Source: Gammaproteobacteria bacterium
Lineage (GTDB): Bacteria; Pseudomonadota; Gammaproteobacteria; UBA6429; Thiohalophilaceae
Length of the DNA stretch: 64,000 nt
Reading direction: 5' to 3'
NCBI GenBank assembly: GCA_030617815.1
Contig: JAUWUS010000004.1
Coordinates: 1-64,000, forward strand
In this document: piece by piece, positions 1-64,000 of the stretch
Numbering within the stretch: position 1 is the stretch's first letter
Layout: each line of letters opens with the position of its first letter
Position numbers and translations under genes: made by a program
The notes under the pieces: generated by a model
Database searches by the model: none
What the model saw: the letters and a program-made list of their open reading frames with translations, nothing else
What the model was told of the DNA's origin: nothing

Positions 1-540
1 AAAGTCTTTAAGTGTCGCAGTGACAGTAACGTGTGAACGTTGGTTGTGCGCACCATAGTCTGATATTTTTTTGGAACAAGGACAAAGGCTGGTAACAGGG
101 ACTAATACCTTCAAAGTAAATTGGTTGTCGCCATTAACAAAGTCACCAATAAAAGTAACATCATAATCCATTAAGCTCATAACACCTGATGCAGGGGCTT
201 TTTTATTAACGAAATAAGGAAAGTTCATTTCAACATGACCTGAATCGGCTTCTAAGCGTTCAGTCATTTCCACCATCATATCTTTAAATGATTTAACAGA
301 AATTTCACGTTCGTGGTTATTTAAAATTTCCACAAAGCGAGACATGTGTGTGCCTTTAAAATTATGCGGCAGGTTTACATACATATTAAAGTTAGCAATA
401 GTGTGTTGTTCACCACCAGTACGATCTGCAACACGAACAGGATGACGAATATCTTTGATTCCTACCTTATTAATAGGGATCTGACGGGTGTCTTTACTAC
501 TTTGTACGTCTTCCATTGGTGCTTTTTTTTCTTGGTTCAT
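1..540 (-). CDS. folE2: GTP cyclohydrolase FolE2 (type IB), partial
   Basis: Converts GTP to 7,8-dihydroneopterin triphosphate, the first step toward folate and queuosine; FolE2 is the metal-flexible alternative to FolE. The window edge removes the C-terminal part: 180 residues are present, against about 300 usual for the family. The family motif [18 protein letters not shown] lies near residues 152-169 and holds the catalytic-region cysteines Cys153 and Cys155. Translation starts at ATG 540, 37 bases downstream of the queD stop on the same strand, so it is probably the last or near-last gene of a leftward xseB-ispA-dxs-queD-folE2 operon. The identity is recognised from the motif. Whether another GTP cyclohydrolase exists cannot be seen here. 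Confidence 0.9.
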
Positions 541-577
541 GGTTCTAAGTTTCCAATTCAATCGCGGTTACAGATTA

Positions 578-958
578 CTAGTCTTCAGTGTAGGTAACAC
601 TGGCTCTGTCTGTTTCCCATAAAGTAACAGCACTAACTTTGATACCATCCGTATTTAATTGTTTAGCTAACTCGCTGTATAAATATTCTGAAATATTTTC
701 TGCCGTTGGATTAATCTTATCGAACGGTGGAATATCATTCAGGTTGCGATGATCCAGTTTTCCGATGAGTTCTCTCGTGGCATCTTTAATCACTTTAAAA
801 TCCATGCCCATACCAACACTATCAAGTGTTGTTGCTGTCACTTTAACTTCAACTTTCCAGTTATGTCCGTGCAGTCGGTTACATACACCTTCATAGTCGC
901 GAAGGAGGTGAGCGGCGGCAAAATCCAAAAGGATTTTCATTGTATATCGTTTAGTCAT
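578..958 (-). CDS. queD: 6-carboxy-5,6,7,8-tetrahydropterin synthase (QueD/PTPS family)
   Basis: Converts dihydroneopterin triphosphate to 6-carboxytetrahydropterin, the second step of queuosine (7-deazaguanine) synthesis in the cytoplasm. It is 126 residues, normal for QueD. The zinc-binding histidine and HGH motif are visible, and the catalytic-type Cys is in CNRLHGHNW. It follows dxs by 26 bases and precedes folE2, which makes its substrate, so the pair forms a two-step pathway module. ATG 958 is used here; ATG 940 (MKILLDF) is a possible alternative start. The PTPS superfamily also contains pterin synthases of other pathways. QueD is favoured because queA and tgt lie at 21.9-24.2 kb. Confidence 0.88.
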   Translation of the reverse strand: MTKRYTMKILLDFAAAHLLRDYEGVCNRLHGHNWKVEVKVTATTLDSVGMGMDFKVIKDATRELIGKLDHRNLNDIPPFDKINPTAENISEYLYSELAKQLNTDGIKVSAVTLWETDRASVTYTED

Positions 959-984
959 AATACTTGAGTAATCAGGTTGGGAAT

Positions 985-2877
985 TTAAGCGAGTGTGACA
1001 TGTTTTGCAAGTTCTTCTGTGTCCAGAAAGTCTTCAATGGCGCGCAGTATACCAGAAGTGGATAATCCTGCATCAGCCAGAATCTGTTCTCGGCTGGCGT
1101 GTTCCATGAAAATATCCGGTAAACCAAGGTTTAATACGCGATTTTGGCACTGTTGCTTGAGTAAGACCTCATTTACTGCACTGCCTGCGCCCCCCATAAC
1201 TGCATTATCTTCAAGGGTAACAATAATGTCGTGTTGGCTGGCAAGCTTGAGTAGCAGGTCTTCATCCAGGGGTTTTACAAAGCGCATGTTGGCAATGGTT
1301 GCATTTAGCTTTTCGGCAACGTCCAGTCCGTCTGCTAAAACACTGCCAAATGAGAGAATTGCGATATTTTTGCCTTTGCGGCAAATTTCAGCTTTGCCAA
1401 TGGGCAATGTTTCAAGTTCTGTGCTTATTTTGCTATCAGGGCCAGTACCACGAGGATAACGTACGGCTGAGGGACTATTGAGTTTAAAGCCCGTGCTCAA
1501 CATTTGCCTACATTCATTTTCATCGCTTGGCGTCATAATGGTCATGTTGGGAATGCAGCGTAAATAACTAATATCAAAGCTTCCGGCATGCGTTGCGCCA
1601 TCGGGGCCAACGACACCGGCACGATCAATCGCAAATAAAACAGGTAAACTCTGTAATGCAACATCATGGATTAGCTGATCATACGCACGCTGTAAAAAGG
1701 TGGAGTAAATGGCCACTACCGGTTTTAAACCATCACAGGCCATGCCTGCGGCGACAGTAACGGCATGTTGTTCCGCAATGCCTACATCAAAATAGCGTTC
1801 TGGAAATTGCTCTGAGAATTCGACTAAGCCTGAGCCTTCTCGCATTGCCGGGGTAATGGCAACGAGTTTGTCATCGGCTTTGGCCATATCACAGAGCCAT
1901 TGACCAAAGATCTGGGTGTAAGTTGGTGATTTTACAGAGGATTTTTCAAGTTTACCGGATTCCGGGCAAAATTTACCGACACCGTGATAAGCAATAGGGT
2001 TTTCTTCTGCCGGGGTATAGCCTTTGCCTTTTTTGGTCACAATATGCAGGAATTGAGGGCCGTGAAGCTCACGCATGTTACTCAGGGTTTTAACCAGGGT
2101 ATCCATATCATGTCCATCAATGGGACCGATATAGTTAAACCCCAGTTCTTCGAATAACGTACCTGGGATGACCATGCCTTTCATATGCTCTTCCGTACGA
2201 CGGGCAAGCTCCCATACCGATGGCATTTTACCGAGGACTTTTTTACTGCCCTCACGCATGCTGGAATACAATTTCCCTGAGAGTAATTTTGCCAGGTAAT
2301 TCGACATGCCGCCGACATTAGGTGAAATCGACATATCATTGTCATTCAAAATAACCAGCAAATTCGCATCTAAATCACCGGCGTGATTCAGTGCTTCAAA
2401 CGCCATACCTGCGGTTAATGCGCCATCGCCAATAATGGCTGCCACCCGTCGATCACTGTTTTGATGTTTTGCAGCAATGGCCATGCCCAGAGCGGCACTG
2501 ATTGATGTGCTTGAATGGCCTACACCAAAGGTATCGTAAGGACTCTCTTCACGACGAGGAAAGCCGCTGAGGCCATCTTTTGTCCGTATTGTGGACATTT
2601 GATCCCGACGTCCAGTGAGAATTTTATGCGGGTAACTTTGGTGGCCTACATCCCAAATTAACCGATCATCCGGGGTATTAAATACATGATGTAAGGCAAC
2701 GGTGAGCTCGATTGTACCCAGACCAGAAGATAAATGGCCACCGGATTTACTCACAGATTGAATAATAAATTCACGTAACTCGTTCGCTAGTTCAGTTAGC
2801 TCAGCAAGAGACAGTTCCTTCATTTGTGAAGGGTTATCAATTTTTTGGAGTAGGGATTGTGTATTTTGTTCGGTCAT
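985..2877 (-). CDS. dxs: 1-deoxy-D-xylulose-5-phosphate synthase
   Basis: Thiamine diphosphate-dependent condensation of pyruvate and glyceraldehyde 3-phosphate, the entry step of the MEP isoprenoid pathway. It is 630 residues, close to E. coli Dxs (620). The thiamine-binding GDG motif is at residues 150-152, and the transketolase-like pyrimidine domain carries [12 protein letters not shown] around residue 370. It starts at ATG 2877. It is transcribed after ispA, with a 91-base gap, and before queD, the usual xseB-ispA-dxs arrangement. The product also feeds thiamine and pyridoxal synthesis. Nothing is unusual in the sequence. Confidence 0.97.
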
Positions 2878-2968
2878 AATAAGTAATGGATCATGGGCTT
2901 AGCCAGCTAAACATGCAAGCAGATTTGGTAAATAGCGTGATAAGGATTTTTTAAAGTTGTTATTTGAC

Positions 2969-3868
2969 TTAATAATCACGTTTGACGATATAGTCTGCTA
3001 ACCAGCGCAGTGGCTCGGCCTTTTCAGCAAAAATATCGAGGCTCTGATGGGCTTCTTTGTGCAATTCTGCAGCCATTTCGCGGGCACCCTCTAGACCCAA
3101 AAGTGCCGGGTAGGTGGGTTTGTTCAGGGCAATATCGGCACCTTGTGTTTTGCCTAAGGTTTCGGTATCACTGGTGACGTCTAAAATATCATCCTGAATC
3201 TGGAAGGCAAGGCCGATGCATTTGGCAAAATGGTCGAGTTTTTTAAGTTGTTTTGTATCAATTTTAGGCTGGCAGAGTGCACCCATTTTTACGCTGGCAC
3301 GTATTAGAGCACCGGTTTTATGTACATGCATGTCTTCGAGTTCAGCAATATTCAGTGATTTTCCCACTGCGGCTAGATCAATAGCCTGGCCACCGGCCAT
3401 ACCGCGTGAGCCACTGGCGACAGCTAAAGCATCAAGAATATCGAGTTTTTGTTCGGCCGGAATATTTTTAGGTAAACCATGCGCAATGGTGTGAAAGGCC
3501 AAAGACTGCAAAGCATCGCCGGCAAGAATAGCCTGGGCTTCAGTAAAGGCTTTATGGCAGGTGGGTTTGCCACGGCGTAGATCATCATCATCCATTGCCG
3601 GTAAATCATCATGTACCAGTGAATAAGCGTGGATAAATTCTACGGCACTGGCAGGTGCATCTAAAGCGGCTTCATCCGCTGCAACGGCATGACCTGCGGC
3701 ATAAACCAAAATAGGTCGTATTCGTTTGCCACCATTGAGTACCGAATAACGCATGGCTTCATGGAGTTGTGCTGGATTAATTTTTTCAGAGGGCAGCCAT
3801 TTTTCGAGACTTTTCTCTGAACGCTGGCGCCATTGTTCAATTTGTTGTTCTATATTTTCTTTATTCAC
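2969..3868 (-). CDS. ispA: Polyprenyl (farnesyl/geranyl) diphosphate synthase
   Basis: Chain-elongating trans-prenyltransferase making geranyl and farnesyl diphosphate from IPP and DMAPP. It is 299 residues, the IspA size. The first Asp-rich motif is DDLPAMDDDD (residues 87-96) and the second is QDDILD near residues 225-230. Residues upstream of the first motif (GGKRIRP) fit the IPP site. The start is GTG at 3868, in the xseB-ispA-dxs transcription unit. Motifs identify the family; product chain length is inferred from operon context and overall size. Confidence 0.95.
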   Translation of the reverse strand: MNKENIEQQIEQWRQRSEKSLEKWLPSEKINPAQLHEAMRYSVLNGGKRIRPILVYAAGHAVAADEAALDAPASAVEFIHAYSLVHDDLPAMDDDDLRRGKPTCHKAFTEAQAILAGDALQSLAFHTIAHGLPKNIPAEQKLDILDALAVASGSRGMAGGQAIDLAAVGKSLNIAELEDMHVHKTGALIRASVKMGALCQPKIDTKQLKKLDHFAKCIGLAFQIQDDILDVTSDTETLGKTQGADIALNKPTYPALLGLEGAREMAAELHKEAHQSLDIFAEKAEPLRWLADYIVKRDY

Positions 3869-3907
3869 GGGTAACTGTTCTTTTGTGTATTTACTTCTAT
3901 TTTTGAT

Positions 3908-4168
3908 TTATTCTTCTTCAAAAGGAACAAGCTCATCCTGACCGTTTTTTTCGATGAGTTGCTGAATCTTTTGTTCGGTTTCTTGTAGTGATTTTTGACA
4001 GCTACGGGTTAGAGCAATACCACGTTCAAAATCTTTTAATGAATCTTCAAGTGATTGTTCACCATGCTCCATACGCTCAACTAATGATTCAAGTTCAAGC
4101 ATAGAAGCTTCAAAGTCGAGAGATTCAGTCTTTTTAGTCGATTTTTTACTGGTTTTTTTCTTGCTCAA
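3908..4168 (-). CDS. xseB: Exodeoxyribonuclease VII small subunit
   Basis: Small subunit of exonuclease VII, which degrades single-stranded DNA with the large subunit XseA encoded at 51.3-52.7 kb. It is 86 residues, with a Lys-rich N-terminus followed by the helical family core around LESLVERMEHGEQSLEDSL. It begins with TTG at 4168, preceded by an AGGA-type ribosome site about 8 bases upstream (minus strand). No ATG gives the full family domain. It is the first gene of the leftward xseB-ispA-dxs cluster, 39 bases ahead of ispA. Confidence 0.93.
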   Translation of the reverse strand: MSKKKTSKKSTKKTESLDFEASMLELESLVERMEHGEQSLEDSLKDFERGIALTRSCQKSLQETEQKIQQLIEKNGQDELVPFEEE

Positions 4169-4271
4169 AGTATATTTCCTGCTATTTTAATATCTATAAA
4201 AACGCGGCTAAGTTAGCTTACTCGATGGTCAGCGTCAATTGCCAATATTATGCTGAAATTCAGCTTTTGTA

Positions 4272-4300
4272 TTGACAGTTTGGGCACGTTCCGCTATTTT
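4272..4300 (+). promoter_or_regulatory. Probable sigma-70 promoter for the rubrerythrin cluster
   Basis: Perfect -35 TTGACA (4272-4277), a 17-base spacer and -10 TATTTT (4295-4300) lie about 70 bases upstream of the rubrerythrin start. No other gene lies between them. Confidence 0.75.
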
Positions 4301-4309
4301 TAGCTTAAC

Positions 4310-4326
4310 TTTAGAATCAGTCTAAA
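4310..4326. promoter_or_regulatory. Inverted repeat in the rubrerythrin leader, possible operator
   Basis: TTTAGA and TCTAAA flank the 5-base spacer ATCAG, about 10 bases after the promoter's -10 box and therefore at or just downstream of the expected start of transcription. This is where a repressor could act. I cannot assign a regulator. Confidence 0.35.
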
Positions 4327-4372
4327 TGTATGAATTTATATCTATCACTTTAACAGCTAGGAGAGAAATATC

Positions 4373-4792
4373 ATGGCTTTAAAAGGAAGTAAAACAGAGC
4401 AAAGCCTCAAAGATGCTTTTGCAGGTGAGTCCCAGGCAAACCGTCGTTACCTTTATTTCGCAGCAAAAGCGGACGTAGAAGGCTATAACGATGTATCAAC
4501 TGTATTCCGTTCAACGGCAGAAGGCGAAACTGGCCATGCACATGGTCATTTGGAATATTTGGAAGAAAGTGGTGATCCAGCAACAGGTTTACCGATTGGT
4601 GGAACTGCTGATAACCTAAAATCAGCTATTGCGGGTGAAACACATGAGTACACTGATATGTACCCAGGTATGGCTAAGACTGCTCGTGAAGAAGGTTTTG
4701 ATGAAATCGCTGATTGGTTCGAAACGTTAGCGAAAGCGGAACGTTCACATGCGAACCGTTTTCAAAAAGCATTAGATTCTTTAGACGCGTAA
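4373..4792 (+). CDS. Rubrerythrin family protein (diiron domain only)
   Basis: Cytoplasmic ferritin-like diiron protein, family role peroxide reduction. It is 139 residues. Two helical halves carry metal ligands of the rubrerythrin type: EXXH-like motifs in GETGHAHGH and AERSHANRF, and early glutamate in [14 protein letters not shown]. The C-terminal rubredoxin FeS4 domain of classical rubrerythrin is absent, so electrons must come from another protein. The Fe-S protein encoded immediately downstream is an obvious candidate, as inference. A strong ribosome site (AGGAGA) precedes ATG 4373. It has its own promoter and is followed by a terminator, so readthrough may set the level of the downstream genes. 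Confidence 0.92.
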
Positions 4793-4814
4793 GCTTTTCG
4801 ATTTTAGTGTAATA

Positions 4815-4847
4815 AATACGGGGTCTTTATTGACCCCGTATTTTTTT
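4815..4847 (+). terminator. Rho-independent terminator after rubrerythrin
   Basis: Stem AATACGGGGTC / GACCCCGTATT (4815-4825 and 4832-4842) with a short loop and a run of T at 4841-4847. It lies before the Fe-S oxidoreductase gene and so may attenuate rather than fully isolate the cluster. Confidence 0.9.
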
Positions 4848-4873
4848 AGAAATTAAAATATAGGGAATGAACC

Positions 4874-6199
4874 ATGGCCGTACGTGAAGGTAATCTTGAA
4901 GCTCCCACTCGTCATCCATTAGATTGGAAAAGTGAAAGCTTTTACGATAAAGAAAATTTGTTCCAGGAAATGGAACGCATTTTTGATCTTTGTCATGGCT
5001 GTAGACGTTGTGTCAGTTTATGTAATTCATTCCCAACTTTATTTGATTTAGTTGATGAATCCTCCACCATGGAAGTGGATGGAGTTGATAAAAAAGATTA
5101 TTGGAAGGTCGTTGATCATTGTTATCTCTGCGACCTTTGTTATATGACAAAGTGCCCGTATATCCCTCCGCACGAATGGAACCTGGATTTTCCACATGTC
5201 ATGTTACGCGCCAAGGCGGTTCAGTTTAAAGAGCAGGGCGCAAGCTTACGCAATAAAATATTATCGGCAACCGATACGGTTGGTGCCATCGTGGGGCAAC
5301 CTGTTATTGCTCAAACAGTTAATGCAGTTAATAACATTAAACCTGCACGAAAAATTATGGAAGTGACCTTAGGTATTTCTGCAAAGGCAAAGTTACCAAA
5401 ATATGAAAGTAAACCGTTTCGTAAACGTTTTACAGGAAGTACTGTCACTGAAGCAGATGCGGGTGAACTAACCAATGGCAAGGTTGCTTTGTTTGCAACC
5501 TGTTACGGTAATCGTAATGAACCCGGTATGAATGAAGACCTGGTTGCGGTACTTGAACACAATGGTGTACCGATTGTATTGGCTGAAAAAGAACAATGTT
5601 GTGGCATGCCAAAATTAGAACTAGGTGACTTAGAAGCTGTAGCGAAAGCTAAAGAAGTTAATATTCCAGTGTTAGCGAAACTGGTTGATGAAGGTTATGA
5701 TTTAATGGCTGCAGTTCCATCTTGTGTATTGATGTTTAAACAAGAATTACCATTAATGTTTCCTGATGACGAAGATGTTAAAAAAGTTCAGGCGGCATTT
5801 TATGATCCGTTTGAGTATTTAATGTTGCGCCATAAAGAAAATAAGTTAAAAACAGACTTCCCGAATGCATTAGGTAAAATTTCTTATCATGTTGCTTGTC
5901 ACTTGCGTGTACAAAACATAGGGTTAAAAACGCGTGATATGTTGAATTTGATACCGAGTACAGAAGTGCTACCGATTGAACGTTGTTCTGGACATGATGG
6001 AACCTATGCAGTGAAAAAAGAGTTTAATGCGATTGCTAATAAAATCTGCCGTCCAGTTGTTAATAAAGTAAAACAAGCTGAACCCGATTATTACACCAGT
6101 GACTGTATGATGGCAGGACACCACATTGAGAATAATTTAGATGATGGCAGCAAAGCCAAACATCCCATGACGTTGTTACGAAAAGCATATAACATTTAA
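4874..6199 (+). CDS. HdrD/GlpC-like iron-sulfur oxidoreductase
   Basis: Heterodisulfide reductase-related electron carrier of 441 residues. Two ferredoxin-type clusters sit in the N-terminal part (CHGCRRCVSLCNSFP near residue 40 and CYLCDLCYMTKCP near residue 85). Two CCG-type cysteine domains follow: one ends in EKEQCCGMP around residue 240; the second is atypical (VACHLR ... ERCSGHDG), with CSG in place of CCG. No membrane segment or flavin site is seen, so it needs partners. It sits between rubrerythrin and a DUF3501 gene, 34 bases before the latter, a conserved bacterial neighbourhood. It probably supplies electrons to the diiron protein (inference); the physiological substrate is unknown. 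Confidence 0.88.
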   Translation: MAVREGNLEAPTRHPLDWKSESFYDKENLFQEMERIFDLCHGCRRCVSLCNSFPTLFDLVDESSTMEVDGVDKKDYWKVVDHCYLCDLCYMTKCPYIPPHEWNLDFPHVMLRAKAVQFKEQGASLRNKILSATDTVGAIVGQPVIAQTVNAVNNIKPARKIMEVTLGISAKAKLPKYESKPFRKRFTGSTVTEADAGELTNGKVALFATCYGNRNEPGMNEDLVAVLEHNGVPIVLAEKEQCCGMPKLELGDLEAVAKAKEVNIPVLAKLVDEGYDLMAAVPSCVLMFKQELPLMFPDDEDVKKVQAAFYDPFEYLMLRHKENKLKTDFPNALGKISYHVACHLRVQNIGLKTRDMLNLIPSTEVLPIERCSGHDGTYAVKKEFNAIANKICRPVVNKVKQAEPDYYTSDCMMAGHHIENNLDDGSKAKHPMTLLRKAYNI

Positions 6200-6233
6200 T
6201 TGAATGATAGAAAATATTTAACAGGTTAGTAAA

Positions 6234-6818
6234 ATGACAAAATTAAAACGTGAAGGTTTAATGTCTTTAGAAGAATATTCTGAAAAACGTGCGGAATTTA
6301 GAAAAAAAGTTTTAGAACATAAGAAAACGCGTAATGTTGCTTTAGGTGAACATGCGACACTGTATTTTGAAGATGCTTTAACGATTCAATATCAAATTCA
6401 GGAAATGTTACGGATTGAAAAAATCTTTGAAGCAGAAGCGATTAACGAGGAGCTTGAAGCCTATAATCCCCTGGTGCCAGATGGCAGCAACTGGAAAGCC
6501 ACTTTCATGATTGAATATGGTGATGCTGAGGAGCGGGCAAAGGTATTAGCAACTTTGGGCGGTGTTGAAGATAAAGTTTGGGTTCAGGTGAATGGCTTTG
6601 ATAAAGTTTTTGCAATTGCTGATGAAGATATGGACCGAAATCGAGGCGAAAAAACATCGGCGGTTCATTTTATGCGTTTTGAATTAACCACAGATATGTC
6701 CACAGCAGTAAAACAGAATAAAGATATTTCAATGGGTATTGATTATGATGGGTTTGAGCAGTTAGTTAATCCAATTGCAGAACAATCACGAGTTTCATTA
6801 ATGAATGATATTCTTTGA
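6234..6818 (+). CDS. DUF3501 family protein
   Basis: Conserved protein of unknown function, 194 residues, recognised by the opening segment LMSLEEYSEKRAEFRKKV and the later IQYQIQEMLRIEKIFE. It is soluble, rich in Glu and Lys, with no signal peptide or transmembrane segment and no cysteines suggesting a metal cluster. It is the last gene of the rubrerythrin/Fe-S oxidoreductase/DUF3501 group, with a terminator directly after it. The constant association with the two redox genes points to a shared peroxide or sulfur redox role, which is inference only. Confidence 0.85.
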   Translation: MTKLKREGLMSLEEYSEKRAEFRKKVLEHKKTRNVALGEHATLYFEDALTIQYQIQEMLRIEKIFEAEAINEELEAYNPLVPDGSNWKATFMIEYGDAEERAKVLATLGGVEDKVWVQVNGFDKVFAIADEDMDRNRGEKTSAVHFMRFELTTDMSTAVKQNKDISMGIDYDGFEQLVNPIAEQSRVSLMNDIL

Positions 6819-6834
6819 AAAGGATTATTTGAAT

Positions 6835-6861
6835 AAAAGGCGAGCTTGATGCTCGCCTTTT
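6835..6861 (+). terminator. Rho-independent terminator after DUF3501
   Basis: Stem AAAAGGCGAGC / GCTCGCCTTTT around a TTGAT loop, ending in a T run; closes the redox cluster before pcnB. Confidence 0.9.
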
Positions 6862-6963
6862 TTGTTTCTGACGAGTATTTTTAGTTATCAGGTTGAAAAC
6901 TATCACTATTGTAATGTGTGAATGATATCCGTAATATCATTAGCCTTACAATATAGGTTATTT

Positions 6964-8334
6964 ATGAAATTCACTGCATTTTGGCAACGCGTTACCCGCA
7001 ATCGAAAAAATAGAAAAACTGCTCGCAATAGCAGGAGTACTGATCGCGGCGTTATCGATTCAGCACCAAATATTATCCATCGAAATGAGCATGTGCTTTC
7101 ACGAAAGGAGATGAGCGAACATGCACTGAAGGTGCTTTATCGCCTGAAAAAAGCAAGGTATGAAAGCTATTTAGTCGGTGGTGGGGTACGTGACCTGTTA
7201 TTAGGGCTACACCCAAAAGATTTTGATGTCGCGACAAATGCAACACCTGAACAGGTACGTAAATTATTTGGTAATTGCCGTTTAATTGGCCGGCGTTTTC
7301 GTTTAGCGCATGTTCATTTTGGCCGGGAAATTATTGAAGTAGCCACTTTCCGTGCATCTCATGATCAAGCTGGCGGCGAGGGAGTTACAAAGGATGGCAT
7401 GATCGTGCGTGATAACGTCTATGGCACACTTGAAGATGATGCCTGGCGTCGTGATTTTACTGTGAACGCACTGTATTACAATATCTATGATTTTTCGATT
7501 GTTGATTATACGGACGGTTTAAAAGATATAGAGAGTAAAACAATACGCATCATTGGTGATGCTAAAGAGCGCCTGCAGGAAGATCCTGTTCGTATGTTGC
7601 GTGCAATTCGTTTTGCGGCAAAGTTAAACTTTAAAATTGAAGCTTCGTTATCGACCAGCATTAAAGCAAACATTAATTTGCTTGATGGTGTTCCTGTTGC
7701 CAGATTGTTTGAAGAAGTATTAAAACTTTTTTTACATGGTCATGCGGTAGCTTCCTACGAGTTATTAAAAGAATATGATTTATTAAAACATTTATTTTTA
7801 CAAACAGCAGAGCATTTGGATGAATATGGGGACAGGTTTGTTACCCAGGCTTTAATTAATACCGATTTACGTATACAACAGAAAAAACCGATTGCACCAG
7901 CATTTTTATATGCGGCATTATTATGGCCGGCAGTTAAACATTATGCAGATGAACTTAAACAGGAAGATCTGTCTTTATTACAAATATATCAAATAGCCGG
8001 ACAAACTGTTTTAGAAAAACAATTATTACAAATTTTAATTCCCAAACGGTTTGGTATTCCAATGCGTGAAATCTGGACTATGCAAGCACGTTTAGCTTCT
8101 CGTAAAGGTAAACGGCCACTTAAATTATTACCACACCCGCGTTTTCGGGCTTCGTATGATTTTCTTTTATTGCGCGAACAGTCGGGTGAAACGCAGCTTA
8201 AAGAACTTTGTCAGTGGTGGACGGATATTCAGGAAGTAAGTGAAGAAGAACAATTAGCGATGTGTAAAAAACTTTCATCGATGAGTAAAAATAAAGGCAA
8301 ACGAAAAAAGCGTTCAAAAAAATTGGTTGAGTAA
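6964..8334 (+). CDS. pcnB: Poly(A) polymerase I
   Basis: Adds 3' poly(A) tails to RNA, promoting decay. The nucleotidyltransferase signature is LVGGGVRDLLLG followed by KDFDVATNATPEQV, and RRF motifs for substrate binding occur further on. The C-terminus is strongly basic (KNKGKRKKRSKK), typical of PcnB rather than CCA-adding enzyme. I place the start at ATG 6964 (MKFTAFWQRV). An in-frame ATG at 6922 would add 14 hydrophobic residues unlike the family. It is 10 bases upstream of folK, and the pcnB-folK pair is common in gammaproteobacteria. Confidence 0.93.
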   Translation: MKFTAFWQRVTRNRKNRKTARNSRSTDRGVIDSAPNIIHRNEHVLSRKEMSEHALKVLYRLKKARYESYLVGGGVRDLLLGLHPKDFDVATNATPEQVRKLFGNCRLIGRRFRLAHVHFGREIIEVATFRASHDQAGGEGVTKDGMIVRDNVYGTLEDDAWRRDFTVNALYYNIYDFSIVDYTDGLKDIESKTIRIIGDAKERLQEDPVRMLRAIRFAAKLNFKIEASLSTSIKANINLLDGVPVARLFEEVLKLFLHGHAVASYELLKEYDLLKHLFLQTAEHLDEYGDRFVTQALINTDLRIQQKKPIAPAFLYAALLWPAVKHYADELKQEDLSLLQIYQIAGQTVLEKQLLQILIPKRFGIPMREIWTMQARLASRKGKRPLKLLPHPRFRASYDFLLLREQSGETQLKELCQWWTDIQEVSEEEQLAMCKKLSSMSKNKGKRKKRSKKLVE

Positions 8335-8343
8335 GATAATAAA

Positions 8344-8832
8344 ATGAAAAAAGTATTTATTGGCTTAGGCAGCAATCTGGATGATCCTTTGTCTCAGCTT
8401 AAAAAAGCCATTGAATATTTAAAGCAACATGAAATGTTGAATGTTATAAATATTTCAAATTTTTACAGCAGTCCTCCAATGGGGCCGCAAGACCAGCCTG
8501 ATTTTATTAATGCTGTTGTTGAAATCGCGACAAGTTTAAGTGCTGAACAATTACTAGATGAACTACAAAAAATTGAACGCCAGCAGGGGCGTGAACGTAA
8601 GCAACATTGGGGAGCTCGGACGCTGGATCTGGATATATTATTGTACGGCAATAAAGTGATTAATACAGAGCGTTTAATTGTGCCACACAGAGGCATAAGC
8701 GAACGGAATTTTGTTTTATATCCATTAAATGATTTAGTTGAAAAAAATTTTAGAATCTCAGGATTAGGAAAAATAAATGAATTATTGGCAGCTTGCCCTA
8801 TGACTGGAATTACACGGTTAAGTGAAGTATGA
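8344..8832 (+). CDS. folK: 2-amino-4-hydroxy-6-hydroxymethyldihydropteridine pyrophosphokinase
   Basis: Transfers pyrophosphate from ATP to 6-hydroxymethyl-7,8-dihydropterin in folate synthesis. It is 162 residues. It opens with FIGLGSNLDDP, and the HPPK signature GARTLDLDILLYG is near residues 90-105, with the catalytic Asp pair. It lies directly after pcnB, and its TGA overlaps the ATG of the deoxynucleoside kinase gene by 4 bases, so translation is probably coupled. Confidence 0.96.
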   Translation: MKKVFIGLGSNLDDPLSQLKKAIEYLKQHEMLNVINISNFYSSPPMGPQDQPDFINAVVEIATSLSAEQLLDELQKIERQQGRERKQHWGARTLDLDILLYGNKVINTERLIVPHRGISERNFVLYPLNDLVEKNFRISGLGKINELLAACPMTGITRLSEV

Positions 8833-9485
8833 GTGAAATTGATAATAAGCATAAATTTATTGTTGTCGAAGGGCCGATAGGTGTAGGAAAAACGACGCTG
8901 GCTAAGCGACTTGCTGAATCTTTTGATACCGATTTGTTACTTGAAGGTGCTGGTGAAAATCCTTTTCTTAATGGTTTTTATGAAAACCAGAAGAATGTTG
9001 CCTTCCAGACACAATTGTTTTTTTTATTTCAACGTGCGCAACAAATGCAGGACTTACGCCAGGAAGATATGTTTCGTCCAGTGCATGTTGCTGATTTTAT
9101 TATGGAAAAGGATCGGTTGTTTGCCGAGATTACTCTGGATGAAGAAGAGTTCAAGCTTTACCAACAAGTTTATCAACATTTGACCATTGATGCTCCTGTT
9201 CCGGATTTAGTGATTTATTTACAGGCTCCGGTTAATGTTTTAAAAAAACGCATTTCACATCGTGGTCGTGGCTATGAAAGAAATATGACTGCGGATTATT
9301 TGCATAGAATCAATGAAAGTTATGCACGTTTTTTTCATAATTATATTCAATCACCTTTGTTGATTGTTAATGTAGAAGAGATCGATATTATTAATAATGA
9401 AAATGACTATACTTTGTTATTGGAGCAAATTAAACAAATGAAAAGTGGCCGGCACTATTTTAATCCTGCTACTGTTTCATTATAA
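8829..9485 (+). CDS. Deoxynucleoside kinase (dAdo/dGuo kinase-like)
   Basis: P-loop kinase of the deoxynucleoside kinase family, phosphorylating salvaged deoxynucleosides. It is 218 residues. The Walker A motif EGPIGVGKTTLAKRL is at residues 14-28, the substrate region includes FQTQLFFLFQRAQQ, and a lid-like arginine cluster is in ISHRGRGYERNM. The start overlaps folK by 4 bases and the gene precedes panB by 15 bases. The folK-dNK-panB order is known in gammaproteobacteria. Substrate preference between dAdo, dGuo and others cannot be read from sequence. Confidence 0.88.
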   Translation: MSEIDNKHKFIVVEGPIGVGKTTLAKRLAESFDTDLLLEGAGENPFLNGFYENQKNVAFQTQLFFLFQRAQQMQDLRQEDMFRPVHVADFIMEKDRLFAEITLDEEEFKLYQQVYQHLTIDAPVPDLVIYLQAPVNVLKKRISHRGRGYERNMTADYLHRINESYARFFHNYIQSPLLIVNVEEIDIINNENDYTLLLEQIKQMKSGRHYFNPATVSL

Positions 9486-9500
9486 AGTTGGTTTTTCTGC

Positions 9501-10298
9501 ATGATTACAATAAATGATTTGCACAAGCTGAAAGAACGTAATGAAAAAATTACGGTTTTGACAGCGTATGATGCCAGTTTCACAAAGCATCTGGAACAGG
9601 CAGGCGTTGAAGTGATTCTGGTGGGCGATTCTCTTGGTATGGTAATGCAAGGACATGATTCAACACTCCCCGTGACTGTTGATGAGATGGTTTATCACAC
9701 TAAAATGGTTTCTCGCGCAAGGGAAAATGCTTTATTGATTGCAGACATGCCTTATCACTCTTATCTTGATAAGGCGCAAGCTTTAAATAATGCGCGACGC
9801 TTAATGGAAGCGGGTGCGGATATGGTTAAGTTTGAAGGCGGCGGTCAATTTGTTTCGATAGCAGCGCACCTTATTAAACATAATATTCCAGTCTGCGGCC
9901 ACCTGGGTTTATTACCTCAATCAGTTAAGGAATTAGGTGGTTATAAAGTTCAGGGACGTGAACAATCGGCAGCTTCTATAATAATAGAAGACGCTCAGGC
10001 ATTAACGGCTGTCGGGGTAGAGCTCATCGTGCTGGAATGTATTCCACAACAACTGGCAAAACGTATAACCGATGAAGTTGATGTCATGACCATTGGTATT
10101 GGTGCCGGAGTAGACTGTAGTGGCCAGGTATTGGTATTGTATGATCTCCTGGGAATTACTCCGGGAAAACGACCTAAGTTTAGTAAAAATTTTCTTGCTG
10201 AATTAGATAAAAACAAATCGATTACCGCAGCCATTGAAGCTTATGTAACAGCGGTTAAAAATCTGGATTTCCCAGATGAAGAGCATTCTTTCAATTAA
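9501..10298 (+). CDS. panB: 3-methyl-2-oxobutanoate hydroxymethyltransferase
   Basis: First committed step of pantothenate synthesis: hydroxymethylation of alpha-ketoisovalerate with methylene-THF. It is 265 residues, the standard length. Motifs are TAYDASF, VGDSLGMV with the metal-binding Asp, and MVKFEGG. Its neighbours folK (folate) and panC/panD (pathway partners) support the role. Its 3' end overlaps by 4 bases the 3' end of a convergent acyltransferase gene, which separates it from panC. Confidence 0.97.
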   Translation: MITINDLHKLKERNEKITVLTAYDASFTKHLEQAGVEVILVGDSLGMVMQGHDSTLPVTVDEMVYHTKMVSRARENALLIADMPYHSYLDKAQALNNARRLMEAGADMVKFEGGGQFVSIAAHLIKHNIPVCGHLGLLPQSVKELGGYKVQGREQSAASIIIEDAQALTAVGVELIVLECIPQQLAKRITDEVDVMTIGIGAGVDCSGQVLVLYDLLGITPGKRPKFSKNFLAELDKNKSITAAIEAYVTAVKNLDFPDEEHSFN

Positions 10299-11242
10299 GA
10301 ATTATAATAATCTTTACCCGTGATTCGTTTATCTTTTATAGCGGGTTGCTTACGGAAACGCTTATAACTCCATTGATATTGTTCAGGTATATCGTGAATA
10401 CATTTTTCCAGCTCTGCATTTAGGTCAGCAACCGAATCTTCAAGTGAATCAATATCCATTTTATCCGGTTCAGAAAATATGATTTCATAACCTTGACCAT
10501 CTGTTAATCGTTTAGTGTAAGCAACGATTACTTTTGCATTTGTTTTACTTGCAAGGCGTGATATTAAAGTCATGCTATAAGCCTGAAGTCCAAAGAAAGG
10601 TGCGAATATCCCGTTTCCTTCGCTGGGTTCTTGATCTGGTAAAATACAAATCAGTTCATTTTTTTTCAAGGCTTTAAGCATGGCTCGTATACCTTGATTA
10701 TCTGTCGGAACAAGCTTGGCTCCAAAGCGTTCTCGTCCTTTTTTAACTATAGAGTCGAGTTGCGCCATTTTTGGTTTTTGGTACATACTGGTTGTAGAAT
10801 ATTTAGCCGAACAATATAAACCGAGCAACTCCCAATTTCCGAGATGAGGTAAGGCTAGAATTACGCCTTGTTGATTATTGATAGCTTGTTGGATAAGGGC
10901 TTCTCCATGCACTTCTTTAATTAATTTAAATAGTTTGTCTTTGCTCCATTGCCACATTGGGCTAGCTTCAGTTAAGGTTTTACCCGTTTCAATTAAACTT
11001 TTTTTAATAAGTTGTTGTTGATATTGTTTGTCCATTTCTGGGAAACATAATTGAATATTGGTTGTTGTTACATGGAGATTTCGATTAGGGAAAATTGATA
11101 ATAACCAACCGATAACACTGCCAAGCCGATGGTTGTTTCTGAGTGAAAATAATGCCAGTAAAGATATAAAGGTTTTTGTGAGAAAAATTTTCAATTTTAA
11201 TTTTATTATTCTGAAATACATCATACTTTTAATACTAAACAA
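10295..11242 (-). CDS. LpxL/HtrB-type lipid A acyltransferase
   Basis: Inner-membrane acyltransferase family adding secondary acyl chains to lipid A; 315 residues. A hydrophobic anchor lies at about residues 17-33. The catalytic HX4E motif HLGNWE is at 133-138, matching the LpxL position, and the later motif LPDQEPSEGNG is present. It lies reversed between panB and panC, sharing 4 terminal bases with panB and diverging from panC. LpxL versus LpxM/LpxP cannot be decided. Starts are ambiguous: MFSIKSMMYF has internal Met codons at residues 7 and 8. Confidence 0.87.
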   Translation of the reverse strand: MFSIKSMMYFRIIKLKLKIFLTKTFISLLALFSLRNNHRLGSVIGWLLSIFPNRNLHVTTTNIQLCFPEMDKQYQQQLIKKSLIETGKTLTEASPMWQWSKDKLFKLIKEVHGEALIQQAINNQQGVILALPHLGNWELLGLYCSAKYSTTSMYQKPKMAQLDSIVKKGRERFGAKLVPTDNQGIRAMLKALKKNELICILPDQEPSEGNGIFAPFFGLQAYSMTLISRLASKTNAKVIVAYTKRLTDGQGYEIIFSEPDKMDIDSLEDSVADLNAELEKCIHDIPEQYQWSYKRFRKQPAIKDKRITGKDYYNS

Positions 11243-11372
11243 TATTGCGCGGGGAGGTGAATTTTGTCAGTTTTTTGCTCAAAGTACAAAAGTTAGTTTA
11301 CATGATCTTCTTTTAATAAAAATTGTGTTTACAATAGATTAATGTAGACCGACGATTACTGGATTTCCAATA

Positions 11373-12227
11373 ATGCAGATTATTTCAGATATTAAAAAAA
11401 CGAGCAGCTTGTGTCAAAAATGGCGAGACAAGGGTGAGTCGATTTCTTTTGTGCCAACCATGGGCTGCCTGCATGCAGGGCATCTAAGCTTAATTAAAAA
11501 GGCGCAATCATTAGCCGATCATGTTGTTGTGAGTATTTTTGTTAACCCCCTACAATTTGACAATGCTGATGATTTATTGAAATATCCTGTCACGTTAGAC
11601 GAAGATACCCTCAAGTTAGCTGATTTTAATGTGGATCTTGTTTTTACACCTAAAGCGAATGCATTTTATCCTGATGGGGAAAACCAGGTAAAACAAATTG
11701 ATCTGGGTTCGATTACTGTTTTGCTGGAAGGTGCTCAACGCCCCGGACATTTTGCCGGCGTGGCAACGGTGGTAAAACATTTATTTGAGATAATCCGGCC
11801 TAATGTTGCAGTTTTTGGAGAAAAAGATTTTCAGCAATTGATGGTGATAAAACAGCTTGTTGAGACATTCCCACTTGATGTTGAAATTATCGGCATGCCG
11901 ACTTTTCGTGAGCAAGATGGACTGGCAATGAGTTCGCGTAATCTCCGTTTAAGTGAAAATGAGCGTAAAAAAGCCCCGGCAATTTATCAACAGTTAAAAT
12001 CGATAAAATCGGCAATAAATGCATCTACAAATATTGATACAGCTGATTTTGTCGAGCTTGAACGAAGGGCTTGTGAAAATTTAACTGCAGTGGGTTTTGT
12101 TCCGGACTATGTCGCTATTCGCGAAACGGACACACTTTCCATCCCTGAAAATCACAATAATTCACTGGTTATTCTGGTAGCCGTAAAATTAGGACAAATA
12201 CGTTTAATCGACAATATTCGTGTGTAA
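11373..12227 (+). CDS. panC: Pantothenate synthetase
   Basis: ATP-dependent condensation of pantoate and beta-alanine. It is 284 residues. The nucleotidyltransferase motif is PTMGCLHAGHLSLI, with the HxGH signature near residue 34, and later motifs are FGEKDFQQL and MSSRNLRLS. The start ATG 11373 gives the standard N-terminus. panD follows 93 bases later. The inverted acyltransferase gene means it is not in one transcript with panB, and its promoter should lie in 11243-11372. Confidence 0.97.
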   Translation: MQIISDIKKTSSLCQKWRDKGESISFVPTMGCLHAGHLSLIKKAQSLADHVVVSIFVNPLQFDNADDLLKYPVTLDEDTLKLADFNVDLVFTPKANAFYPDGENQVKQIDLGSITVLLEGAQRPGHFAGVATVVKHLFEIIRPNVAVFGEKDFQQLMVIKQLVETFPLDVEIIGMPTFREQDGLAMSSRNLRLSENERKKAPAIYQQLKSIKSAINASTNIDTADFVELERRACENLTAVGFVPDYVAIRETDTLSIPENHNNSLVILVAVKLGQIRLIDNIRV

Positions 12228-12275
12228 AAAGGCGTATTTATCTCTTTTGACAAGTATTTTGAACATGAGAATGCG

Positions 12276-12284
12276 TGTTATAAT
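12276..12284 (+). promoter_or_regulatory. Extended -10 promoter candidate for panD
   Basis: TGTTATAAT, an extended -10 box (TG-n-TATAAT), lies 37 bases before the panD start. A TTGACA exists further upstream but at a 26-base spacing, too long for a normal -35. Confidence 0.45.
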
Positions 12285-12320
12285 GAACACTCTTAAAATG
12301 AAAGAGTCTGATTTATTGTT

Positions 12321-12701
12321 ATGAATACCGTTATGCTTAAAGGAAAATTGCACCGTGTCACGGTGACGCATTCTGAACTTGAATACGAAGGTTCATGCGC
12401 GATTGATCGGCATTTGCTGGAAACAGCGGGTATCCGTGAATATGAGCAAATTGAGATTTATAACGTAACAAATGGTGAGCGTTTTACGACGTACGCTATT
12501 CTTGCTGAAGATAATTCAGGTGTTATTTCTATTAATGGTGCCGCTGCACATAAAGCGGATCCTGGTGATATCATTATTATTTGTGCTTATGTAGGGTTAA
12601 ATCAGCAAGAACTGGCGAATTTTAAGCCAAAGCTGGTTTATGTGGATGAGAAGAACCAAATCACGCATACGCGCCATACTATCCCTGTTCAGGTCGCTTA
12701 A
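12321..12701 (+). CDS. panD: Aspartate 1-decarboxylase (pyruvoyl enzyme)
   Basis: Makes beta-alanine from aspartate for pantothenate; it self-cleaves between Gly24 and Ser25 to form the pyruvoyl group, and the EGSC context is intact at residues 23-26. It is 126 residues, as in E. coli. The Tyr/Arg-rich active-site segment YNVTNGERF and [12 protein letters not shown] are present. It follows panC and completes the beta-alanine branch. It may have its own extended -10 promoter. Confidence 0.97.
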
Positions 12702-12964
12702 AAGCTAGTCCCCCACTTAATAATTAGTCCCCCCGCTAAAGAATTACTGTTTGCAAGCAGGGGTGTTTGTTTTATAGTTTAGATCATATATTTGTAGTTT
12801 ATTTTCTCCTATCCCCCAGGAAAAAGTTAAAATATTAAGTTAATTTCTGTAATTTACTATAGAAAACTGATTATTTGCCGACAATAGTAAGAGAATAGCT
12901 TATTTTTAGTTTAAAAACTGTGACTTTTGTCCGGTTTTAGGAAAGTTTTATTGTGGGAGATATT

Positions 12965-15900
12965 ATGGCTCAAGGCCAAAAAAATTCATCAAAAAACCAG
13001 TCGGGAAAAGAAAATCGCGCTTACCCGCGTTATCCGGTTGCATTAAAAGCTGAGCTTATTCTTCAGGGTAAAGGAACTCTGGAATTAATGCTTAGGGATT
13101 ATTGTATTGGTGGACTGTTTGCTGAGCTGGTTGATTCTTCTTTATTGGGTAAGCAGACTTCTGTTTTTGTGCCTGAAATAGGTGATGTGCTTAAAGTTGT
13201 TACCAGTGTAAAAAATGCCGGAGTTGAAAAAAAATTAAGTTTTGATTCGAAAGTAATGCGTGTTGAGAATGGTTACATTGGCGTTTCTTTTATTAATCCG
13301 GATATCCTGGCTGTTCAAGCCATACATAAATTTGCAGCGTCCAGAAAAAAGCAAGATGTTGCTGATACTAAAGAAGACTTCGGTACTACACAAACTGATT
13401 TTAATGGTAAATCTGCCGTGCAGATATTAACCGAAGCTCATCAATTGGTGGGCAACGAATTAAAACCATTAATGGACAAATTCCATAGTAGTATTTCGGA
13501 GCATTTTTTTGATGCAGCAAAAGAAACGTTTGATTTAGCAAAGCAAAATGCGTTATTTGAATCGTTAGGTATTTTAGAAAAAAATAAAAATAAAATAACC
13601 AAATCATTTATAACAATATACCAAAATAAAATTAAGAATTATTCACCTCAGGACATTTTACATGAAGATACGAATGAGGAAGAAAAGGAAATATCTTTAG
13701 AGACTCTCTCTCTTGTTGAAGCCGATGAACTGGATAACTGGTTGTCTATTTCCAGTATTATTACGAATATTGATGCCGATAATCGCGATGAATTAAATAA
13801 AATTGAACGCCGGGCAACTGCTTTGTATCAGGCAAAAATTAATAAGAAAAATAATCCCTTTGGCCCCGCTCTTTTTGCCCAGGCTTTTCAGGAATCATTA
13901 GATGATATTGAAATTAAGCATGCGGTTAAATTGGTGTGTTATACCGCTTTTCGTGATGTGTATTTATCGCTAGCAGAAAAACTTTATGAAAATATTAATA
14001 AATTTTTTATTGATAATGATGTTTTACCGATATTAAAATTTAAGGTGGAATGCTCAGATAAAAAATCCTCCTCCTCAGCAGCTGATTCTGTTCCTGAACC
14101 AGAACAAGAATTTACAGAAGATGTTCCATCTGGTACCCAGGGACAGTCCGGACCAGCCACGGTGCCTTCAGGAAAAACAGACGGACACTCTACCGCGGTA
14201 CAAACTTTTATGCCTGCAAACCGGGGAATGGCTCCTGACTTTTCGGGCGATTTTTCCAGCCAGGGACGAGATTTTGTAAAGTCTATGCATCAACAACCAC
14301 CTGTTTCTGGCGGGGCGGGTGGATCATCTGGAATATTGGATGTTTTTAGTGATTTGCGTGGTTTGCAACAAAATCTTGATCAGGTTCATGCTGGTGTACC
14401 CAGTGATCAACTTTCAGCTGCACCAACAACAGCTACTTTACCTGATGGTGGAATGGCACAACACTTTAGTACAACCGATTTACTGGATGCTTTATCGAGT
14501 CAGCAGTTGACCGGTTATGATTATGCGACACAGTCTGATTCAAGTCAGCTGGACTTTAAAGAAAAAATTGAAAGTATCCTGGCAGTCAAAGGTGGCGCTG
14601 AAAATAAAATTATTAGTGCGCGTGAAGGCCAGGTTATTGATGTAGCCAGTAATGTGTTTAGTTCTTTAATGAGTGACTTTCAGGTCGCAGAAAGTATTCG
14701 TCCCTGGATTAGACAGCTTGAAGTGCCGGTCCTTAAAATGGCAATTATGGATACGGATGTCTTTACTGATACATCACATGTTGTCCGCCAAGTTATAAAT
14801 AAAATATCTGAATTAGAAGTATTAGCCGATACAGACGATGCCGATGAACAAGAAGCGGTAAAACGTGCATTTGACTGGCTGGTTAAAGTCATAAATGAAG
14901 ACTTTGACGGCACCACAAAAGTTTTTGAACGTATTGCTCAACAACTCGATATCCTGATTAAAATTCAAAGCCAGACTTTTGATAATAACTTAAAAGTTGT
15001 TGTTGATGAGTTCCTGGCAGAAGATGAAGTTACTGATGGTGAAATAATTGAGGATGAAGAAGTTGTTATAGATGCTGAAGATGAATGGGCACGTCGTGTC
15101 AGCCGTCTGGAAGAAGGTGACTGGGTTTTGTTCGATGCTTTTTCTGAAACACCAATACGGTTAAAAGTAGGTTGGGTTGCAAGGCGTAAAGGTAAGTTTG
15201 TTTTTGTTAATATATTAGGTAAAAAAGAGAAAGTATTAAAAGCAGAAGAACTCATTGAATTATTTAAAGCTGGGGAAACCCTTGTTCTGGATGAAGCAGA
15301 AGAACCCGCAATGGACCGTGCGCAGTATTCAATGTTACAAAAATTGCATAAACAATTGTTATTTCAATCCACACATGATCAACTTACCGGCTTGATGAAT
15401 CGTCGTGAATTTGAAATTTGTCTTGAGCAGGCCATTGATGATGCAAAAATTGCTAATACTAAACATGCTCTTTGTTATATTGATTTAGATAAATTTAGTG
15501 TTATTAATAATAGTTGTGGCTATGAAGGTGGGGACGCCTTAATAAAAGAAATCTCTGGCATTCTGAATAAACATTTATCTCAAAATAGCGCTTTATCCCG
15601 TTTTAGTGGAGATGAATTTTGTATGCTCTTATGTGGCCATGGCACTGATGATGCTTTAGACGTTGTGGAAAATTTATTAGAAGAACTTAATAATTACCGT
15701 TTTGTTTGGGAAGATAAACGTTTGTCGATTGCTATGAGTATTGGCCTGGTACAAATTAAAGGCCATGGACAAAAAGTTGTAAAATTGCTGCAGGACGCAG
15801 AAGCAAGTTGTGGTGTTGCAAAAGAAATTGGTGGCCATCGAGTTCAGGTTTATCATGAAGGACATGCACGTTTAGATAAGCGTGATGCAGAAATGAAATG

Positions 15901-16645
15901 GGCAGCAAAGATTGATCGCGCACTTGATGAAAATGCTTTACATTTACGTTGCCAACGTATTATGCCATTAGCAATTGATGATAGTTATCATGATCATTAT
16001 GAAATTTTATTAGGTATAACGGATGATTTAGGTGAGCAAAGTGCTCTGCAACAATTTATTCGTGCCGCTGAAAATTATAAACGAATGGCGGATATTGATC
16101 GCTGGGTAATAAAAACAGCATTTAAGTGGATTTCTGATCACAGAACAGAACTTGATCATGTTAGTAGTTTTTCTATTAATCTTTCCGGACATTCCTTGAA
16201 TGATCTTGGGTTAATGGAATTTGTTATGAAACAAATGCGTGATACCAACGTTCCTATTGGTAAGATTTGTTTTGAAATTACTGAAACATTGGGTATTGCC
16301 AGTCTTTCTGATGCCGCAGACTTTATTAAACGATTTAAAACGACCGGGTGTACGTTCTCGTTGGATGATTTTGGCAGCGGTATGTCATCTTACGGTTATT
16401 TGAAAAGTTTACCCGTCGATTATCTTAAAATTGATGGTGTATTTGTTAAAGATATGGCGACCAACCCAAATGATTACGCAGTAGTAAAATCAATTAATGA
16501 AATTGGCCATTTCATGGGTAAAAAGATTATTGCTGAATATGTTCAGGACGACGAAACCATTCAGTTGTTAAAGGATCTTGGCATAGATTATGCGCAAGGT
16601 TATGGTATTGAAAAGCCGCGCTTACTTGACGACATCCTCCGTTAA
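12965..16645 (+). CDS. PilZ-DUF1631-GGDEF-EAL c-di-GMP protein
   Basis: Large cytoplasmic signalling protein, 1,226 residues from ATG 12965, which has a GGGAG ribosome site 5 bases upstream; a GTG at 12953 is in frame but less well placed. The N-terminal PilZ domain has the RxxxR motif at residues 18-22; its second motif reads DYCIGG, Cys replacing the usual Ser. A long DUF1631-type helical region with a Pro/Ser/Gly-rich linker follows (about 130-790). The GGDEF domain has SGDEF at 881-885 and no RxxD inhibitory site. The EAL domain starts with EILLG at 1013, and its other metal ligands, DDFGSG (1134) and LKID, are kept. Both synthesis and breakdown of c-di-GMP are possible; the balance is unknown. 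Confidence 0.9.
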   Translation: MAQGQKNSSKNQSGKENRAYPRYPVALKAELILQGKGTLELMLRDYCIGGLFAELVDSSLLGKQTSVFVPEIGDVLKVVTSVKNAGVEKKLSFDSKVMRVENGYIGVSFINPDILAVQAIHKFAASRKKQDVADTKEDFGTTQTDFNGKSAVQILTEAHQLVGNELKPLMDKFHSSISEHFFDAAKETFDLAKQNALFESLGILEKNKNKITKSFITIYQNKIKNYSPQDILHEDTNEEEKEISLETLSLVEADELDNWLSISSIITNIDADNRDELNKIERRATALYQAKINKKNNPFGPALFAQAFQESLDDIEIKHAVKLVCYTAFRDVYLSLAEKLYENINKFFIDNDVLPILKFKVECSDKKSSSSAADSVPEPEQEFTEDVPSGTQGQSGPATVPSGKTDGHSTAVQTFMPANRGMAPDFSGDFSSQGRDFVKSMHQQPPVSGGAGGSSGILDVFSDLRGLQQNLDQVHAGVPSDQLSAAPTTATLPDGGMAQHFSTTDLLDALSSQQLTGYDYATQSDSSQLDFKEKIESILAVKGGAENKIISAREGQVIDVASNVFSSLMSDFQVAESIRPWIRQLEVPVLKMAIMDTDVFTDTSHVVRQVINKISELEVLADTDDADEQEAVKRAFDWLVKVINEDFDGTTKVFERIAQQLDILIKIQSQTFDNNLKVVVDEFLAEDEVTDGEIIEDEEVVIDAEDEWARRVSRLEEGDWVLFDAFSETPIRLKVGWVARRKGKFVFVNILGKKEKVLKAEELIELFKAGETLVLDEAEEPAMDRAQYSMLQKLHKQLLFQSTHDQLTGLMNRREFEICLEQAIDDAKIANTKHALCYIDLDKFSVINNSCGYEGGDALIKEISGILNKHLSQNSALSRFSGDEFCMLLCGHGTDDALDVVENLLEELNNYRFVWEDKRLSIAMSIGLVQIKGHGQKVVKLLQDAEASCGVAKEIGGHRVQVYHEGHARLDKRDAEMKWAAKIDRALDENALHLRCQRIMPLAIDDSYHDHYEILLGITDDLGEQSALQQFIRAAENYKRMADIDRWVIKTAFKWISDHRTELDHVSSFSINLSGHSLNDLGLMEFVMKQMRDTNVPIGKICFEITETLGIASLSDAADFIKRFKTTGCTFSLDDFGSGMSSYGYLKSLPVDYLKIDGVFVKDMATNPNDYAVVKSINEIGHFMGKKIIAEYVQDDETIQLLKDLGIDYAQGYGIEKPRLLDDILR

Positions 16646-16654
16646 ATTTAAAAC

Positions 16655-16764
16655 CAATCTGAGACACAATTACTGCGTTGCAACTAAAAAAGAGAAAACT
16701 CACTTACTTATGTAAGCTACGTTTTCTCTTTTTTAATTGCGCCTTGTTCTTGAATCTCAGATTG
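16655..16764. repeat. Palindromic repeat family, copy A
   Basis: A 110-base element with terminal arms CAATCTGAGA / TCTCAGATTG. It shares CACAATTACTGCGTTG near the left end and CGCCTTGTTCT near the right end with copies at 16802, 39362 and 50131. Its centre differs from the others and forms its own stem (AAAAAAGAGAAAAC against GTTTTCTCTTTTTT). It lies just after the c-di-GMP protein gene and may also terminate transcription. Confidence 0.8.
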
Positions 16765-16801
16765 CTTTTAATTAAATCTTGATAATTCTATAAAAGGTTA
16801 G

Positions 16802-16901
16802 CTGAGCTGCAAGAGCAAGGCAAAAACTTACGAAAAAGCGGAATTTATATGAAATAAATGAGCATTTTGAGTAAGTTTTTAACGCAGCTATTGTGGCTCA
16901 G
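16802..16901. repeat. Palindromic repeat family, copy B (inverted orientation)
   Basis: A 100-base element bounded by CTGAGC / GCTCAG. Read on the minus strand it matches copy C over CTGCGTT, CTCAAAATGCTCAT, ATTCCGCTTTTTCGT and GCCTTGCTCT. An inner stem (AAAAACTTAC / GTAAGTTTTT) is perfect in this copy. It sits between the converging ends of the c-di-GMP gene and ppc. Confidence 0.8.
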
Positions 16902-16909
16902 ATAGTCTT

Positions 16910-19741
16910 TTAACCGGTGTTACGCATACCGGCGGCGATAGCACTGATTGTGCGGAGTAAGGGGTGCAACCATTGTTCCCGTACCTCATCACTTAACGAC
17001 TCATCACGATATTTTTTAATTAATGCCACCTGAATTTGATTCAATGGATCAAGATAGGGATTACGACGTGTTAATGATAAAGCCAGATGAGGTGTTTCTT
17101 CTAATAACTCGTTTATTTTAGCAATGCTTAATACATTATCAGTCGTTCGTGTGTATTCTTTAGAAATGATTTTATAGACATTTTTTGCCGTATCCTGATT
17201 TTCACAGAGTGACATATAATATTTGGCTATTTGCATTTCACCTTTATATAAAGCCATCTGAGAATTACTGAGTAAGGCACGGAAAAAAGGCCAGTCCTGA
17301 TACATTTTTTGCAAAGTTTCTATACTGTTTTCATTACTGCTTAACCATTTTTCTAACGCACTGCCAATACCAAACCAGGCTGGCATAGTATGGCGTGACT
17401 GTGCCCAACCAAATACCCAGGCAATTGCACGGACTGAACTTTTTGAGCGATCAGATTTTTTACGATGAGAGGGGCGTGAGCCAATATTCATTTGTCCAAT
17501 TTCATACACGGGTGTTGCTTCATAAAAATAATCAAGGAAACCTTCAGTATGATCGGTTAGCTGGCGATACTGATTTTCACCTTCGGTTGCTAATTCAGCC
17601 ATAATTTCAAGATATTCAGCTTTATCGGCTTCAGGCTCTTTGATCAGGTTGCGACTGGCTTTTAGCAAACCGGTTAGTCCCATGGTTAATTCATAAACCG
17701 CAGTTTGTTGATTGCTGTATTTGTATGAAAGTACTTCACCTTGTTCGGTAAATTTAATTTCACCATGCACAGTACCTGTTGGCTGAGATAAAATAGCATC
17801 ATGTGTTGGCCCACCACCACGGCCAACGGTACCACCACGGCCATGAAACATTCTTAAACGTACGCCGCGCGAACGAGTGAGCTCAGTAATTTGTTGTTGT
17901 GCCTGATACAAGTTCCAGACAGAAGCTAGTATGCCACCATCCTTACAGGAGTCTGAATAACCTAACATGACTTCTTGTAAGTTGCCCGAAGACTTTAATA
18001 ATTCAGTATAGGTTGTGTTATCAAATAACTGAGTCATAACCGGTTGGATGTGAGTTAAATCTTCTACAGTTTCAAATAAAGGTGAAACTTTTACATGGCA
18101 GAACCATTGACTGTTCTTTTTACCTACAAGTCCGGTTAACCAGGCAAGGAACATAACCTCCATTACGTGGCTTGCGGCATGGGTCATGGAAATAACATAA
18201 GTGCCAAATGCTTCAGGACTGATTTCTTCACGCATTTGTGTCATGACTTCAAAAACACTAATGGTTTCTGCGGACATTTCACTTAATTTATTTTTATCAA
18301 ATTTAGCGGGTGAGCTATTGATGAGTTTTGCTAATGTTTGTAAACGAGAGTCTTCGTCAAGCTTGGTATAATCTGAGCCATCAATTTGTTTAAGCACTTC
18401 TGCAACAGTTTGGCTGTGTATAGTTGACTCCTGACGAAGATCCAGATTAGCCAGATAAAAACCAAATGTTTCTACCTGACGAATTAAATCTTGTAGTTCT
18501 CCGTCAGCAGAATTTTGATCGCCATGACTAATAAGTGAATCACGAATTAAATACAGATCCTTCAACATGCCCTGTTCGTTAACATAATTACATATTGATT
18601 TTTCAGGTTCTACGCTATTTAAACGTGCTTCGACACTATTCAGGTTGCACTGAATACGATACTGCATAATAAATAGTTTGCGACGATAAGGTTCCTGTTT
18701 AAAACGGTTAGGCCAGTCAATAAAAGCTTGAGATACTTCTTTTTCATCAATAGCGAGTTGTGTTAAAAATTCTTTTGTTGGATGACAAAATAAGCTTGAT
18801 TGTGTCAATATTTTATCGAGCAGCTTAACCTGATTTAGATATTCAATAAGTACTTCGCGTGATTGCATGCGCAAAGCAAGAATAGTTGTTTCAGGTTTAA
18901 CAAAAGGATTGCCATCACGATCACCACCAATCCATGAACCAAATTGAAAAACGCTGGGAACAGTAATGCCGGAATCTTTGCCGTAAGTACGCGCTATGGA
19001 TTTTTCCAGATTGCGATATGTTTGAGGCACAGATTTAAATAAACTTTTACGGTAATAATATAAACCGTTTTTAACTTCATCGATAACCTGTGGTTTTTCT
19101 ACGCGAACTTCATTTGTTTTGTAAAGAATCTGAATATGTTGTTCCAGATTTTCAATAATATTTTCTTTTTTGATCTGACTTAAACGAGGTTCATTTAATT
19201 GATCACTAATAACATAAATACGGCGGATTGCTTCCATTACGGTACGACGTTTTGATTCCGTTGGATGAGCAGTGAAAACAGGAATATAGGCTGTTTGGTT
19301 AAGTAATTCCTGAAGCTGTTCTGCACTAATGTCATCTTTTTGAAAGTCACTTAAGGCATTATGAAAAGAACCTTTCCAGGTAAAGCCTTTAGGACTAACT
19401 TCCCGACTACGTTGTTTGTGCTGAAATTCTTCTTCCGCAATATTGACCAGACTGAAGTAAATACTAAAGGCACGAACAACGTGTTCAGTTGATTGTGGAT
19501 CAAGTGACGCGACAAGTTTATCGAGCCGACGGCGTCTGGCGGAATCATTTTTATCGCGCAGGCTAATATGCCCCTTACGTAATTTTTCAACCGCAGAAAA
19601 TACATCTTTCCCGGCATGATCCAGTAATACTTTCCCCAGTATATTGCCAAAAAGCTTAACCCGGGAACGCAGTTGCTTATCCTGACTAGTGGACATAATT
19701 TTGGTTACTGGAGAATCGATTTTTTTTGCGTTGGCTGTCAT
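16910..19741 (-). CDS. ppc: Phosphoenolpyruvate carboxylase
   Basis: Anaplerotic carboxylation of PEP to oxaloacetate. The motifs are those of bacterial PEPC: VFTAHPTES with the catalytic His, SWIGGDRDGNPFV, FHGRGGTVGRGGGP, and the C-terminus AAGMRNTG. From ATG 19741 it is 943 residues, slightly longer than E. coli (883). An upstream in-frame ATG at 19774 is disfavoured because a TATAAT box (minus strand, 19775-19780) abuts it. A Met at 19696 would give an N-terminus closer to E. coli. It is divergent from pgi. Confidence 0.95.
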   Translation of the reverse strand: MTANAKKIDSPVTKIMSTSQDKQLRSRVKLFGNILGKVLLDHAGKDVFSAVEKLRKGHISLRDKNDSARRRRLDKLVASLDPQSTEHVVRAFSIYFSLVNIAEEEFQHKQRSREVSPKGFTWKGSFHNALSDFQKDDISAEQLQELLNQTAYIPVFTAHPTESKRRTVMEAIRRIYVISDQLNEPRLSQIKKENIIENLEQHIQILYKTNEVRVEKPQVIDEVKNGLYYYRKSLFKSVPQTYRNLEKSIARTYGKDSGITVPSVFQFGSWIGGDRDGNPFVKPETTILALRMQSREVLIEYLNQVKLLDKILTQSSLFCHPTKEFLTQLAIDEKEVSQAFIDWPNRFKQEPYRRKLFIMQYRIQCNLNSVEARLNSVEPEKSICNYVNEQGMLKDLYLIRDSLISHGDQNSADGELQDLIRQVETFGFYLANLDLRQESTIHSQTVAEVLKQIDGSDYTKLDEDSRLQTLAKLINSSPAKFDKNKLSEMSAETISVFEVMTQMREEISPEAFGTYVISMTHAASHVMEVMFLAWLTGLVGKKNSQWFCHVKVSPLFETVEDLTHIQPVMTQLFDNTTYTELLKSSGNLQEVMLGYSDSCKDGGILASVWNLYQAQQQITELTRSRGVRLRMFHGRGGTVGRGGGPTHDAILSQPTGTVHGEIKFTEQGEVLSYKYSNQQTAVYELTMGLTGLLKASRNLIKEPEADKAEYLEIMAELATEGENQYRQLTDHTEGFLDYFYEATPVYEIGQMNIGSRPSHRKKSDRSKSSVRAIAWVFGWAQSRHTMPAWFGIGSALEKWLSSNENSIETLQKMYQDWPFFRALLSNSQMALYKGEMQIAKYYMSLCENQDTAKNVYKIISKEYTRTTDNVLSIAKINELLEETPHLALSLTRRNPYLDPLNQIQVALIKKYRDESLSDEVREQWLHPLLRTISAIAAGMRNTG

Positions 19742-19960
19742 TATTAATAAACTTACTGTTCCAAAAGGCCGCATATTATACCGTCACTTTGTACTAAAGA
19801 CCTCTATTGACAAGCTAAAATAACGGCGAAAAGAGTGAAAAACGGTGAACTGGCGAAAAATCATTCAATATTTACTGTGATTGATTATATATAGTCAGTT
19901 TCTGCTCCCTTTCTCTCGGAAATATTGCATAATTTGGCTACACAATGACAAAAAAATGAA

Positions 19961-21613
19961 ATGTATATGGAAAATTTGACTGATTTACCCGCTTGGCAGG
20001 CTTTATTAACGCATAAAAAGCAGACTGAAAATATTCAAATGCGTGATTTGTTCGCACAGGAGAAAAACCGCTTTGAGTCTTTTCATTTGCGCTTTAATGA
20101 TATTTTGCTGGATTATTCTAAAAATCGTATTAACAAAGAAACCATGTCTTTGTTAACGGATTTAGCAAAACAAAGCGGGCTTAAGGACTGGATTGAAAAA
20201 ATGTTTAGCGGTGAGAAAATAAATCATACCGAAAACAGAGCGGTTTTACATACGGCATTACGCAATCGTAGCAAAACCCCAGTGTATGTTGATGGTCATG
20301 ATGTGATGCCGGAAGTTCAGTCTGAGCTGGAAAAAATGCGTCAGTATTCAGAGGCCATTCGTTCCGGTCAGTGGTTGGGATATAGCGGTAAACCGATTAT
20401 TGATATTGTTAATATCGGCGTAGGGGGATCTGATTTAGGCCCGGTAATGGTCAGCGAAGCCTTACATCCTTATGGCAAAGCGGGTTTGCGCGTGCATTTT
20501 GTTTCTAATGTTGATCCCAGTCATATCTGTAATACTTTGCGTGATCTTGATCCTGAGCGAACCTTATTCATTGTTTCTTCAAAAAGTTTTACCACTCAAG
20601 ACACGATTATGAATGCGCATACTGCCCGTGACTGGTTAATGGAAAATTCGCGTGATGAATCCGCTGTTGCTCAACATTTCATTGCGGTTGCAGCAAATGT
20701 AGAAGCGGCAACAGCATTTGGTATTAAAGAAAAAAACATTTTTAAAATGTGGGACTGGGTTGGTGGCCGATATTCTTTGTGGTCTTCGATTGGCTTATCG
20801 GTTGCGATTTATATTGGCATGGATCGATTTGAGTCACTATTGCAGGGCGCATATGAAATGGATCAGCATTTTCGCCAGGCACCATTTGAAGAAAATCTGC
20901 CTGTTGTTCTGGCTTTATTGGGTGTTTGGTATAACAATTTTTATAATGCTGAGTCACATGTGCTTCTGCCTTATGATCAACATTTACATCGCTTTCCTGC
21001 TTATTTTCAGCAAGGTGATATGGAAAGTAACGGTAAAAGTGTCACCCGTGATGGAGAAACGGTGGATTATGCGACCGGCCCCATTATCTGGGGTGAGTTA
21101 GGTATAACCGGGCAGCATGCTTTTTATCAAAACCTTCATCAAGGTACACATCTCGTTCCAGCTGATTTTATTGTACCGATTGATAGTCTTAATCCGGTTG
21201 GCGATCACCACCTGGTTTTACTGGCTAATTTTTTTGCACAAACGCGAACATTAATGACCGGTAAAAACGAAAAAGAAGCGCGGGAAGAACTTATTGCTGA
21301 AGGTCATTCTGCAGAAGAGGTTGAACATTTATATGCATCACGACTTATGCCCGGTAATAAACCTTCAAATACTCTTTTACTTAAAGCTTTAACACCTAAA
21401 ACACTGGGTTCATTAATTGCGCTTTATGAACATAAAATTTTCACTCAGGGCATTATTTGGCAAATTAATTCTTATGATCAACCTGCAGTAGAACTCGGTA
21501 AAAAAGTTGCAGCAACTATTTATGATGATTTAAAACAGCATAAACCGGTTGAGCAATATGATGACTCAACCAATAGCTTGATTAATTACTTTCTGGAAAA
21601 CAGTACAGATTAA
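19961..21613 (+). CDS. pgi: Glucose-6-phosphate isomerase
   Basis: Interconverts glucose 6-phosphate and fructose 6-phosphate. It is 550 residues, the bacterial Pgi size. The family segments VNIGVGGSDLGPVM, WDWVGGRYSLWSSIG (signature 1 region), the active-site segment GEPGTNGQH-like GELGITGQHAF, and KALTPKTLGSLIALYEHK are visible. ATG 19961 and ATG 19967 are equally possible; neither has a strong ribosome site. It is divergent from ppc and convergent with the tRNA-Leu gene. Confidence 0.96.
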   Translation: MYMENLTDLPAWQALLTHKKQTENIQMRDLFAQEKNRFESFHLRFNDILLDYSKNRINKETMSLLTDLAKQSGLKDWIEKMFSGEKINHTENRAVLHTALRNRSKTPVYVDGHDVMPEVQSELEKMRQYSEAIRSGQWLGYSGKPIIDIVNIGVGGSDLGPVMVSEALHPYGKAGLRVHFVSNVDPSHICNTLRDLDPERTLFIVSSKSFTTQDTIMNAHTARDWLMENSRDESAVAQHFIAVAANVEAATAFGIKEKNIFKMWDWVGGRYSLWSSIGLSVAIYIGMDRFESLLQGAYEMDQHFRQAPFEENLPVVLALLGVWYNNFYNAESHVLLPYDQHLHRFPAYFQQGDMESNGKSVTRDGETVDYATGPIIWGELGITGQHAFYQNLHQGTHLVPADFIVPIDSLNPVGDHHLVLLANFFAQTRTLMTGKNEKEAREELIAEGHSAEEVEHLYASRLMPGNKPSNTLLLKALTPKTLGSLIALYEHKIFTQGIIWQINSYDQPAVELGKKVAATIYDDLKQHKPVEQYDDSTNSLINYFLENSTD

Positions 21614-21631
21614 TTTAGAATTATTTAAGAA

Positions 21632-21718
21632 TGGTAGCGGTGGCCGGACTCGAACCGGCACTGAGTTGCCCCAACTGGATTTTGAATCCAGCGTGTCTAC
21701 CAATTTCACCACACCGCC
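21632..21718 (-). tRNA. tRNA-Leu (anticodon CAA)
   Basis: An 87-base class II tRNA including an encoded CCA end. The anticodon loop TTCAAAA gives CAA, reading UUG. It has the long variable arm of Leu tRNAs, the T-arm GCCGG-TTCGAGT-CCGGC, the D-arm with GGTAGAC, and discriminator A. The acceptor pairs seven bases, with an end pair of G1 with U72 instead of the usual G-C. It lies between pgi and queA on the opposite strand. Confidence 0.95.
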
Positions 21719-21761
21719 GTAGACTGAACCTTTGCTTGTAGATATACGCGAAAGGCCGGCT

Positions 21762-21790
21762 ATTATAGGGCACATCCAGATCCTATCCAA
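21762..21790 (-). promoter_or_regulatory. Promoter of tRNA-Leu
   Basis: On the minus strand, -35 TTGGAT (21785-21790), a 17-base spacer and -10 TATAAT (21762-21767) are followed by a GC-rich discriminator (AGCCGGCC), typical of stringently controlled stable RNA promoters. It is about 45 bases before the mature tRNA. Confidence 0.7.
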
Positions 21791-21895
21791 GTCCTATACG
21801 AGTCAAATTTCTCATCGGATTTCAATTTACGCTAGTATTTTTACAATAGGGGAAATAAACTGCGCAGCTCAACTTTGCGTACATTAGAGACAAAT

Positions 21896-22951
21896 ATGCG
21901 TCGTACTGACTTCACCTTTGAATTACCTGAAGAACTTATTGCTCAGCAACCTGTTACTGAGCGTACGGCCAGTCGTTTGTTGGTATTAAATGGGAATACT
22001 GGAGCAATAGAAGATAAAGTATTTACTGATTTAAGTAATTTTTTACAGTCAGGTGATGTACTGGTTTTTAATAACACACAGGTTATCCCTGCACGATTAC
22101 ATGGTAAAAAAGCAACAGGGGGCAAAGTTGAGGTATTGGTTGAACGCATTGTTGATGATCATGTTGCTTTAGCACATATTCGCGCCAGCAAATCACCTAA
22201 GTCTGGAACAGAGTTATTGTTTGAGAAAAACATCAGTGCAAAAGTCACTGGCAGGGAAGGTGATTTGTTTGTGGTAAACTTTAATCACAACAATCAAAGT
22301 GAAAATACAGTATTGGGCATCCTTAATAGTATTGGACATATGCCTTTGCCACCTTATATACAACGTGATGATGAAGATTTTGATCAGGACCGTTATCAAA
22401 CTGTCTATGCAGAAAGACCGGGGGCAGTCGCAGCACCCACTGCCGGATTACATTTTGATGCAAAAATGTTGCAGCAATTATCTGACAAAGGGATAGAACA
22501 AATTCACGTTACCTTGCATGTGGGTGCAGGAACATTTCAACCTGTTCGAGTTGATGATTTAAATGATCATTATATGCATAAAGAATGGATTGAATTAACG
22601 AAAGAAAATAGTGAAAAAATAAACCAGGCAAAAAAAGAAGGTCGACGTATTATTGCAGTAGGAACCACTAGTGTGCGTTGTCTGGAATCAGCCGCTTTAT
22701 TTTCTAATAAAGAAGGAGTGTTAAAACCCTATACAGGTGAAACAGATATCTTTATTACTCCTGGTTATGAGTTCAAAGTGATTGATGCTTTGATTACTAA
22801 TTTCCATTTGTCAGAGTCAACATTGTTAATGCTGGTTTCTGCCTTTGCCGGTTACGAAAATATAAAAAAGGCCTATCAGCACGCGATAAAAGAAAAGTAC
22901 CGGTTTTTCAGTTATGGCGATGCGATGTTTTTGACCAGGACAGGAGACTAA
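21896..22951 (+). CDS. queA: S-adenosylmethionine:tRNA ribosyltransferase-isomerase
   Basis: Converts preQ1 at tRNA position 34 to epoxyqueuosine. It is 351 residues from ATG 21896 ([16 protein letters not shown]), the family N-terminus; a longer TTG reading from 21875 lacks support. Conserved segments are [42 protein letters not shown] and [10 protein letters not shown]. It is first in queA-tgt-yajC-secD-secF. With queD and folE2 at the left edge, it shows de novo queuosine synthesis. Confidence 0.96.
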
Positions 22952-22962
22952 AAAAATTGCTC

Positions 22963-23035
22963 ACCACAGAGGTCACGGAGGTTCACAGAGGATTTAATTA
23001 TTGATTTCTCTGTGTTCCTCCGTGACCTCTGTGGT
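22963..23035. repeat. CCACAGAGG-type dispersed palindrome, copy 1
   Basis: Inverted repeat of 28-base arms containing ACCACAGAGGTCACGGAGG and its complement, with a short AT-rich loop, lying between queA and tgt. A related copy occurs at 60549-60665. Flanking AAAAAATTG and TAAATTGTTTT extend the symmetry. This type of element is scattered in many proteobacterial genomes. Confidence 0.85.
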
Positions 23036-23061
23036 TAAATTGTTTTGTAGAATATGAATAA

Positions 23062-24192
<1,131 letters not shown>

Positions 24193-24236
24193 TACCGCGC
24201 AACTTAATGTTAACTAATTATATGAAAGGTTAAAAA

Positions 24237-24572
24237 ATGAGCTTCTTTATTTCAGACGCTGCTGCCGCAGCCGCTCCAGCAACACAACAAACAGATCCTA
24301 TGACATCATTGATTTTCTTCGGTGGCATGATCCTGATTTTTTACTTCATTTTGATTCGTCCACAATCAAAACGTGCAAAAGAACATCGTGAACTTGTTGC
24401 TCAATTATCCAAGGGTGATGAAGTTGTAACTAACGGTGGTATTTTAGGAAAAATCACTGATGTTACTGAACAATATGTGACAGTAGAAGTCTCTGAGAAT
24501 GTACAAATGAAATTCCAAAGACAATCCGTAGCTACTGTGTTACCAAAAGGTTCACTAAAAGCGGCAAAATAA
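24237..24572 (+). CDS. yajC: Sec translocon accessory subunit YajC
   Basis: Small inner-membrane protein associated with SecDF. It is 111 residues: a single transmembrane helix at about 24-42 (LIFFGGMILIFYFILIRPQ) is followed by the conserved RPQSKRAKEH and GDEVVTNGGILGKI cytoplasmic segment. It is encoded between tgt and secD, the classic order. Confidence 0.96.
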   Translation: MSFFISDAAAAAAPATQQTDPMTSLIFFGGMILIFYFILIRPQSKRAKEHRELVAQLSKGDEVVTNGGILGKITDVTEQYVTVEVSENVQMKFQRQSVATVLPKGSLKAAK

Positions 24573-24638
24573 ATATTAATTGCAGGTCGGCCTTCAGGCC
24601 AGCCTGTAATAAAATAATAAAACTCAGGTATTCCCACT

Positions 24639-26495
24639 ATGTTAAATCAGTATTCTTCCTGGAAGTATATTCTGCTACTTGTTGTTCTTGTTGTCGGTAG
24701 TCTTTATGCATTGCCCAACATCTATGGGTCAGATCCAGCAATTCAGATTTCTGCAACCCGAAATAATGTTGTCGATGGCAACACTGAAAGCGCTGTACTC
24801 GAAGCATTAAAAGCAACGAATATTAGTTTACGTCGTTCAATTTTGGATGATAAAGGATTGTTGTTGCGTTTTAATGATGTTGAAGAACAACTTAAAGCCG
24901 CAGATAGTTTGCGTGATGCGTTAGGTGAAAATTATATTGTTGCACTTAACCTCGCGCCAGCAACACCAAGCTGGTTAAGAGATCTGAATGCCAAACCCAT
25001 GTATCTGGGGCTGGATTTACGTGGTGGTTTGCACTTTTTAATGGAAGTCGATACTGATTTGGTATTGAAACAAGCCATGGAAAATAATGCAAATGATATT
25101 CGTGGTGCACTAAGAAAGAAAAAAATTCGTTATTTATCTGTTCGTGATAATAAAGAAAAAATAACAGTAAAATTTCGTTCAGCTGAAGTACGTGATAAAG
25201 CTATGTTGGCTGTGCGTAAGGAACTCAGTGATTTGGAATTGAGTGACTATGATGATGACGGTGCATTTTATTTTTCTGCAACATTAAAGAAAACAGCAAT
25301 CACATCTTTGAAAAAATCAGCGTTACAACAAAATGTCACGACTTTGCGTAATCGTGTTAATGAATTAGGTGTCGCAGAACCTGTTATTCAACAGCAAGGC
25401 GATAATCGAATTGTTGTTCAGTTACCGGGTATTCAGGACAGCGCAAGAGCAAAACGGATCTTAAGTGCAACTGCAACCCTGGAATTTCGTTTAGTTGATG
25501 TTAATGTTTCGCCACAAGATGCTATTGAAGGTCGTATTCCGCCGACGGCGCGTTTATACCGTGACCGGGAAGGTCAACCGGTTGTTTTGAAAAAACGTTT
25601 AATCATTACAGGCGACCGAATCACCAATGCCTCTTCAGGTTTTGATAGTGAATCGGGTAGCCCGATGGTCTCGATAAACCTTGATGGTGCGGGTGCGCGT
25701 ATCATGGGGCAAACCACCAAAAGAAATCTTAAAAAACCCATGGCCGTGGTTTTTATCGAATATAAAGAAACCATCAAAATGGTTGACGGCAAACGCGTAC
25801 GCACTACACGGAAAGTTGAAGAAGTGATTAACGTTGCCACTATTCAAGGTGTGTTCAGTAAACGTTTTCAAATTACTGGTTTGGATGACGGTAACGAAGC
25901 ACGCACTCTGGCTTTATTATTACGTGCTGGTGCATTAGCTGCACCCATTCGAATTATTGAAGAACGTACTATTGGGCCGAGCCTGGGTAAAGATAATATT
26001 GCGCAAGGTTTGAACTCCGTTGTTATTGGTATGGCTTTTGTTCTGGCCTTTATGTTGCTTTGGTACCGTGGTTTTGGTCTGGTTGCTAATGTCGCGTTGT
26101 TAGTGAATTTGGTGTTAATTGTTGCAGTATTATCCATGTTACAAGCTACCCTGACTTTACCGGGCATTGCCGGGATTGTATTAACCGTTGGTATGGCAGT
26201 TGATGCCAACGTATTAATTTTTGAACGTATACGTGAAGAGATCAGGATAGGCAATACACCACAAGCCAGTATTCATGCCGGTTATGATAAAGCCTTATCC
26301 ACCATTATGGATGCAAACATCACCACCTTAATTGCTGCGGTTGTACTTTATATCTTTGGTACAGGGCCGATTAAAGGTTTTGCTATCACCTTATCGATTG
26401 GGATTCTGACTTCAATGTTCACTGCCATTATGGGAACGCGCGCCATTATCAATTTATCGGTTGGTGGCAAGAAAATTAAAAAGCTGTCTATTTAA
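24639..26495 (+). CDS. secD: Protein translocase subunit SecD
   Basis: RND-type membrane protein that uses the proton gradient to assist Sec export. It is 618 residues: an N-terminal helix, a large periplasmic region containing LGLDLRGGLHFLMEVD and RNRVNELGVAEPVIQQQG, then about five C-terminal helices with TVGMAVDANVLIFERIREE carrying the conserved Asp and Arg. It is transcribed with yajC and secF. Confidence 0.97.
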   Translation: MLNQYSSWKYILLLVVLVVGSLYALPNIYGSDPAIQISATRNNVVDGNTESAVLEALKATNISLRRSILDDKGLLLRFNDVEEQLKAADSLRDALGENYIVALNLAPATPSWLRDLNAKPMYLGLDLRGGLHFLMEVDTDLVLKQAMENNANDIRGALRKKKIRYLSVRDNKEKITVKFRSAEVRDKAMLAVRKELSDLELSDYDDDGAFYFSATLKKTAITSLKKSALQQNVTTLRNRVNELGVAEPVIQQQGDNRIVVQLPGIQDSARAKRILSATATLEFRLVDVNVSPQDAIEGRIPPTARLYRDREGQPVVLKKRLIITGDRITNASSGFDSESGSPMVSINLDGAGARIMGQTTKRNLKKPMAVVFIEYKETIKMVDGKRVRTTRKVEEVINVATIQGVFSKRFQITGLDDGNEARTLALLLRAGALAAPIRIIEERTIGPSLGKDNIAQGLNSVVIGMAFVLAFMLLWYRGFGLVANVALLVNLVLIVAVLSMLQATLTLPGIAGIVLTVGMAVDANVLIFERIREEIRIGNTPQASIHAGYDKALSTIMDANITTLIAAVVLYIFGTGPIKGFAITLSIGILTSMFTAIMGTRAIINLSVGGKKIKKLSI

Positions 26496-26517
26496 ACCGA
26501 TAGCCAAGGAACACATT

Positions 26518-27459
26518 ATGCAAATTTTTAAAAATACACCTAGCTTTGATTTTATGGGGAAACGAAAAATTGCTTTGGCATTTTCAACTCTTCTTATTAT
26601 CGCTGCAATTTCTTCTTTAGTGGTAAAAGGATTGAATTTTGGTCTGGACTTTACTGGTGGTACGTTAATTGAAGTCGCTTATGAACAAAGTGCAGATTTG
26701 ACTAAAATCAGAAATAGATTAAGCAGCGCAGGGTTCGGTGATGCTGTTGTGCAAAATTTTGGTTCTTCAAAAAATGTCCTGGTGCGCCTGGCGCCGCGTG
26801 AAAGTACTTCGTCACAATCATTAGGCGATAAAATTTTGACTGCACTAAGAGAAGATGATGCTGATGTTGATATGCGCAGACAGGAATTTGTTGGACCGCA
26901 AGTAGGTGACGAACTCCGGGATGACGGTGGCCTGGCGATGTTGATTGCGTTAGCGTTTATTCTTGTTTATGTTATGGCGCGTTTTGAATATCGCTTTGCT
27001 TTAGGTTCAATTGCGGCCCTGATTCATGACGTAATAATTACCGTGGGTATATTTTCATTCTTTCAGTTCGATTTTGACTTAACAGTGTTAGCGGCGGTAT
27101 TGGCCGTTATTGGTTATTCCCTGAATGACACGATTGTGGTATTTGATCGTATTCGTGAAAACTTCAGGCTTATGCGTAAACAAGAGCCTCGCACTATTAT
27201 CAATGCTTCTCTTAATCAAACATTGTCACGCACCTTGATGACTTCGGTTACCACCTTGATTGTTGTTTTGGCGATGTTTTTCCTGGGGGGAGAACTGATT
27301 CATTCTTTTGCGATAGCATTGATTATCGGTATTTTAGTCGGAACCTATTCATCGATTTATGTTGCAAGTAGCATGGTGATTGCTTTAAATATTACTGCAG
27401 AAAGTATGATGCCTGTGAAAAAAGAAGGTGAAGATCAGGAAGGTCAATATATAGAGTAG
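26518..27459 (+). CDS. secF: Protein translocase subunit SecF
   Basis: Partner of SecD. It is 313 residues from ATG 26518, which follows an AAGGA ribosome site; an earlier in-frame GTG would lie inside secD. It has an N-terminal helix, a periplasmic domain beginning LNFGLDFTGGTLIEV, and a C-terminal helical bundle with IGYSLNDTIVVFDRIREN. It ends the queA-tgt-yajC-secD-secF operon, and a strong terminator follows. Confidence 0.97.
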   Translation: MQIFKNTPSFDFMGKRKIALAFSTLLIIAAISSLVVKGLNFGLDFTGGTLIEVAYEQSADLTKIRNRLSSAGFGDAVVQNFGSSKNVLVRLAPRESTSSQSLGDKILTALREDDADVDMRRQEFVGPQVGDELRDDGGLAMLIALAFILVYVMARFEYRFALGSIAALIHDVIITVGIFSFFQFDFDLTVLAAVLAVIGYSLNDTIVVFDRIRENFRLMRKQEPRTIINASLNQTLSRTLMTSVTTLIVVLAMFFLGGELIHSFAIALIIGILVGTYSSIYVASSMVIALNITAESMMPVKKEGEDQEGQYIE

Positions 27460-27484
27460 AATTTAAATTTTATTAAATAAAAAA

Positions 27485-27513
27485 GCCCGCTTACTTTAAG
27501 CGGGCTTTTTTTT
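27485..27513 (+). terminator. Rho-independent terminator after secF
   Basis: Perfect 9-base stem GCCCGCTTA / TAAGCGGGC with a 3-base loop and 8 T. Preceding A residues make it usable from the minus strand too, for whatever reads out of the convergent gene at 27535. Confidence 0.95.
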
Positions 27514-27534
27514 GAACGGGAATAATTTAAGGCT

Positions 27535-27876
27535 TTACTGGAATTTTTTCACTTCATCCATTGGGTCACTGTCATCAAGTTTTGGTTTTACGATACGACA
27601 CAGTGAACCGGCATTTTTATCGCACTGATCATCAGCATTAATACCGTTGATGGTGAGTTCTGCCCAAGTGGTTGCAATACCCCATAAAATGGCACCGAGC
27701 AAGAATGTGCCACTGCTAAAACCTTCAATTTCGGCGGGTCCACCAAAAAAAGCGTAAATCAGGCTAACCATGCCCGCAATCCAGAAAACACCAATAGGTG
27801 CAGCACAACATCCTGCACAACCATATTTACAAACGGCGACAGGGGGGGCTATAAAAGCGAGAAAACGTCTTTTCAC
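27535..27876 (-). CDS. Cys-rich small membrane protein, Pmp3/YqaE-like N-terminus
   Basis: Uncharacterised protein of 113 residues. Residues 5-45 resemble the Pmp3/YqaE hydrophobic peptide family (APPVAV ... IAGMVSLIYAFF), but a cluster of Cys (CKYGCAGCC, residues 16-24) is inserted. A second hydrophobic segment lies at about 58-78, followed by a soluble tail with two more Cys. It is probably an inner-membrane protein; metal binding or disulfide chemistry by the Cys cluster is speculation. It is convergent with secF. ATG 27876 has no competing start nearby. Confidence 0.65.
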   Translation of the reverse strand: MKRRFLAFIAPPVAVCKYGCAGCCAAPIGVFWIAGMVSLIYAFFGGPAEIEGFSSGTFLLGAILWGIATTWAELTINGINADDQCDKNAGSLCRIVKPKLDDSDPMDEVKKFQ

Positions 27877-28187
27877 TACATTCTTCTCCAGTTCTAATAA
27901 CTCAGGGTTAATTAGATAAATTCTAAGTAATATTTAGGTTTATATAAATAGCATGTTTTCTCTTTTTAGGTCAATGAGCAATCTTTAAATAGGGGTATAA
28001 GTTAGACCGCAGTACGAATAATGAGATAATCGACAATATTTGTACCTTGTTCAGAATCAGCGGTTTTTATTCGATTTAGCTGAATAATGTCCTGAAAAGC
28101 CTGAAAAGCCTGAAAAGCCTGAATCGCTTGTTCAGGTGGTTCAAAAGAGAAATTACCTAAGGGTCAAGTACAGGTGATTTTTTCCCC
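27877..28187 (-). other. Non-coding gap holding a possible gene remnant and a 9-base tandem repeat
   Basis: The region has no complete gene. On the minus strand a frame runs from just after a stop at 28164 to a stop at 28002 (about 53 codons), without a start codon. Its amino acid composition looks protein-like (NFSFEPPEQAIQ ... DIIQLNRIKTADSEQ). It is in the same frame as the upstream hydrolase gene, two stops further on. Inside it, CTGAAAAGC occurs three times in tandem plus one variant (28092-28127), encoding repeated Ala-Phe-Gln. It could be a decayed gene end. Confidence 0.35.
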
Positions 28188-29087
28188 TTATGCGGAAGCT
28201 TGCCACCAGTCTGCAATGACTTTACCCACTGCCGGATTGACCAGGTAACCATAGGAGCGGTGGCAGTTGAGTCCTTTTTCATTATGAAAGAAATTATAAA
28301 TCCCTTCGCAGTGGTCTTCGATGGATTCAATGATTTCCAGTTTACGCATTTCACTAAAGTCATCTGAGAAAATACGATCCAGCGCGGTGACATCCCCCTC
28401 AGAAGAAATGTTTACCCAGTTGCGGATGTTAACGGGATATTTCTTTTTACCTTTATATTTATTTCCCATTAATCTGTGTTGAACATAGTTCATTCCCAAT
28501 GGGCTGCCTATGGTTAAGAAGTCGATCTTACCTGGTAGTTTTTCCAGATGTGAAAGTTCCCAAAGAGTATCGTATGCGATGATTGATCCCATACTGTGGC
28601 CAATGAGCAGTATGTTATCTTTATTTTGTAATAAAGGACGAAGGTGCTGCTTTAACAGTTCTCTAATTTCACAAGCAATATTATTCTTGTTTTGAAAATA
28701 ACGTTGAAGCTCGCCAGCTGTTGATTGCATATCTCCGGGTAGTAATTTGAGCAGGAAAGGCAGGTGATCGATGACGTTATAGAGAAATCGATCCAGCTTG
28801 CGGTGTGTTGAACTTGCATCCTGAATATCCTGTTCACTTGGACTATGCTGGTTCATCAGTGCATCTATCCAGGGTAGATCACGATTAATATCTTTGCGGC
28901 GATGATAGTAAAGATAATTCCAGGCAATGAGTTTAAAATTTTTTATGTGCTGACTTAAATTATCGGCAACCTGGGGTTCTGCTCGATGTACACCTTCGAC
29001 CAAAGTGCGCCATAGCAAAGCATGATGTTGATCGGCTGGGGGTTTGGGGTTTTTACCCGGTACAAAAATGATATGCTGTTGATCCAT
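28188..29087 (-). CDS. Alpha/beta hydrolase fold protein
   Basis: Cytoplasmic serine hydrolase of unknown substrate, 299 residues. The nucleophile elbow GHSMG is at 163-167 (Ser165) after the strand DNILLI. The N-terminus IIFVPGKNPKPPADQHH has the look of the oxyanion strand and is followed by a Trp-rich cap region. The acid and His of the triad are likely in SEGDVTALD and near CHRSYGYL, as inference. No signal peptide. It is divergent from the GpsA-like gene at 29170, with a shared 82-base promoter region. Lipase, esterase or thioesterase roles are all possible. Confidence 0.75.
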   Translation of the reverse strand: MDQQHIIFVPGKNPKPPADQHHALLWRTLVEGVHRAEPQVADNLSQHIKNFKLIAWNYLYYHRRKDINRDLPWIDALMNQHSPSEQDIQDASSTHRKLDRFLYNVIDHLPFLLKLLPGDMQSTAGELQRYFQNKNNIACEIRELLKQHLRPLLQNKDNILLIGHSMGSIIAYDTLWELSHLEKLPGKIDFLTIGSPLGMNYVQHRLMGNKYKGKKKYPVNIRNWVNISSEGDVTALDRIFSDDFSEMRKLEIIESIEDHCEGIYNFFHNEKGLNCHRSYGYLVNPAVGKVIADWWQASA

Positions 29088-29169
29088 TTGAGCTATTCAC
29101 TATTCAGGTTAAATTTTAAACTATGCTGATGATAACTGATTATTAAGCAATCAATAGATAAAAAAGGTA

Positions 29170-30078
29170 ATGGATATGGAAGAACAGTTTAGGGTATTAG
29201 TTCTGGGTCATGGTGAAATGGGTCAGGCCATGGAATACCTTATTAAAGATCAGTCACAGTTGGATATATGGGAACGACATCCTAAAGACAAGACTCAGCC
29301 AATTGTCCTGGAAGATGCTGCATCGCAAGCAGACATCGTATTGTTTTGTTTACCGGTTAGTCCGCATCGGGAAATTGCTAAGCAGATTGCACCACACTTA
29401 AAGAAAAGCTGTCTCTGTTTAAGTATTGCCAAAGGACTGGATGAAACCGGTCAAACGGCTGCGCAGATTTTTGCTGAGGTGCTTGGTTCTAGTCAGCCTT
29501 ACGCTCTTTTATACGGGCCAATGATTTCCGAGGAAATTCGCGCTGGTCATGAGGCCTTTGCACAACTGGGTTGTGTTGATATGGACTCATATAACAAAAT
29601 ATGTACGTTATTTCATGGCACGTCTCTTTATGTTGAACATTCTTCAGATATCAGAGGCATTAGCTGGTCGGTTATTCTAAAAAATGTTTATGCGTTGGTG
29701 TTTGGTATGGCTGATGAGTTACAACTTGGCGATAACATGCGCGGTTATCTTGCTGTTGCTGCTTTACGCGAGCTGGATCAAATAGTGTGCAAAATGGGTG
29801 GGCAGGCAGGTAGTCCTTATCATCTCGCTGGGCTGGGGGATTTAATTACCACGGCCACCAGTGAAGATTCACATCACCATGAATTGGGACGTATGTTGGC
29901 AAGAGAAGAAATAAAAGGAATAAAAGGAGAGGGTATTCATACGCTCGAAATGGTGAGACAACATAATTTATTTAACACCGCGGATTATCCTCTTTTTCAA
30001 TTGATCGATGATATTGTGAATCAGCCGCATGATGTGCATAAAAAGATAAAAAATTATTTGAAAAAAGCTTATTCCTGA
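29170..30078 (+). CDS. GpsA-like NAD(P)-dependent glycerol-3-phosphate dehydrogenase
   Basis: Probable cytoplasmic reduction of dihydroxyacetone phosphate to sn-glycerol 3-phosphate for phospholipids. It is 302 residues, shorter than usual GpsA (about 330). The Rossmann loop is VLGHGEMG (residues 11-18), followed by SIAKGLDE, YGPMISEE, the catalytic-Lys segment ILKNVYAL, and GLGDLITTATSEDSHHHELG. These match GpsA in order but are divergent: the usual GPSFAxE and SRNR sequences are replaced. It could be the main GpsA or a paralogue with another 2-hydroxy phosphate substrate. An AAGG ribosome site precedes ATG 29170. Confidence 0.72.
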   Translation: MDMEEQFRVLVLGHGEMGQAMEYLIKDQSQLDIWERHPKDKTQPIVLEDAASQADIVLFCLPVSPHREIAKQIAPHLKKSCLCLSIAKGLDETGQTAAQIFAEVLGSSQPYALLYGPMISEEIRAGHEAFAQLGCVDMDSYNKICTLFHGTSLYVEHSSDIRGISWSVILKNVYALVFGMADELQLGDNMRGYLAVAALRELDQIVCKMGGQAGSPYHLAGLGDLITTATSEDSHHHELGRMLAREEIKGIKGEGIHTLEMVRQHNLFNTADYPLFQLIDDIVNQPHDVHKKIKNYLKKAYS

Positions 30079-30091
30079 ATGTGTTTTGAGA

Positions 30092-31456
30092 TTATTGATC
30101 ACTATGGCCGAGTAATAAGCGCGCTTCATTACCACCACCAGTACGTGAGTGAAGTGTAATTTCCCAGCCCTGAGCTTCACAAAGTTGACGTACGATTGCC
30201 AAACCGAGGCCACTGCCGCCAGTCTCTAAATTACGTGATTCTTCTAAACGATAGAAAGGGCGAAATACTGTTTCGCATTCTTCCTCCGGGATACCTGGTC
30301 CTAGATCTAAAATGGTAATTAAAGGAATATTATCCTGTCGGGTTAATTGAACAGTCACGGACTTATTGTTACCGTAGCGTAGACTGTTCTCTATCAGGTT
30401 GTGTAAGATTCGTAACAAACTTTGTTTTGCGAGAGGAAAGAGCCAGCTAGTATTCAAAGTTTCATCTTTTTGAAATTCGGTTCGAGATTCACTTTCTGGA
30501 TGTTGCGTCTGCCATTCAGCATCAATTTGTGCAACTAATGTTGAGAGTAGCAGAATCAAATCTTGTTCCTGCAATGGTTCTTTTTTCTCCACGCCACGAG
30601 CAAGTAATAACGACTGCTCAAGGAGTTGTTCCATGTCTTCTATATCTCCTTCAAACTCCTGAAGAAGTGAAGCATCAATGGCATCGGCGTTAATTTCCAG
30701 AGCAAGGCGTATACGTGTAAGTGGAGTTCGTAAGTCATGAGAAATTCCGGCAAGCAGCGTTGTTCTGTTTTCCAGCAGATCAGAAACTTCATTCGACATT
30801 TGGTTGAAATTACATGCCAGGGTATTTATTTCATTGGGACCTTTATTTTCAGGGACGAGTGACTTCTTTCCTTTTCCCACTGCCGTTGTAGCTGCAGAAA
30901 GTAAAGCAAGGGGGCGCGATAAACGTCTTGCGATGATTAGAGCCGCGCTAATCGCCAGAACAAAAATTGCGATAGCAATAGCCATAAGTGCAATGGGTGG
31001 TCGAGCACCAATACGTTGTTCTGAAAAGCCAACTCGCAGTGTTTGGTCTCGTACTAGAATATCGATCCATATCCAGTCAGGTTGTTGCCTATCAGTACCA
31101 AAAGTAATTTTGGATGATTTGCCAATGCGTGTCTCCAGCGCTTGTTGTAACAACTGCTGATAAATATAAAATTTCTTGCGAGTTGATACCGTAAGCGCAT
31201 GTTCAGTTTTGAATAACTTGATGCCGTGCGCATTAATTAATTCTTTCTCAAAATCCGGGCGAGTTTCTGGTGGTAATTCTGTCCACGTTTGTGCTGAGAG
31301 TACCAGCAGTGCAGCAAGATCATCGGCAGAACGTTTACCTACGGGTATCAAAACAAAATAAGCAGTACTTGCCAGAATAATAATCGAGAGCAACAAAAGA
31401 CTAATTATTAACGTCGATGCTGTTTTGAAGAAGAGAGTATTTGGAAGGTTCATCAA
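30092..31456 (-). CDS. EnvZ-like sensor histidine kinase
   Basis: Inner-membrane sensor kinase, 454 residues. Transmembrane helices at about 12-34 and 153-176 enclose a 115-residue periplasmic sensor. A HAMP domain follows, then the H box GISHDLRTPLTR with His240, and the ATPase N box (NLIENSLRYG), G1 (DLGPGIP), F and G2 (GGSGLGLAIV) boxes. It starts 4 bases after the stop of its response regulator, so the two are co-transcribed. The signal sensed is unknown; osmolarity is only a guess from EnvZ. Confidence 0.9.
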   Translation of the reverse strand: MMNLPNTLFFKTASTLIISLLLLSIIILASTAYFVLIPVGKRSADDLAALLVLSAQTWTELPPETRPDFEKELINAHGIKLFKTEHALTVSTRKKFYIYQQLLQQALETRIGKSSKITFGTDRQQPDWIWIDILVRDQTLRVGFSEQRIGARPPIALMAIAIAIFVLAISAALIIARRLSRPLALLSAATTAVGKGKKSLVPENKGPNEINTLACNFNQMSNEVSDLLENRTTLLAGISHDLRTPLTRIRLALEINADAIDASLLQEFEGDIEDMEQLLEQSLLLARGVEKKEPLQEQDLILLLSTLVAQIDAEWQTQHPESESRTEFQKDETLNTSWLFPLAKQSLLRILHNLIENSLRYGNNKSVTVQLTRQDNIPLITILDLGPGIPEEECETVFRPFYRLEESRNLETGGSGLGLAIVRQLCEAQGWEITLHSRTGGGNEARLLLGHSDQ

Positions 31457-31460
31457 TTAA

Positions 31461-32228
31461 TCACTTGTTTGAATTCGTGTCGGGAGTAAAACGGTATCCT
31501 TCTCCCCAGACAGTGCGAATGAAACAGGGTTTTGCGCTGTTCTTTTCTATTTTATGGCGTAAGCGAGTAATACGAACATCGACACTTCGGTCGAAGGGAT
31601 CATTATCCCCTCTATTGATCATATCCATTAGTTGTTCACGATTGAGTACACGGTTCGGATGTTCTACCAAAACAATCAATAGCGCCATTTCGCCACTGGT
31701 TAGCATTACTTCCTCACCATCTCGTAACAGTATTCGTTCTTGCATATTGAGTTTGAATTCCCCGAACTGAAAAACACGTTCCGGTGCAGCTTCTGCCACA
31801 GTATTCGATAAGCTATTTGTTTCTAAATTTTCTGTGGTAGAGATTGCAGGATTGCCTCGACGTAGTACCGCACGAATGCGTGCCAGCAACTCACGTGGAT
31901 TGAAAGGTTTAGCCAGGTAATCATCTGCACCAACCTCAAGACCAATAATTCGATCTACTTCCTCGCCTCGAGCTGACAAGATAATGATTGGGGTGGTTTC
32001 TTGCTGTCGTATGCTGCGCGCCAGCGATAAGCCATCTTCACCAGGCAACATGAGATCGAGAATAATTAAATCAGGATGATGTTCTTCAAGCCAGTCTTGC
32101 ATTGCTTCGCCATTTCCTACTGCATAAGTGCTATAGCCCTGCTCATCCAGATATTCAGTCAACAGCCGTTGCAGACGCAGATCATCGTCGACAATCAGGA
32201 TCATTTCTTTTTTGTTTTTATCACTCAT
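31461..32228 (-). CDS. OmpR-family response regulator
   Basis: DNA-binding partner of the adjacent kinase, 255 residues. The receiver has acidic pocket DDD (14-16), phospho-acceptor Asp58 in LIILDLMLPGEDG, and the conserved Lys in YLAKPF. A 20-residue polar linker leads to a C-terminal winged helix with DRSVDVRITRLRHKIE and GEGYRF. The promoter region is shared with the divergent di-haem peroxidase gene at 32407, an obvious possible target. Confidence 0.93.
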   Translation of the reverse strand: MSDKNKKEMILIVDDDLRLQRLLTEYLDEQGYSTYAVGNGEAMQDWLEEHHPDLIILDLMLPGEDGLSLARSIRQQETTPIIILSARGEEVDRIIGLEVGADDYLAKPFNPRELLARIRAVLRRGNPAISTTENLETNSLSNTVAEAAPERVFQFGEFKLNMQERILLRDGEEVMLTSGEMALLIVLVEHPNRVLNREQLMDMINRGDNDPFDRSVDVRITRLRHKIEKNSAKPCFIRTVWGEGYRFTPDTNSNK

Positions 32229-32406
32229 ATCTATTCCATACCTTACAACAAATTCATTGAAACAGTTTGATACAAATTAGCTTTTTATAGAAATGTTTGA
32301 GAAACAGTTTATCGGCATGATGACTAGCACGAGTAGGTTCAGGCTGACGACTGCGTTGTCTGACCACGGTAGAAAATTCGATAAAGTCTGGGCAAGGGGA
32401 GGATTT

Positions 32407-33780
32407 ATGAGAGCAAATAAACTCATTACGGTATCAGTTATTTCGGTGTTATTGGTTACAGGTAGCGCACTGGCGGATAATAACAAAATAAAACTAGCAC
32501 CATTGATGGACAGTGATTTCCATGATGATGGTGTACCACTAAAGGACAAAGTAGAGCTGGGCAGACTCCTTATGTTCGACAAAATTCTCAGTGGTAACAA
32601 AAATATTTCCTGCGCGAGCTGTCACCATCCGCTGGCCGGTACGGGTGATGGACTGTCACTGCCAATTGGAGAGGGTGGTTTAGGTTTAGGTGTCACTCGC
32701 GATACGGGTTCGGATGCCGATGCTGTACATGAACGTGTACCGCGTAATGCACCGCATGTGTGGAACGAAGGTGCTAAGGAATTCACAGCGATGTTCGCTG
32801 ATGGCCGCCTTGAATTAGATCACGCCTACCCGAGCAGTTGTAAGACACCAGTCGGTGCCGGTTTGCCAGATAATCTGGAAAACATCGTGGCTTGTCAGGC
32901 GATGTTTCCAGTGACATCGGCTACTGAAATGGCTGGTCAGGCAGGTGAAAATTCCATTGCTGATGCTGCAGCAGCCGGTAATATTGCTGGCCCCGGCGGT
33001 GTTTGGGATCAATTGGCCGTGCGTTTGCAGGGCATTCCCGAGTACGTGAATATGTTCATCGTGTCTTTTGGCGATATAAACCAGGCTTCAGATATTACCT
33101 ATGCTCACGCAGCCAATGCTATTTCTGCATTCGAGCGAGTTTTTTGGCGGGCGGATAACAGTCCCTTCGATCATTATTTACGCGGTGACAAAAATGCGAT
33201 GAGTAATAATGCCAAAAAAGGGATGAAATTATTTTACCGCAAAAATAAGAGAGAAAATTCCTGTGCCGGTTGCCATAGTGGTGTTCTACAGACTGACCAT
33301 GCATTCCACGCAATTGCCATGCCTCAGATTGGAGCAGGTCGGGGTGATGGTTTTGATGGTCACGAAGACTTTGGCCGTGAGCAGGTCACTGGTGATCCAG
33401 TTGACCGCTATAAGTTTCGTACACCTTCGCTGCGTAATGTTGCACTGAATGCACCGTATGGTCATAGCGGATCGTATAACTCGTTGCGTGCAATGGTTGA
33501 GCATCATATTAATACTGTAAAAGGAATTAATAATTATGATCAGCTACAAGCTAAATTACCTTCACGTGCTGATCTGGATGCATTGGACTTTATTGTTATG
33601 AATGATCCAGCTCGTGTTGCAGAAATTGCGACACATACAGAGTTGCATGGAATGAGTTACAGTCCGAAAGAGGTTGATCGAATCATTGACTTCCTGAATG
33701 CACTAACAGATCCGAGCAGTGTTGATAATCGTGATGATGTACCCGCGAGTGTTCCCAGTGGTTTGACGCTGGCGGAGTAA
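32407..33780 (+). CDS. Di-haem cytochrome c peroxidase / MauG family protein
   Basis: Exported c-type cytochrome of the bacterial CCP/MauG family, reducing peroxide or carrying out related oxidation in the periplasm. It is 457 residues from ATG 32407, which has a GGGGAGG ribosome site; the longer frame to 32293 lacks a signal. The signal peptide ends at ALA (residues 21-23). Haem sites are CASCH (69-73) and CAGCH (286-290). It has YKFRTPSLRNVALNAPYGHSG, typical of the family C-terminal domain. It is longer than standard CCP (about 330), with an insertion around 90-200. It is divergent from a two-component system. Confidence 0.87.
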   Translation: MRANKLITVSVISVLLVTGSALADNNKIKLAPLMDSDFHDDGVPLKDKVELGRLLMFDKILSGNKNISCASCHHPLAGTGDGLSLPIGEGGLGLGVTRDTGSDADAVHERVPRNAPHVWNEGAKEFTAMFADGRLELDHAYPSSCKTPVGAGLPDNLENIVACQAMFPVTSATEMAGQAGENSIADAAAAGNIAGPGGVWDQLAVRLQGIPEYVNMFIVSFGDINQASDITYAHAANAISAFERVFWRADNSPFDHYLRGDKNAMSNNAKKGMKLFYRKNKRENSCAGCHSGVLQTDHAFHAIAMPQIGAGRGDGFDGHEDFGREQVTGDPVDRYKFRTPSLRNVALNAPYGHSGSYNSLRAMVEHHINTVKGINNYDQLQAKLPSRADLDALDFIVMNDPARVAEIATHTELHGMSYSPKEVDRIIDFLNALTDPSSVDNRDDVPASVPSGLTLAE

Positions 33781-33807
33781 GATCAGCGTTTGTGTGTATA
33801 TTTAAAG

Positions 33808-33833
33808 AGGGCAGCAAATCGCTGCCCTTTTTT
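33808..33833 (+). terminator. Rho-independent terminator after the di-haem peroxidase
   Basis: Stem AGGGCAGC / GCTGCCCT with loop AAATC and six T. Confidence 0.9.
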
Positions 33834-34018
33834 ATGTTTATCTCTTTTAGCCATGATTATGTTGAAATAGTTTGTAACAAAATAAATCCATATCGAAATT
33901 TTTGTGAAATAGTTTATCAGCATAATAATTATCGAAGTGGGGCTTTAAGCTTAATGACTTTGAGTTATATGCCTCTTACTAATTTAATCGAATGATATAC
34001 AGACAAAAGGAAAACATT

Positions 34019-34357
34019 ATGAACAAAAAAATCACATTAATTGGAAGTTCACTTCTATTTTTGGTTAGCAGCATTAGCTATGCGGATGATGTTACTGAGA
34101 TGCAACAAACTCAGACTCAAACGCAATTGCAAAACCGTTTGCAAACAATGAATGATGAAGAACGTGCCCTCTATAAAAATTTAAATGAAAACGGTGAAGT
34201 GAGCAACGCTAATAAAAACCGTTATCGAAAGGGTGATGGCAGTGGCTCCGGTAGCCAAAACCGATATAGAAAAGGTGATAGTGGTAGCACTGGTAGTAGC
34301 TATGGATCGGGGTACGGTTCGCGCCAAGGTGGTGGTTCAGGTGGCAGAGGTCGTTAA
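34019..34357 (+). CDS. Small secreted Gly/Ser-rich protein with NRYRKGD repeats
   Basis: Unknown protein, 112 residues from ATG 34019, which has an AAAAGGAAAA ribosome site 5' to it. A Sec signal peptide ends at SYA-DD (residue 22). The mature protein has a Gln/Thr-rich helix (TQTQTQLQNRLQ), a short acidic segment, two NRYRKGD repeats about 18 residues apart, and a Gly/Ser/Arg-rich tail ending GSGGRGR. The tail is basic and likely disordered. It is flanked by terminators on both sides, so it is a single-gene unit. Surface binding or structural roles are possible, but I see no family match. Confidence 0.75.
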   Translation: MNKKITLIGSSLLFLVSSISYADDVTEMQQTQTQTQLQNRLQTMNDEERALYKNLNENGEVSNANKNRYRKGDGSGSGSQNRYRKGDSGSTGSSYGSGYGSRQGGGSGGRGR

Positions 34358-34410
34358 GGTAATGGCTGTAAGTATTTTTTATTGGCTATTTGGTTGAAAT
34401 ATAAAATATT

Positions 34411-34433
34411 AACGGGACAGAAGTCCCGTTTTT
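34411..34433 (+). terminator. Rho-independent terminator after the Gly-rich protein
   Basis: Stem AACGGGAC / GTCCCGTT with loop AGAA, then T. A second hairpin, CCTGC-TTCG-GCAGG, follows at 34448-34461, near the convergent suhB 3' end. Confidence 0.85.
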
Positions 34434-34475
34434 ATCGAATCAAAACCCCTGCTTCGGCAGGACTTGTCTTGTTTT

Positions 34476-35267
34476 TTATTTCTTAACGAAAGGTTTAATT
34501 TTTTGCAGCATAGCTTTAAATACTTTTGGGTTGGCGGCAACGATATTACCGGTTTTTAGATAATCCATACCACCGCTTAAATCTCCTACCAGACCACCGG
34601 CTTCTTCAACGAGAATAACGCCTGCTGCTATATCCCAGATGTTGAGATCCATTTCCCAGAATCCATCCAAACGTCCTGCGGCAACGAAAGCAAGATCTAA
34701 TGCGGCAGAGCCGGGACGACGAATCCCCGCAGTACCTGGAACGAGTGCTTTTAACATGCCCAGGTAATCGTCCATTAGGTGCATGTGATCATCACGATAG
34801 GGAATACCTGTGCCCAGTAAGGCTCCTTCGAGGCTTTTTCTTGGAGTAACACGAATGCGACGATCATTAAGTTGTGCACCATTACCACGACTGGCACTAA
34901 AGAGTTCTTGAGAGAGAGGGTTGTAGACAACACCCTGAGTAATACGATTTTTGTGGCGTACTGCAATAGACACCGCAAATTGAGGGAATCCATAGAGGAA
35001 ATTGGTTGTGCCGTCGAGTGGGTCGATAATCCATTCGTATTCATTGCCTTTATGCGAACCACTTTCTTCAGCGAGAATACTGTGATCAGGGTAGGCTTTA
35101 CGAATGACCTCGATAATGGCTTTCTCAGCACCTTTATCCACTTCACTAACAAAATCATTACGTGATTTTTCAGTTACGCGTAATGAATCTACACGGTCGA
35201 TATAACGGGAGATAAAATCACCACCTGCGCGTGCCGCACGCACGGCAATATTGAGCATTGGATGCAC
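34476..35267 (-). CDS. suhB: Inositol-1-monophosphatase family protein SuhB
   Basis: Mg-dependent phosphatase that in E. coli also acts as an rRNA antitermination factor. It is 263 residues. Metal-binding motifs are EESG near residue 68, DPLDGTTNFLYGFP near 83-96, and WDIAAGVILVEEAGG near 212-226. It is divergent from trmJ, the same pairing as in E. coli, with a 106-base promoter region between. Confidence 0.95.
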   Translation of the reverse strand: MHPMLNIAVRAARAGGDFISRYIDRVDSLRVTEKSRNDFVSEVDKGAEKAIIEVIRKAYPDHSILAEESGSHKGNEYEWIIDPLDGTTNFLYGFPQFAVSIAVRHKNRITQGVVYNPLSQELFSASRGNGAQLNDRRIRVTPRKSLEGALLGTGIPYRDDHMHLMDDYLGMLKALVPGTAGIRRPGSAALDLAFVAAGRLDGFWEMDLNIWDIAAGVILVEEAGGLVGDLSGGMDYLKTGNIVAANPKVFKAMLQKIKPFVKK

Positions 35268-35373
35268 GGTATATATTCCTCTGGATTCTTAAAGAACTAA
35301 TATCTACAAAAGATATTACTGTTGGCGCATTCTAACAGTCTATTCCTCCAGTGTCAGATTAATAACTGGTATC

Positions 35374-36126
35374 ATGGACATTATGAAAGCAGATTTTTCA
35401 AATATTCACATCATCATGGTCGGCACAACGCATCCGGGAAATATTGGTGGTGTGGCACGTGCTATGAAAAACATGGGCTTATCTCGTTTGTCGCTAGTTG
35501 CGCCAGAAGCACCTTTTCCTCATGCTAAAGCGCGCGCACGTGCTTCCGGTGCGGTAAATGTGCTTGAAAACACACAGGTTTTTTCGACTTTAGAGGAAGC
35601 GATCGCTGATTGCTCGTTAGTGATTGGCGCCAGTGCCAGAATGCGTACTTTACCGTGGCCGGTTGTTGATCCACGAGAATGTGCCCGTCGAGTTGTTAAT
35701 GTTGAAAAAGAAGCCGAAGTGGCGATTGTATTAGGGCGGGAAAATTCTGGCCTGACAAATGAAGAGCTGGAGCTTTGCCAGTTGTTGGTGACGATTCCCA
35801 CTAATCCCGATTTTAGCTCTTTGAACATCGCAGCCGCGGCACAAGTTTTGTGTTACGAAATTCGTCTGGCAACGGCGTTAGACAGAGTACCTGAGCCTGA
35901 GCCGGACTCCCCGTTGGCAACGGCTGCTGAGCAAGAGGGCATGTTTAAGCATTTTGAAGAAGCATTAACAGAGTTGGATTTTTTAAAGCCCGATAATCCT
36001 GGTCAGCTTATGCGTCGATTACGTAGGTTATTTACTCGTACCGGACTTGAACGATTAGAAGTGAATATTTTGCGAGGTATTATGACAGCGGCGCAAAAAG
36101 CAAACTCCCGTTCTGGCAAGATGTGA
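35374..36126 (+). CDS. trmJ: tRNA (cytidine/uridine-2'-O-)-methyltransferase TrmJ
   Basis: SPOUT-fold methyltransferase for position 32 of several tRNAs. It is 250 residues. It has the N-terminal motif VGTTHPGNIGGVARAMKNMG, the trefoil-knot motifs VLGRENSGLTNEE and IPTNPDFSSLNIAAAAQ, and the C-terminal TrmJ extension. It sits upstream of cysE and isc as in many gammaproteobacteria. ATG 35374 or 35383 could be the start. Confidence 0.94.
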   Translation: MDIMKADFSNIHIIMVGTTHPGNIGGVARAMKNMGLSRLSLVAPEAPFPHAKARARASGAVNVLENTQVFSTLEEAIADCSLVIGASARMRTLPWPVVDPRECARRVVNVEKEAEVAIVLGRENSGLTNEELELCQLLVTIPTNPDFSSLNIAAAAQVLCYEIRLATALDRVPEPEPDSPLATAAEQEGMFKHFEEALTELDFLKPDNPGQLMRRLRRLFTRTGLERLEVNILRGIMTAAQKANSRSGKM

Positions 36127-36145
36127 GATTGTTGGATAATCAGCA

Positions 36146-36174
36146 TTGACAGCGCGGTTTAAGAAGACTTTAAT
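36146..36174 (+). promoter_or_regulatory. Promoter candidate for cysE
   Basis: -35 TTGACA (36146-36151), 17-base spacer and -10 TTTAAT (36169-36174), 43 bases before the cysE start. Confidence 0.55.
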
Positions 36175-36217
36175 AGCCGCTTCCAATATTAGCAAAGACT
36201 TAAGCTGGTAAAAACAA

Positions 36218-37018
36218 ATGTTTAAACGACTTCGAGAAGATATTAACTGCGTTTTTGATCGCGATCCTGCTGCGCGCAATAGTTTTGAAGTGCTTACTGC
36301 TTACCCTGGCGTGCATGCTTTGCTGTGGCATCGTGTTAATCATTTCCTCTGGCGTCTACATCTTAAATGGCTGGCGAGAATGCTTTCCCAAATCACTCGA
36401 TTTTTAACCGGTATTGAGATACACCCGGGAGCTCAGATTGGGCGTCGATTTTTTATTGACCATGGTATGGGTGTAGTGATTGGAGAAACGGCGGTGATTG
36501 GTGATGATGTCACTTTATATCATGGTGTCACGTTGGGCGGTACGACCTTGAATAAAGGTAAACGCCATCCAACGCTGGGAAATGATGTTGTTGTGGGCGC
36601 TGGGGCCAAAGTGCTGGGACCGATTACGCTAGCAAATGGTGCACGGGTGGGCTCAAATGCAGTAGTGGTAAAAGATGTCCCTGAAAATGCCACGGTTGTT
36701 GGTATCCCGGGACATATTGTTTCGGCTAAAACAAAAATTGCCTCAATGACAAAACGAAAAGAATTTGCAAAAAAGATTGGTTTTGACGCTTATGGTGCTT
36801 CGCCAGATATGCCTGATCCGGTCGCTAATGCGATAGATATTATGTTAGATCATATCCATGCCATGGATACACAAATGCAGAACATGTGTAAGTCATTGAA
36901 ATCATTGGGGACAGAGCTTGATGTGGTCAAGTTGCCTGATTTAGGCGCATGTGACATTTCATCTAATCCGTTGCCTGAACATGTAGATGCAGAGGATAAA
37001 AACAAGTTGCCGGAGTGA
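36218..37018 (+). CDS. cysE: Serine O-acetyltransferase
   Basis: Makes O-acetylserine, the precursor of cysteine. It is 266 residues: an N-terminal helical region, then left-handed beta-helix hexapeptide repeats with [31 protein letters not shown] and [19 protein letters not shown], the catalytic His segments. It lies immediately upstream of iscR. Cysteine is the sulfur source for IscS, so the position is functionally sensible and known in Pseudomonas-like genomes. Confidence 0.95.
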
Positions 37019-37069
37019 TTTCGCTGTTAAATATAAAGCTGGAATGGAGTAATGATAAAAGAAGTGAAA

Positions 37070-37102
37070 ATACTTGACTAAAATGCTAGGTTTTGTTATT
37101 TT
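37070..37102 (+). promoter_or_regulatory. isc promoter with type 1 IscR-like operator
   Basis: -35 TTGACT (37074-37079), a 17-base spacer and -10 TATTTT (37097-37102). Over it lies ATACTTGACTAAAATGCTAG, which resembles the [2Fe-2S]-IscR type 1 site of the E. coli iscR promoter, where the operator also overlaps the -35 box. Autorepression by IscR is the expected outcome, by analogy. Confidence 0.75.
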
Positions 37103-37149
37103 TACCGTATTGGTATGTCAGAGTTTACTTAATTACGCGGGGCGATGCA

Positions 37150-37629
37150 ATGAGATTAACCACTAAAGGACGTTATGCTGTAACTGCGATGCTTGATTTA
37201 GCATTGCATTATAAAGATGGGCCAATTACGTTGGCTGATATTTCTCAACGTCAGGGCATTTCCCTGTCTTACCTTGAGCAATTGTTCTCACGTTTACGCA
37301 AGCAAGAATTGGTTGATAGTACGCGTGGGCCCGGTGGTGGTTATCGCTTAAGCCGCGATTCACACCAAATCGCCGTCGCTGATGTTATTACCGCCGTTGA
37401 TGAAAAAGTTGAAACCACACGTTGTGGTGGTTTATCCAATTGTCAGGATGATGAGCAGTGTTTAACACATGATTTATGGACTGAATTAAGTACACAAATT
37501 CATGATTTTCTGATGGGAATTAGTTTGGGTAATCTGGTTGAACGTCAAGGTGTGCAAAAAGTGGCTGCACGACAGGAACAAGCTGAAACTCATTTTGTTA
37601 CAACTGAAGATGCGGTTGTAAATTCGTAA
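37150..37629 (+). CDS. iscR: Fe-S cluster assembly transcriptional regulator IscR
   Basis: Rrf2-family repressor that senses Fe-S status. From ATG 37150 it is 159 residues, and the cluster ligands fall at Cys92, Cys98, Cys104 and His107, as in E. coli IscR. The winged helix includes [11 protein letters not shown] and [14 protein letters not shown]. An upstream in-frame codon at 37093 lies inside the promoter and is rejected. First gene of the isc operon. Confidence 0.97.
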
Positions 37630-37735
37630 GTCAATCCCCTCTACGCCCTTGGCTACATGGATGTGTGCGATAGAACAAAGCAATACAGTATAAAACCAAT
37701 TGTCCAAGCAGGATGGGATATTGGTTGGAGAAGTT

Positions 37736-38950
37736 ATGAAAACACCGATTTATTTTGATTACTCTGCAACAACACCGGTTGATAAACGTGTTGCAACAAA
37801 AATGTGTGATTGTTTAACTATCGAAGGAAATTTTGGTAATCCTGCTTCAAGCTCACATGAGTTTGGCTGGAAAGCAGAAGATGCCGTTGATGAGGCTCGT
37901 AAAAATGTTGCTGAGCTAATTAACGCTAATCCTAAAGAAATTGTTTTTACCTCGGGTGCAACGGAATCCGACAATCTTGCGATTAAAGGTATTGCCCATT
38001 TCTATCATAAAAGAGGCAAACACATTGTTACCTGTAAAACGGAACATAAAGCAGTTTTAGATTCTTGTCGCCAACTTGAGCGAGAAGGTTATGAAGTCAC
38101 TTATCTTGACCCTGAAGATAACGGTTTAATTGATCTGGATAAACTTAAAGCGGCTTTGCGTGATGACACTATTTTAGTTTCTATTATGCATGTAAATAAT
38201 GAAATTGGTGTTATCCAGGACATTAAAGCCATTGGCGAAATTACCCGCGAACGTAAAATTATGTTTCATGTAGATGCGGCACAAAGTGCCGGTAAAGTGC
38301 CCATTGATATGGATGAACTAAAAGTTGATTTAATGTCATTTTCTGCACACAAAATTTATGGCCCAAAAGGTATCGGTGCATTATATGTAAGTCGTAAACC
38401 ACGTGTTCGTTTAGAAGCACAAATGCACGGTGGTGGGCATGAGCGTGGCATGCGTTCAGGTACATTAGCAACACATCAAATTGTTGGAATGGGTGAAGCC
38501 TTCCGTTTAGCCAAAGAAGAAATGGCTGCAGACAATGAACGCATTCGTATGTTACGTGATCGTTTATTAAAAGGTTTAGATGTTATTGAAGAAACATACA
38601 TCAATGGTGATATCGATCAGCGCATCCCGCATAACCTAAACATCAGTTTTAATTATGTTGAAGGTGAGTCTTTAATCATGGCATTAAAAGAACTTGCAGT
38701 TTCTTCCGGTTCAGCATGTACATCAGCAAGTTTAGAACCTTCTTATGTTTTACGTGCATTAGGTCGAAATGATGAATTAGCGCATAGCTCAATTCGTTTT
38801 TCTCTAGGCCGTTACACAACAGAAGAAGAGATTGATTTTGCAATTGAAAAAATCAACGACAACATTGGAAAGTTACGCGAGCTTTCTCCTTTATGGGAAA
38901 TGTTCAAAGACGGTATTGATATCAGTGCTATCGAATGGGCAGCGCACTAA
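37736..38950 (+). CDS. iscS: Cysteine desulfurase IscS
   Basis: PLP enzyme providing persulfide sulfur for Fe-S clusters and tRNA thiolation. It is 404 residues from ATG 37736 ([16 protein letters not shown]), exactly E. coli length, with a GGAG ribosome site. The PLP Lys is in [12 protein letters not shown] (about 206), and the persulfide Cys328 is in [14 protein letters not shown]. An in-frame start at 37700 is upstream of the family N-terminus and rejected. Confidence 0.98.
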
Positions 38951-38976
38951 TTAAACGAATGTAGAGGCAAGCAGTC

Positions 38977-39354
38977 ATGGCATATAGCGAAAAAGTAATT
39001 GATCATTATGAAAATCCACGTAACGTGGGTTCAATGGATAAAGATGAAACCAATATTGGTACTGGCATGGTCGGTGCACCAGCATGTGGTGATGTTATGC
39101 GTCTGCAAATTAAAGTATCGGATGATGGTGTTATTGAAGATGCTAAATTCAAAACGTATGGTTGTGGTTCTGCGATTGCATCCAGCTCACTATTAACTGA
39201 ATGGGTTAAAGGCAAAACTCTGGATGAAGCAGGCATGATTAAGAATACAGAAATTGCCGCTGAATTAGAATTGCCACCAGTTAAGATTCATTGTTCGGTA
39301 CTAGCAGAAGACGCCATCAAAGCAGCAATCGAAGACTACAAAAGCAAAAAATAA
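38977..39354 (+). CDS. iscU: Fe-S cluster scaffold IscU
   Basis: Scaffold on which IscS builds [2Fe-2S] clusters. It is 125 residues; cluster ligands Cys37, Cys63, His105 and Cys106 are present, with Asp39. The HscA recognition motif LPPVK is at 99-103. It is 26 bases after iscS. The following iscA is unusually far away because two repeat elements intervene. Confidence 0.98.
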   Translation: MAYSEKVIDHYENPRNVGSMDKDETNIGTGMVGAPACGDVMRLQIKVSDDGVIEDAKFKTYGCGSAIASSSLLTEWVKGKTLDEAGMIKNTEIAAELELPPVKIHCSVLAEDAIKAAIEDYKSKK

Positions 39355-39361
39355 TCAGGAA

Positions 39362-39470
39362 CAGTGAGGGCACAGATAATGGCGTTGAAAGCCTCCTCAA
39401 AATGCTCATGTACTTATTGTACATTCCGCTTTTTCGTCAGACTTTCGCCTTGTTCTCTGCACCCTCACTG
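39362..39470. repeat. Palindromic repeat family, copy C, inside the isc operon
   Basis: A 109-base element with perfect terminal arms CAGTGAGGG / CCCTCACTG. Internal blocks CTCAAAATGCTCATGTA, ATTCCGCTTTTTCGT and CGCCTTGTTCT are shared with copy B, and the first of these also with copy D. It begins 8 bases after the iscU stop codon. Confidence 0.85.
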
Positions 39471-39498
39471 CCCCTGAAGTGAATTGAACTAATAAAGT

Positions 39499-39554
39499 TC
39501 CCTCTCCCTCTGGGAGAGGGCTAGGGTGAGGGGAAATTTAAAACTCCTCACCCT
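39499..39554. repeat. CCCTCTCCC-type dispersed palindrome between iscU and iscA
   Basis: Hairpin CCCTCTCCC / GGGAGAGGG (39500-39520), followed by AGGGTGAGG (39523-39531), which can pair with CCTCACCCT (39546-39554). The CTAGGGTGAGGG type of element is known as a dispersed repeat in many gammaproteobacteria. It ends about 30 bases before the iscA start. Confidence 0.8.
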
Positions 39555-39585
39555 GAAAATTGAAATAATTTTAGGATATATTTTC

Positions 39586-39909
39586 ATGGCCATCACTTTA
39601 ACTGAAACAGCAGCGGAACGTGTTAAAGCATTTCTTGATAATCGTGGTAAGGGTATAGGCTTACGTTTAGGCATCAAAACCAGTGGTTGTTCCGGTATGG
39701 CTTATGTTCTCGAATTTATTGATGAAGTTGCTGAGGATGATAAGGTTTTTGAATCGAATGGTGTGAAAATTATTGTTGATGCAAAAAGTTTACTTTATAT
39801 TGATGGTACTGAACTGGATTATGGCAAAGAAGGTCTTAATGAAGGCTTCCAGTTTAATAATCCGAATGTAAAAGGTGAGTGCGGTTGCGGCGAAAGCTTT
39901 ACCGTTTGA
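39586..39909 (+). CDS. iscA: A-type Fe-S carrier IscA
   Basis: Carrier or assembly factor for [4Fe-4S] clusters. It is 107 residues from ATG 39586 ([13 protein letters not shown]), identical in length to E. coli IscA; an in-frame extension to 39526 is repeat-derived. The three ligand cysteines are in SGCSGMAY (Cys35) and GECGCGESF (Cys99, Cys101). An AGGA ribosome site is present. hscB follows after 15 bases. Confidence 0.97.
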
Positions 39910-39924
39910 TTTTTTAAATCTATT

Positions 39925-40473
39925 ATGGCGCAAACACAAACTCATTTTGAGTTATTTGAACTGCCTGTTTCCTTCGATATTGATCTTCAAGATTTAAGTC
40001 AGCGCTATCGTAAATTACAACGTGTGGTACATCCTGATAAGTTCGCGAATGCTTCTGATCGTGAACGGCGTTTATCAGTAGACAAAGCGGCAACAGTTAA
40101 TGACGCTTATCAAATTTTAAAATCTCCTCAACGCCGTGCGCGTTATATGCTGGAATTACAATTTGTTTCCTTTGATGATGAAAAAGATATGGCGCTGGAT
40201 CCTGCTTTTCTAATGGAACAAATTGAATTGCGTGAAGCGCTGGAAGAACTTAATCACGACAGTGATCCAATATCGAGTCTGAATCAAATTATGGCTGATA
40301 TTAAAAAACGTATTACCGCTGTATTGGATGAGATACGAGAAAATTTAGGGCAAGCTCAATTAGACGATATGCAAAAAAATAATGTGAAACAACTGGTACA
40401 CAAGATGCAGTTTTTAAATAAACTACAACAAGAAGCTGAATATCAGGAAGAAAACCTGCTCGACGCTCTATAA
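39925..40473 (+). CDS. hscB: Fe-S co-chaperone HscB (J-type)
   Basis: J-domain protein that delivers IscU to HscA and stimulates its ATPase. It is 182 residues. The N-terminal J domain carries the HPD motif (VVHPDKFA, about residue 38), and the C-terminal three-helix domain binds IscU. It lies between iscA and hscA in the canonical order. Confidence 0.96.
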   Translation: MAQTQTHFELFELPVSFDIDLQDLSQRYRKLQRVVHPDKFANASDRERRLSVDKAATVNDAYQILKSPQRRARYMLELQFVSFDDEKDMALDPAFLMEQIELREALEELNHDSDPISSLNQIMADIKKRITAVLDEIRENLGQAQLDDMQKNNVKQLVHKMQFLNKLQQEAEYQEENLLDAL

Positions 40474-40527
40474 CTGGCTGTTATATAATTTCTTAATAAA
40501 TTCCTGGACACAAAGACTGAAAACTTT

Positions 40528-42402
40528 ATGGCTCTGTTACAAATAAGCGAACCTGGGCAATCCACTAATCCACACGAACATCGTTTGGCGGCTGGAATAG
40601 ATTTAGGTACAACTAATTCACTGATTGCATCTGTTAAAAGTGGCAAAGCCGAAATATTGAACGATGAGCAGGGCAGTGATACTTTGCCATCTGTTGTACG
40701 TTATACCGCGAACAAAATTATTGTCGGTACTGATGCTAAGTCTGCAGCAGCCAAAGATCCTTTAAACACGATTAGCTCTGTAAAACGTTATATGGGTCGT
40801 GGCTTAACTGATATTAAAGAACTCGGTGGACGCCGGCCTTATGAATTTGCCGAAGGTGATTCTGCTGTGCCACGTATTCGTACAGTTGCCGGAGATGTTA
40901 GTCCGATAGAAGTTTCTGCTGAAATTTTAAAGTCATTAAAATCACGTGCAGAAGCTGCGTTAGGTGATAGTTTAACCGGCGTTGTGATTACTGTTCCAGC
41001 TTATTTTGATGATGCGCAACGTCAGGCAACAAAAGATGCTGGCAAGTTAGCCGGACTCAATGTTTTGCGTTTATTAAATGAACCCACAGCTGCCGCTGTT
41101 GCTTATGGTTTAGATAAAAAAGCGGAAGGTGTTATTGCGGTTTACGATCTTGGTGGTGGTACATTTGATATCTCGATTTTGCGTTTGCATAAAGGTGTTT
41201 TTGAAGTCATGGCAACAGCGGGTGATACTACACTCGGTGGCGATGATTTTGATTATGTGATTGCGAAATGGATTATGCAACAAGCGGGTATTAACGAGAC
41301 AGAAAAAGATATCAGCCATCATCAAATGCGTCGTTTAATGCGTGATGCTTGTGCCGCAAAAGAAACATTAAGTAATATGGATAGCGCTGAATTAAATATT
41401 GAGTTAGATGATGGTTCAAACTGGAGTGGCCATTTAACGCTGGATGTATTTAATGAGTTGATAACTCTCCTGGTACAAAAAACGTTATTACCTTGCCGAC
41501 GTGCTTTACGTGATGCTGGTATTGATGCCTCTGAAATAAAATCCGTTGTTATGGTCGGTGGTTCAACCCGTGTACCCCAGGTGCGCGATAAAGTGGCTGA
41601 TTTTTTTCAGCAACAACCTTTAACGGATATTAATCCGGATACTGTTGTTTCAATGTGCGCAGCCATTCAAGCTGATGTGTTAGTCGGGAATAAGTCAGGT
41701 GATGATTTATTATTACTGGATGTTATTCCATTATCATTAGGTCTGGAAACCATGGGAGGTCTGGTTGAAAAAGTGATTTCACGTAATACAACCATTCCTG
41801 TGGCGCGTGCTCAGGACTTTACAACCTTTAAAGATGGACAAACGGCCATGTCCATTCATGCTTTGCAAGGTGAACGTGAATTGGTCAGCGATTGTCGTTC
41901 ATTAGGTCGGTTTACTTTGCATGATATTCCCTCGATGGTGGCAGGTGCTGCACGCATTCGGATCACTTTTCAGGTTGATGCAGACGGTTTGTTGTCTGTT
42001 ACTGCACGTGAAGAAACAACCGGAGTTGAAAGTGGTATTGAAGTTAAACCTTCCTATGGTTTGACTGATACTGAAATTGAAACCATGTTACGTGATTCAA
42101 TTGAGCATGCAGAAGATGATGTTACTGCGCGCATGTTACGCGAACAACAAGTTGAAGCGGAAAGAGTATTAGAAGCATTACAAGCTGCGTTGGCAGATGA
42201 TGGTGGTTTGTTAAATGCTGCTGAACGTAAACAAATTGATGTGGCTGCAAATAAATTAAGTGAGCTGAGTAACGGTAACGAATTACGTGCTATCAAAGAT
42301 GCGATTACTGAACTTGATAAAGCCGCAACAGAATTTGTTGCCCGGCGTATGGATGGCAGTATTAAAAAAGCCCTGGCTGGCCATAACGTAAACGAATTTT
42401 AA
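40528..42402 (+). CDS. hscA: Fe-S chaperone HscA (Hsp70)
   Basis: Specialised Hsp70 that releases clusters from IscU. It is 624 residues (E. coli 616). ATPase motifs are [29 protein letters not shown] and [14 protein letters not shown], followed by the substrate domain and a helical lid ending without the DnaK EEVD-like tail. It recognises LPPVK on IscU. Between hscB and fdx. Confidence 0.97.
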
Positions 42403-42423
42403 TTATTAAACAAAGATAAAACG

Positions 42424-42762
42424 ATGACTAAATTAATTTTTCTCCCCCACGAAGAACTTTGTCCAGACGGTGCTATGTTTGAAGTTGAACCCGGTGTGAC
42501 AATTTGTGATGCAGCACTGAAAAATGGCATTCATATTGAACATGCCTGTGAAAAATCCTGCGCCTGCACAACTTGCCATGTTTATATTCGCGAAGGTTTT
42601 GATGAGTTGAAAGAATCAACAGAACTGGAAGATGATTTATTGGATAAAGCCTGGGGGCTGGAACCTGATTCTCGATTAAGTTGCCAGGCGTTGGTCGGTG
42701 ATAAAGATCTGGTGATTGAAATTCCTAAGTACACCATCAACATGGTTTCTGAAAACCATTAA
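42424..42762 (+). CDS. fdx: ISC-type [2Fe-2S] ferredoxin
   Basis: Adrenodoxin-like ferredoxin giving electrons to Isc assembly. It is 112 residues. Cluster cysteines are in HACEKSCACTTCHVYI and the distant RLSCQALVGD. An acidic patch (ELKESTELEDDLLDKA) is the usual partner-binding helix. In canonical position between hscA and iscX. Confidence 0.97.
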   Translation: MTKLIFLPHEELCPDGAMFEVEPGVTICDAALKNGIHIEHACEKSCACTTCHVYIREGFDELKESTELEDDLLDKAWGLEPDSRLSCQALVGDKDLVIEIPKYTINMVSENH

Positions 42763-42777
42763 TAGTGAGGTATTAAC

Positions 42778-42978
42778 ATGTCTCTAAAATGGATAGAAAG
42801 TCTGGAAATTGCCATCGCTTTGGATGAAGCTCACCCGGATGTTGATCCTCAGCAGGTTCGATTTACTGATTTACGTGACTGGGTTTGTGATTTAGAAGAT
42901 TTTGATGATGATCCCGAACATTCCGGTGAAAGAGTTCTTGAAGCGATTCAGGCGGCCTGGATCGACGAAAAAGATTAG
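42778..42978 (+). CDS. iscX: Fe-S assembly protein IscX
   Basis: Small acidic iron-binding regulator of IscS activity. It is 66 residues, as in E. coli, with the family core [13 protein letters not shown] and FTDLRDWV and the acidic segment [10 protein letters not shown]. Last gene of the isc operon. 220 bases with a terminator separate it from ndk. Confidence 0.96.
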
Positions 42979-43129
42979 AGCAGCTTAAAAGTAGCTTTGA
43001 ATTCATTCGAAAGTAGTGTTATTCCGTTCTCTATGCTTATTCCACCTGAATATCCCTGAAAATAGCGTAGTTTTGATTGCTTGAAACTTCGCCAGACGAT
43101 AAAATTACATCCCTCAAATATTGAGATGT

Positions 43130-43153
43130 AAACCCGCGCATTTCCGCGGGTTT
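43130..43153 (+). terminator. Hairpin terminator between iscX and ndk
   Basis: Stem AAACCCGCG / CGCGGGTTT with loop CATTTC, followed by ATGCTATTTTA, a weak T tract. A second palindrome, TTACATC ... GATGTAA (43105-43131), precedes it. It probably ends isc transcription. The rest of 42979-43198 shows nothing recognisable. Confidence 0.7.
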
Positions 43154-43198
43154 ATGCTATTTTATAGACCTGAATTTAGACTTATTTCGGAGTAAACC

Positions 43199-43630
43199 AT
43201 GTCTCAGGAACGTACTATTTCAATTATTAAACCTGATGCAGTTGCCAAAAATGTGATTGGTGAAATTTATAGCCGATTTGAAAAAACAGGTTTGAAAATA
43301 GTTGCAGCTAAAATGATGCCGCTGAGCGAAGAAAAAGCCGGTGAATTCTATGCAGTACATAAGGAACGTCCATTTTATGCTGATTTAGTGGCGTTCGTGA
43401 CTTCAGGCCCCGTCATGGTTCAGGTTTTGGAAGGCGAAAATGCCATTACGGTACATCGTGAAGTGATGGGCGCAACGAACCCGGCTGAAGCCGCTGCCGG
43501 TACCATTCGTGCTGATTTTGCGACTTCAATTGATGAAAATGCGGTACATGGATCAGATGGCCCGGACACAGCAAAAGCTGAAATGGCCTTTTTCTTTTCA
43601 GATGACGAATTGTGCCCACGGTTACGATAA
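43199..43630 (+). CDS. ndk: Nucleoside diphosphate kinase
   Basis: Equilibrates nucleoside tri- and diphosphates through a phospho-His. It is 143 residues. The N-terminus is [15 protein letters not shown] and the catalytic His is in ENAVHGSDG (about 117). It heads the ndk-rlmN-pilW-hisS-yfgM-bamB-der cluster, and its stop is 8 bases from the rlmN start. Confidence 0.98.
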
Positions 43631-43638
43631 AAAAAGTT

Positions 43639-44766
43639 ATGGAAGTTAAATTGCACAGACATGAAAAGGTGAACCTGCTGAATTTTGATCGGCAGGGGTT
43701 ACAAGCCTATTTTACTGAAATAGGTGAAAAGCCTTTTCGTGCCGCACAATTATTAAAATGGATCTATCAGTTTGGTGTTGATGATTTCAATGCTATGAGC
43801 AATCTCAGTAAATCATTACGAGAGAAGCTGTCTGAAGTAGCAGAAATTAAATTGCCCGAGATTGTTACTGAGCAACATTCTGATGATGGCACGATTAAAT
43901 GGTTGTTGCGTCTCGACAGTGGCAACAGTATTGAAACGGTTTTTATTCCTGAAGGTGATCGCGGTACCTTGTGTATATCATCACAGGTGGGGTGTGCATT
44001 GGAATGCAGTTTTTGTTCAACTGCACAACAGGGTTTTAATCGCAACCTCACTACAGCAGAAATTATTTCCCAAGTTGTTATCGCTAATCGTGCGCTTAAA
44101 TGTATTCCTCGAAATGAACGCGTTATTTCAAATGTTGTTTTCATGGGTATGGGTGAACCGCTGCTTAATTTTGATAATGTTGTTACTACGATAAATATTC
44201 TACTTGAAGATAATGCCTATGGCTTGTCTAAACGCCGAGTGACCTTAAGCACATCAGGTGTTATTCCTGCATTAGATCGTCTTAAAGAAGTGAGTGACGT
44301 CAGTCTTGCACTATCATTGCACGCACCGAATGATGAGTTACGTAATAAACTTGTGCCGATAAATCGTAAGTATCCGATTAAAGAATTACTGGCAGCATGT
44401 AAACGTTATGTTTCAGGTGAAACCAAACGAAAGGTGACTGTTGAATATGTTTTGCTAGATGGTGTTAATGATAAGCCCCAGCATGCACGCGAATTGGTTA
44501 AGCTATTAAAAGGTTTTCCTTGTAAAATAAACCTTATTCCTTTTAACCCTTTTCCTGACAGTGGTTATGAGACTTCTTCAGCAGAAGCAATTGAGACTTT
44601 TAGAAATATTGTAGTAAAGGGTGGGTTATTGACTACTACACGTAAAACACGGGGTGAAGATATTGATGCGGCTTGTGGGCAACTAGCCGGTAAAGTGTTG
44701 GATAAAACTAAACGCAGTAAACGTCGTCAGGGAAAAGAAGATATTTCATTGGGGAGAGCAGTATGA
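43639..44766 (+). CDS. rlmN: Dual-specificity RNA methyltransferase RlmN
   Basis: Radical SAM enzyme methylating C2 of A2503 in 23S rRNA and A37 of some tRNAs. It is 375 residues from ATG 43639. The radical SAM motif is [15 protein letters not shown], with GMGEPLLN and the resolving Cys in [12 protein letters not shown] reading extended to 43612 would overlap ndk and is rejected. Its TGA overlaps the pilW ATG by 4 bases. Confidence 0.96.
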
Positions 44767-45518
44767 GAATGATGTTTCATGTAACAAGCTTGTTATTTCT
44801 ATTTATTGTTTCCGGTTGCGCTACAAAAACTGAGCGTGCTGGCCTTGACCATAAAAAAATTGCTGTAGCTAATACTGAACTTGGAGTTGCTTATTTAGCA
44901 CAAGGTAAGTATGAAAATGCAATGTTGAAGCTAAAGAAAGCACTTAAGCATGATAGTGATAATAGTAATGCTCATCATTATATTGCTGAGTTATATCGTC
45001 GTTTGCAACAAAATGATCTGGCAGATGAGCATTTTAGACGGGCAATGGAACTCAATGAAGAAGATTCTTCGATTCAAAATAACTACGGAATATTTTTGTG
45101 TGGTATTGGTTCGTATGAAGAAGGTTTAAAGTTGTTAAATAAAGTGCTTGTTGACCCTTTGTACAGTAACAAAGGGCAGGTTTATGAAAATATGGGGTTG
45201 TGTGTAGAAAAACAAGGGAACGTTAAACATACAGAAAAATATTTTGAAACGGCGTTAAAGTTTAATAACAGATTACCCTCTGCATTGTTAGGTTTAGCGC
45301 AAATCAATTTTGATAAGGGAAAGATCAACGCAGCTTCAGATTATTTAACGAGACATTATAAAATCGCAAAACCAACATCGAAAAGTTTGTGGTTAGAATT
45401 ATTGGTCGCGCGAAAAAAAGGTCTTAAAGGACGAGCTGGAAGTCTGGCTATTAAGTTAAAACAATATTTTCCGGACTCACAAGAAACAAAGCTTTTAAGA
45501 AAATTAAATTTACGTTGA
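44763..45518 (+). CDS. pilW: Type IV pilus biogenesis lipoprotein PilW/PilF
   Basis: Outer-membrane TPR lipoprotein (pilotin) needed for secretin multimer assembly in type IV pili. It is 251 residues; the lipobox is IVSGC (Cys19). Several TPR units follow ([30 protein letters not shown] and others). It overlaps rlmN by 4 bases, the conserved rlmN-pilW arrangement. In many genomes rodZ and ispG follow here, but hisS follows directly in this window. Confidence 0.9.
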
Positions 45519-45552
45519 ATTATAATAACTATTGAGTATAAGAATAAAAACT

Positions 45553-46839
45553 GTGGCTAAGTCAATACAAGCAATTAGGGGCATGAACGATATATTGCCG
45601 GAACAAACGCCTTACTGGCAACATGTTGAAAACAGTTTTCGACAATTAATGCAGTCTTATGGTTATCAGGAAATAAGAATGCCGATTGTTGAAAGCACTG
45701 CATTATTTAAACGCTCTATTGGTGAAGTTACCGATATTGTTGAAAAAGAAATGTATACCTTTGAAGATCGTAATGGTGATAGCTTAACCTTACGCCCGGA
45801 AGGTACCGCAAGTTGTGTACGTGCGGCAATGCAACATGGTTTATTACACAATCAAATTCAACGATTATGGTATAGCGGTCCCATGTTTCGCCATGAACGG
45901 CCGCAGAAGGGACGTTATCGCCAATTTCATCAATTTGGTGTTGAAGCTTTCGGCCTTGCCGGGCCAGATGTTGATGCTGAACTTATTTTGATGTCAAATC
46001 GATTATGGCAAAAGTTGGGTATGAGTGATGATGTAAGTCTTGAGTTAAATTCATTAGGCTCAGCTGAAACACGTCAGCAATATCGAAAAATATTAGTAGA
46101 ATATTTTTCAGCGCACGAAGCAGAACTTGATGATGACAGCAAACGCCGTTTGCAAACAAATCCATTACGTATTCTGGACAGCAAAAACCCTGAGATGCAA
46201 AAGCTCAATGAGAATGCACCTAAGTTAATTGATCATCTTGATGCAGAATCAAAACAGGATTTTGAAGTCTTATGTAACGTACTTAACGATGCTGGTGTGA
46301 GTTACAAGATTAATCCACGTTTGGTACGTGGTTTGGATTATTACAGTAAAACAGTGTTTGAATGGGTAACCGATAAACTGGGTACGCAAGGTACAATTTG
46401 CGCTGGCGGACGTTTTGATGGGCTGGTTGAACAATTAGGTGGTAAGGCAACACCTGCAATAGGTTTCGCTTTAGGTCTGGAGCGTTTGATTGAGTTACTG
46501 GAAATTCCAGAAGATGTACAACATGAGAATAATTTAAACGTTTATCTTGTTTTAATGGGGGAAAAAGCCTTGTCTAAAGGGTTACCTTTGGCTGAGCAAT
46601 GGCGTAACGAAATTTTGGGCTTAAAATTGCAAGTGAATTGTGGTGGCGGAAGTATAAAAAGCCAAATGAAAAAAGCAGATAAAAGCGGCGCTGGCCTTGC
46701 TTTTATTTTGGGCGACGATGAACTGGAAAAAAACATAATAACAGTAAAATTTTTACGAGAAAAGAAAGAGCAGGAAATGATCGAGCTCAGTCAAATTACA
46801 GATTACCTGAAAAAGAATATTGGATTAATTGGGAGTTAA
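45553..46839 (+). CDS. hisS: Histidyl-tRNA synthetase
   Basis: Class II synthetase charging tRNA-His. It is 428 residues from GTG 45553 ([18 protein letters not shown]), which matches the family N-terminus; a TTG at 45532 would add seven residues. Motif 2 [33 protein letters not shown], and the histidine-specific [14 protein letters not shown] are all present. An anticodon-binding domain is C-terminal. yfgM follows by 2 bases. Confidence 0.97.
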
Positions 46840-46841
46840 AG

Positions 46842-47495
46842 GTGGAAACGTATAATTCTGAAGAAGAACAAGTTGAAGCAATAAAAAAGTGGTGGAAAGA
46901 TAATGCGGTTTCATTAATAACAGGTATTGTTATTGGTGTTGTGATACTGGCGGGTTATCGGTACTGGATTGAGAATAAACAAAGTCGGGCACAACAGGCA
47001 TCGGTAATTTTTAGTGAAATTCTATCATCAGAAAATGATAAAGCTGAAAGTACTGAAATTTTAAAGACCGATTATTCCGGTACACCTTATGCTGCTTTAG
47101 CTGCTTTGTTATTAGCAAAAGATAATGTGAATAAAAATGAAATTGAAAAAGCAATTTCACAATTAAAATGGACTGTTGATAACGGCAATGATGAAGGTAT
47201 TCAGCATCTCGCACAACAACGTTTAGCACGATTGTATTTATCTCAAAATAATATTGAATCTGCTGAAGCCCTGATTAAAGGCGTAAAAGCGAATGGTTAT
47301 TCTGCTGCTTATAGTGAAATACGTGGAGATATAAATTTAGCCAAAAAATTACCTGCGCAAGCAAAAGAAAATTATCGTCTGGCTTTATCTGCTTTATCAC
47401 AGGGTGATCAACGATATGCGCTTATTAAAATGAAACTGGATGATTTAACTCAAGCAAATATAAAGACAGGGATAAATGGGGTTGAATCACAATGA
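46842..47495 (+). CDS. yfgM: YfgM family TPR membrane protein
   Basis: Inner-membrane protein with a periplasmic TPR domain, an ancillary SecYEG chaperone linked to PpiD in E. coli. It is 217 residues from GTG 46842, with GGGAG 8 bases upstream. The N-terminus EEEQVEAIKKWWKDN is the family signature. One transmembrane helix lies at about 17-37. Its TGA overlaps the bamB ATG by 4 bases. Confidence 0.93.
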   Translation: METYNSEEEQVEAIKKWWKDNAVSLITGIVIGVVILAGYRYWIENKQSRAQQASVIFSEILSSENDKAESTEILKTDYSGTPYAALAALLLAKDNVNKNEIEKAISQLKWTVDNGNDEGIQHLAQQRLARLYLSQNNIESAEALIKGVKANGYSAAYSEIRGDINLAKKLPAQAKENYRLALSALSQGDQRYALIKMKLDDLTQANIKTGINGVESQ

Positions 47496-48715
47496 GGTTT
47501 GTTTCTGTAATTATAGTGTTTTTATTTTTAACGGCTTGTGGCAGTTCACCTTCACCATTATTACCGCCTGTAGAGTTAACGCCTTTAAATAACAAAATAA
47601 ATATTTCCCGGAAATGGGGCTTTATTGTGGGTGAAGGTGTAGGTGATTTTTATTTAAAACTGAAGCCGGCTATTAATAGAAATACAGGATATATTATTGA
47701 TTATAAAGGACACCTGGAAGTATTTGCTGTTAATAGCGGCGAAATGATTTGGCAAACTGATTTAAATTTACCCGCATCAGGGGGCGTGACTTTTTCTAAT
47801 GGAAAATTGTTTTTTGGAACGAGCAAAGGTGAAGTTGTTGCTCTTGATGTATCGCACCAAGATACGTCTGCAGATAATAAAAATGTAAAAGAATTATGGC
47901 GTGTACAATTAAGCAGTGAAATATTGTCTCGCCCGGCAATTGCAAAAGGCATTCTTGTTGTTAAAACTATTGATGGTCGTGTTTATGGGCTGAATGTTGA
48001 TAGTGGTCAGCAAAGCTGGGTATATGACCGTTCAGTACCGCGTTTAACTTTACGTGGCAATAGCACCCCGTTAATTAGTAATGATATTGTTATTACTGCT
48101 TCTGATAGTGGTAAGCTTTCAGCTATAAGTTTAAAACACGGTAAGTTACTGTGGGAAACAACGATTGCAGTTGCTAAAGGAAGAAATCAGTTAGAACGTG
48201 TTATTGATATGGATATTGATCCTGTTATTGTTGATGATGTTATTTATGTTGCCGGTTATCAAGGACGTGTTGCAGCAGTAAAAATAGGTTCAGGTCAATT
48301 AATATGGGGACGTGATTTTTCAAGTTATTCAGGTCTTTATGTTGATGCATTTCGTGTTTATATAACGGATGCCGCGGGACAAGTCTGGGCATTGAATCGT
48401 TATAATGGTTCGACTTTGTGGCGTCAGGATAAATTATTACGCCGTCGTCTGACCGCACCAGAAGCTTACAGTAACTATATTGTTGTAGGTGACTATGATG
48501 GTTATTTACATTGGTTAAATCGGGAAGATGGTAAAATAATTGCAAGAAATAAGGTCAATGATGATGATTATGATGACGAACGTGACTTAGAAGAATCAGA
48601 ATTTATTTATAGTAAGAATAACAATATTCTGATTCGACCATTGCTGACTAATGATTTTTTACTTTCACTGGATCGTACTGGTCATTTAGTTGCTTTTCAG
48701 ATTGAGAAGAACTAA
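47492..48715 (+). CDS. bamB: Outer membrane assembly lipoprotein BamB
   Basis: BAM complex lipoprotein with an eight-bladed PQQ-type beta-propeller. It is 407 residues; lipobox FLTAC (Cys16). Blade motifs include YIIDYKGHLEVFAVNSGEM, VYGLNVDSGQQSWVYD and AAVKIGSGQLIWGRDFSSY. It lies between yfgM and der as usual. A Glu/Asp-rich loop DDDYDDERDLEESE near the C-terminus is longer than I expect for the family. Confidence 0.95.
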   Translation: MRFVSVIIVFLFLTACGSSPSPLLPPVELTPLNNKINISRKWGFIVGEGVGDFYLKLKPAINRNTGYIIDYKGHLEVFAVNSGEMIWQTDLNLPASGGVTFSNGKLFFGTSKGEVVALDVSHQDTSADNKNVKELWRVQLSSEILSRPAIAKGILVVKTIDGRVYGLNVDSGQQSWVYDRSVPRLTLRGNSTPLISNDIVITASDSGKLSAISLKHGKLLWETTIAVAKGRNQLERVIDMDIDPVIVDDVIYVAGYQGRVAAVKIGSGQLIWGRDFSSYSGLYVDAFRVYITDAAGQVWALNRYNGSTLWRQDKLLRRRLTAPEAYSNYIVVGDYDGYLHWLNREDGKIIARNKVNDDDYDDERDLEESEFIYSKNNNILIRPLLTNDFLLSLDRTGHLVAFQIEKN

Positions 48716-48721
48716 TTAATA

Positions 48722-50107
48722 ATGAAACCGGTAATTGCATTAGTTGGACGGCCCAATGTCGGCAAATCAACACTGTTTAATCGTTTGACGCGTACTCGTG
48801 ATGCACTGGTTGTTGATCAACCGGGTATGACGCGTGATCGGAAATACGGTGATGGAAAATTAGGTGATATTCCTTACATTGTTATCGATACCGGCGGTTT
48901 AAGTGGTGAAGTAGAAGGTATTGATGGTTTAATGGCTCAACAATCCTGGTTGGCTGTTGAAGAAGCAAATATTATTTTATTTATGACGGATGCCCATGAT
49001 GGTTTAACCGCAATGGATGAAGAAATTGCAAAACGTCTGCGCAATACAGGCAAGAACGTTATCCTTGTAGTAAATAAAATCGATGGTTTTCACGCGGAAG
49101 TTGTTGTTGCTGAGTTTTTTGCTTTGGGTTTAGGTGAACCTAAAGGTATTGCGGCTTCACAAGGCCGTGGAGTAACCGCTCTTATTGAATCAACCCTTGC
49201 TGATCTCCCTGAATTTGAAGTTGAGTCAGGTGTTGCTGCAGGAATTAAAATTGCTATTGTGGGCAGGCCAAATGTTGGTAAGTCAACATTAGTGAATCGT
49301 ATTTTAGGTGAAGAGCGGGTTGTTGCGTACGATCAACCGGGTACGACACGCGATAGTATTTATCTTCCTTTTGAACGTGACGGGCAACAATATACCATTA
49401 TTGATACTGCCGGAGTAAGACGGCGGGGTAAGGTAAAAGAACTTACTGAAAAATATAGTGTTATTAAAGCATTGCAGGCTATTCAGGATGCTCATGTGGT
49501 TATTATGGTGTTAGATGCACAAGATACGATCAGTGAGCAAGATGTAACATTATTGGGTTACATCATGGATGCAGGCCGAGCTCTTGTCATCGCTATTAAT
49601 AAATGGGATGGACTTGATCAGGAGCAAAAAGAAAAAATAAAAACGGAGCTTGATTACAAATTACCATTTTTAAGTTTTGCTCGTAAAAAATATATTTCAG
49701 CATTACATGGATCAGGTGTTGGCGATTTATTTGGCTATGTACAAACGGCATATAATTCTGCAATGGCGGAGTTTTCCACACCAAAACTTACCCGGTTACT
49801 GGAATATTTAGTACAACAACATCAACCACCGATTGTAAAAGGGCATCGAATTAAACTTCGTTATGCGCATCAGGGCGGCAAGAATCCACCTATTATTGTT
49901 ATTCACGGAAATCAAACAGAGAATGTGCCTGCCAGTTATCGACGTTATTTATTCAATGCTTTTCTTAAACGTTTAAATTTACACGGTACGCCGATTCGTA
50001 TTGAATTTAAAACTGGTGATAATCCGTTCAAAGATAGGAAGAATAAGAACAATCTTACTAGACGACAGCAGGTTAAGAGAAGACGTATGATGAAACACGT
50101 AAAATAG
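48722..50107 (+). CDS. der: Ribosome biogenesis GTPase Der
   Basis: Two-domain GTPase required for 50S maturation. It is 461 residues. Two complete G domains each have GRPNVGKST (residues about 8 and 180), G3 DTGG/DTAG, and NKxD (NKID, NKWD). A KH-like domain and a basic tail ([10 protein letters not shown]) end the protein. It is last in the ndk-to-der cluster; a repeat element follows. Confidence 0.97.
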
Positions 50108-50130
50108 ACCATTGCACGAATAGCGAGAAA

Positions 50131-50233
50131 CTGGATAACTGCGTTTACCCTCCATAATAATTTTATGAGGGGCATTACAAAAACATCTTCAAAATGCTCA
50201 TGTACTATTATTGCTGGTGAAATGATTATCCAG
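50131..50233. repeat. Palindromic repeat family, copy D (degenerate)
   Basis: A 103-base element bounded by CTGGATAA / TTATCCAG. It keeps ACTGCGTT and TCAAAATGCTCATGTAC from the family, but the right internal blocks are lost. It contains a local hairpin CCCTC ... GAGGG. It lies between der and the convergent hypothetical gene at 50271. Confidence 0.7.
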
Positions 50234-50270
50234 ATTGTTTTTCAGATGAAAAATAAAGAGTATCCATATT

Positions 50271-50471
50271 TTAATTTATTTTTATTAATGAGTTTTTCCA
50301 GTCAGGATTGGCTTTAGATTGTTTTAATTTCATCCTTACACCAATTTCGTTCTCATACCAGCCATCACTAAATTCAAGTGGTTCAACACTGTATCCCCAC
50401 CATGCTCCATCTGCGTCTTGTGCTTTCCATTTAACCCAGTTGGGAAGATTGATACTATTTTTTGGAGGCAT
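50271..50471 (-). CDS. Small conserved hypothetical protein, 66 residues
   Basis: Unknown function. The sequence is Trp-rich and globular-looking (LPNWVKWKAQDADGAWWGY, then FSDGWYENEIGVRMKL), without a signal peptide or membrane helix. Its ATG lies 17 bases inside the end of the M23 peptidase gene, so translation is probably coupled. Short Trp-rich proteins of this kind occur as uncharacterised chromosomal and phage-associated families; I cannot place it further. Confidence 0.6.
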   Translation of the reverse strand: MPPKNSINLPNWVKWKAQDADGAWWGYSVEPLEFSDGWYENEIGVRMKLKQSKANPDWKNSLIKIN

Positions 50472-51300
50472 TCGTATTTATAAATAATTTAGGGTCTATT
50501 TTTGTATTATTTAAACTGACTACCCAATGCAAATGAGGACCGCTTACTCTGCCGGTCATGCCGACAGTACCTATGGTTTGTCCTTGTGCAAGTTGTTGAC
50601 CCGCTTTGACTTGTGTTTTATTGAGGTGGCAGTACATTGTCACTAAACCCTGACCGTGATCAATAAACACAGTGTTACCCGTGAAAAAATACGAACCGGT
50701 GCGTATCACGTTTCCTTTTGCAGGTGATGTAATGAATGTCCCGGTTGGAGCTGCTATATCAAGTCCTGTATGTCGACGAATACGCTTTTGTTTATTATAA
50801 ATACGTTTTAAACCAAACGGGCTACTAAATCGCCCAATTACAGGGAGTGTAAAATTTGTTTGCACATCAATGTTTTCTGTCCACGTTTTTAGTGCCGCAA
50901 CAATCAATGGTTTTTCTTTGTAATGACGTTCAATATCTTTTTTTGTTGGTGACACCATACGTTTATTTGTTATTGTTATATGGCGTGTTTCATAATTTTT
51001 ATTGGCTACTGAAAAATATTGATACTTCTTCTTTCCCATAGCATTAATTATTTGTATTTTATGGGTGCCGGTTTTTATTTTTAGCGGTAAGCCAATCACT
51101 GCTTGCCAGGTATTATTTATTTTTCGCGTTAGAATACGTTTTTTCCCATAGAAAACTTTTTCTTGTTCGTTGAAATCAGATTTTAAATCAACAATTGCAA
51201 TGCCACCTGGAACGGGGGCTGCAACAGGAAAGGTTTCTGCTGTTGCCAACTTGAATGTGACTAATCCGAAAAATGAAATAAACAGTATATTTTTAATCAT
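50455..51300 (-). CDS. M23 family metallopeptidase (LytM/murein hydrolase-like)
   Basis: Exported zinc endopeptidase fold acting on peptidoglycan cross-bridges, or a LytM-type activator. It is 281 residues from ATG 51300, which overlaps the xseA stop by 8 bases. The signal peptide ends about KLATA-ET. The C-terminal M23 domain keeps the first His and Asp (RRHTGLDIAAP) and the HLHW motif, so it is probably catalytically active. The N-terminal half is an all-beta region. The xseA-M23 adjacency is common in gammaproteobacteria. Confidence 0.9.
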   Translation of the reverse strand: MIKNILFISFFGLVTFKLATAETFPVAAPVPGGIAIVDLKSDFNEQEKVFYGKKRILTRKINNTWQAVIGLPLKIKTGTHKIQIINAMGKKKYQYFSVANKNYETRHITITNKRMVSPTKKDIERHYKEKPLIVAALKTWTENIDVQTNFTLPVIGRFSSPFGLKRIYNKQKRIRRHTGLDIAAPTGTFITSPAKGNVIRTGSYFFTGNTVFIDHGQGLVTMYCHLNKTQVKAGQQLAQGQTIGTVGMTGRVSGPHLHWVVSLNNTKIDPKLFINTNASKK

Positions 51301-52651
51301 TATTAATTTCTGTAATAGTTGAAAAAACAGAACCTTTTGCAAACTCTGTTTTTATAAGTTGATTTTTTTTAACATTGCGAACATTACGAATAACATGGTT
51401 GTTTTCATCTTTAACAATGGCATAACCCCGTTTTAATGTATGCAAGGGACTTATGGCATCAAGGGTGTAAATAAGATGCTGTAATTTTTTTATTTTTATG
51501 GACATTGTTTGTTTTGCTGCATGTTGAAAACGGTTGTTGATATTTTTATATTGCAGTTGTAATTGCTGAATGCGTTGCAAGGGCGTATGTTGTTGAAGTT
51601 TTACTTCTAGTAAACGAATTTGAGAGCGTGATTTTAACAGCGTATTTTTTACACTTCGAACATTTCGCTGATTCAACTCATTGAGTTTATTTTTAAATAT
51701 TTGCAATTGATCTTTAGGGTGCCGAATTCGTTTGTTTAACCAGTCTGTTTTTTGTTGTTTTTGTTGCAGGTTTTGCCGCATTAAATAAATCAGGCGTGAT
51801 TCAAAAGAGGCGAATTGTTGCAGTAGTTGACGACGATCCGGACTGATTAATTCAGCAGCAGCAGTGGGCGTTGCTGCACGCTTATCGGCAACAAAATCTG
51901 CTATAGTAAAATCGACTTCATGACCAATGCCGGTAATAATCGGAATATCCGAGTTGTAAATTGCACGAGCGACAACTTCTTCATTAAATTCCCACAAGTC
52001 TTCTAATGCACCACCGCCCCGTGCAATGATCAGCACATCGATTTCTTTTCGTTCATTGGCTTTAGTAATGGCGGCAGCAATTTTATTACTTGCCCCTTTG
52101 CCTTGTACCGGGACAGGATAAACAATCGTTTTGTGCATTGGAAAGCGACGTTGTAAGGTTGTTAAAATATCGTGTATGGCAGCGCCTGTTGCTGACGTTA
52201 CAATACCAACGCGTGTTACGTTTTCTGGTATATTTTTTTTATGCGCGGTATCAAATAAGCCTTCAGTTGCAAGTTTGTTTTTTAGTAATTCAAACTGCCT
52301 TCTTAATGCGCCATCACCCGCTTCTTCCATGTGCTCAATAATGAGTTGATAATCACCACGGGGCTCATAAAGCCCAATCCTGGCCCGGACTAATACTTGT
52401 TTACCGTTTGCGGGGAGGACTTTAACGAGTTGGTTACGATTTTTAAACATTGCACATTTTACTTGTGCCGCTTCATCTTTTAGTGAGAAATACCAATGTC
52501 CGGAAGCAGGGCGTGCAAAATTTGATAGCTCAGCTTCAATCCACAACAGAGGGAAGCCTGTTTCTAATACAGTGCGGACTTCTCGATTTAACCGTGAAAC
52601 GGTATAAATATCGCGACTATTTGAAATATTGGCAGAAGTATCCGTCATCAT
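51293..52651 (-). CDS. xseA: Exodeoxyribonuclease VII large subunit
   Basis: Catalytic subunit of exonuclease VII; its small subunit is xseB at 3908. It is 452 residues from ATG 52651 (MMTDTS); a TTG five codons earlier is possible but unlike the family. The N-terminal OB fold has LWIEAELSNFARPASGHWYFSLKD. The catalytic core includes VGIVTSATGAAIHDI and IITGIGHEVDFTIADFVAD, and a long coiled coil follows. No clear ribosome site is seen. Confidence 0.96.
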   Translation of the reverse strand: MMTDTSANISNSRDIYTVSRLNREVRTVLETGFPLLWIEAELSNFARPASGHWYFSLKDEAAQVKCAMFKNRNQLVKVLPANGKQVLVRARIGLYEPRGDYQLIIEHMEEAGDGALRRQFELLKNKLATEGLFDTAHKKNIPENVTRVGIVTSATGAAIHDILTTLQRRFPMHKTIVYPVPVQGKGASNKIAAAITKANERKEIDVLIIARGGGALEDLWEFNEEVVARAIYNSDIPIITGIGHEVDFTIADFVADKRAATPTAAAELISPDRRQLLQQFASFESRLIYLMRQNLQQKQQKTDWLNKRIRHPKDQLQIFKNKLNELNQRNVRSVKNTLLKSRSQIRLLEVKLQQHTPLQRIQQLQLQYKNINNRFQHAAKQTMSIKIKKLQHLIYTLDAISPLHTLKRGYAIVKDENNHVIRNVRNVKKNQLIKTEFAKGSVFSTITEINND

Positions 52652-52705
52652 TGAATGATAAAGCAAAGTGAAAAATTATAAGAGGTTTTTTCGACAAAAA
52701 TGAGG

Positions 52706-52738
52706 CAAAAAAAAGCCGGGATAATCCCGACTTTTTTA
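52706..52738 (-). terminator. Terminator after the small lipoprotein gene
   Basis: Near-perfect stem AGCCGGGAT / ATCCCGACT flanked by A and T runs. It is bidirectional in form and separates the lipoprotein gene from xseA on the minus strand. Confidence 0.9.
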
Positions 52739-52764
52739 ATAAACCTGTTGTTATCTAATTGTTA

Positions 52765-53073
52765 TTAGAGACGAGGTTTAACATTTTTTTGTGCCTTGGC
52801 TTGAGCAACAGCATTCTTAGCTTGTCTTTCAGCTTTGCCAGCTAATTTAACGGCTTTATCGTAGTTACCTGCGCCTTTTGCTTTACGGGCTTTTTTCAAA
52901 ACTTTGCCAGTATCACGCCATTCAACGTACATTTTTTTAGCTTTAACATTTGCTGCCATTGCAGATTTTAATGCCATATTAGCGTCACTAAGTGATTTAG
53001 TTTGTGCTGTTCCACAAGCGGCTAAAGACAGCGCCAATGCACAAGCTACTGCAAGCTTAATAATTGTTTTCAT
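52765..53073 (-). CDS. Small lipoprotein, possible SoxXA-binding (SoxK/SAXB)-like
   Basis: Exported lipoprotein of 102 residues: signal peptide with lipobox SLAAC (Cys20). The mature part is almost entirely helical and Lys/Ala-rich. The central WRDTGKVLKKARKAKGAGNY and the C-terminal KAVKLAGKAERQAKNAVAQA resemble what I recall of SoxXA-binding proteins, which help thiosulfate oxidation. No sox gene lies nearby, so this is a tentative match. A structural Lpp-like lipoprotein is the alternative. It has its own terminator. Confidence 0.6.
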   Translation of the reverse strand: MKTIIKLAVACALALSLAACGTAQTKSLSDANMALKSAMAANVKAKKMYVEWRDTGKVLKKARKAKGAGNYDKAVKLAGKAERQAKNAVAQAKAQKNVKPRL

Positions 53074-53294
53074 GTTGCTCCTCCAAAAGGAATTTAAATT
53101 AATACGACATCTTTATCTGATCATAAAAATTAGAATATAATCAAATCATTATGAAGTTAGGTGGTCAATTTTTAAGTGGGTATATTCCCGTGACCTGTAT
53201 CCATTATGCGTATTGTGTCCCTTCTTGGCAACTGTCTGGAGCGATAAAATTTGATAAATATGCACCTGATTTTATGATTAATTATTAGTAGGCA

Positions 53295-53323
53295 TTTACC
53301 AAATTCCAAAAAATCTTTATAAT
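53295..53323 (+). promoter_or_regulatory. guaB promoter
   Basis: -35 TTTACC (53295-53300), 17-base spacer and consensus -10 TATAAT (53318-53323), followed by GC-containing TCGGCG. The guaB start is 35 bases further. Confidence 0.7.
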
Positions 53324-53358
53324 TCGGCGTTTTACGCCACTCTTGGAAGCCTTTGATT

Positions 53359-54822
53359 ATGCTACGAATCGCTCAGGAAGCCCTTACTTTTGATGATGTT
53401 TTACTTTTGCCCGCCCATTCGGTGGTTTTACCGAAAGAAGTGCAGTTAAAAACGCGCCTGACCAAAGATATTGAGCTCAATATTCCGCTTATTTCCGCGG
53501 CAATGGATACGGTGACTGAAGCACGGCTGGCCATTACTATGGCGCAAGAGGGCGGTATTGGCATTATTCACAAAAATATGGATTACAAGGCGCAGGCTGA
53601 GCATGTTCGCCAGGTAAAAAAATATGAAAGTGGGGTCATCAAGGATCCTTTAACGGTAAGTCCTGAAACCAGTATTCGAGATGTTATTGAATTAACTTAC
53701 GCAGAAAATATTTCCGGCGTCCCTGTCGTGAGTGAAGATGAGCTGGTGGGTATCGTGACCAGCCGTGATTTGCGCTTTGAGACCCAGTTTGATAACCCTG
53801 TTTCTAGCGTTATGACGCAAAAAGAGCATTTGGTGACGGTTAAGGAAGGTGCTCCAAAGGATGAAATCCTGACCTTATTACACGAAAACAGAATAGAAAA
53901 AGTCCTTGTTGTTGACGATAATTTTCATCTTCGCGGCCTTGTTACAGTAAAAGATATTCAAAAAGCATCTGAATACCCTAATGCTTGTAAGGACAACCAG
54001 GGGCGATTACGTGTGGGTGCCGCGGTGGGTGTTGGCGCAGGTACCGAAGAACGAGTCACCGCACTGGCTGAAGCTGGCGTTGACGTCATTATTGTTGATA
54101 CAGCACATGGCCATTCACAAGGTGTACTTGATCGTGTTGCCTGGGTGAAGAAAAACTTCCCTGAGGTACAGGTTATTGGTGGCAATATTGCGACTGCAGC
54201 AGCAGCAAAAGCACTGGCAAAAGCCGGAGCAGATGCAGTAAAAGTGGGCATTGGTCCAGGCTCAATTTGCACAACGCGTATTGTATCGGGTGTGGGTGTA
54301 CCTCAAATTACAGCGGTGTCGAATGCGGTTGAAGCACTTGAAGGTACCGGTATTCCGGTTATTGCCGATGGTGGCATTCGTTATTCTGGTGATATTGCAA
54401 AAGCGTTAGTTGCCGGGGCGCATTCAATTATGATTGGTTCGATGTTTGCTGGTACAGAAGAATCACCCGGTGAAGTTGAGCTGTATCAGGGGCGTTCTTA
54501 TAAATCTTACCGTGGTATGGGGTCATTGGGTGCAATGACGACACGTCATGGTTCAAGTGATCGTTATTTTCAGGAAGGCAGCGAAGCGGACAAATTAGTG
54601 CCAGAAGGCATTGAAGGCCGAGTGCCATTTAAAGGTTCATTGTCACCCGTCATAAATCAGTTGCTTGGCGGTATTCGTTCCAGCATGGGATATACCGGTT
54701 GCGCAACGATTGATGACATGCGAACTAAACCTGAATTTGTGCGTGTCACTAATGCTGGTATGGCAGAAAGTCATGTCCATGATGTGACGATTACCAAAGA
54801 AGCGCCGAATTACCGCGTGTAG
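53359..54822 (+). CDS. guaB: IMP dehydrogenase
   Basis: NAD-dependent oxidation of IMP to XMP, first step to GMP. It is 487 residues from ATG 53359 ([19 protein letters not shown]); a TTG two codons earlier is ignored. CBS domains occupy about 93-205, and the catalytic loop [17 protein letters not shown] has the active Cys. Separated from guaA by a kinase gene on the other strand. Confidence 0.98.
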
Positions 54823-54859
54823 ATATTGATGTGTCTTTCGCTGTGAGAAAAAATCACTG

Positions 54860-57424
54860 TTAGTTTTGCACTGAAAACGATTTAGATATTAAAACTCTAT
54901 TCTTGAGTTTTAATTCAAGCTTGTAATGATCATTGGTAAAATATTTTGTTGATAAATTTACTTCAAAAAAGTGTTCGCCGAACTGACTGCTTATAACAAC
55001 GGGTTTTTGTGCGATTTTTCTTCCGTTGTTGTTAAATAAAGTTGCATCCAGCCAGGTTGTTTTTGGGTCAAAATTTATAAAATTAAAGCCAATATATAAT
55101 GTTTGTTTAAGTTGTAATATTGCATTAGCTGAATTTTTTGTTATCAAATTATTTACTGGTGAGTCGCTTAGTTTCATGGTCTCAATTTTGGGAGCAAGCT
55201 GGTCCAAAGCATCATTAAGTTTTAATTGCACGTTTGCTAATAAGGATGACTTACCATAACGTTGTATTGCTGCCTGCAAATAGTCTTCTGAATTTTTCAG
55301 TTCGCCTTTATGAATTAAGGCAATAATATTTTTTGCAAGTTGTTGGTGAATGGTTTTTAATCCGGCTTTTGCCTGTAAGTTATCCTTTTCTTTTTCAAGA
55401 ATTTTTGTGTAAAGGTCATAGGCATTATAAGCTCGCGGTCTGATTAGTTGACCTTCTGTTTGATATTTTTCGGCTTGTTTAAAGAGAGATACAACATTTT
55501 TATTGTGTTTGATTCTGTCTTTTAAATCTTTGCGTTTTTGTATTAGCTTGGGATCATTTAATGCAGCAATACCTTCTTCAACCATAAGTACTGCATTGTG
55601 TATGTTGCCTTGCTGTTGTAGTTGAGTGGTTTTTTCAAGATATGATTCAACTATTTTATTAATGAAGTTTTTTGCATCTTCATTACCAGGAGCAAGTATT
55701 AATACTTTATTAATTTCATCAAGTGCATTTCTATTAATGGGTTTACTTAGTGCACCAGCCTTAAAATAGTTTTCTGCTGTAACTAAGTGGCCATTAATGC
55801 GTTCCAGGAAGGCAACCTTTTTTTCTAAACGAATAAAACGTTTATTTTGAACTGCTTGCGGAAAACTTTGCTTCATTGTATTAATAAGCTGGCGTGCCTG
55901 AGCGGCATCCTCAGTAGCAAAAGCCAGGCGAATTTGTTTGATATACCACTGCTTTAACTCTTTTAATCCTTCTTGTGCAACAGCATCATCTTTGGATTGT
56001 AAAAGCATTTCTTTATAAATAGTTGCAAGCTGAGTGGCATTTTCAGGATTGTTTTCCAGACCTTCTTTTAATAAAGTAATCTTGTCTTTTTTAGGTGTTT
56101 TTATTGCTGCTTGTGTTTCAGAGCTGATTAGTTGAGCTGTATCATTTCCTTCTATTAAATTATTCTGTGCATTTTGTGCTGTAGCCAGCTTGTTTTGTTC
56201 TGCCGCAATCAGTACTGCTGCCTTCGCTTGTTTAAGTTTTTCTTTTTCAAGCCAGTATTGATTATATGATTGCGGAAACAGGTTGGGGAATATTTCTACA
56301 ATTTTTGGTAAAGCTGTATAACCCCAGTATTGTGTGAGTTCTTTTTGTTTTTCGTTGCCTGCCCAAACTAGTGTGGTTATCAATAATAAAAAGAGTAGAT
56401 TTCTTCTGCGGTTACTTTTTTTACTCACCTCTGGATTTGTATCGTCGGGGTTTTCAGTTAAAACTGTTTTTTTACTACTCGAAGGGAATACAATATCAGG
56501 TATTTTTCTTTTGTTGCTGATGACAGCATCGCTAACATCAGCAATATCACCGATTTGGGTTGCCGCATCATGATTAGCACCAGTTTGTTTAAAAATAACC
56601 GCTTGTGTATCAATATTTTCAAGTTGTTCATCTGTTATTTTATCTAAAGCCGCAACAATATCAGCTGCTTTTTGATAACGGTGTTCGGGTTGTTTAGATA
56701 AGCAGTGATTAACAATTGGTTGAAATATTTCAAGCCCGCCAGGTAATAAAGGAATGGGGGCGGTAAGATGTTTAATACCCACTGCAACAGCTGAGTCTGC
56801 ATCAAAGGGCAAATGACCTGCGAGTAACTGATATAAAACAATGCCGAGGCTGTAAATATCAGAACGGTGGTCAACTTTAAGCCCTTTTGTTTGTTCTGGA
56901 CTCATAAAATGTGGCGTACCAATGGCTTTGCCTGTTTGTGTCATGCCATGAGTAACATCATCACCATGAGCAATACCAAAATCCATCAGGATAACGCGGT
57001 TATCTGTTTTATGAATCATGATATTTTCAGGTTTGATATCGCGGTGAACAACACCTTTATTACCGGCAAAATCCAGCGCACGTGCTACGTCTTTAACAAT
57101 GCGCAAAGCTTCTTTTCGTGAGATGTCATCTTTTAGTTGCCGAAGATCTTCGCCGGGAATGTATTCCATCGACATGTAGTTGTATTTTCCATGCTTGCCA
57201 GCATCAAATACAGTCACAATATTGGGATGATTTAACTGGCTAACAATACGTGCTTCACGTAAAAAACGTTTTGAGAATTCTTCATCATCGGCAAGGTGAG
57301 GCGAAAGCACTTTTAAGGCCACTTCACGGCCGAAACTTTCCTGAATGGCTAAATAGACATGCGCCATACCGCCGTGCCCGAGTTCACGCTGGATTTTATA
57401 GCCAGGTATTTCAAGTTTAGCCAC
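54860..57424 (-). CDS. Membrane Ser/Thr protein kinase with helical-repeat C-terminus
   Basis: PknB-type kinase of 854 residues. Gly-rich loop GHGGMAHV (16-23), Lys38, HRD (127-129) with KPEN, DFG (148-150), and SPE in place of APE (175-177) indicate an active kinase. A Ser/Thr/Lys-rich linker leads to one transmembrane helix at about 341-356. The outer part (about 500 residues) is helical and TPR-like, rich in Lys, Gln and Ala, ending in a beta-rich segment with WLDATLFNNNGRKIA. PASTA repeats are absent. It lies between guaB and guaA, convergent with guaB and divergent from guaA. Substrates are unknown. Confidence 0.9.
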   Translation of the reverse strand: MAKLEIPGYKIQRELGHGGMAHVYLAIQESFGREVALKVLSPHLADDEEFSKRFLREARIVSQLNHPNIVTVFDAGKHGKYNYMSMEYIPGEDLRQLKDDISRKEALRIVKDVARALDFAGNKGVVHRDIKPENIMIHKTDNRVILMDFGIAHGDDVTHGMTQTGKAIGTPHFMSPEQTKGLKVDHRSDIYSLGIVLYQLLAGHLPFDADSAVAVGIKHLTAPIPLLPGGLEIFQPIVNHCLSKQPEHRYQKAADIVAALDKITDEQLENIDTQAVIFKQTGANHDAATQIGDIADVSDAVISNKRKIPDIVFPSSSKKTVLTENPDDTNPEVSKKSNRRRNLLFLLLITTLVWAGNEKQKELTQYWGYTALPKIVEIFPNLFPQSYNQYWLEKEKLKQAKAAVLIAAEQNKLATAQNAQNNLIEGNDTAQLISSETQAAIKTPKKDKITLLKEGLENNPENATQLATIYKEMLLQSKDDAVAQEGLKELKQWYIKQIRLAFATEDAAQARQLINTMKQSFPQAVQNKRFIRLEKKVAFLERINGHLVTAENYFKAGALSKPINRNALDEINKVLILAPGNEDAKNFINKIVESYLEKTTQLQQQGNIHNAVLMVEEGIAALNDPKLIQKRKDLKDRIKHNKNVVSLFKQAEKYQTEGQLIRPRAYNAYDLYTKILEKEKDNLQAKAGLKTIHQQLAKNIIALIHKGELKNSEDYLQAAIQRYGKSSLLANVQLKLNDALDQLAPKIETMKLSDSPVNNLITKNSANAILQLKQTLYIGFNFINFDPKTTWLDATLFNNNGRKIAQKPVVISSQFGEHFFEVNLSTKYFTNDHYKLELKLKNRVLISKSFSVQN

Positions 57425-57734
57425 GATTACGTCCAGAGGATAAAGTGTTAAGTTTTATTATTATTAGAGTCAATTCCATTTTTATTTCTTATTTAAGTTT
57501 AGGGCATCAGAGCCGCCAGAACTTGGTTTTCGTGTCTGTTCCATTAAATATACAGAGGTTATCGACCAAAGTAGGGAATATATTAGAATTTTGTCTTAAT
57601 TTTTAGACAAATTACCGCATTTTGTGATGCAGTAGAATCTAGTAAAACCTTGATTTTTATTAGGGTTTGCCTGATCATTGGCAGCCTTTTACAGGCTTAA
57701 ACTCAAGCTGCCACAATCAACAGAGAAACCGCAC
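57425..57734. promoter_or_regulatory. Intergenic region between the kinase gene and guaA, with a palindrome
   Basis: 310 bases without a gene, holding the divergent promoters. At 57590-57611, TTTGTCT and AGACAAA face each other across an 8-base AT spacer, a possible operator or short hairpin. I see no match to the PurR operator and no known riboswitch. Confidence 0.4.
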
Positions 57735-59312
57735 ATGTCCATGGATATCCATTCTGATCGTATATTAATTCTTGATTTTGGCTCGCAATATACCCAACTC
57801 ATTGCCCGCCGGGTGCGTGAAGCAGGTGTTTATTCAGAACTTTATAGCTGGGACATATCAGAGCAGGAAATTCGTGATTTTAAGCCAAGCGGCATTATTC
57901 TTTCGGGTGGGCCGGAAACTACAACCGCTAGTGATGCACCGGATGCAAACAAGGTTGTTTTTGAGCTTGGCGTGCCGGTACTCGGCATTTGTTATGGCAT
58001 GCAGACCATGGCCATGCAACTGGGCGGTAAAGTCGAAAATGCCGATCATCATGAATATGGTTATGCCAAAGTTCGCGCACGCGGTCATACTGCTTTATTG
58101 AAAGATATCGAAGATGAAACCAGTGCAGAAGGTTACGGTTTATTGGATGTTTGGATGAGCCATGGTGATCATGTTATTGAACTGCCAGCAGGTTTTAAAC
58201 TCATGGCTTCAACCGATAATGCGCCCATCGCGGCTATTGCCGATGAACAACGTAAATTCTATGGTTTACAATTTCACCCGGAAGTGACTCACACCAATCA
58301 GGGGCAGCGTATTATTGAACGTTTTGTGCATGAGATCTGTGGCTGTAAAAATTTATGGACTTCCGACAATATCATTGAAGAAAACATAAAAAAAGTTCAA
58401 AAAGATGTCGGCAAAGATGAAGTTATTTTAGGTTTGTCCGGTGGTGTTGATTCATCTGTTGTCGCCGCGTTATTACATAAAGCCATTGGTACGCAGTTAA
58501 CCTGCGTATTTGTTGATAATGGTTTATTACGTTATCAGGAAGGTGACAATGTGATGTCCATGTTTGCAGAACACATGGGCGTTAAAGTTATCCGTGTTGA
58601 TGCAGAAGCACGTTTTCTTGGCGCATTAAAAGGGGTATCTGATCCTGAAGCAAAACGTAAAATCATAGGCAACATGTTTGTTGAAATTTTTGAAGAAGAA
58701 TCAAACAAACTTAAAAATGCCAAGTGGTTAGCGCAAGGGACTATTTACCCTGATGTAATTGAATCAGCCGGTGCAAAAACTGGTAAAGCCCATTTAATTA
58801 AGTCACACCATAATGTCGGTGGCTTACCAGAAGATATGAAATTGAAATTGTGTGAACCGTTACGCGAATTGTTTAAAGATGAAGTGCGAAAGTTAGGGCT
58901 TGAACTAGGTTTACCGTATGACATGGTCTACCGTCATCCTTTCCCCGGTCCAGGTTTAGGCGTTCGTATACTGGGTGAAGTACATAAAGAGTATGCTGAA
59001 ATTTTACGTTTAGCAGATCATATTTTTATTGAAGAACTTTATAAATACGATCTTTATAATAAAGTAAGCCAGGCCTTTACTGTATTTTTACCAGTTAAGT
59101 CTGTTGGTGTAACCGGTGATGGTCGTCGTTATCAATATGTTGTTGCTTTACGTGCCGTTGAAACCATCGATTTTATGACTGCACGCTGGGCGCATCTGCC
59201 TTATGATTTCCTTGGTCATGTTTCCAGTCGTATTGTTAACGAAGTTGAAGGAATTTCCCGCGTGGTTTATGACGTAACCGGAAAACCACCGGGTACGATA
59301 GAGTGGGAATAG
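57735..59312 (+). CDS. guaA: GMP synthase (glutamine-hydrolysing)
   Basis: Amidates XMP to GMP. It is 525 residues from ATG 57735 ([21 protein letters not shown]), the E. coli length; a reading from 57678 adds 19 unrelated residues. The class I glutaminase triad Cys is in [10 protein letters not shown] with FHPEVTHT, the ATP pyrophosphatase P-loop is [16 protein letters not shown], and the C-terminal dimer domain ends PPGTIEWE. serB starts 4 bases after its stop codon. Confidence 0.98.
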
Positions 59313-59315
59313 CCT

Positions 59316-60545
59316 GTGTCAGAAGTTGTTCTTATTACTATCTCTGGACAAGATCGCACCGGGATAACATCAACCTTAACCGGAATATTGGCTAGTTACG
59401 ATGTTAATGTTTTAGATATTGGTCAATCAGTTATCCACGATAGTTTATCTTTAGGTATTTTAATTGAATCACCTGAAGAAGCAAAAAACTGTTCTGTTTT
59501 CAAAGATATTCTATTCAAAGCACACGAATTAAATCTTAATGCTCGTTTCACGCCAATTACTTTAGAAGAGTATGAACAGTGGGTTAATGCTCAAGGAAAA
59601 GCTAAGCACATCGTTACTTTACTGGGGCGACAAATCACGGCACGTCATTTAGCGCGTATTACTGAAGTTGTAGCCGAGCATAGTTTTAATATCGATCAAA
59701 TCAGTCGTTTATCAGGCCGCTTGTCTTTAGATAAATTAGACGAATCCCGAGGTGCTTCTGTACAACTATCATTGAGCGGTGAAGTTGAAGATATCGCAGA
59801 AATGCATTCCCGCTTTTTACATATTTCACAAGAACTTGATCTGGATATCGCGGTGCAGGAAGACAATCTTTATCGTCGCAGTCGCCGTCTGGTTTGTTTT
59901 GATATGGATTCAACCCTAATTCAGGTTGAAGTCATTGATGAACTGGCAAAAGCGGCCGGGGTTGGTGAACAGGTTGCGGCCATTACTGAATTGGCTATGC
60001 AGGGTAAAATCGATTTTTCAGAAAGTTTTCGTCAACGTTTAGCATTACTTGAAGGCATGGATGAGTCAGTCTTAAAAGGTATAGCCGAGAACTTGCCGAT
60101 TACCGAAGGTGCAGCACGTTTAATAAGCCACTTACGTCATTTTGGTTATAAAATTGCCATTCTTTCAGGTGGTTTTACCTACTTTGCCAATTACTTAAAA
60201 GAAAAACTCGGCATTGATTATGTTTATGCAAATGAACTTGATTTTAAAAATGGCAAACTCAGCGGAAAAGTGAAAGGTGATATTATTGATGGCCAAATGA
60301 AAGCCCGATTATTAGTAAAACTAGCCGCTGAAGAAGGCATTAGCACTGAGCAGGTTATCGCTGTGGGAGATGGAGCGAATGATTTGCCCATGCTGGCGAT
60401 AGCTGGATTAGGTATTGCCTTTCATGCCAAACCCATCGTAAAAGAACAGGCACAACATTCCATCGCTCATCTTGGATTAGATGCAATATTGTATTTACTC
60501 GGTATGCGTGATCGCGAGCTGGCAGAGCTTGAGAATATTAAATAA
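59316..60545 (+). CDS. serB: Phosphoserine phosphatase with N-terminal ACT domains
   Basis: Last step of serine synthesis. It is 409 residues, starting at GTG 59316, 3 bases after guaA. Two ACT-like domains (about 1-80 and 95-180) precede the HAD domain: motif I DMDSTLIQ, motif II LSGGFTYF, and GDGANDLPM. This is the long form found in many proteobacteria, with ACT domains likely sensing serine. Serine here would feed CysE. Confidence 0.95.
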   Translation: MSEVVLITISGQDRTGITSTLTGILASYDVNVLDIGQSVIHDSLSLGILIESPEEAKNCSVFKDILFKAHELNLNARFTPITLEEYEQWVNAQGKAKHIVTLLGRQITARHLARITEVVAEHSFNIDQISRLSGRLSLDKLDESRGASVQLSLSGEVEDIAEMHSRFLHISQELDLDIAVQEDNLYRRSRRLVCFDMDSTLIQVEVIDELAKAAGVGEQVAAITELAMQGKIDFSESFRQRLALLEGMDESVLKGIAENLPITEGAARLISHLRHFGYKIAILSGGFTYFANYLKEKLGIDYVYANELDFKNGKLSGKVKGDIIDGQMKARLLVKLAAEEGISTEQVIAVGDGANDLPMLAIAGLGIAFHAKPIVKEQAQHSIAHLGLDAILYLLGMRDRELAELENIK

Positions 60546-60548
60546 AAA

Positions 60549-60665
60549 AATTCGCCACGAAGGACACAAAGAAAAACAAAAGATTGAACCACAGAGGTTC
60601 ACAGTGTTAGTAATTATTATTTTTTTCTCTGTGAACCTCTGTGCCCTCTGTGGTGAAATTTTTTA
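60549..60665. repeat. CCACAGAGG-type dispersed palindrome, copy 2
   Basis: ACCACAGAGGTTCACAG (60588-60604) faces CTCTGTGAACCTCTGTG and CCTCTGTGGT (60627-60654) across an AT-rich loop. A related fragment, CGCCACGAAGGACACAAAG, precedes it. Same family as 22963-23035. It lies between serB and tadA and may end serB transcription. Confidence 0.8.
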
Positions 60666-60671
60666 TACTAA

Positions 60672-62107
<1,436 letters not shown>

Positions 62108-62122
<15 letters not shown>

Positions 62123-62788
62123 AGGTAGTAAGCCCATATCGTTTTTGACCCATTGATTCAATTGTATTAAGAGGGTTTTAGGATCAGGGTTATTAAAACG
62201 CCATGCAAACTCTTTAAATAAGAGGTGAAACTGCTCTTTTGGAGTACCATTAAACTTACGCATGTGATCTTTAGTCTGTTTACAAAAAATCTTGAGCCTG
62301 TTAGTTTGAGAATATTTAAGCTCGGGTATACCCATAGTGTGATAATTTCGCCAACTATTTCTGGAAATAATACTACCTGCTTTAATTTTTTCTCGTATAG
62401 CTGGCGGTAATGTGTTGGTTTTAGTATCTGGAACAATAGCAGTAAATATGTCGTCATTACTCTTTAAAAGTACAAAAATGCTAATTTCATTTTCAACATA
62501 ATGAGCTTGAGCCCCTTTATAGTAATGACAGGGCTCACAGGAAGCAGCGCAATGATTTTGATCAGATTTAATTTCAGGCGTAACACTATCAAAGTATCGA
62601 TTGTTACAACAAATAATCTGACGTAACCGTTGAAAATAATAACTTGCGGTATTCTTATTAACATCAACATGTGTTGCTGCTGTTCGTGCAGTCGATCCTT
62701 CTACAAATAGCTCTATTAATTTATTTTGTTTATACCAACTTAGCCGACTCTTTCTCATTAAACATTCTGTATTCTGCATTATTATCAT
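62108..62788 (-). mobile_element. IS1595/IS1016-type transposase-derived ORF, probably catalytically dead
   Basis: 226-residue ORF with clear IS1016-like N-terminus (MRKSRLSWYKQNKLIELFVE) and HTH TARTAATHVDVNKNTASYYF, and the conserved C-terminal MRKFNGTPK ... WRFNNPD. The first catalytic Asp region survives as EIKSDQN. The second reads SRNSWRNY, with Asn where the family has Asp, and the ENFW segment before KRHLRKFNG is missing. Two Cys-rich motifs (CAASCEPCH) replace the usual basic loop. No terminal inverted repeats or target duplication are visible, and its 3' end overlaps the neighbouring gene. The frame has no stops, so domestication or recent decay are both possible. The true start may be Met 62758. 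Confidence 0.8.
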
Positions 62789-62830
62789 TACCTAGGATAG
62801 TTTATAAAAAAGAAACACAATTTAACTATT

Positions 62831-62932
62831 GTGAATTTCATTCTTATATTCCCTTGTTTTTAATCAGTCATTCAACCTTATGTTTAATGAGTTATTTAAT
62901 GTGAATTCCATTCTTATATTCCCTTGTTTTTA
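62831..62932. repeat. Direct repeat pair upstream of the transposase-like gene
   Basis: Two nearly identical 32-base segments (62831-62862 and 62901-62932) 70 bases apart, both containing CATTCTTATATTCCCTTG and differing by a single base. They lie 43-145 bases before the start of the leftward transposase-like ORF, so could be binding sites or the remnant of a mobile element end. Confidence 0.75.
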
Positions 62933-63000
62933 TTCTCAGATCCTAGCATTTGTTGATCTTATCTAGCAATTAATTATTGAAGAAAGATAATAATAAAATA

Positions 63001-63300
63001 TCAACATTCAATATTATATCTTTTTATTTCCTTATTTCATCTAAATTTTATTAGTCTGTATAAGGTAAGATTAAATTAAACTAGTGTAGGTTGCAAATAT
63101 AGGTTGCAAAAAAAAATTCAACATTCAATATTGCATTTTTATATTTTCTCTAAAATTTATTAGTCTGTATAAAATAAAATAAAATTAAGTTAACTAGTAC
63201 AGCTTGCAAAAAAATATCAACATTCAATATTGTATTTTTTTATTTCATCTAAAATTTATTAGTCTGTATTAGATAAAATCAAGTTAACTAGTACAGACTT
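63001..63300. repeat. Three imperfect tandem repeats in AT-rich non-coding DNA
   Basis: TCAACATTCAATATT recurs at 63001, 63118 and 63217, each copy followed by a TTTATTAGTCTGTAT block and a TTAACTAGTACAG-like block. Periods are 117 and 99 bases. The units have diverged by small indels. The whole stretch 62789-63539 (751 bases) holds no gene I can support and is far more AT-rich than the rest of the window. Confidence 0.85.
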
Positions 63301-63539
63301 AAAAAAAATTAAATATTTAATTATTTTAAATGTTTTTCTTAAAGTTGATTTATTTGTTGCCGATGATATTACCTGACAATGTTTATATGTTTATTTTTTT
63401 CAATAAATAAATTTTGTCAATAGGTAAAGTAGGGTTATTAAAATAAATATGTAATGAATACAATAAAACTATATTTTTATAATTATTTAAGTGTTCGCAA
63501 AGATATTATGGAAAAGGTTTTAGTATATGGAGATAGTAA

Positions 63540-64000
63540 GTGGACACAAAATATAGCAAAACATCCCCACCTTTCAAAGAAGCTCTTGAAACTTTAAAAC
63601 GATTATGTTTTGAGAAACGCTCAGGCACGTTGTCTATGCAGACAGATAATGGTCATGATGCCACGATTACTTTGTCGAAAGGTAAAATTATTGAAGTATT
63701 TTATTTGATGAAAGAAAGTATGAAAGCGGTGCAACTTTTACGCGAAGTTAAAAAAACATTTTACTTTTTTAAATCTGATCTTACTAAACGGGATAATCCA
63801 ACCATTAACTCTGAACGACTACCATCCAATGAAGTTATTTTAAGTGAGTTAAGCAAACCTATTCACAATATGCAGGATGGTATTGCGGTTGCTTCAGCCC
63901 AGGGGCCGAAAAAAATACTCGTGGTTGAAGACAGCGGCATGGCGAGAAAGTTAGTGGTTAATACGTTAGTGGCAGAAGGGTATTACATTTTTGAAGCTGT
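63540..64000 (+). CDS. DUF4388/receiver-domain protein, partial
   Basis: Signalling protein cut by the right edge of the window; 153 residues visible. It starts at GTG 63540 with a GGAGA ribosome site 6 bases upstream. Residues 1-100 match the PATAN/DUF4388 pattern (ALETLKRLCFEKRSGTLSM ... ITLSKGKIIEVFY). From about 128 a CheY-type receiver begins, KKILVVEDSGMARKLVVN, with the acidic pair ED. Such proteins serve in surface sensing, pilus or gliding signalling in other bacteria. Type IV pilus function is also indicated by pilW in this window. The rest is unseen. Confidence 0.75.
   Translation, partial: MDTKYSKTSPPFKEALETLKRLCFEKRSGTLSMQTDNGHDATITLSKGKIIEVFYLMKESMKAVQLLREVKKTFYFFKSDLTKRDNPTINSERLPSNEVILSELSKPIHNMQDGIAVASAQGPKKILVVEDSGMARKLVVNTLVAEGYYIFEA

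Follow-up and report, generated by a model that had tools for sequence, protein, structure and literature searches.

ERIC sequences have served in strain typing for decades. They occur in the Enterobacteriaceae and Vibrionaceae (PMC10969869), form a single long stem-loop (PMC2267715) and are described as MITE-like elements with TA ends (PMC2229807); the last paper also cites work in Yersinia in which the stability of transcripts was affected according to the orientation of the element. REPs are 20-40 nt long and carry a GTAG or CGTC tag (PMC3733652). The elements analysed here resemble REP, BIME and REPIN sequences in being palindromic and extragenic, in the asymmetry between their strands and in the occurrence of paired inverted units (copies A and B, below), but they are far longer and have no GTAG or CGTC as end tag. 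In them and in ERIC (IRU, RU-1; 127 bp) the conserved parts come in the same order and strand, AAGGC .. GGAG-CTTAC..GTAAG-TGA .. AACGC, and both have a long imperfect palindrome, an intergenic position, mobility and the same better-folding strand. The element is not an ERIC in the strict sense, since it ends in GAGACCTTTGCACG and is about 140 bp at full length, compared with 127 bp and outer arms of TATACCC in ERIC; its hosts also differ. Like the MITEs of bacterial insertion sequences, it is short, non-coding and multicopy, has terminal inverted repeats and is missing from the corresponding sites of relatives, but unlike in those MITEs the old copies have differing arms that pair, the core is conserved across lineages with differing terminal repeats, and no partner insertion sequence was found in the genus. 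Integron attC sites, which likewise combine variable arms, a kept structure, folding of one strand and a position just after a stop codon, were rejected on anatomy: no attC core boxes or cassette arrays were seen, and the conserved parts are internal rather than at the ends. We prefer, with a probability of roughly 0.6, to read the elements as copies of a MITE, a mobile element that is non-autonomous, within an ERIC-type superfamily; one strand of this element would be selected as folded RNA or single-stranded DNA (ssDNA).

The window, that is the whole stretch of 64,000 nucleotides analysed, contains four elements, hereafter called copies A to D, at the coordinates given in the first-pass annotation, and the arms quoted there for each copy are exactly complementary in the sequence. 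The copies and the adjacent genes assigned with Pfam are:

12953-16645, plus strand: gene with DUF1631, GGDEF and EAL domains, upstream of copy A, its stop codon ending 10 nt before the copy
16655-16764, plus strand: copy A, outer arms CAATCTGAGA (16655-16664) and TCTCAGATTG (16755-16764)
16802-16901, minus strand: copy B, opposite in orientation to copy A, outer arms CTGAGC and GCTCAG
16910-19774, minus strand: phosphoenolpyruvate carboxylase gene, convergent on copy B
39362-39470, plus strand: copy C, outer arms CAGTGAGGG and CCCTCACTG
48722-50107, plus strand: EngA/Der-type GTPase gene (two MMR_HSR1 domains and a KH domain), upstream of copy D
50107-50233, plus strand: copy D, truncated and remodelled, inner arms CTGGATAA (50131-50138) and TTATCCAG (50226-50233)

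Three sequence blocks had been proposed as common to all four copies. All three are present in copy C and, on the minus strand and with small changes, in copy B, whereas the core of copy A has diverged and copy D holds the first block only. Copies A to C, which were part of the training set of covariance model R1, are matched by it with E values from 3e-20 to 5e-28 (copy A, 3e-20; copy B, 4.6e-27; copy C, 5.3e-28). The core model R2 matches copy A on the minus strand (16667-16754, E 5.5e-17) and copy B on the plus strand (16808-16893, E 2.4e-27). The diverged core of copy A reads CTCACTTACTTATGTAAGCTACG, with CGCCTTGTTCT, and its lower loop is GCGTT/GCCTTG; its RNA fold has a z of -9.8, with the G-U-rich fold on the minus strand. 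Copies A and B are flanked by a convergent gene pair. At 16646-16914 and in the orthologues (L315-L319) they form a unit with similar, inverted ends (AAAAGCNATCTGAG), which is reversed in sister species G003, is joined by a third element in G004 and carries additional DNA of about 350 bp in G005.

Copy C is flanked by a NifU_N gene (iscU-like), whose stop is at 39354, and an Fe-S_biosyn gene (iscA-like; both Pfam), and has the apical motif GCTCA..TTCCGC at 39404-39429 and the lower loop GGCGTT (39381-39386) opposite GCCTTG (39448-39453). On its 3' side a short repeat, CCCTCTCCCTCTGGGAGAGGGCTAGGGTGAGGGG, is found at 39498-39535, with further occurrences in several genomes of the genus (L394, L395). 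The 5' terminal repeat of copy D, GACCATTGCACG, begins at 50107, and its G completes the TAG stop of the upstream gene. An additional hairpin is inserted after TGCGTT, as judged by comparison with loci L017, L020, L029 and L002, and the core stops after CTCATGTACT, the 3' half being gone; copy D was missed by both R1 and R2. The copies in the window are older, shortened or remodelled members with drifted ends. Small hairpin insertions inside elements occupy fixed places, as seen in copy D (50140-50180), in the same four loci, in L333, L335 and L038 and in L415-L416 of G045: the hairpin ACCCTC..GAGGGGCACKACGAAAA directly follows TGCGTT, and CATGGA-type modules are inserted in the element core. 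Modules similar to the latter are shared by the present genus and G045, which belongs to another family.

The family that includes copies A, B and C numbers at least 41-52 members in the genome. With copy B as BLAST query, 41 matches were obtained in its own 2.34-Mb draft genome, and with the covariance model 52, together with 10-49 in each of seven genomes of the same genus. Most family copies are longer than those in the window, and several subfamilies occur side by side. Complete copies are palindromes of about 140 bp, GAGACCTTTGCACGAATAGCGAGAAGCCAGATAACTGCGTT...GCCTTGTTCTCTGGCTTCTCGCTATCCGTGCAAAGGTCTC, bounded by GAGACCTTTGCACG inverted repeats. Rather than the stems, it is two internal loops and the apical hairpin that are conserved (TGCGTT opposite GCCTTG; GCTCA-stem-CTCCGC). 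Searches against Rfam gave only tRNA for the window and no family for 11 loci including an ERIC locus, and phage records held no match to the element.

The first-pass annotation had proposed that arms and inner stems vary together under selection on structure, and had suggested a search of the genome and its relatives with alignment, folding and a count of compensatory changes. That search brought out the family, in which arm complementarity is kept well above expectation. Among 40 copies the pairing of a copy's own arms averaged 19.4, compared with 11.3 for permuted partners (z = 17). In 34 aligned copies a structure of 41 pairs was paired in 88.7 % of cells, against 73.5 % after shuffling and at most 48.5 % when slid; pairing-preserving changes on both sides were seen in 37 of the 41 stem pairs, cells with double changes numbered 203 (48 when shuffled), and covariation was 0.415 (0.153 shuffled, at most 0.096 slid). 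RNAalifold applied to 35 cores from many genera gave double changes in 21 of 26 pairs. The same holds at fixed sites: at six orthologous loci, with pairs taken from each copy's own predicted fold and counts made as pairwise species comparisons, which are not independent events, 303 comparisons were compensated and 188 one-sided, against 32 and 693 expected if the two sides changed independently. The excess of compensation at orthologous sites is large despite the non-independence.

The intermediates of these changes are distributed unequally between the strands. In pairs switching between C-G and T-A, the intermediates on the printed strand were A-C in 68 cells and G-T in 12 (columns 21 and 112, for example, hold CG 18, TA 3, CA 10 and TG 0 times). 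G-U wobbles are the classical route of RNA compensation, and the A-C intermediates of the printed strand are G-U wobbles on the opposite one, which reads GGAG-hairpin-UGA. The bias is alike in both gene orientations, 154:32 for ++ and 45:6 for --, counts that include one fixed A-C mismatch near the ends which is omitted from the 68 and 12, and it recurs in Bacteroidota (23:6). The GGAG..UGA strand also folds better in 34 of 36 of the genome's own copies, in 132 of 137 copies from named genomes among the matches listed, and in 6/6 ERICs. Since the G-U intermediates keep to one strand whatever the gene orientation, it is the fold of one strand, as RNA or ssDNA, that appears to be selected. The proposed selection on structure is in this way borne out, with a folded single strand as its object; cruciform DNA, the other form that had been envisaged, is disfavoured in its plain version because it would make neither strand preferred. 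A mutation bias linked to transcription does not explain the pattern either, the bias being equal with and against the genes.

Complementary arms could also arise without selection, through replication template switching, by which one arm of a quasi-palindrome is copied from the other. This is an established mutation mechanism, and it would suit the widespread compensation, fixed sites included. It gives no reason, however, why the residual mismatches should be G-U on a single, fixed element strand irrespective of gene orientation, nor why the conserved internal loops have not been converted to pairs, and we regard it as decidedly improbable.

The elements sit at gene 3' ends, and host transcription terminators or 3'-end mRNA hairpins, whose pairing is kept because the hairpin ends or protects a transcript, are therefore to be considered. 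At two sites a species lacking the elements has a terminator of its own: an ordinary terminator-like hairpin, AGAGAGTACAGTTAAACTGTACTCTCTTTT, at the site of copy C in G006, and a bidirectional terminator, ATCCAGCTCAGGCTGGATTTTTTT, at that of copies A and B in G007. Replacement of terminators was accordingly tried as a general rule, but most other loci did not bear it out. The A/B region (16600-16960) contains no intrinsic terminator, defined as a GC-rich stem with a U tract; many insertions lie in short operon spacers whose empty forms have no terminator, and at one locus (L028) the native terminator is kept beside the element. The G-U wobbles, moreover, favour the antisense strand. The terminator explanation appears improbable. 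In most copies of the genus (68 ++ compared with 18 --) the strand that folds better runs antisense to the upstream gene; this weighs against the preferred reading too, since selection would not obviously act on an ordinary hairpin at the 3' end of an mRNA.

It had further been argued that the variable arms speak against a transposon with fixed terminal repeats. The wider family contradicts this. GAGACC..GGTCTC-type ends, the common terminal inverted repeats by which a MITE is recognized, are found in 44 copies of the genus, and filled and empty sites alternate between species. Orthologous sites were empty in at least one sister species at ten of the loci examined (A/B, C, ffh/rpsP, L007, spoT/ridA, L022, L031, pheA/hisC, L028 and L009; gene names beyond those assigned with Pfam are our reading of the encoded ends). 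The empty sites are mostly short operon spacers. At pheA/hisC the empty site reads TTATAA and the filled one TTATAGACC..GGTCTA. The 5' end is often abutted by TA or TAA, and no regular or clean target-site duplication is visible. Because of the common terminal repeats and the filled and empty sites between species, the element is of MITE type, and its mobility is well supported.

When the terminal repeat was taken as the boundary, 24 of 26 complete copies in forward orientation started no more than 3 nt from the upstream stop codon, and of the stops facing the other end of the element 0/12 lay within 6 nt; boundaries set by best pairing extension were noisy and had shown no orientation effect. 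The element often provides the final bases of a TAG or TGA stop. Stops next to elements are TAA 20, TAG 10 and TGA 8 times, against 31, 4 and 4 in other genes.

Stop codons are thus strongly preferred targets, and independent hits at one site are conceivable. On this rests the view of the element as an ordinary MITE without function, the pairing of which was inherited from diverse source copies and the orthologues of which are repeated hits on stop-codon hotspots; the coexistence of several subfamilies would fit it. The possibility that certain orthologous copies arose by separate insertion at a shared stop codon also weighs against our preferred explanation. Copy C is nevertheless found in five sister species, with different yet matching arms, and is missing in G006, and copies A and B are found in four, with an inverted unit in G003, and are missing in G007. 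At both loci the species share locus-specific ends and flanks unlike the common terminal repeat, as fits one old insertion. Together with the confinement of the wobble bias to one strand, this makes a functionless MITE rather improbable.

A search of eight draft genomes of the genus for an insertion sequence or transposase bounded by GAGACCTTTGCACG, with at most one mismatch, gave only pairs belonging to elements and a small number of isolated ends; this result and the lack of a clean target-site duplication count against the preferred reading. The arm ends of G045, GTAACTRCTCAG, match the terminus of a resident sequence present in many copies, where contigs break as they would at an insertion sequence, and because of this the arms in that lineage are probably the terminal repeats for this candidate insertion sequence. 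This would be a further likeness to MITEs. G045 also contains a pair of arms only, GTAACTACTCAGC..TGAGCAGTTAC, with the core deleted (L414; G045:C36:63350-63550).

The selected molecule could alternatively be a one-strand ssDNA hairpin used in mobilisation, as in REP/RAYT, IS200/605 and integron attC systems, the RNA fold being incidental. The strand preference belongs to the element and not to its gene context, ssDNA also tolerates G-T pairs, and further hairpins are often inserted within the element, all of which this explanation would accommodate. The ends, on the other hand, act like the terminal repeats of a double-strand transposon, and in G045 they match a sequence resembling the end of an insertion sequence; copies are also kept at fixed sites across species, beyond what movement alone explains. 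We consider a hairpin for mobilisation unlikely, though not negligible.

The ERIC consensus used here has matches in 5376 of 5426 E. coli genomes, at a median of 11 places, which confirms it. R2, a core model whose training set held no Enterobacterales, was applied to DNA with six enterobacterial ERIC loci and recovered 6/6 in the same register and on the same strand. With default filters it gave five hits in 110 kb, all of ERIC type and none elsewhere: two ERICs, one more from E. coli (E 0.04), 21 nt with the same apical motif and a copy in Fukatsuia. The three ERICs lost to the filters were the top hits of their own loci when unfiltered (9.7e-8, 1.3e-4 and 6.9e-3; next best 1.5).

Of 151 gammaproteobacterial genomes, almost every one representing a different family, 72 had a core match at E <= 1e-4. 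When named genomes were scanned with a pattern, hits were obtained, among the matches listed, in Pseudomonas, Stutzerimonas, Halomonas, Salinicola, Chromohalobacter, Chromobacterium, Nitrosomonas and Gallionella, as well as Mariprofundales, Oligoflexia, Alistipes, Rikenellaceae, Prevotellaceae and Tannerellaceae. The core thus occurs, among those matches, also in beta- and zetaproteobacteria, Oligoflexia and Bacteroidota. In the named genomes the flanks form paired arms that are quite unlike in sequence between lineages. A literature search with the core sequence returned, among the matches listed, no paper on the core repeat. As judged from sequence, we conclude that the elements and ERIC appear to form one wide superfamily, new to the literature searched, of which ERIC would be the known member; ERIC looks like a single branch of a much wider element family.

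Under the preferred reading, a MITE with a selected fold, a transposase in trans would act on the terminal repeats, and insertion would take place at TA or TAA, in most cases precisely at a stop codon. GA, with which the element starts, would remake a TAG or TGA stop, and since the stop is so restored, insertion would be harmless even inside operons. After insertion the arms would shed the terminal-repeat sequence, pairing being kept through G-U intermediates on the GGAG-stem-loop-stem-UGA strand. This strand would be selected as folded RNA or, less likely, as an ssDNA hairpin used in mobilisation, RNA being favoured because the strand preference does not depend on the direction of the element relative to the genes. 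The element is at once mobile and a structure under selection. The analysis establishes the family, its covariation, the strand bias, the placement at stop codons, the empty sites and the link to ERIC; the transposase in trans, the choice of RNA as the molecule selected and any influence on gene expression are inferred. If ERIC in Yersinia is a guide, such an influence would likely be exerted at gene ends, on RNA processing or stability.

More tentatively, one may see in the core a conserved one-strand module, of RNA or ssDNA, which would have passed between phyla inside the terminal repeats of unrelated insertion sequences and would be kept at gene ends by the selected fold of the antisense strand, the E. 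coli ERIC being one branch. As the superfamily is present in about half of the gammaproteobacterial families sampled, it offers hundreds of comparisons for ERIC, and the one-strand G-U bias and the stop-codon placement make testable predictions on the working strand and the mode of insertion.

A second palindromic repeat, CCACAGAGG..CCTCTGTGG, is present twice in the window (22948-23050 and 60590-60656). At the infA/clpA site the present genome carries an ERIC-like copy, and in G007 and G004 relatives of this second repeat (L392, L393) are found there. The region 62822-63287 is AT-rich and contains tandem-like repeats of about 70 and 100 bp.
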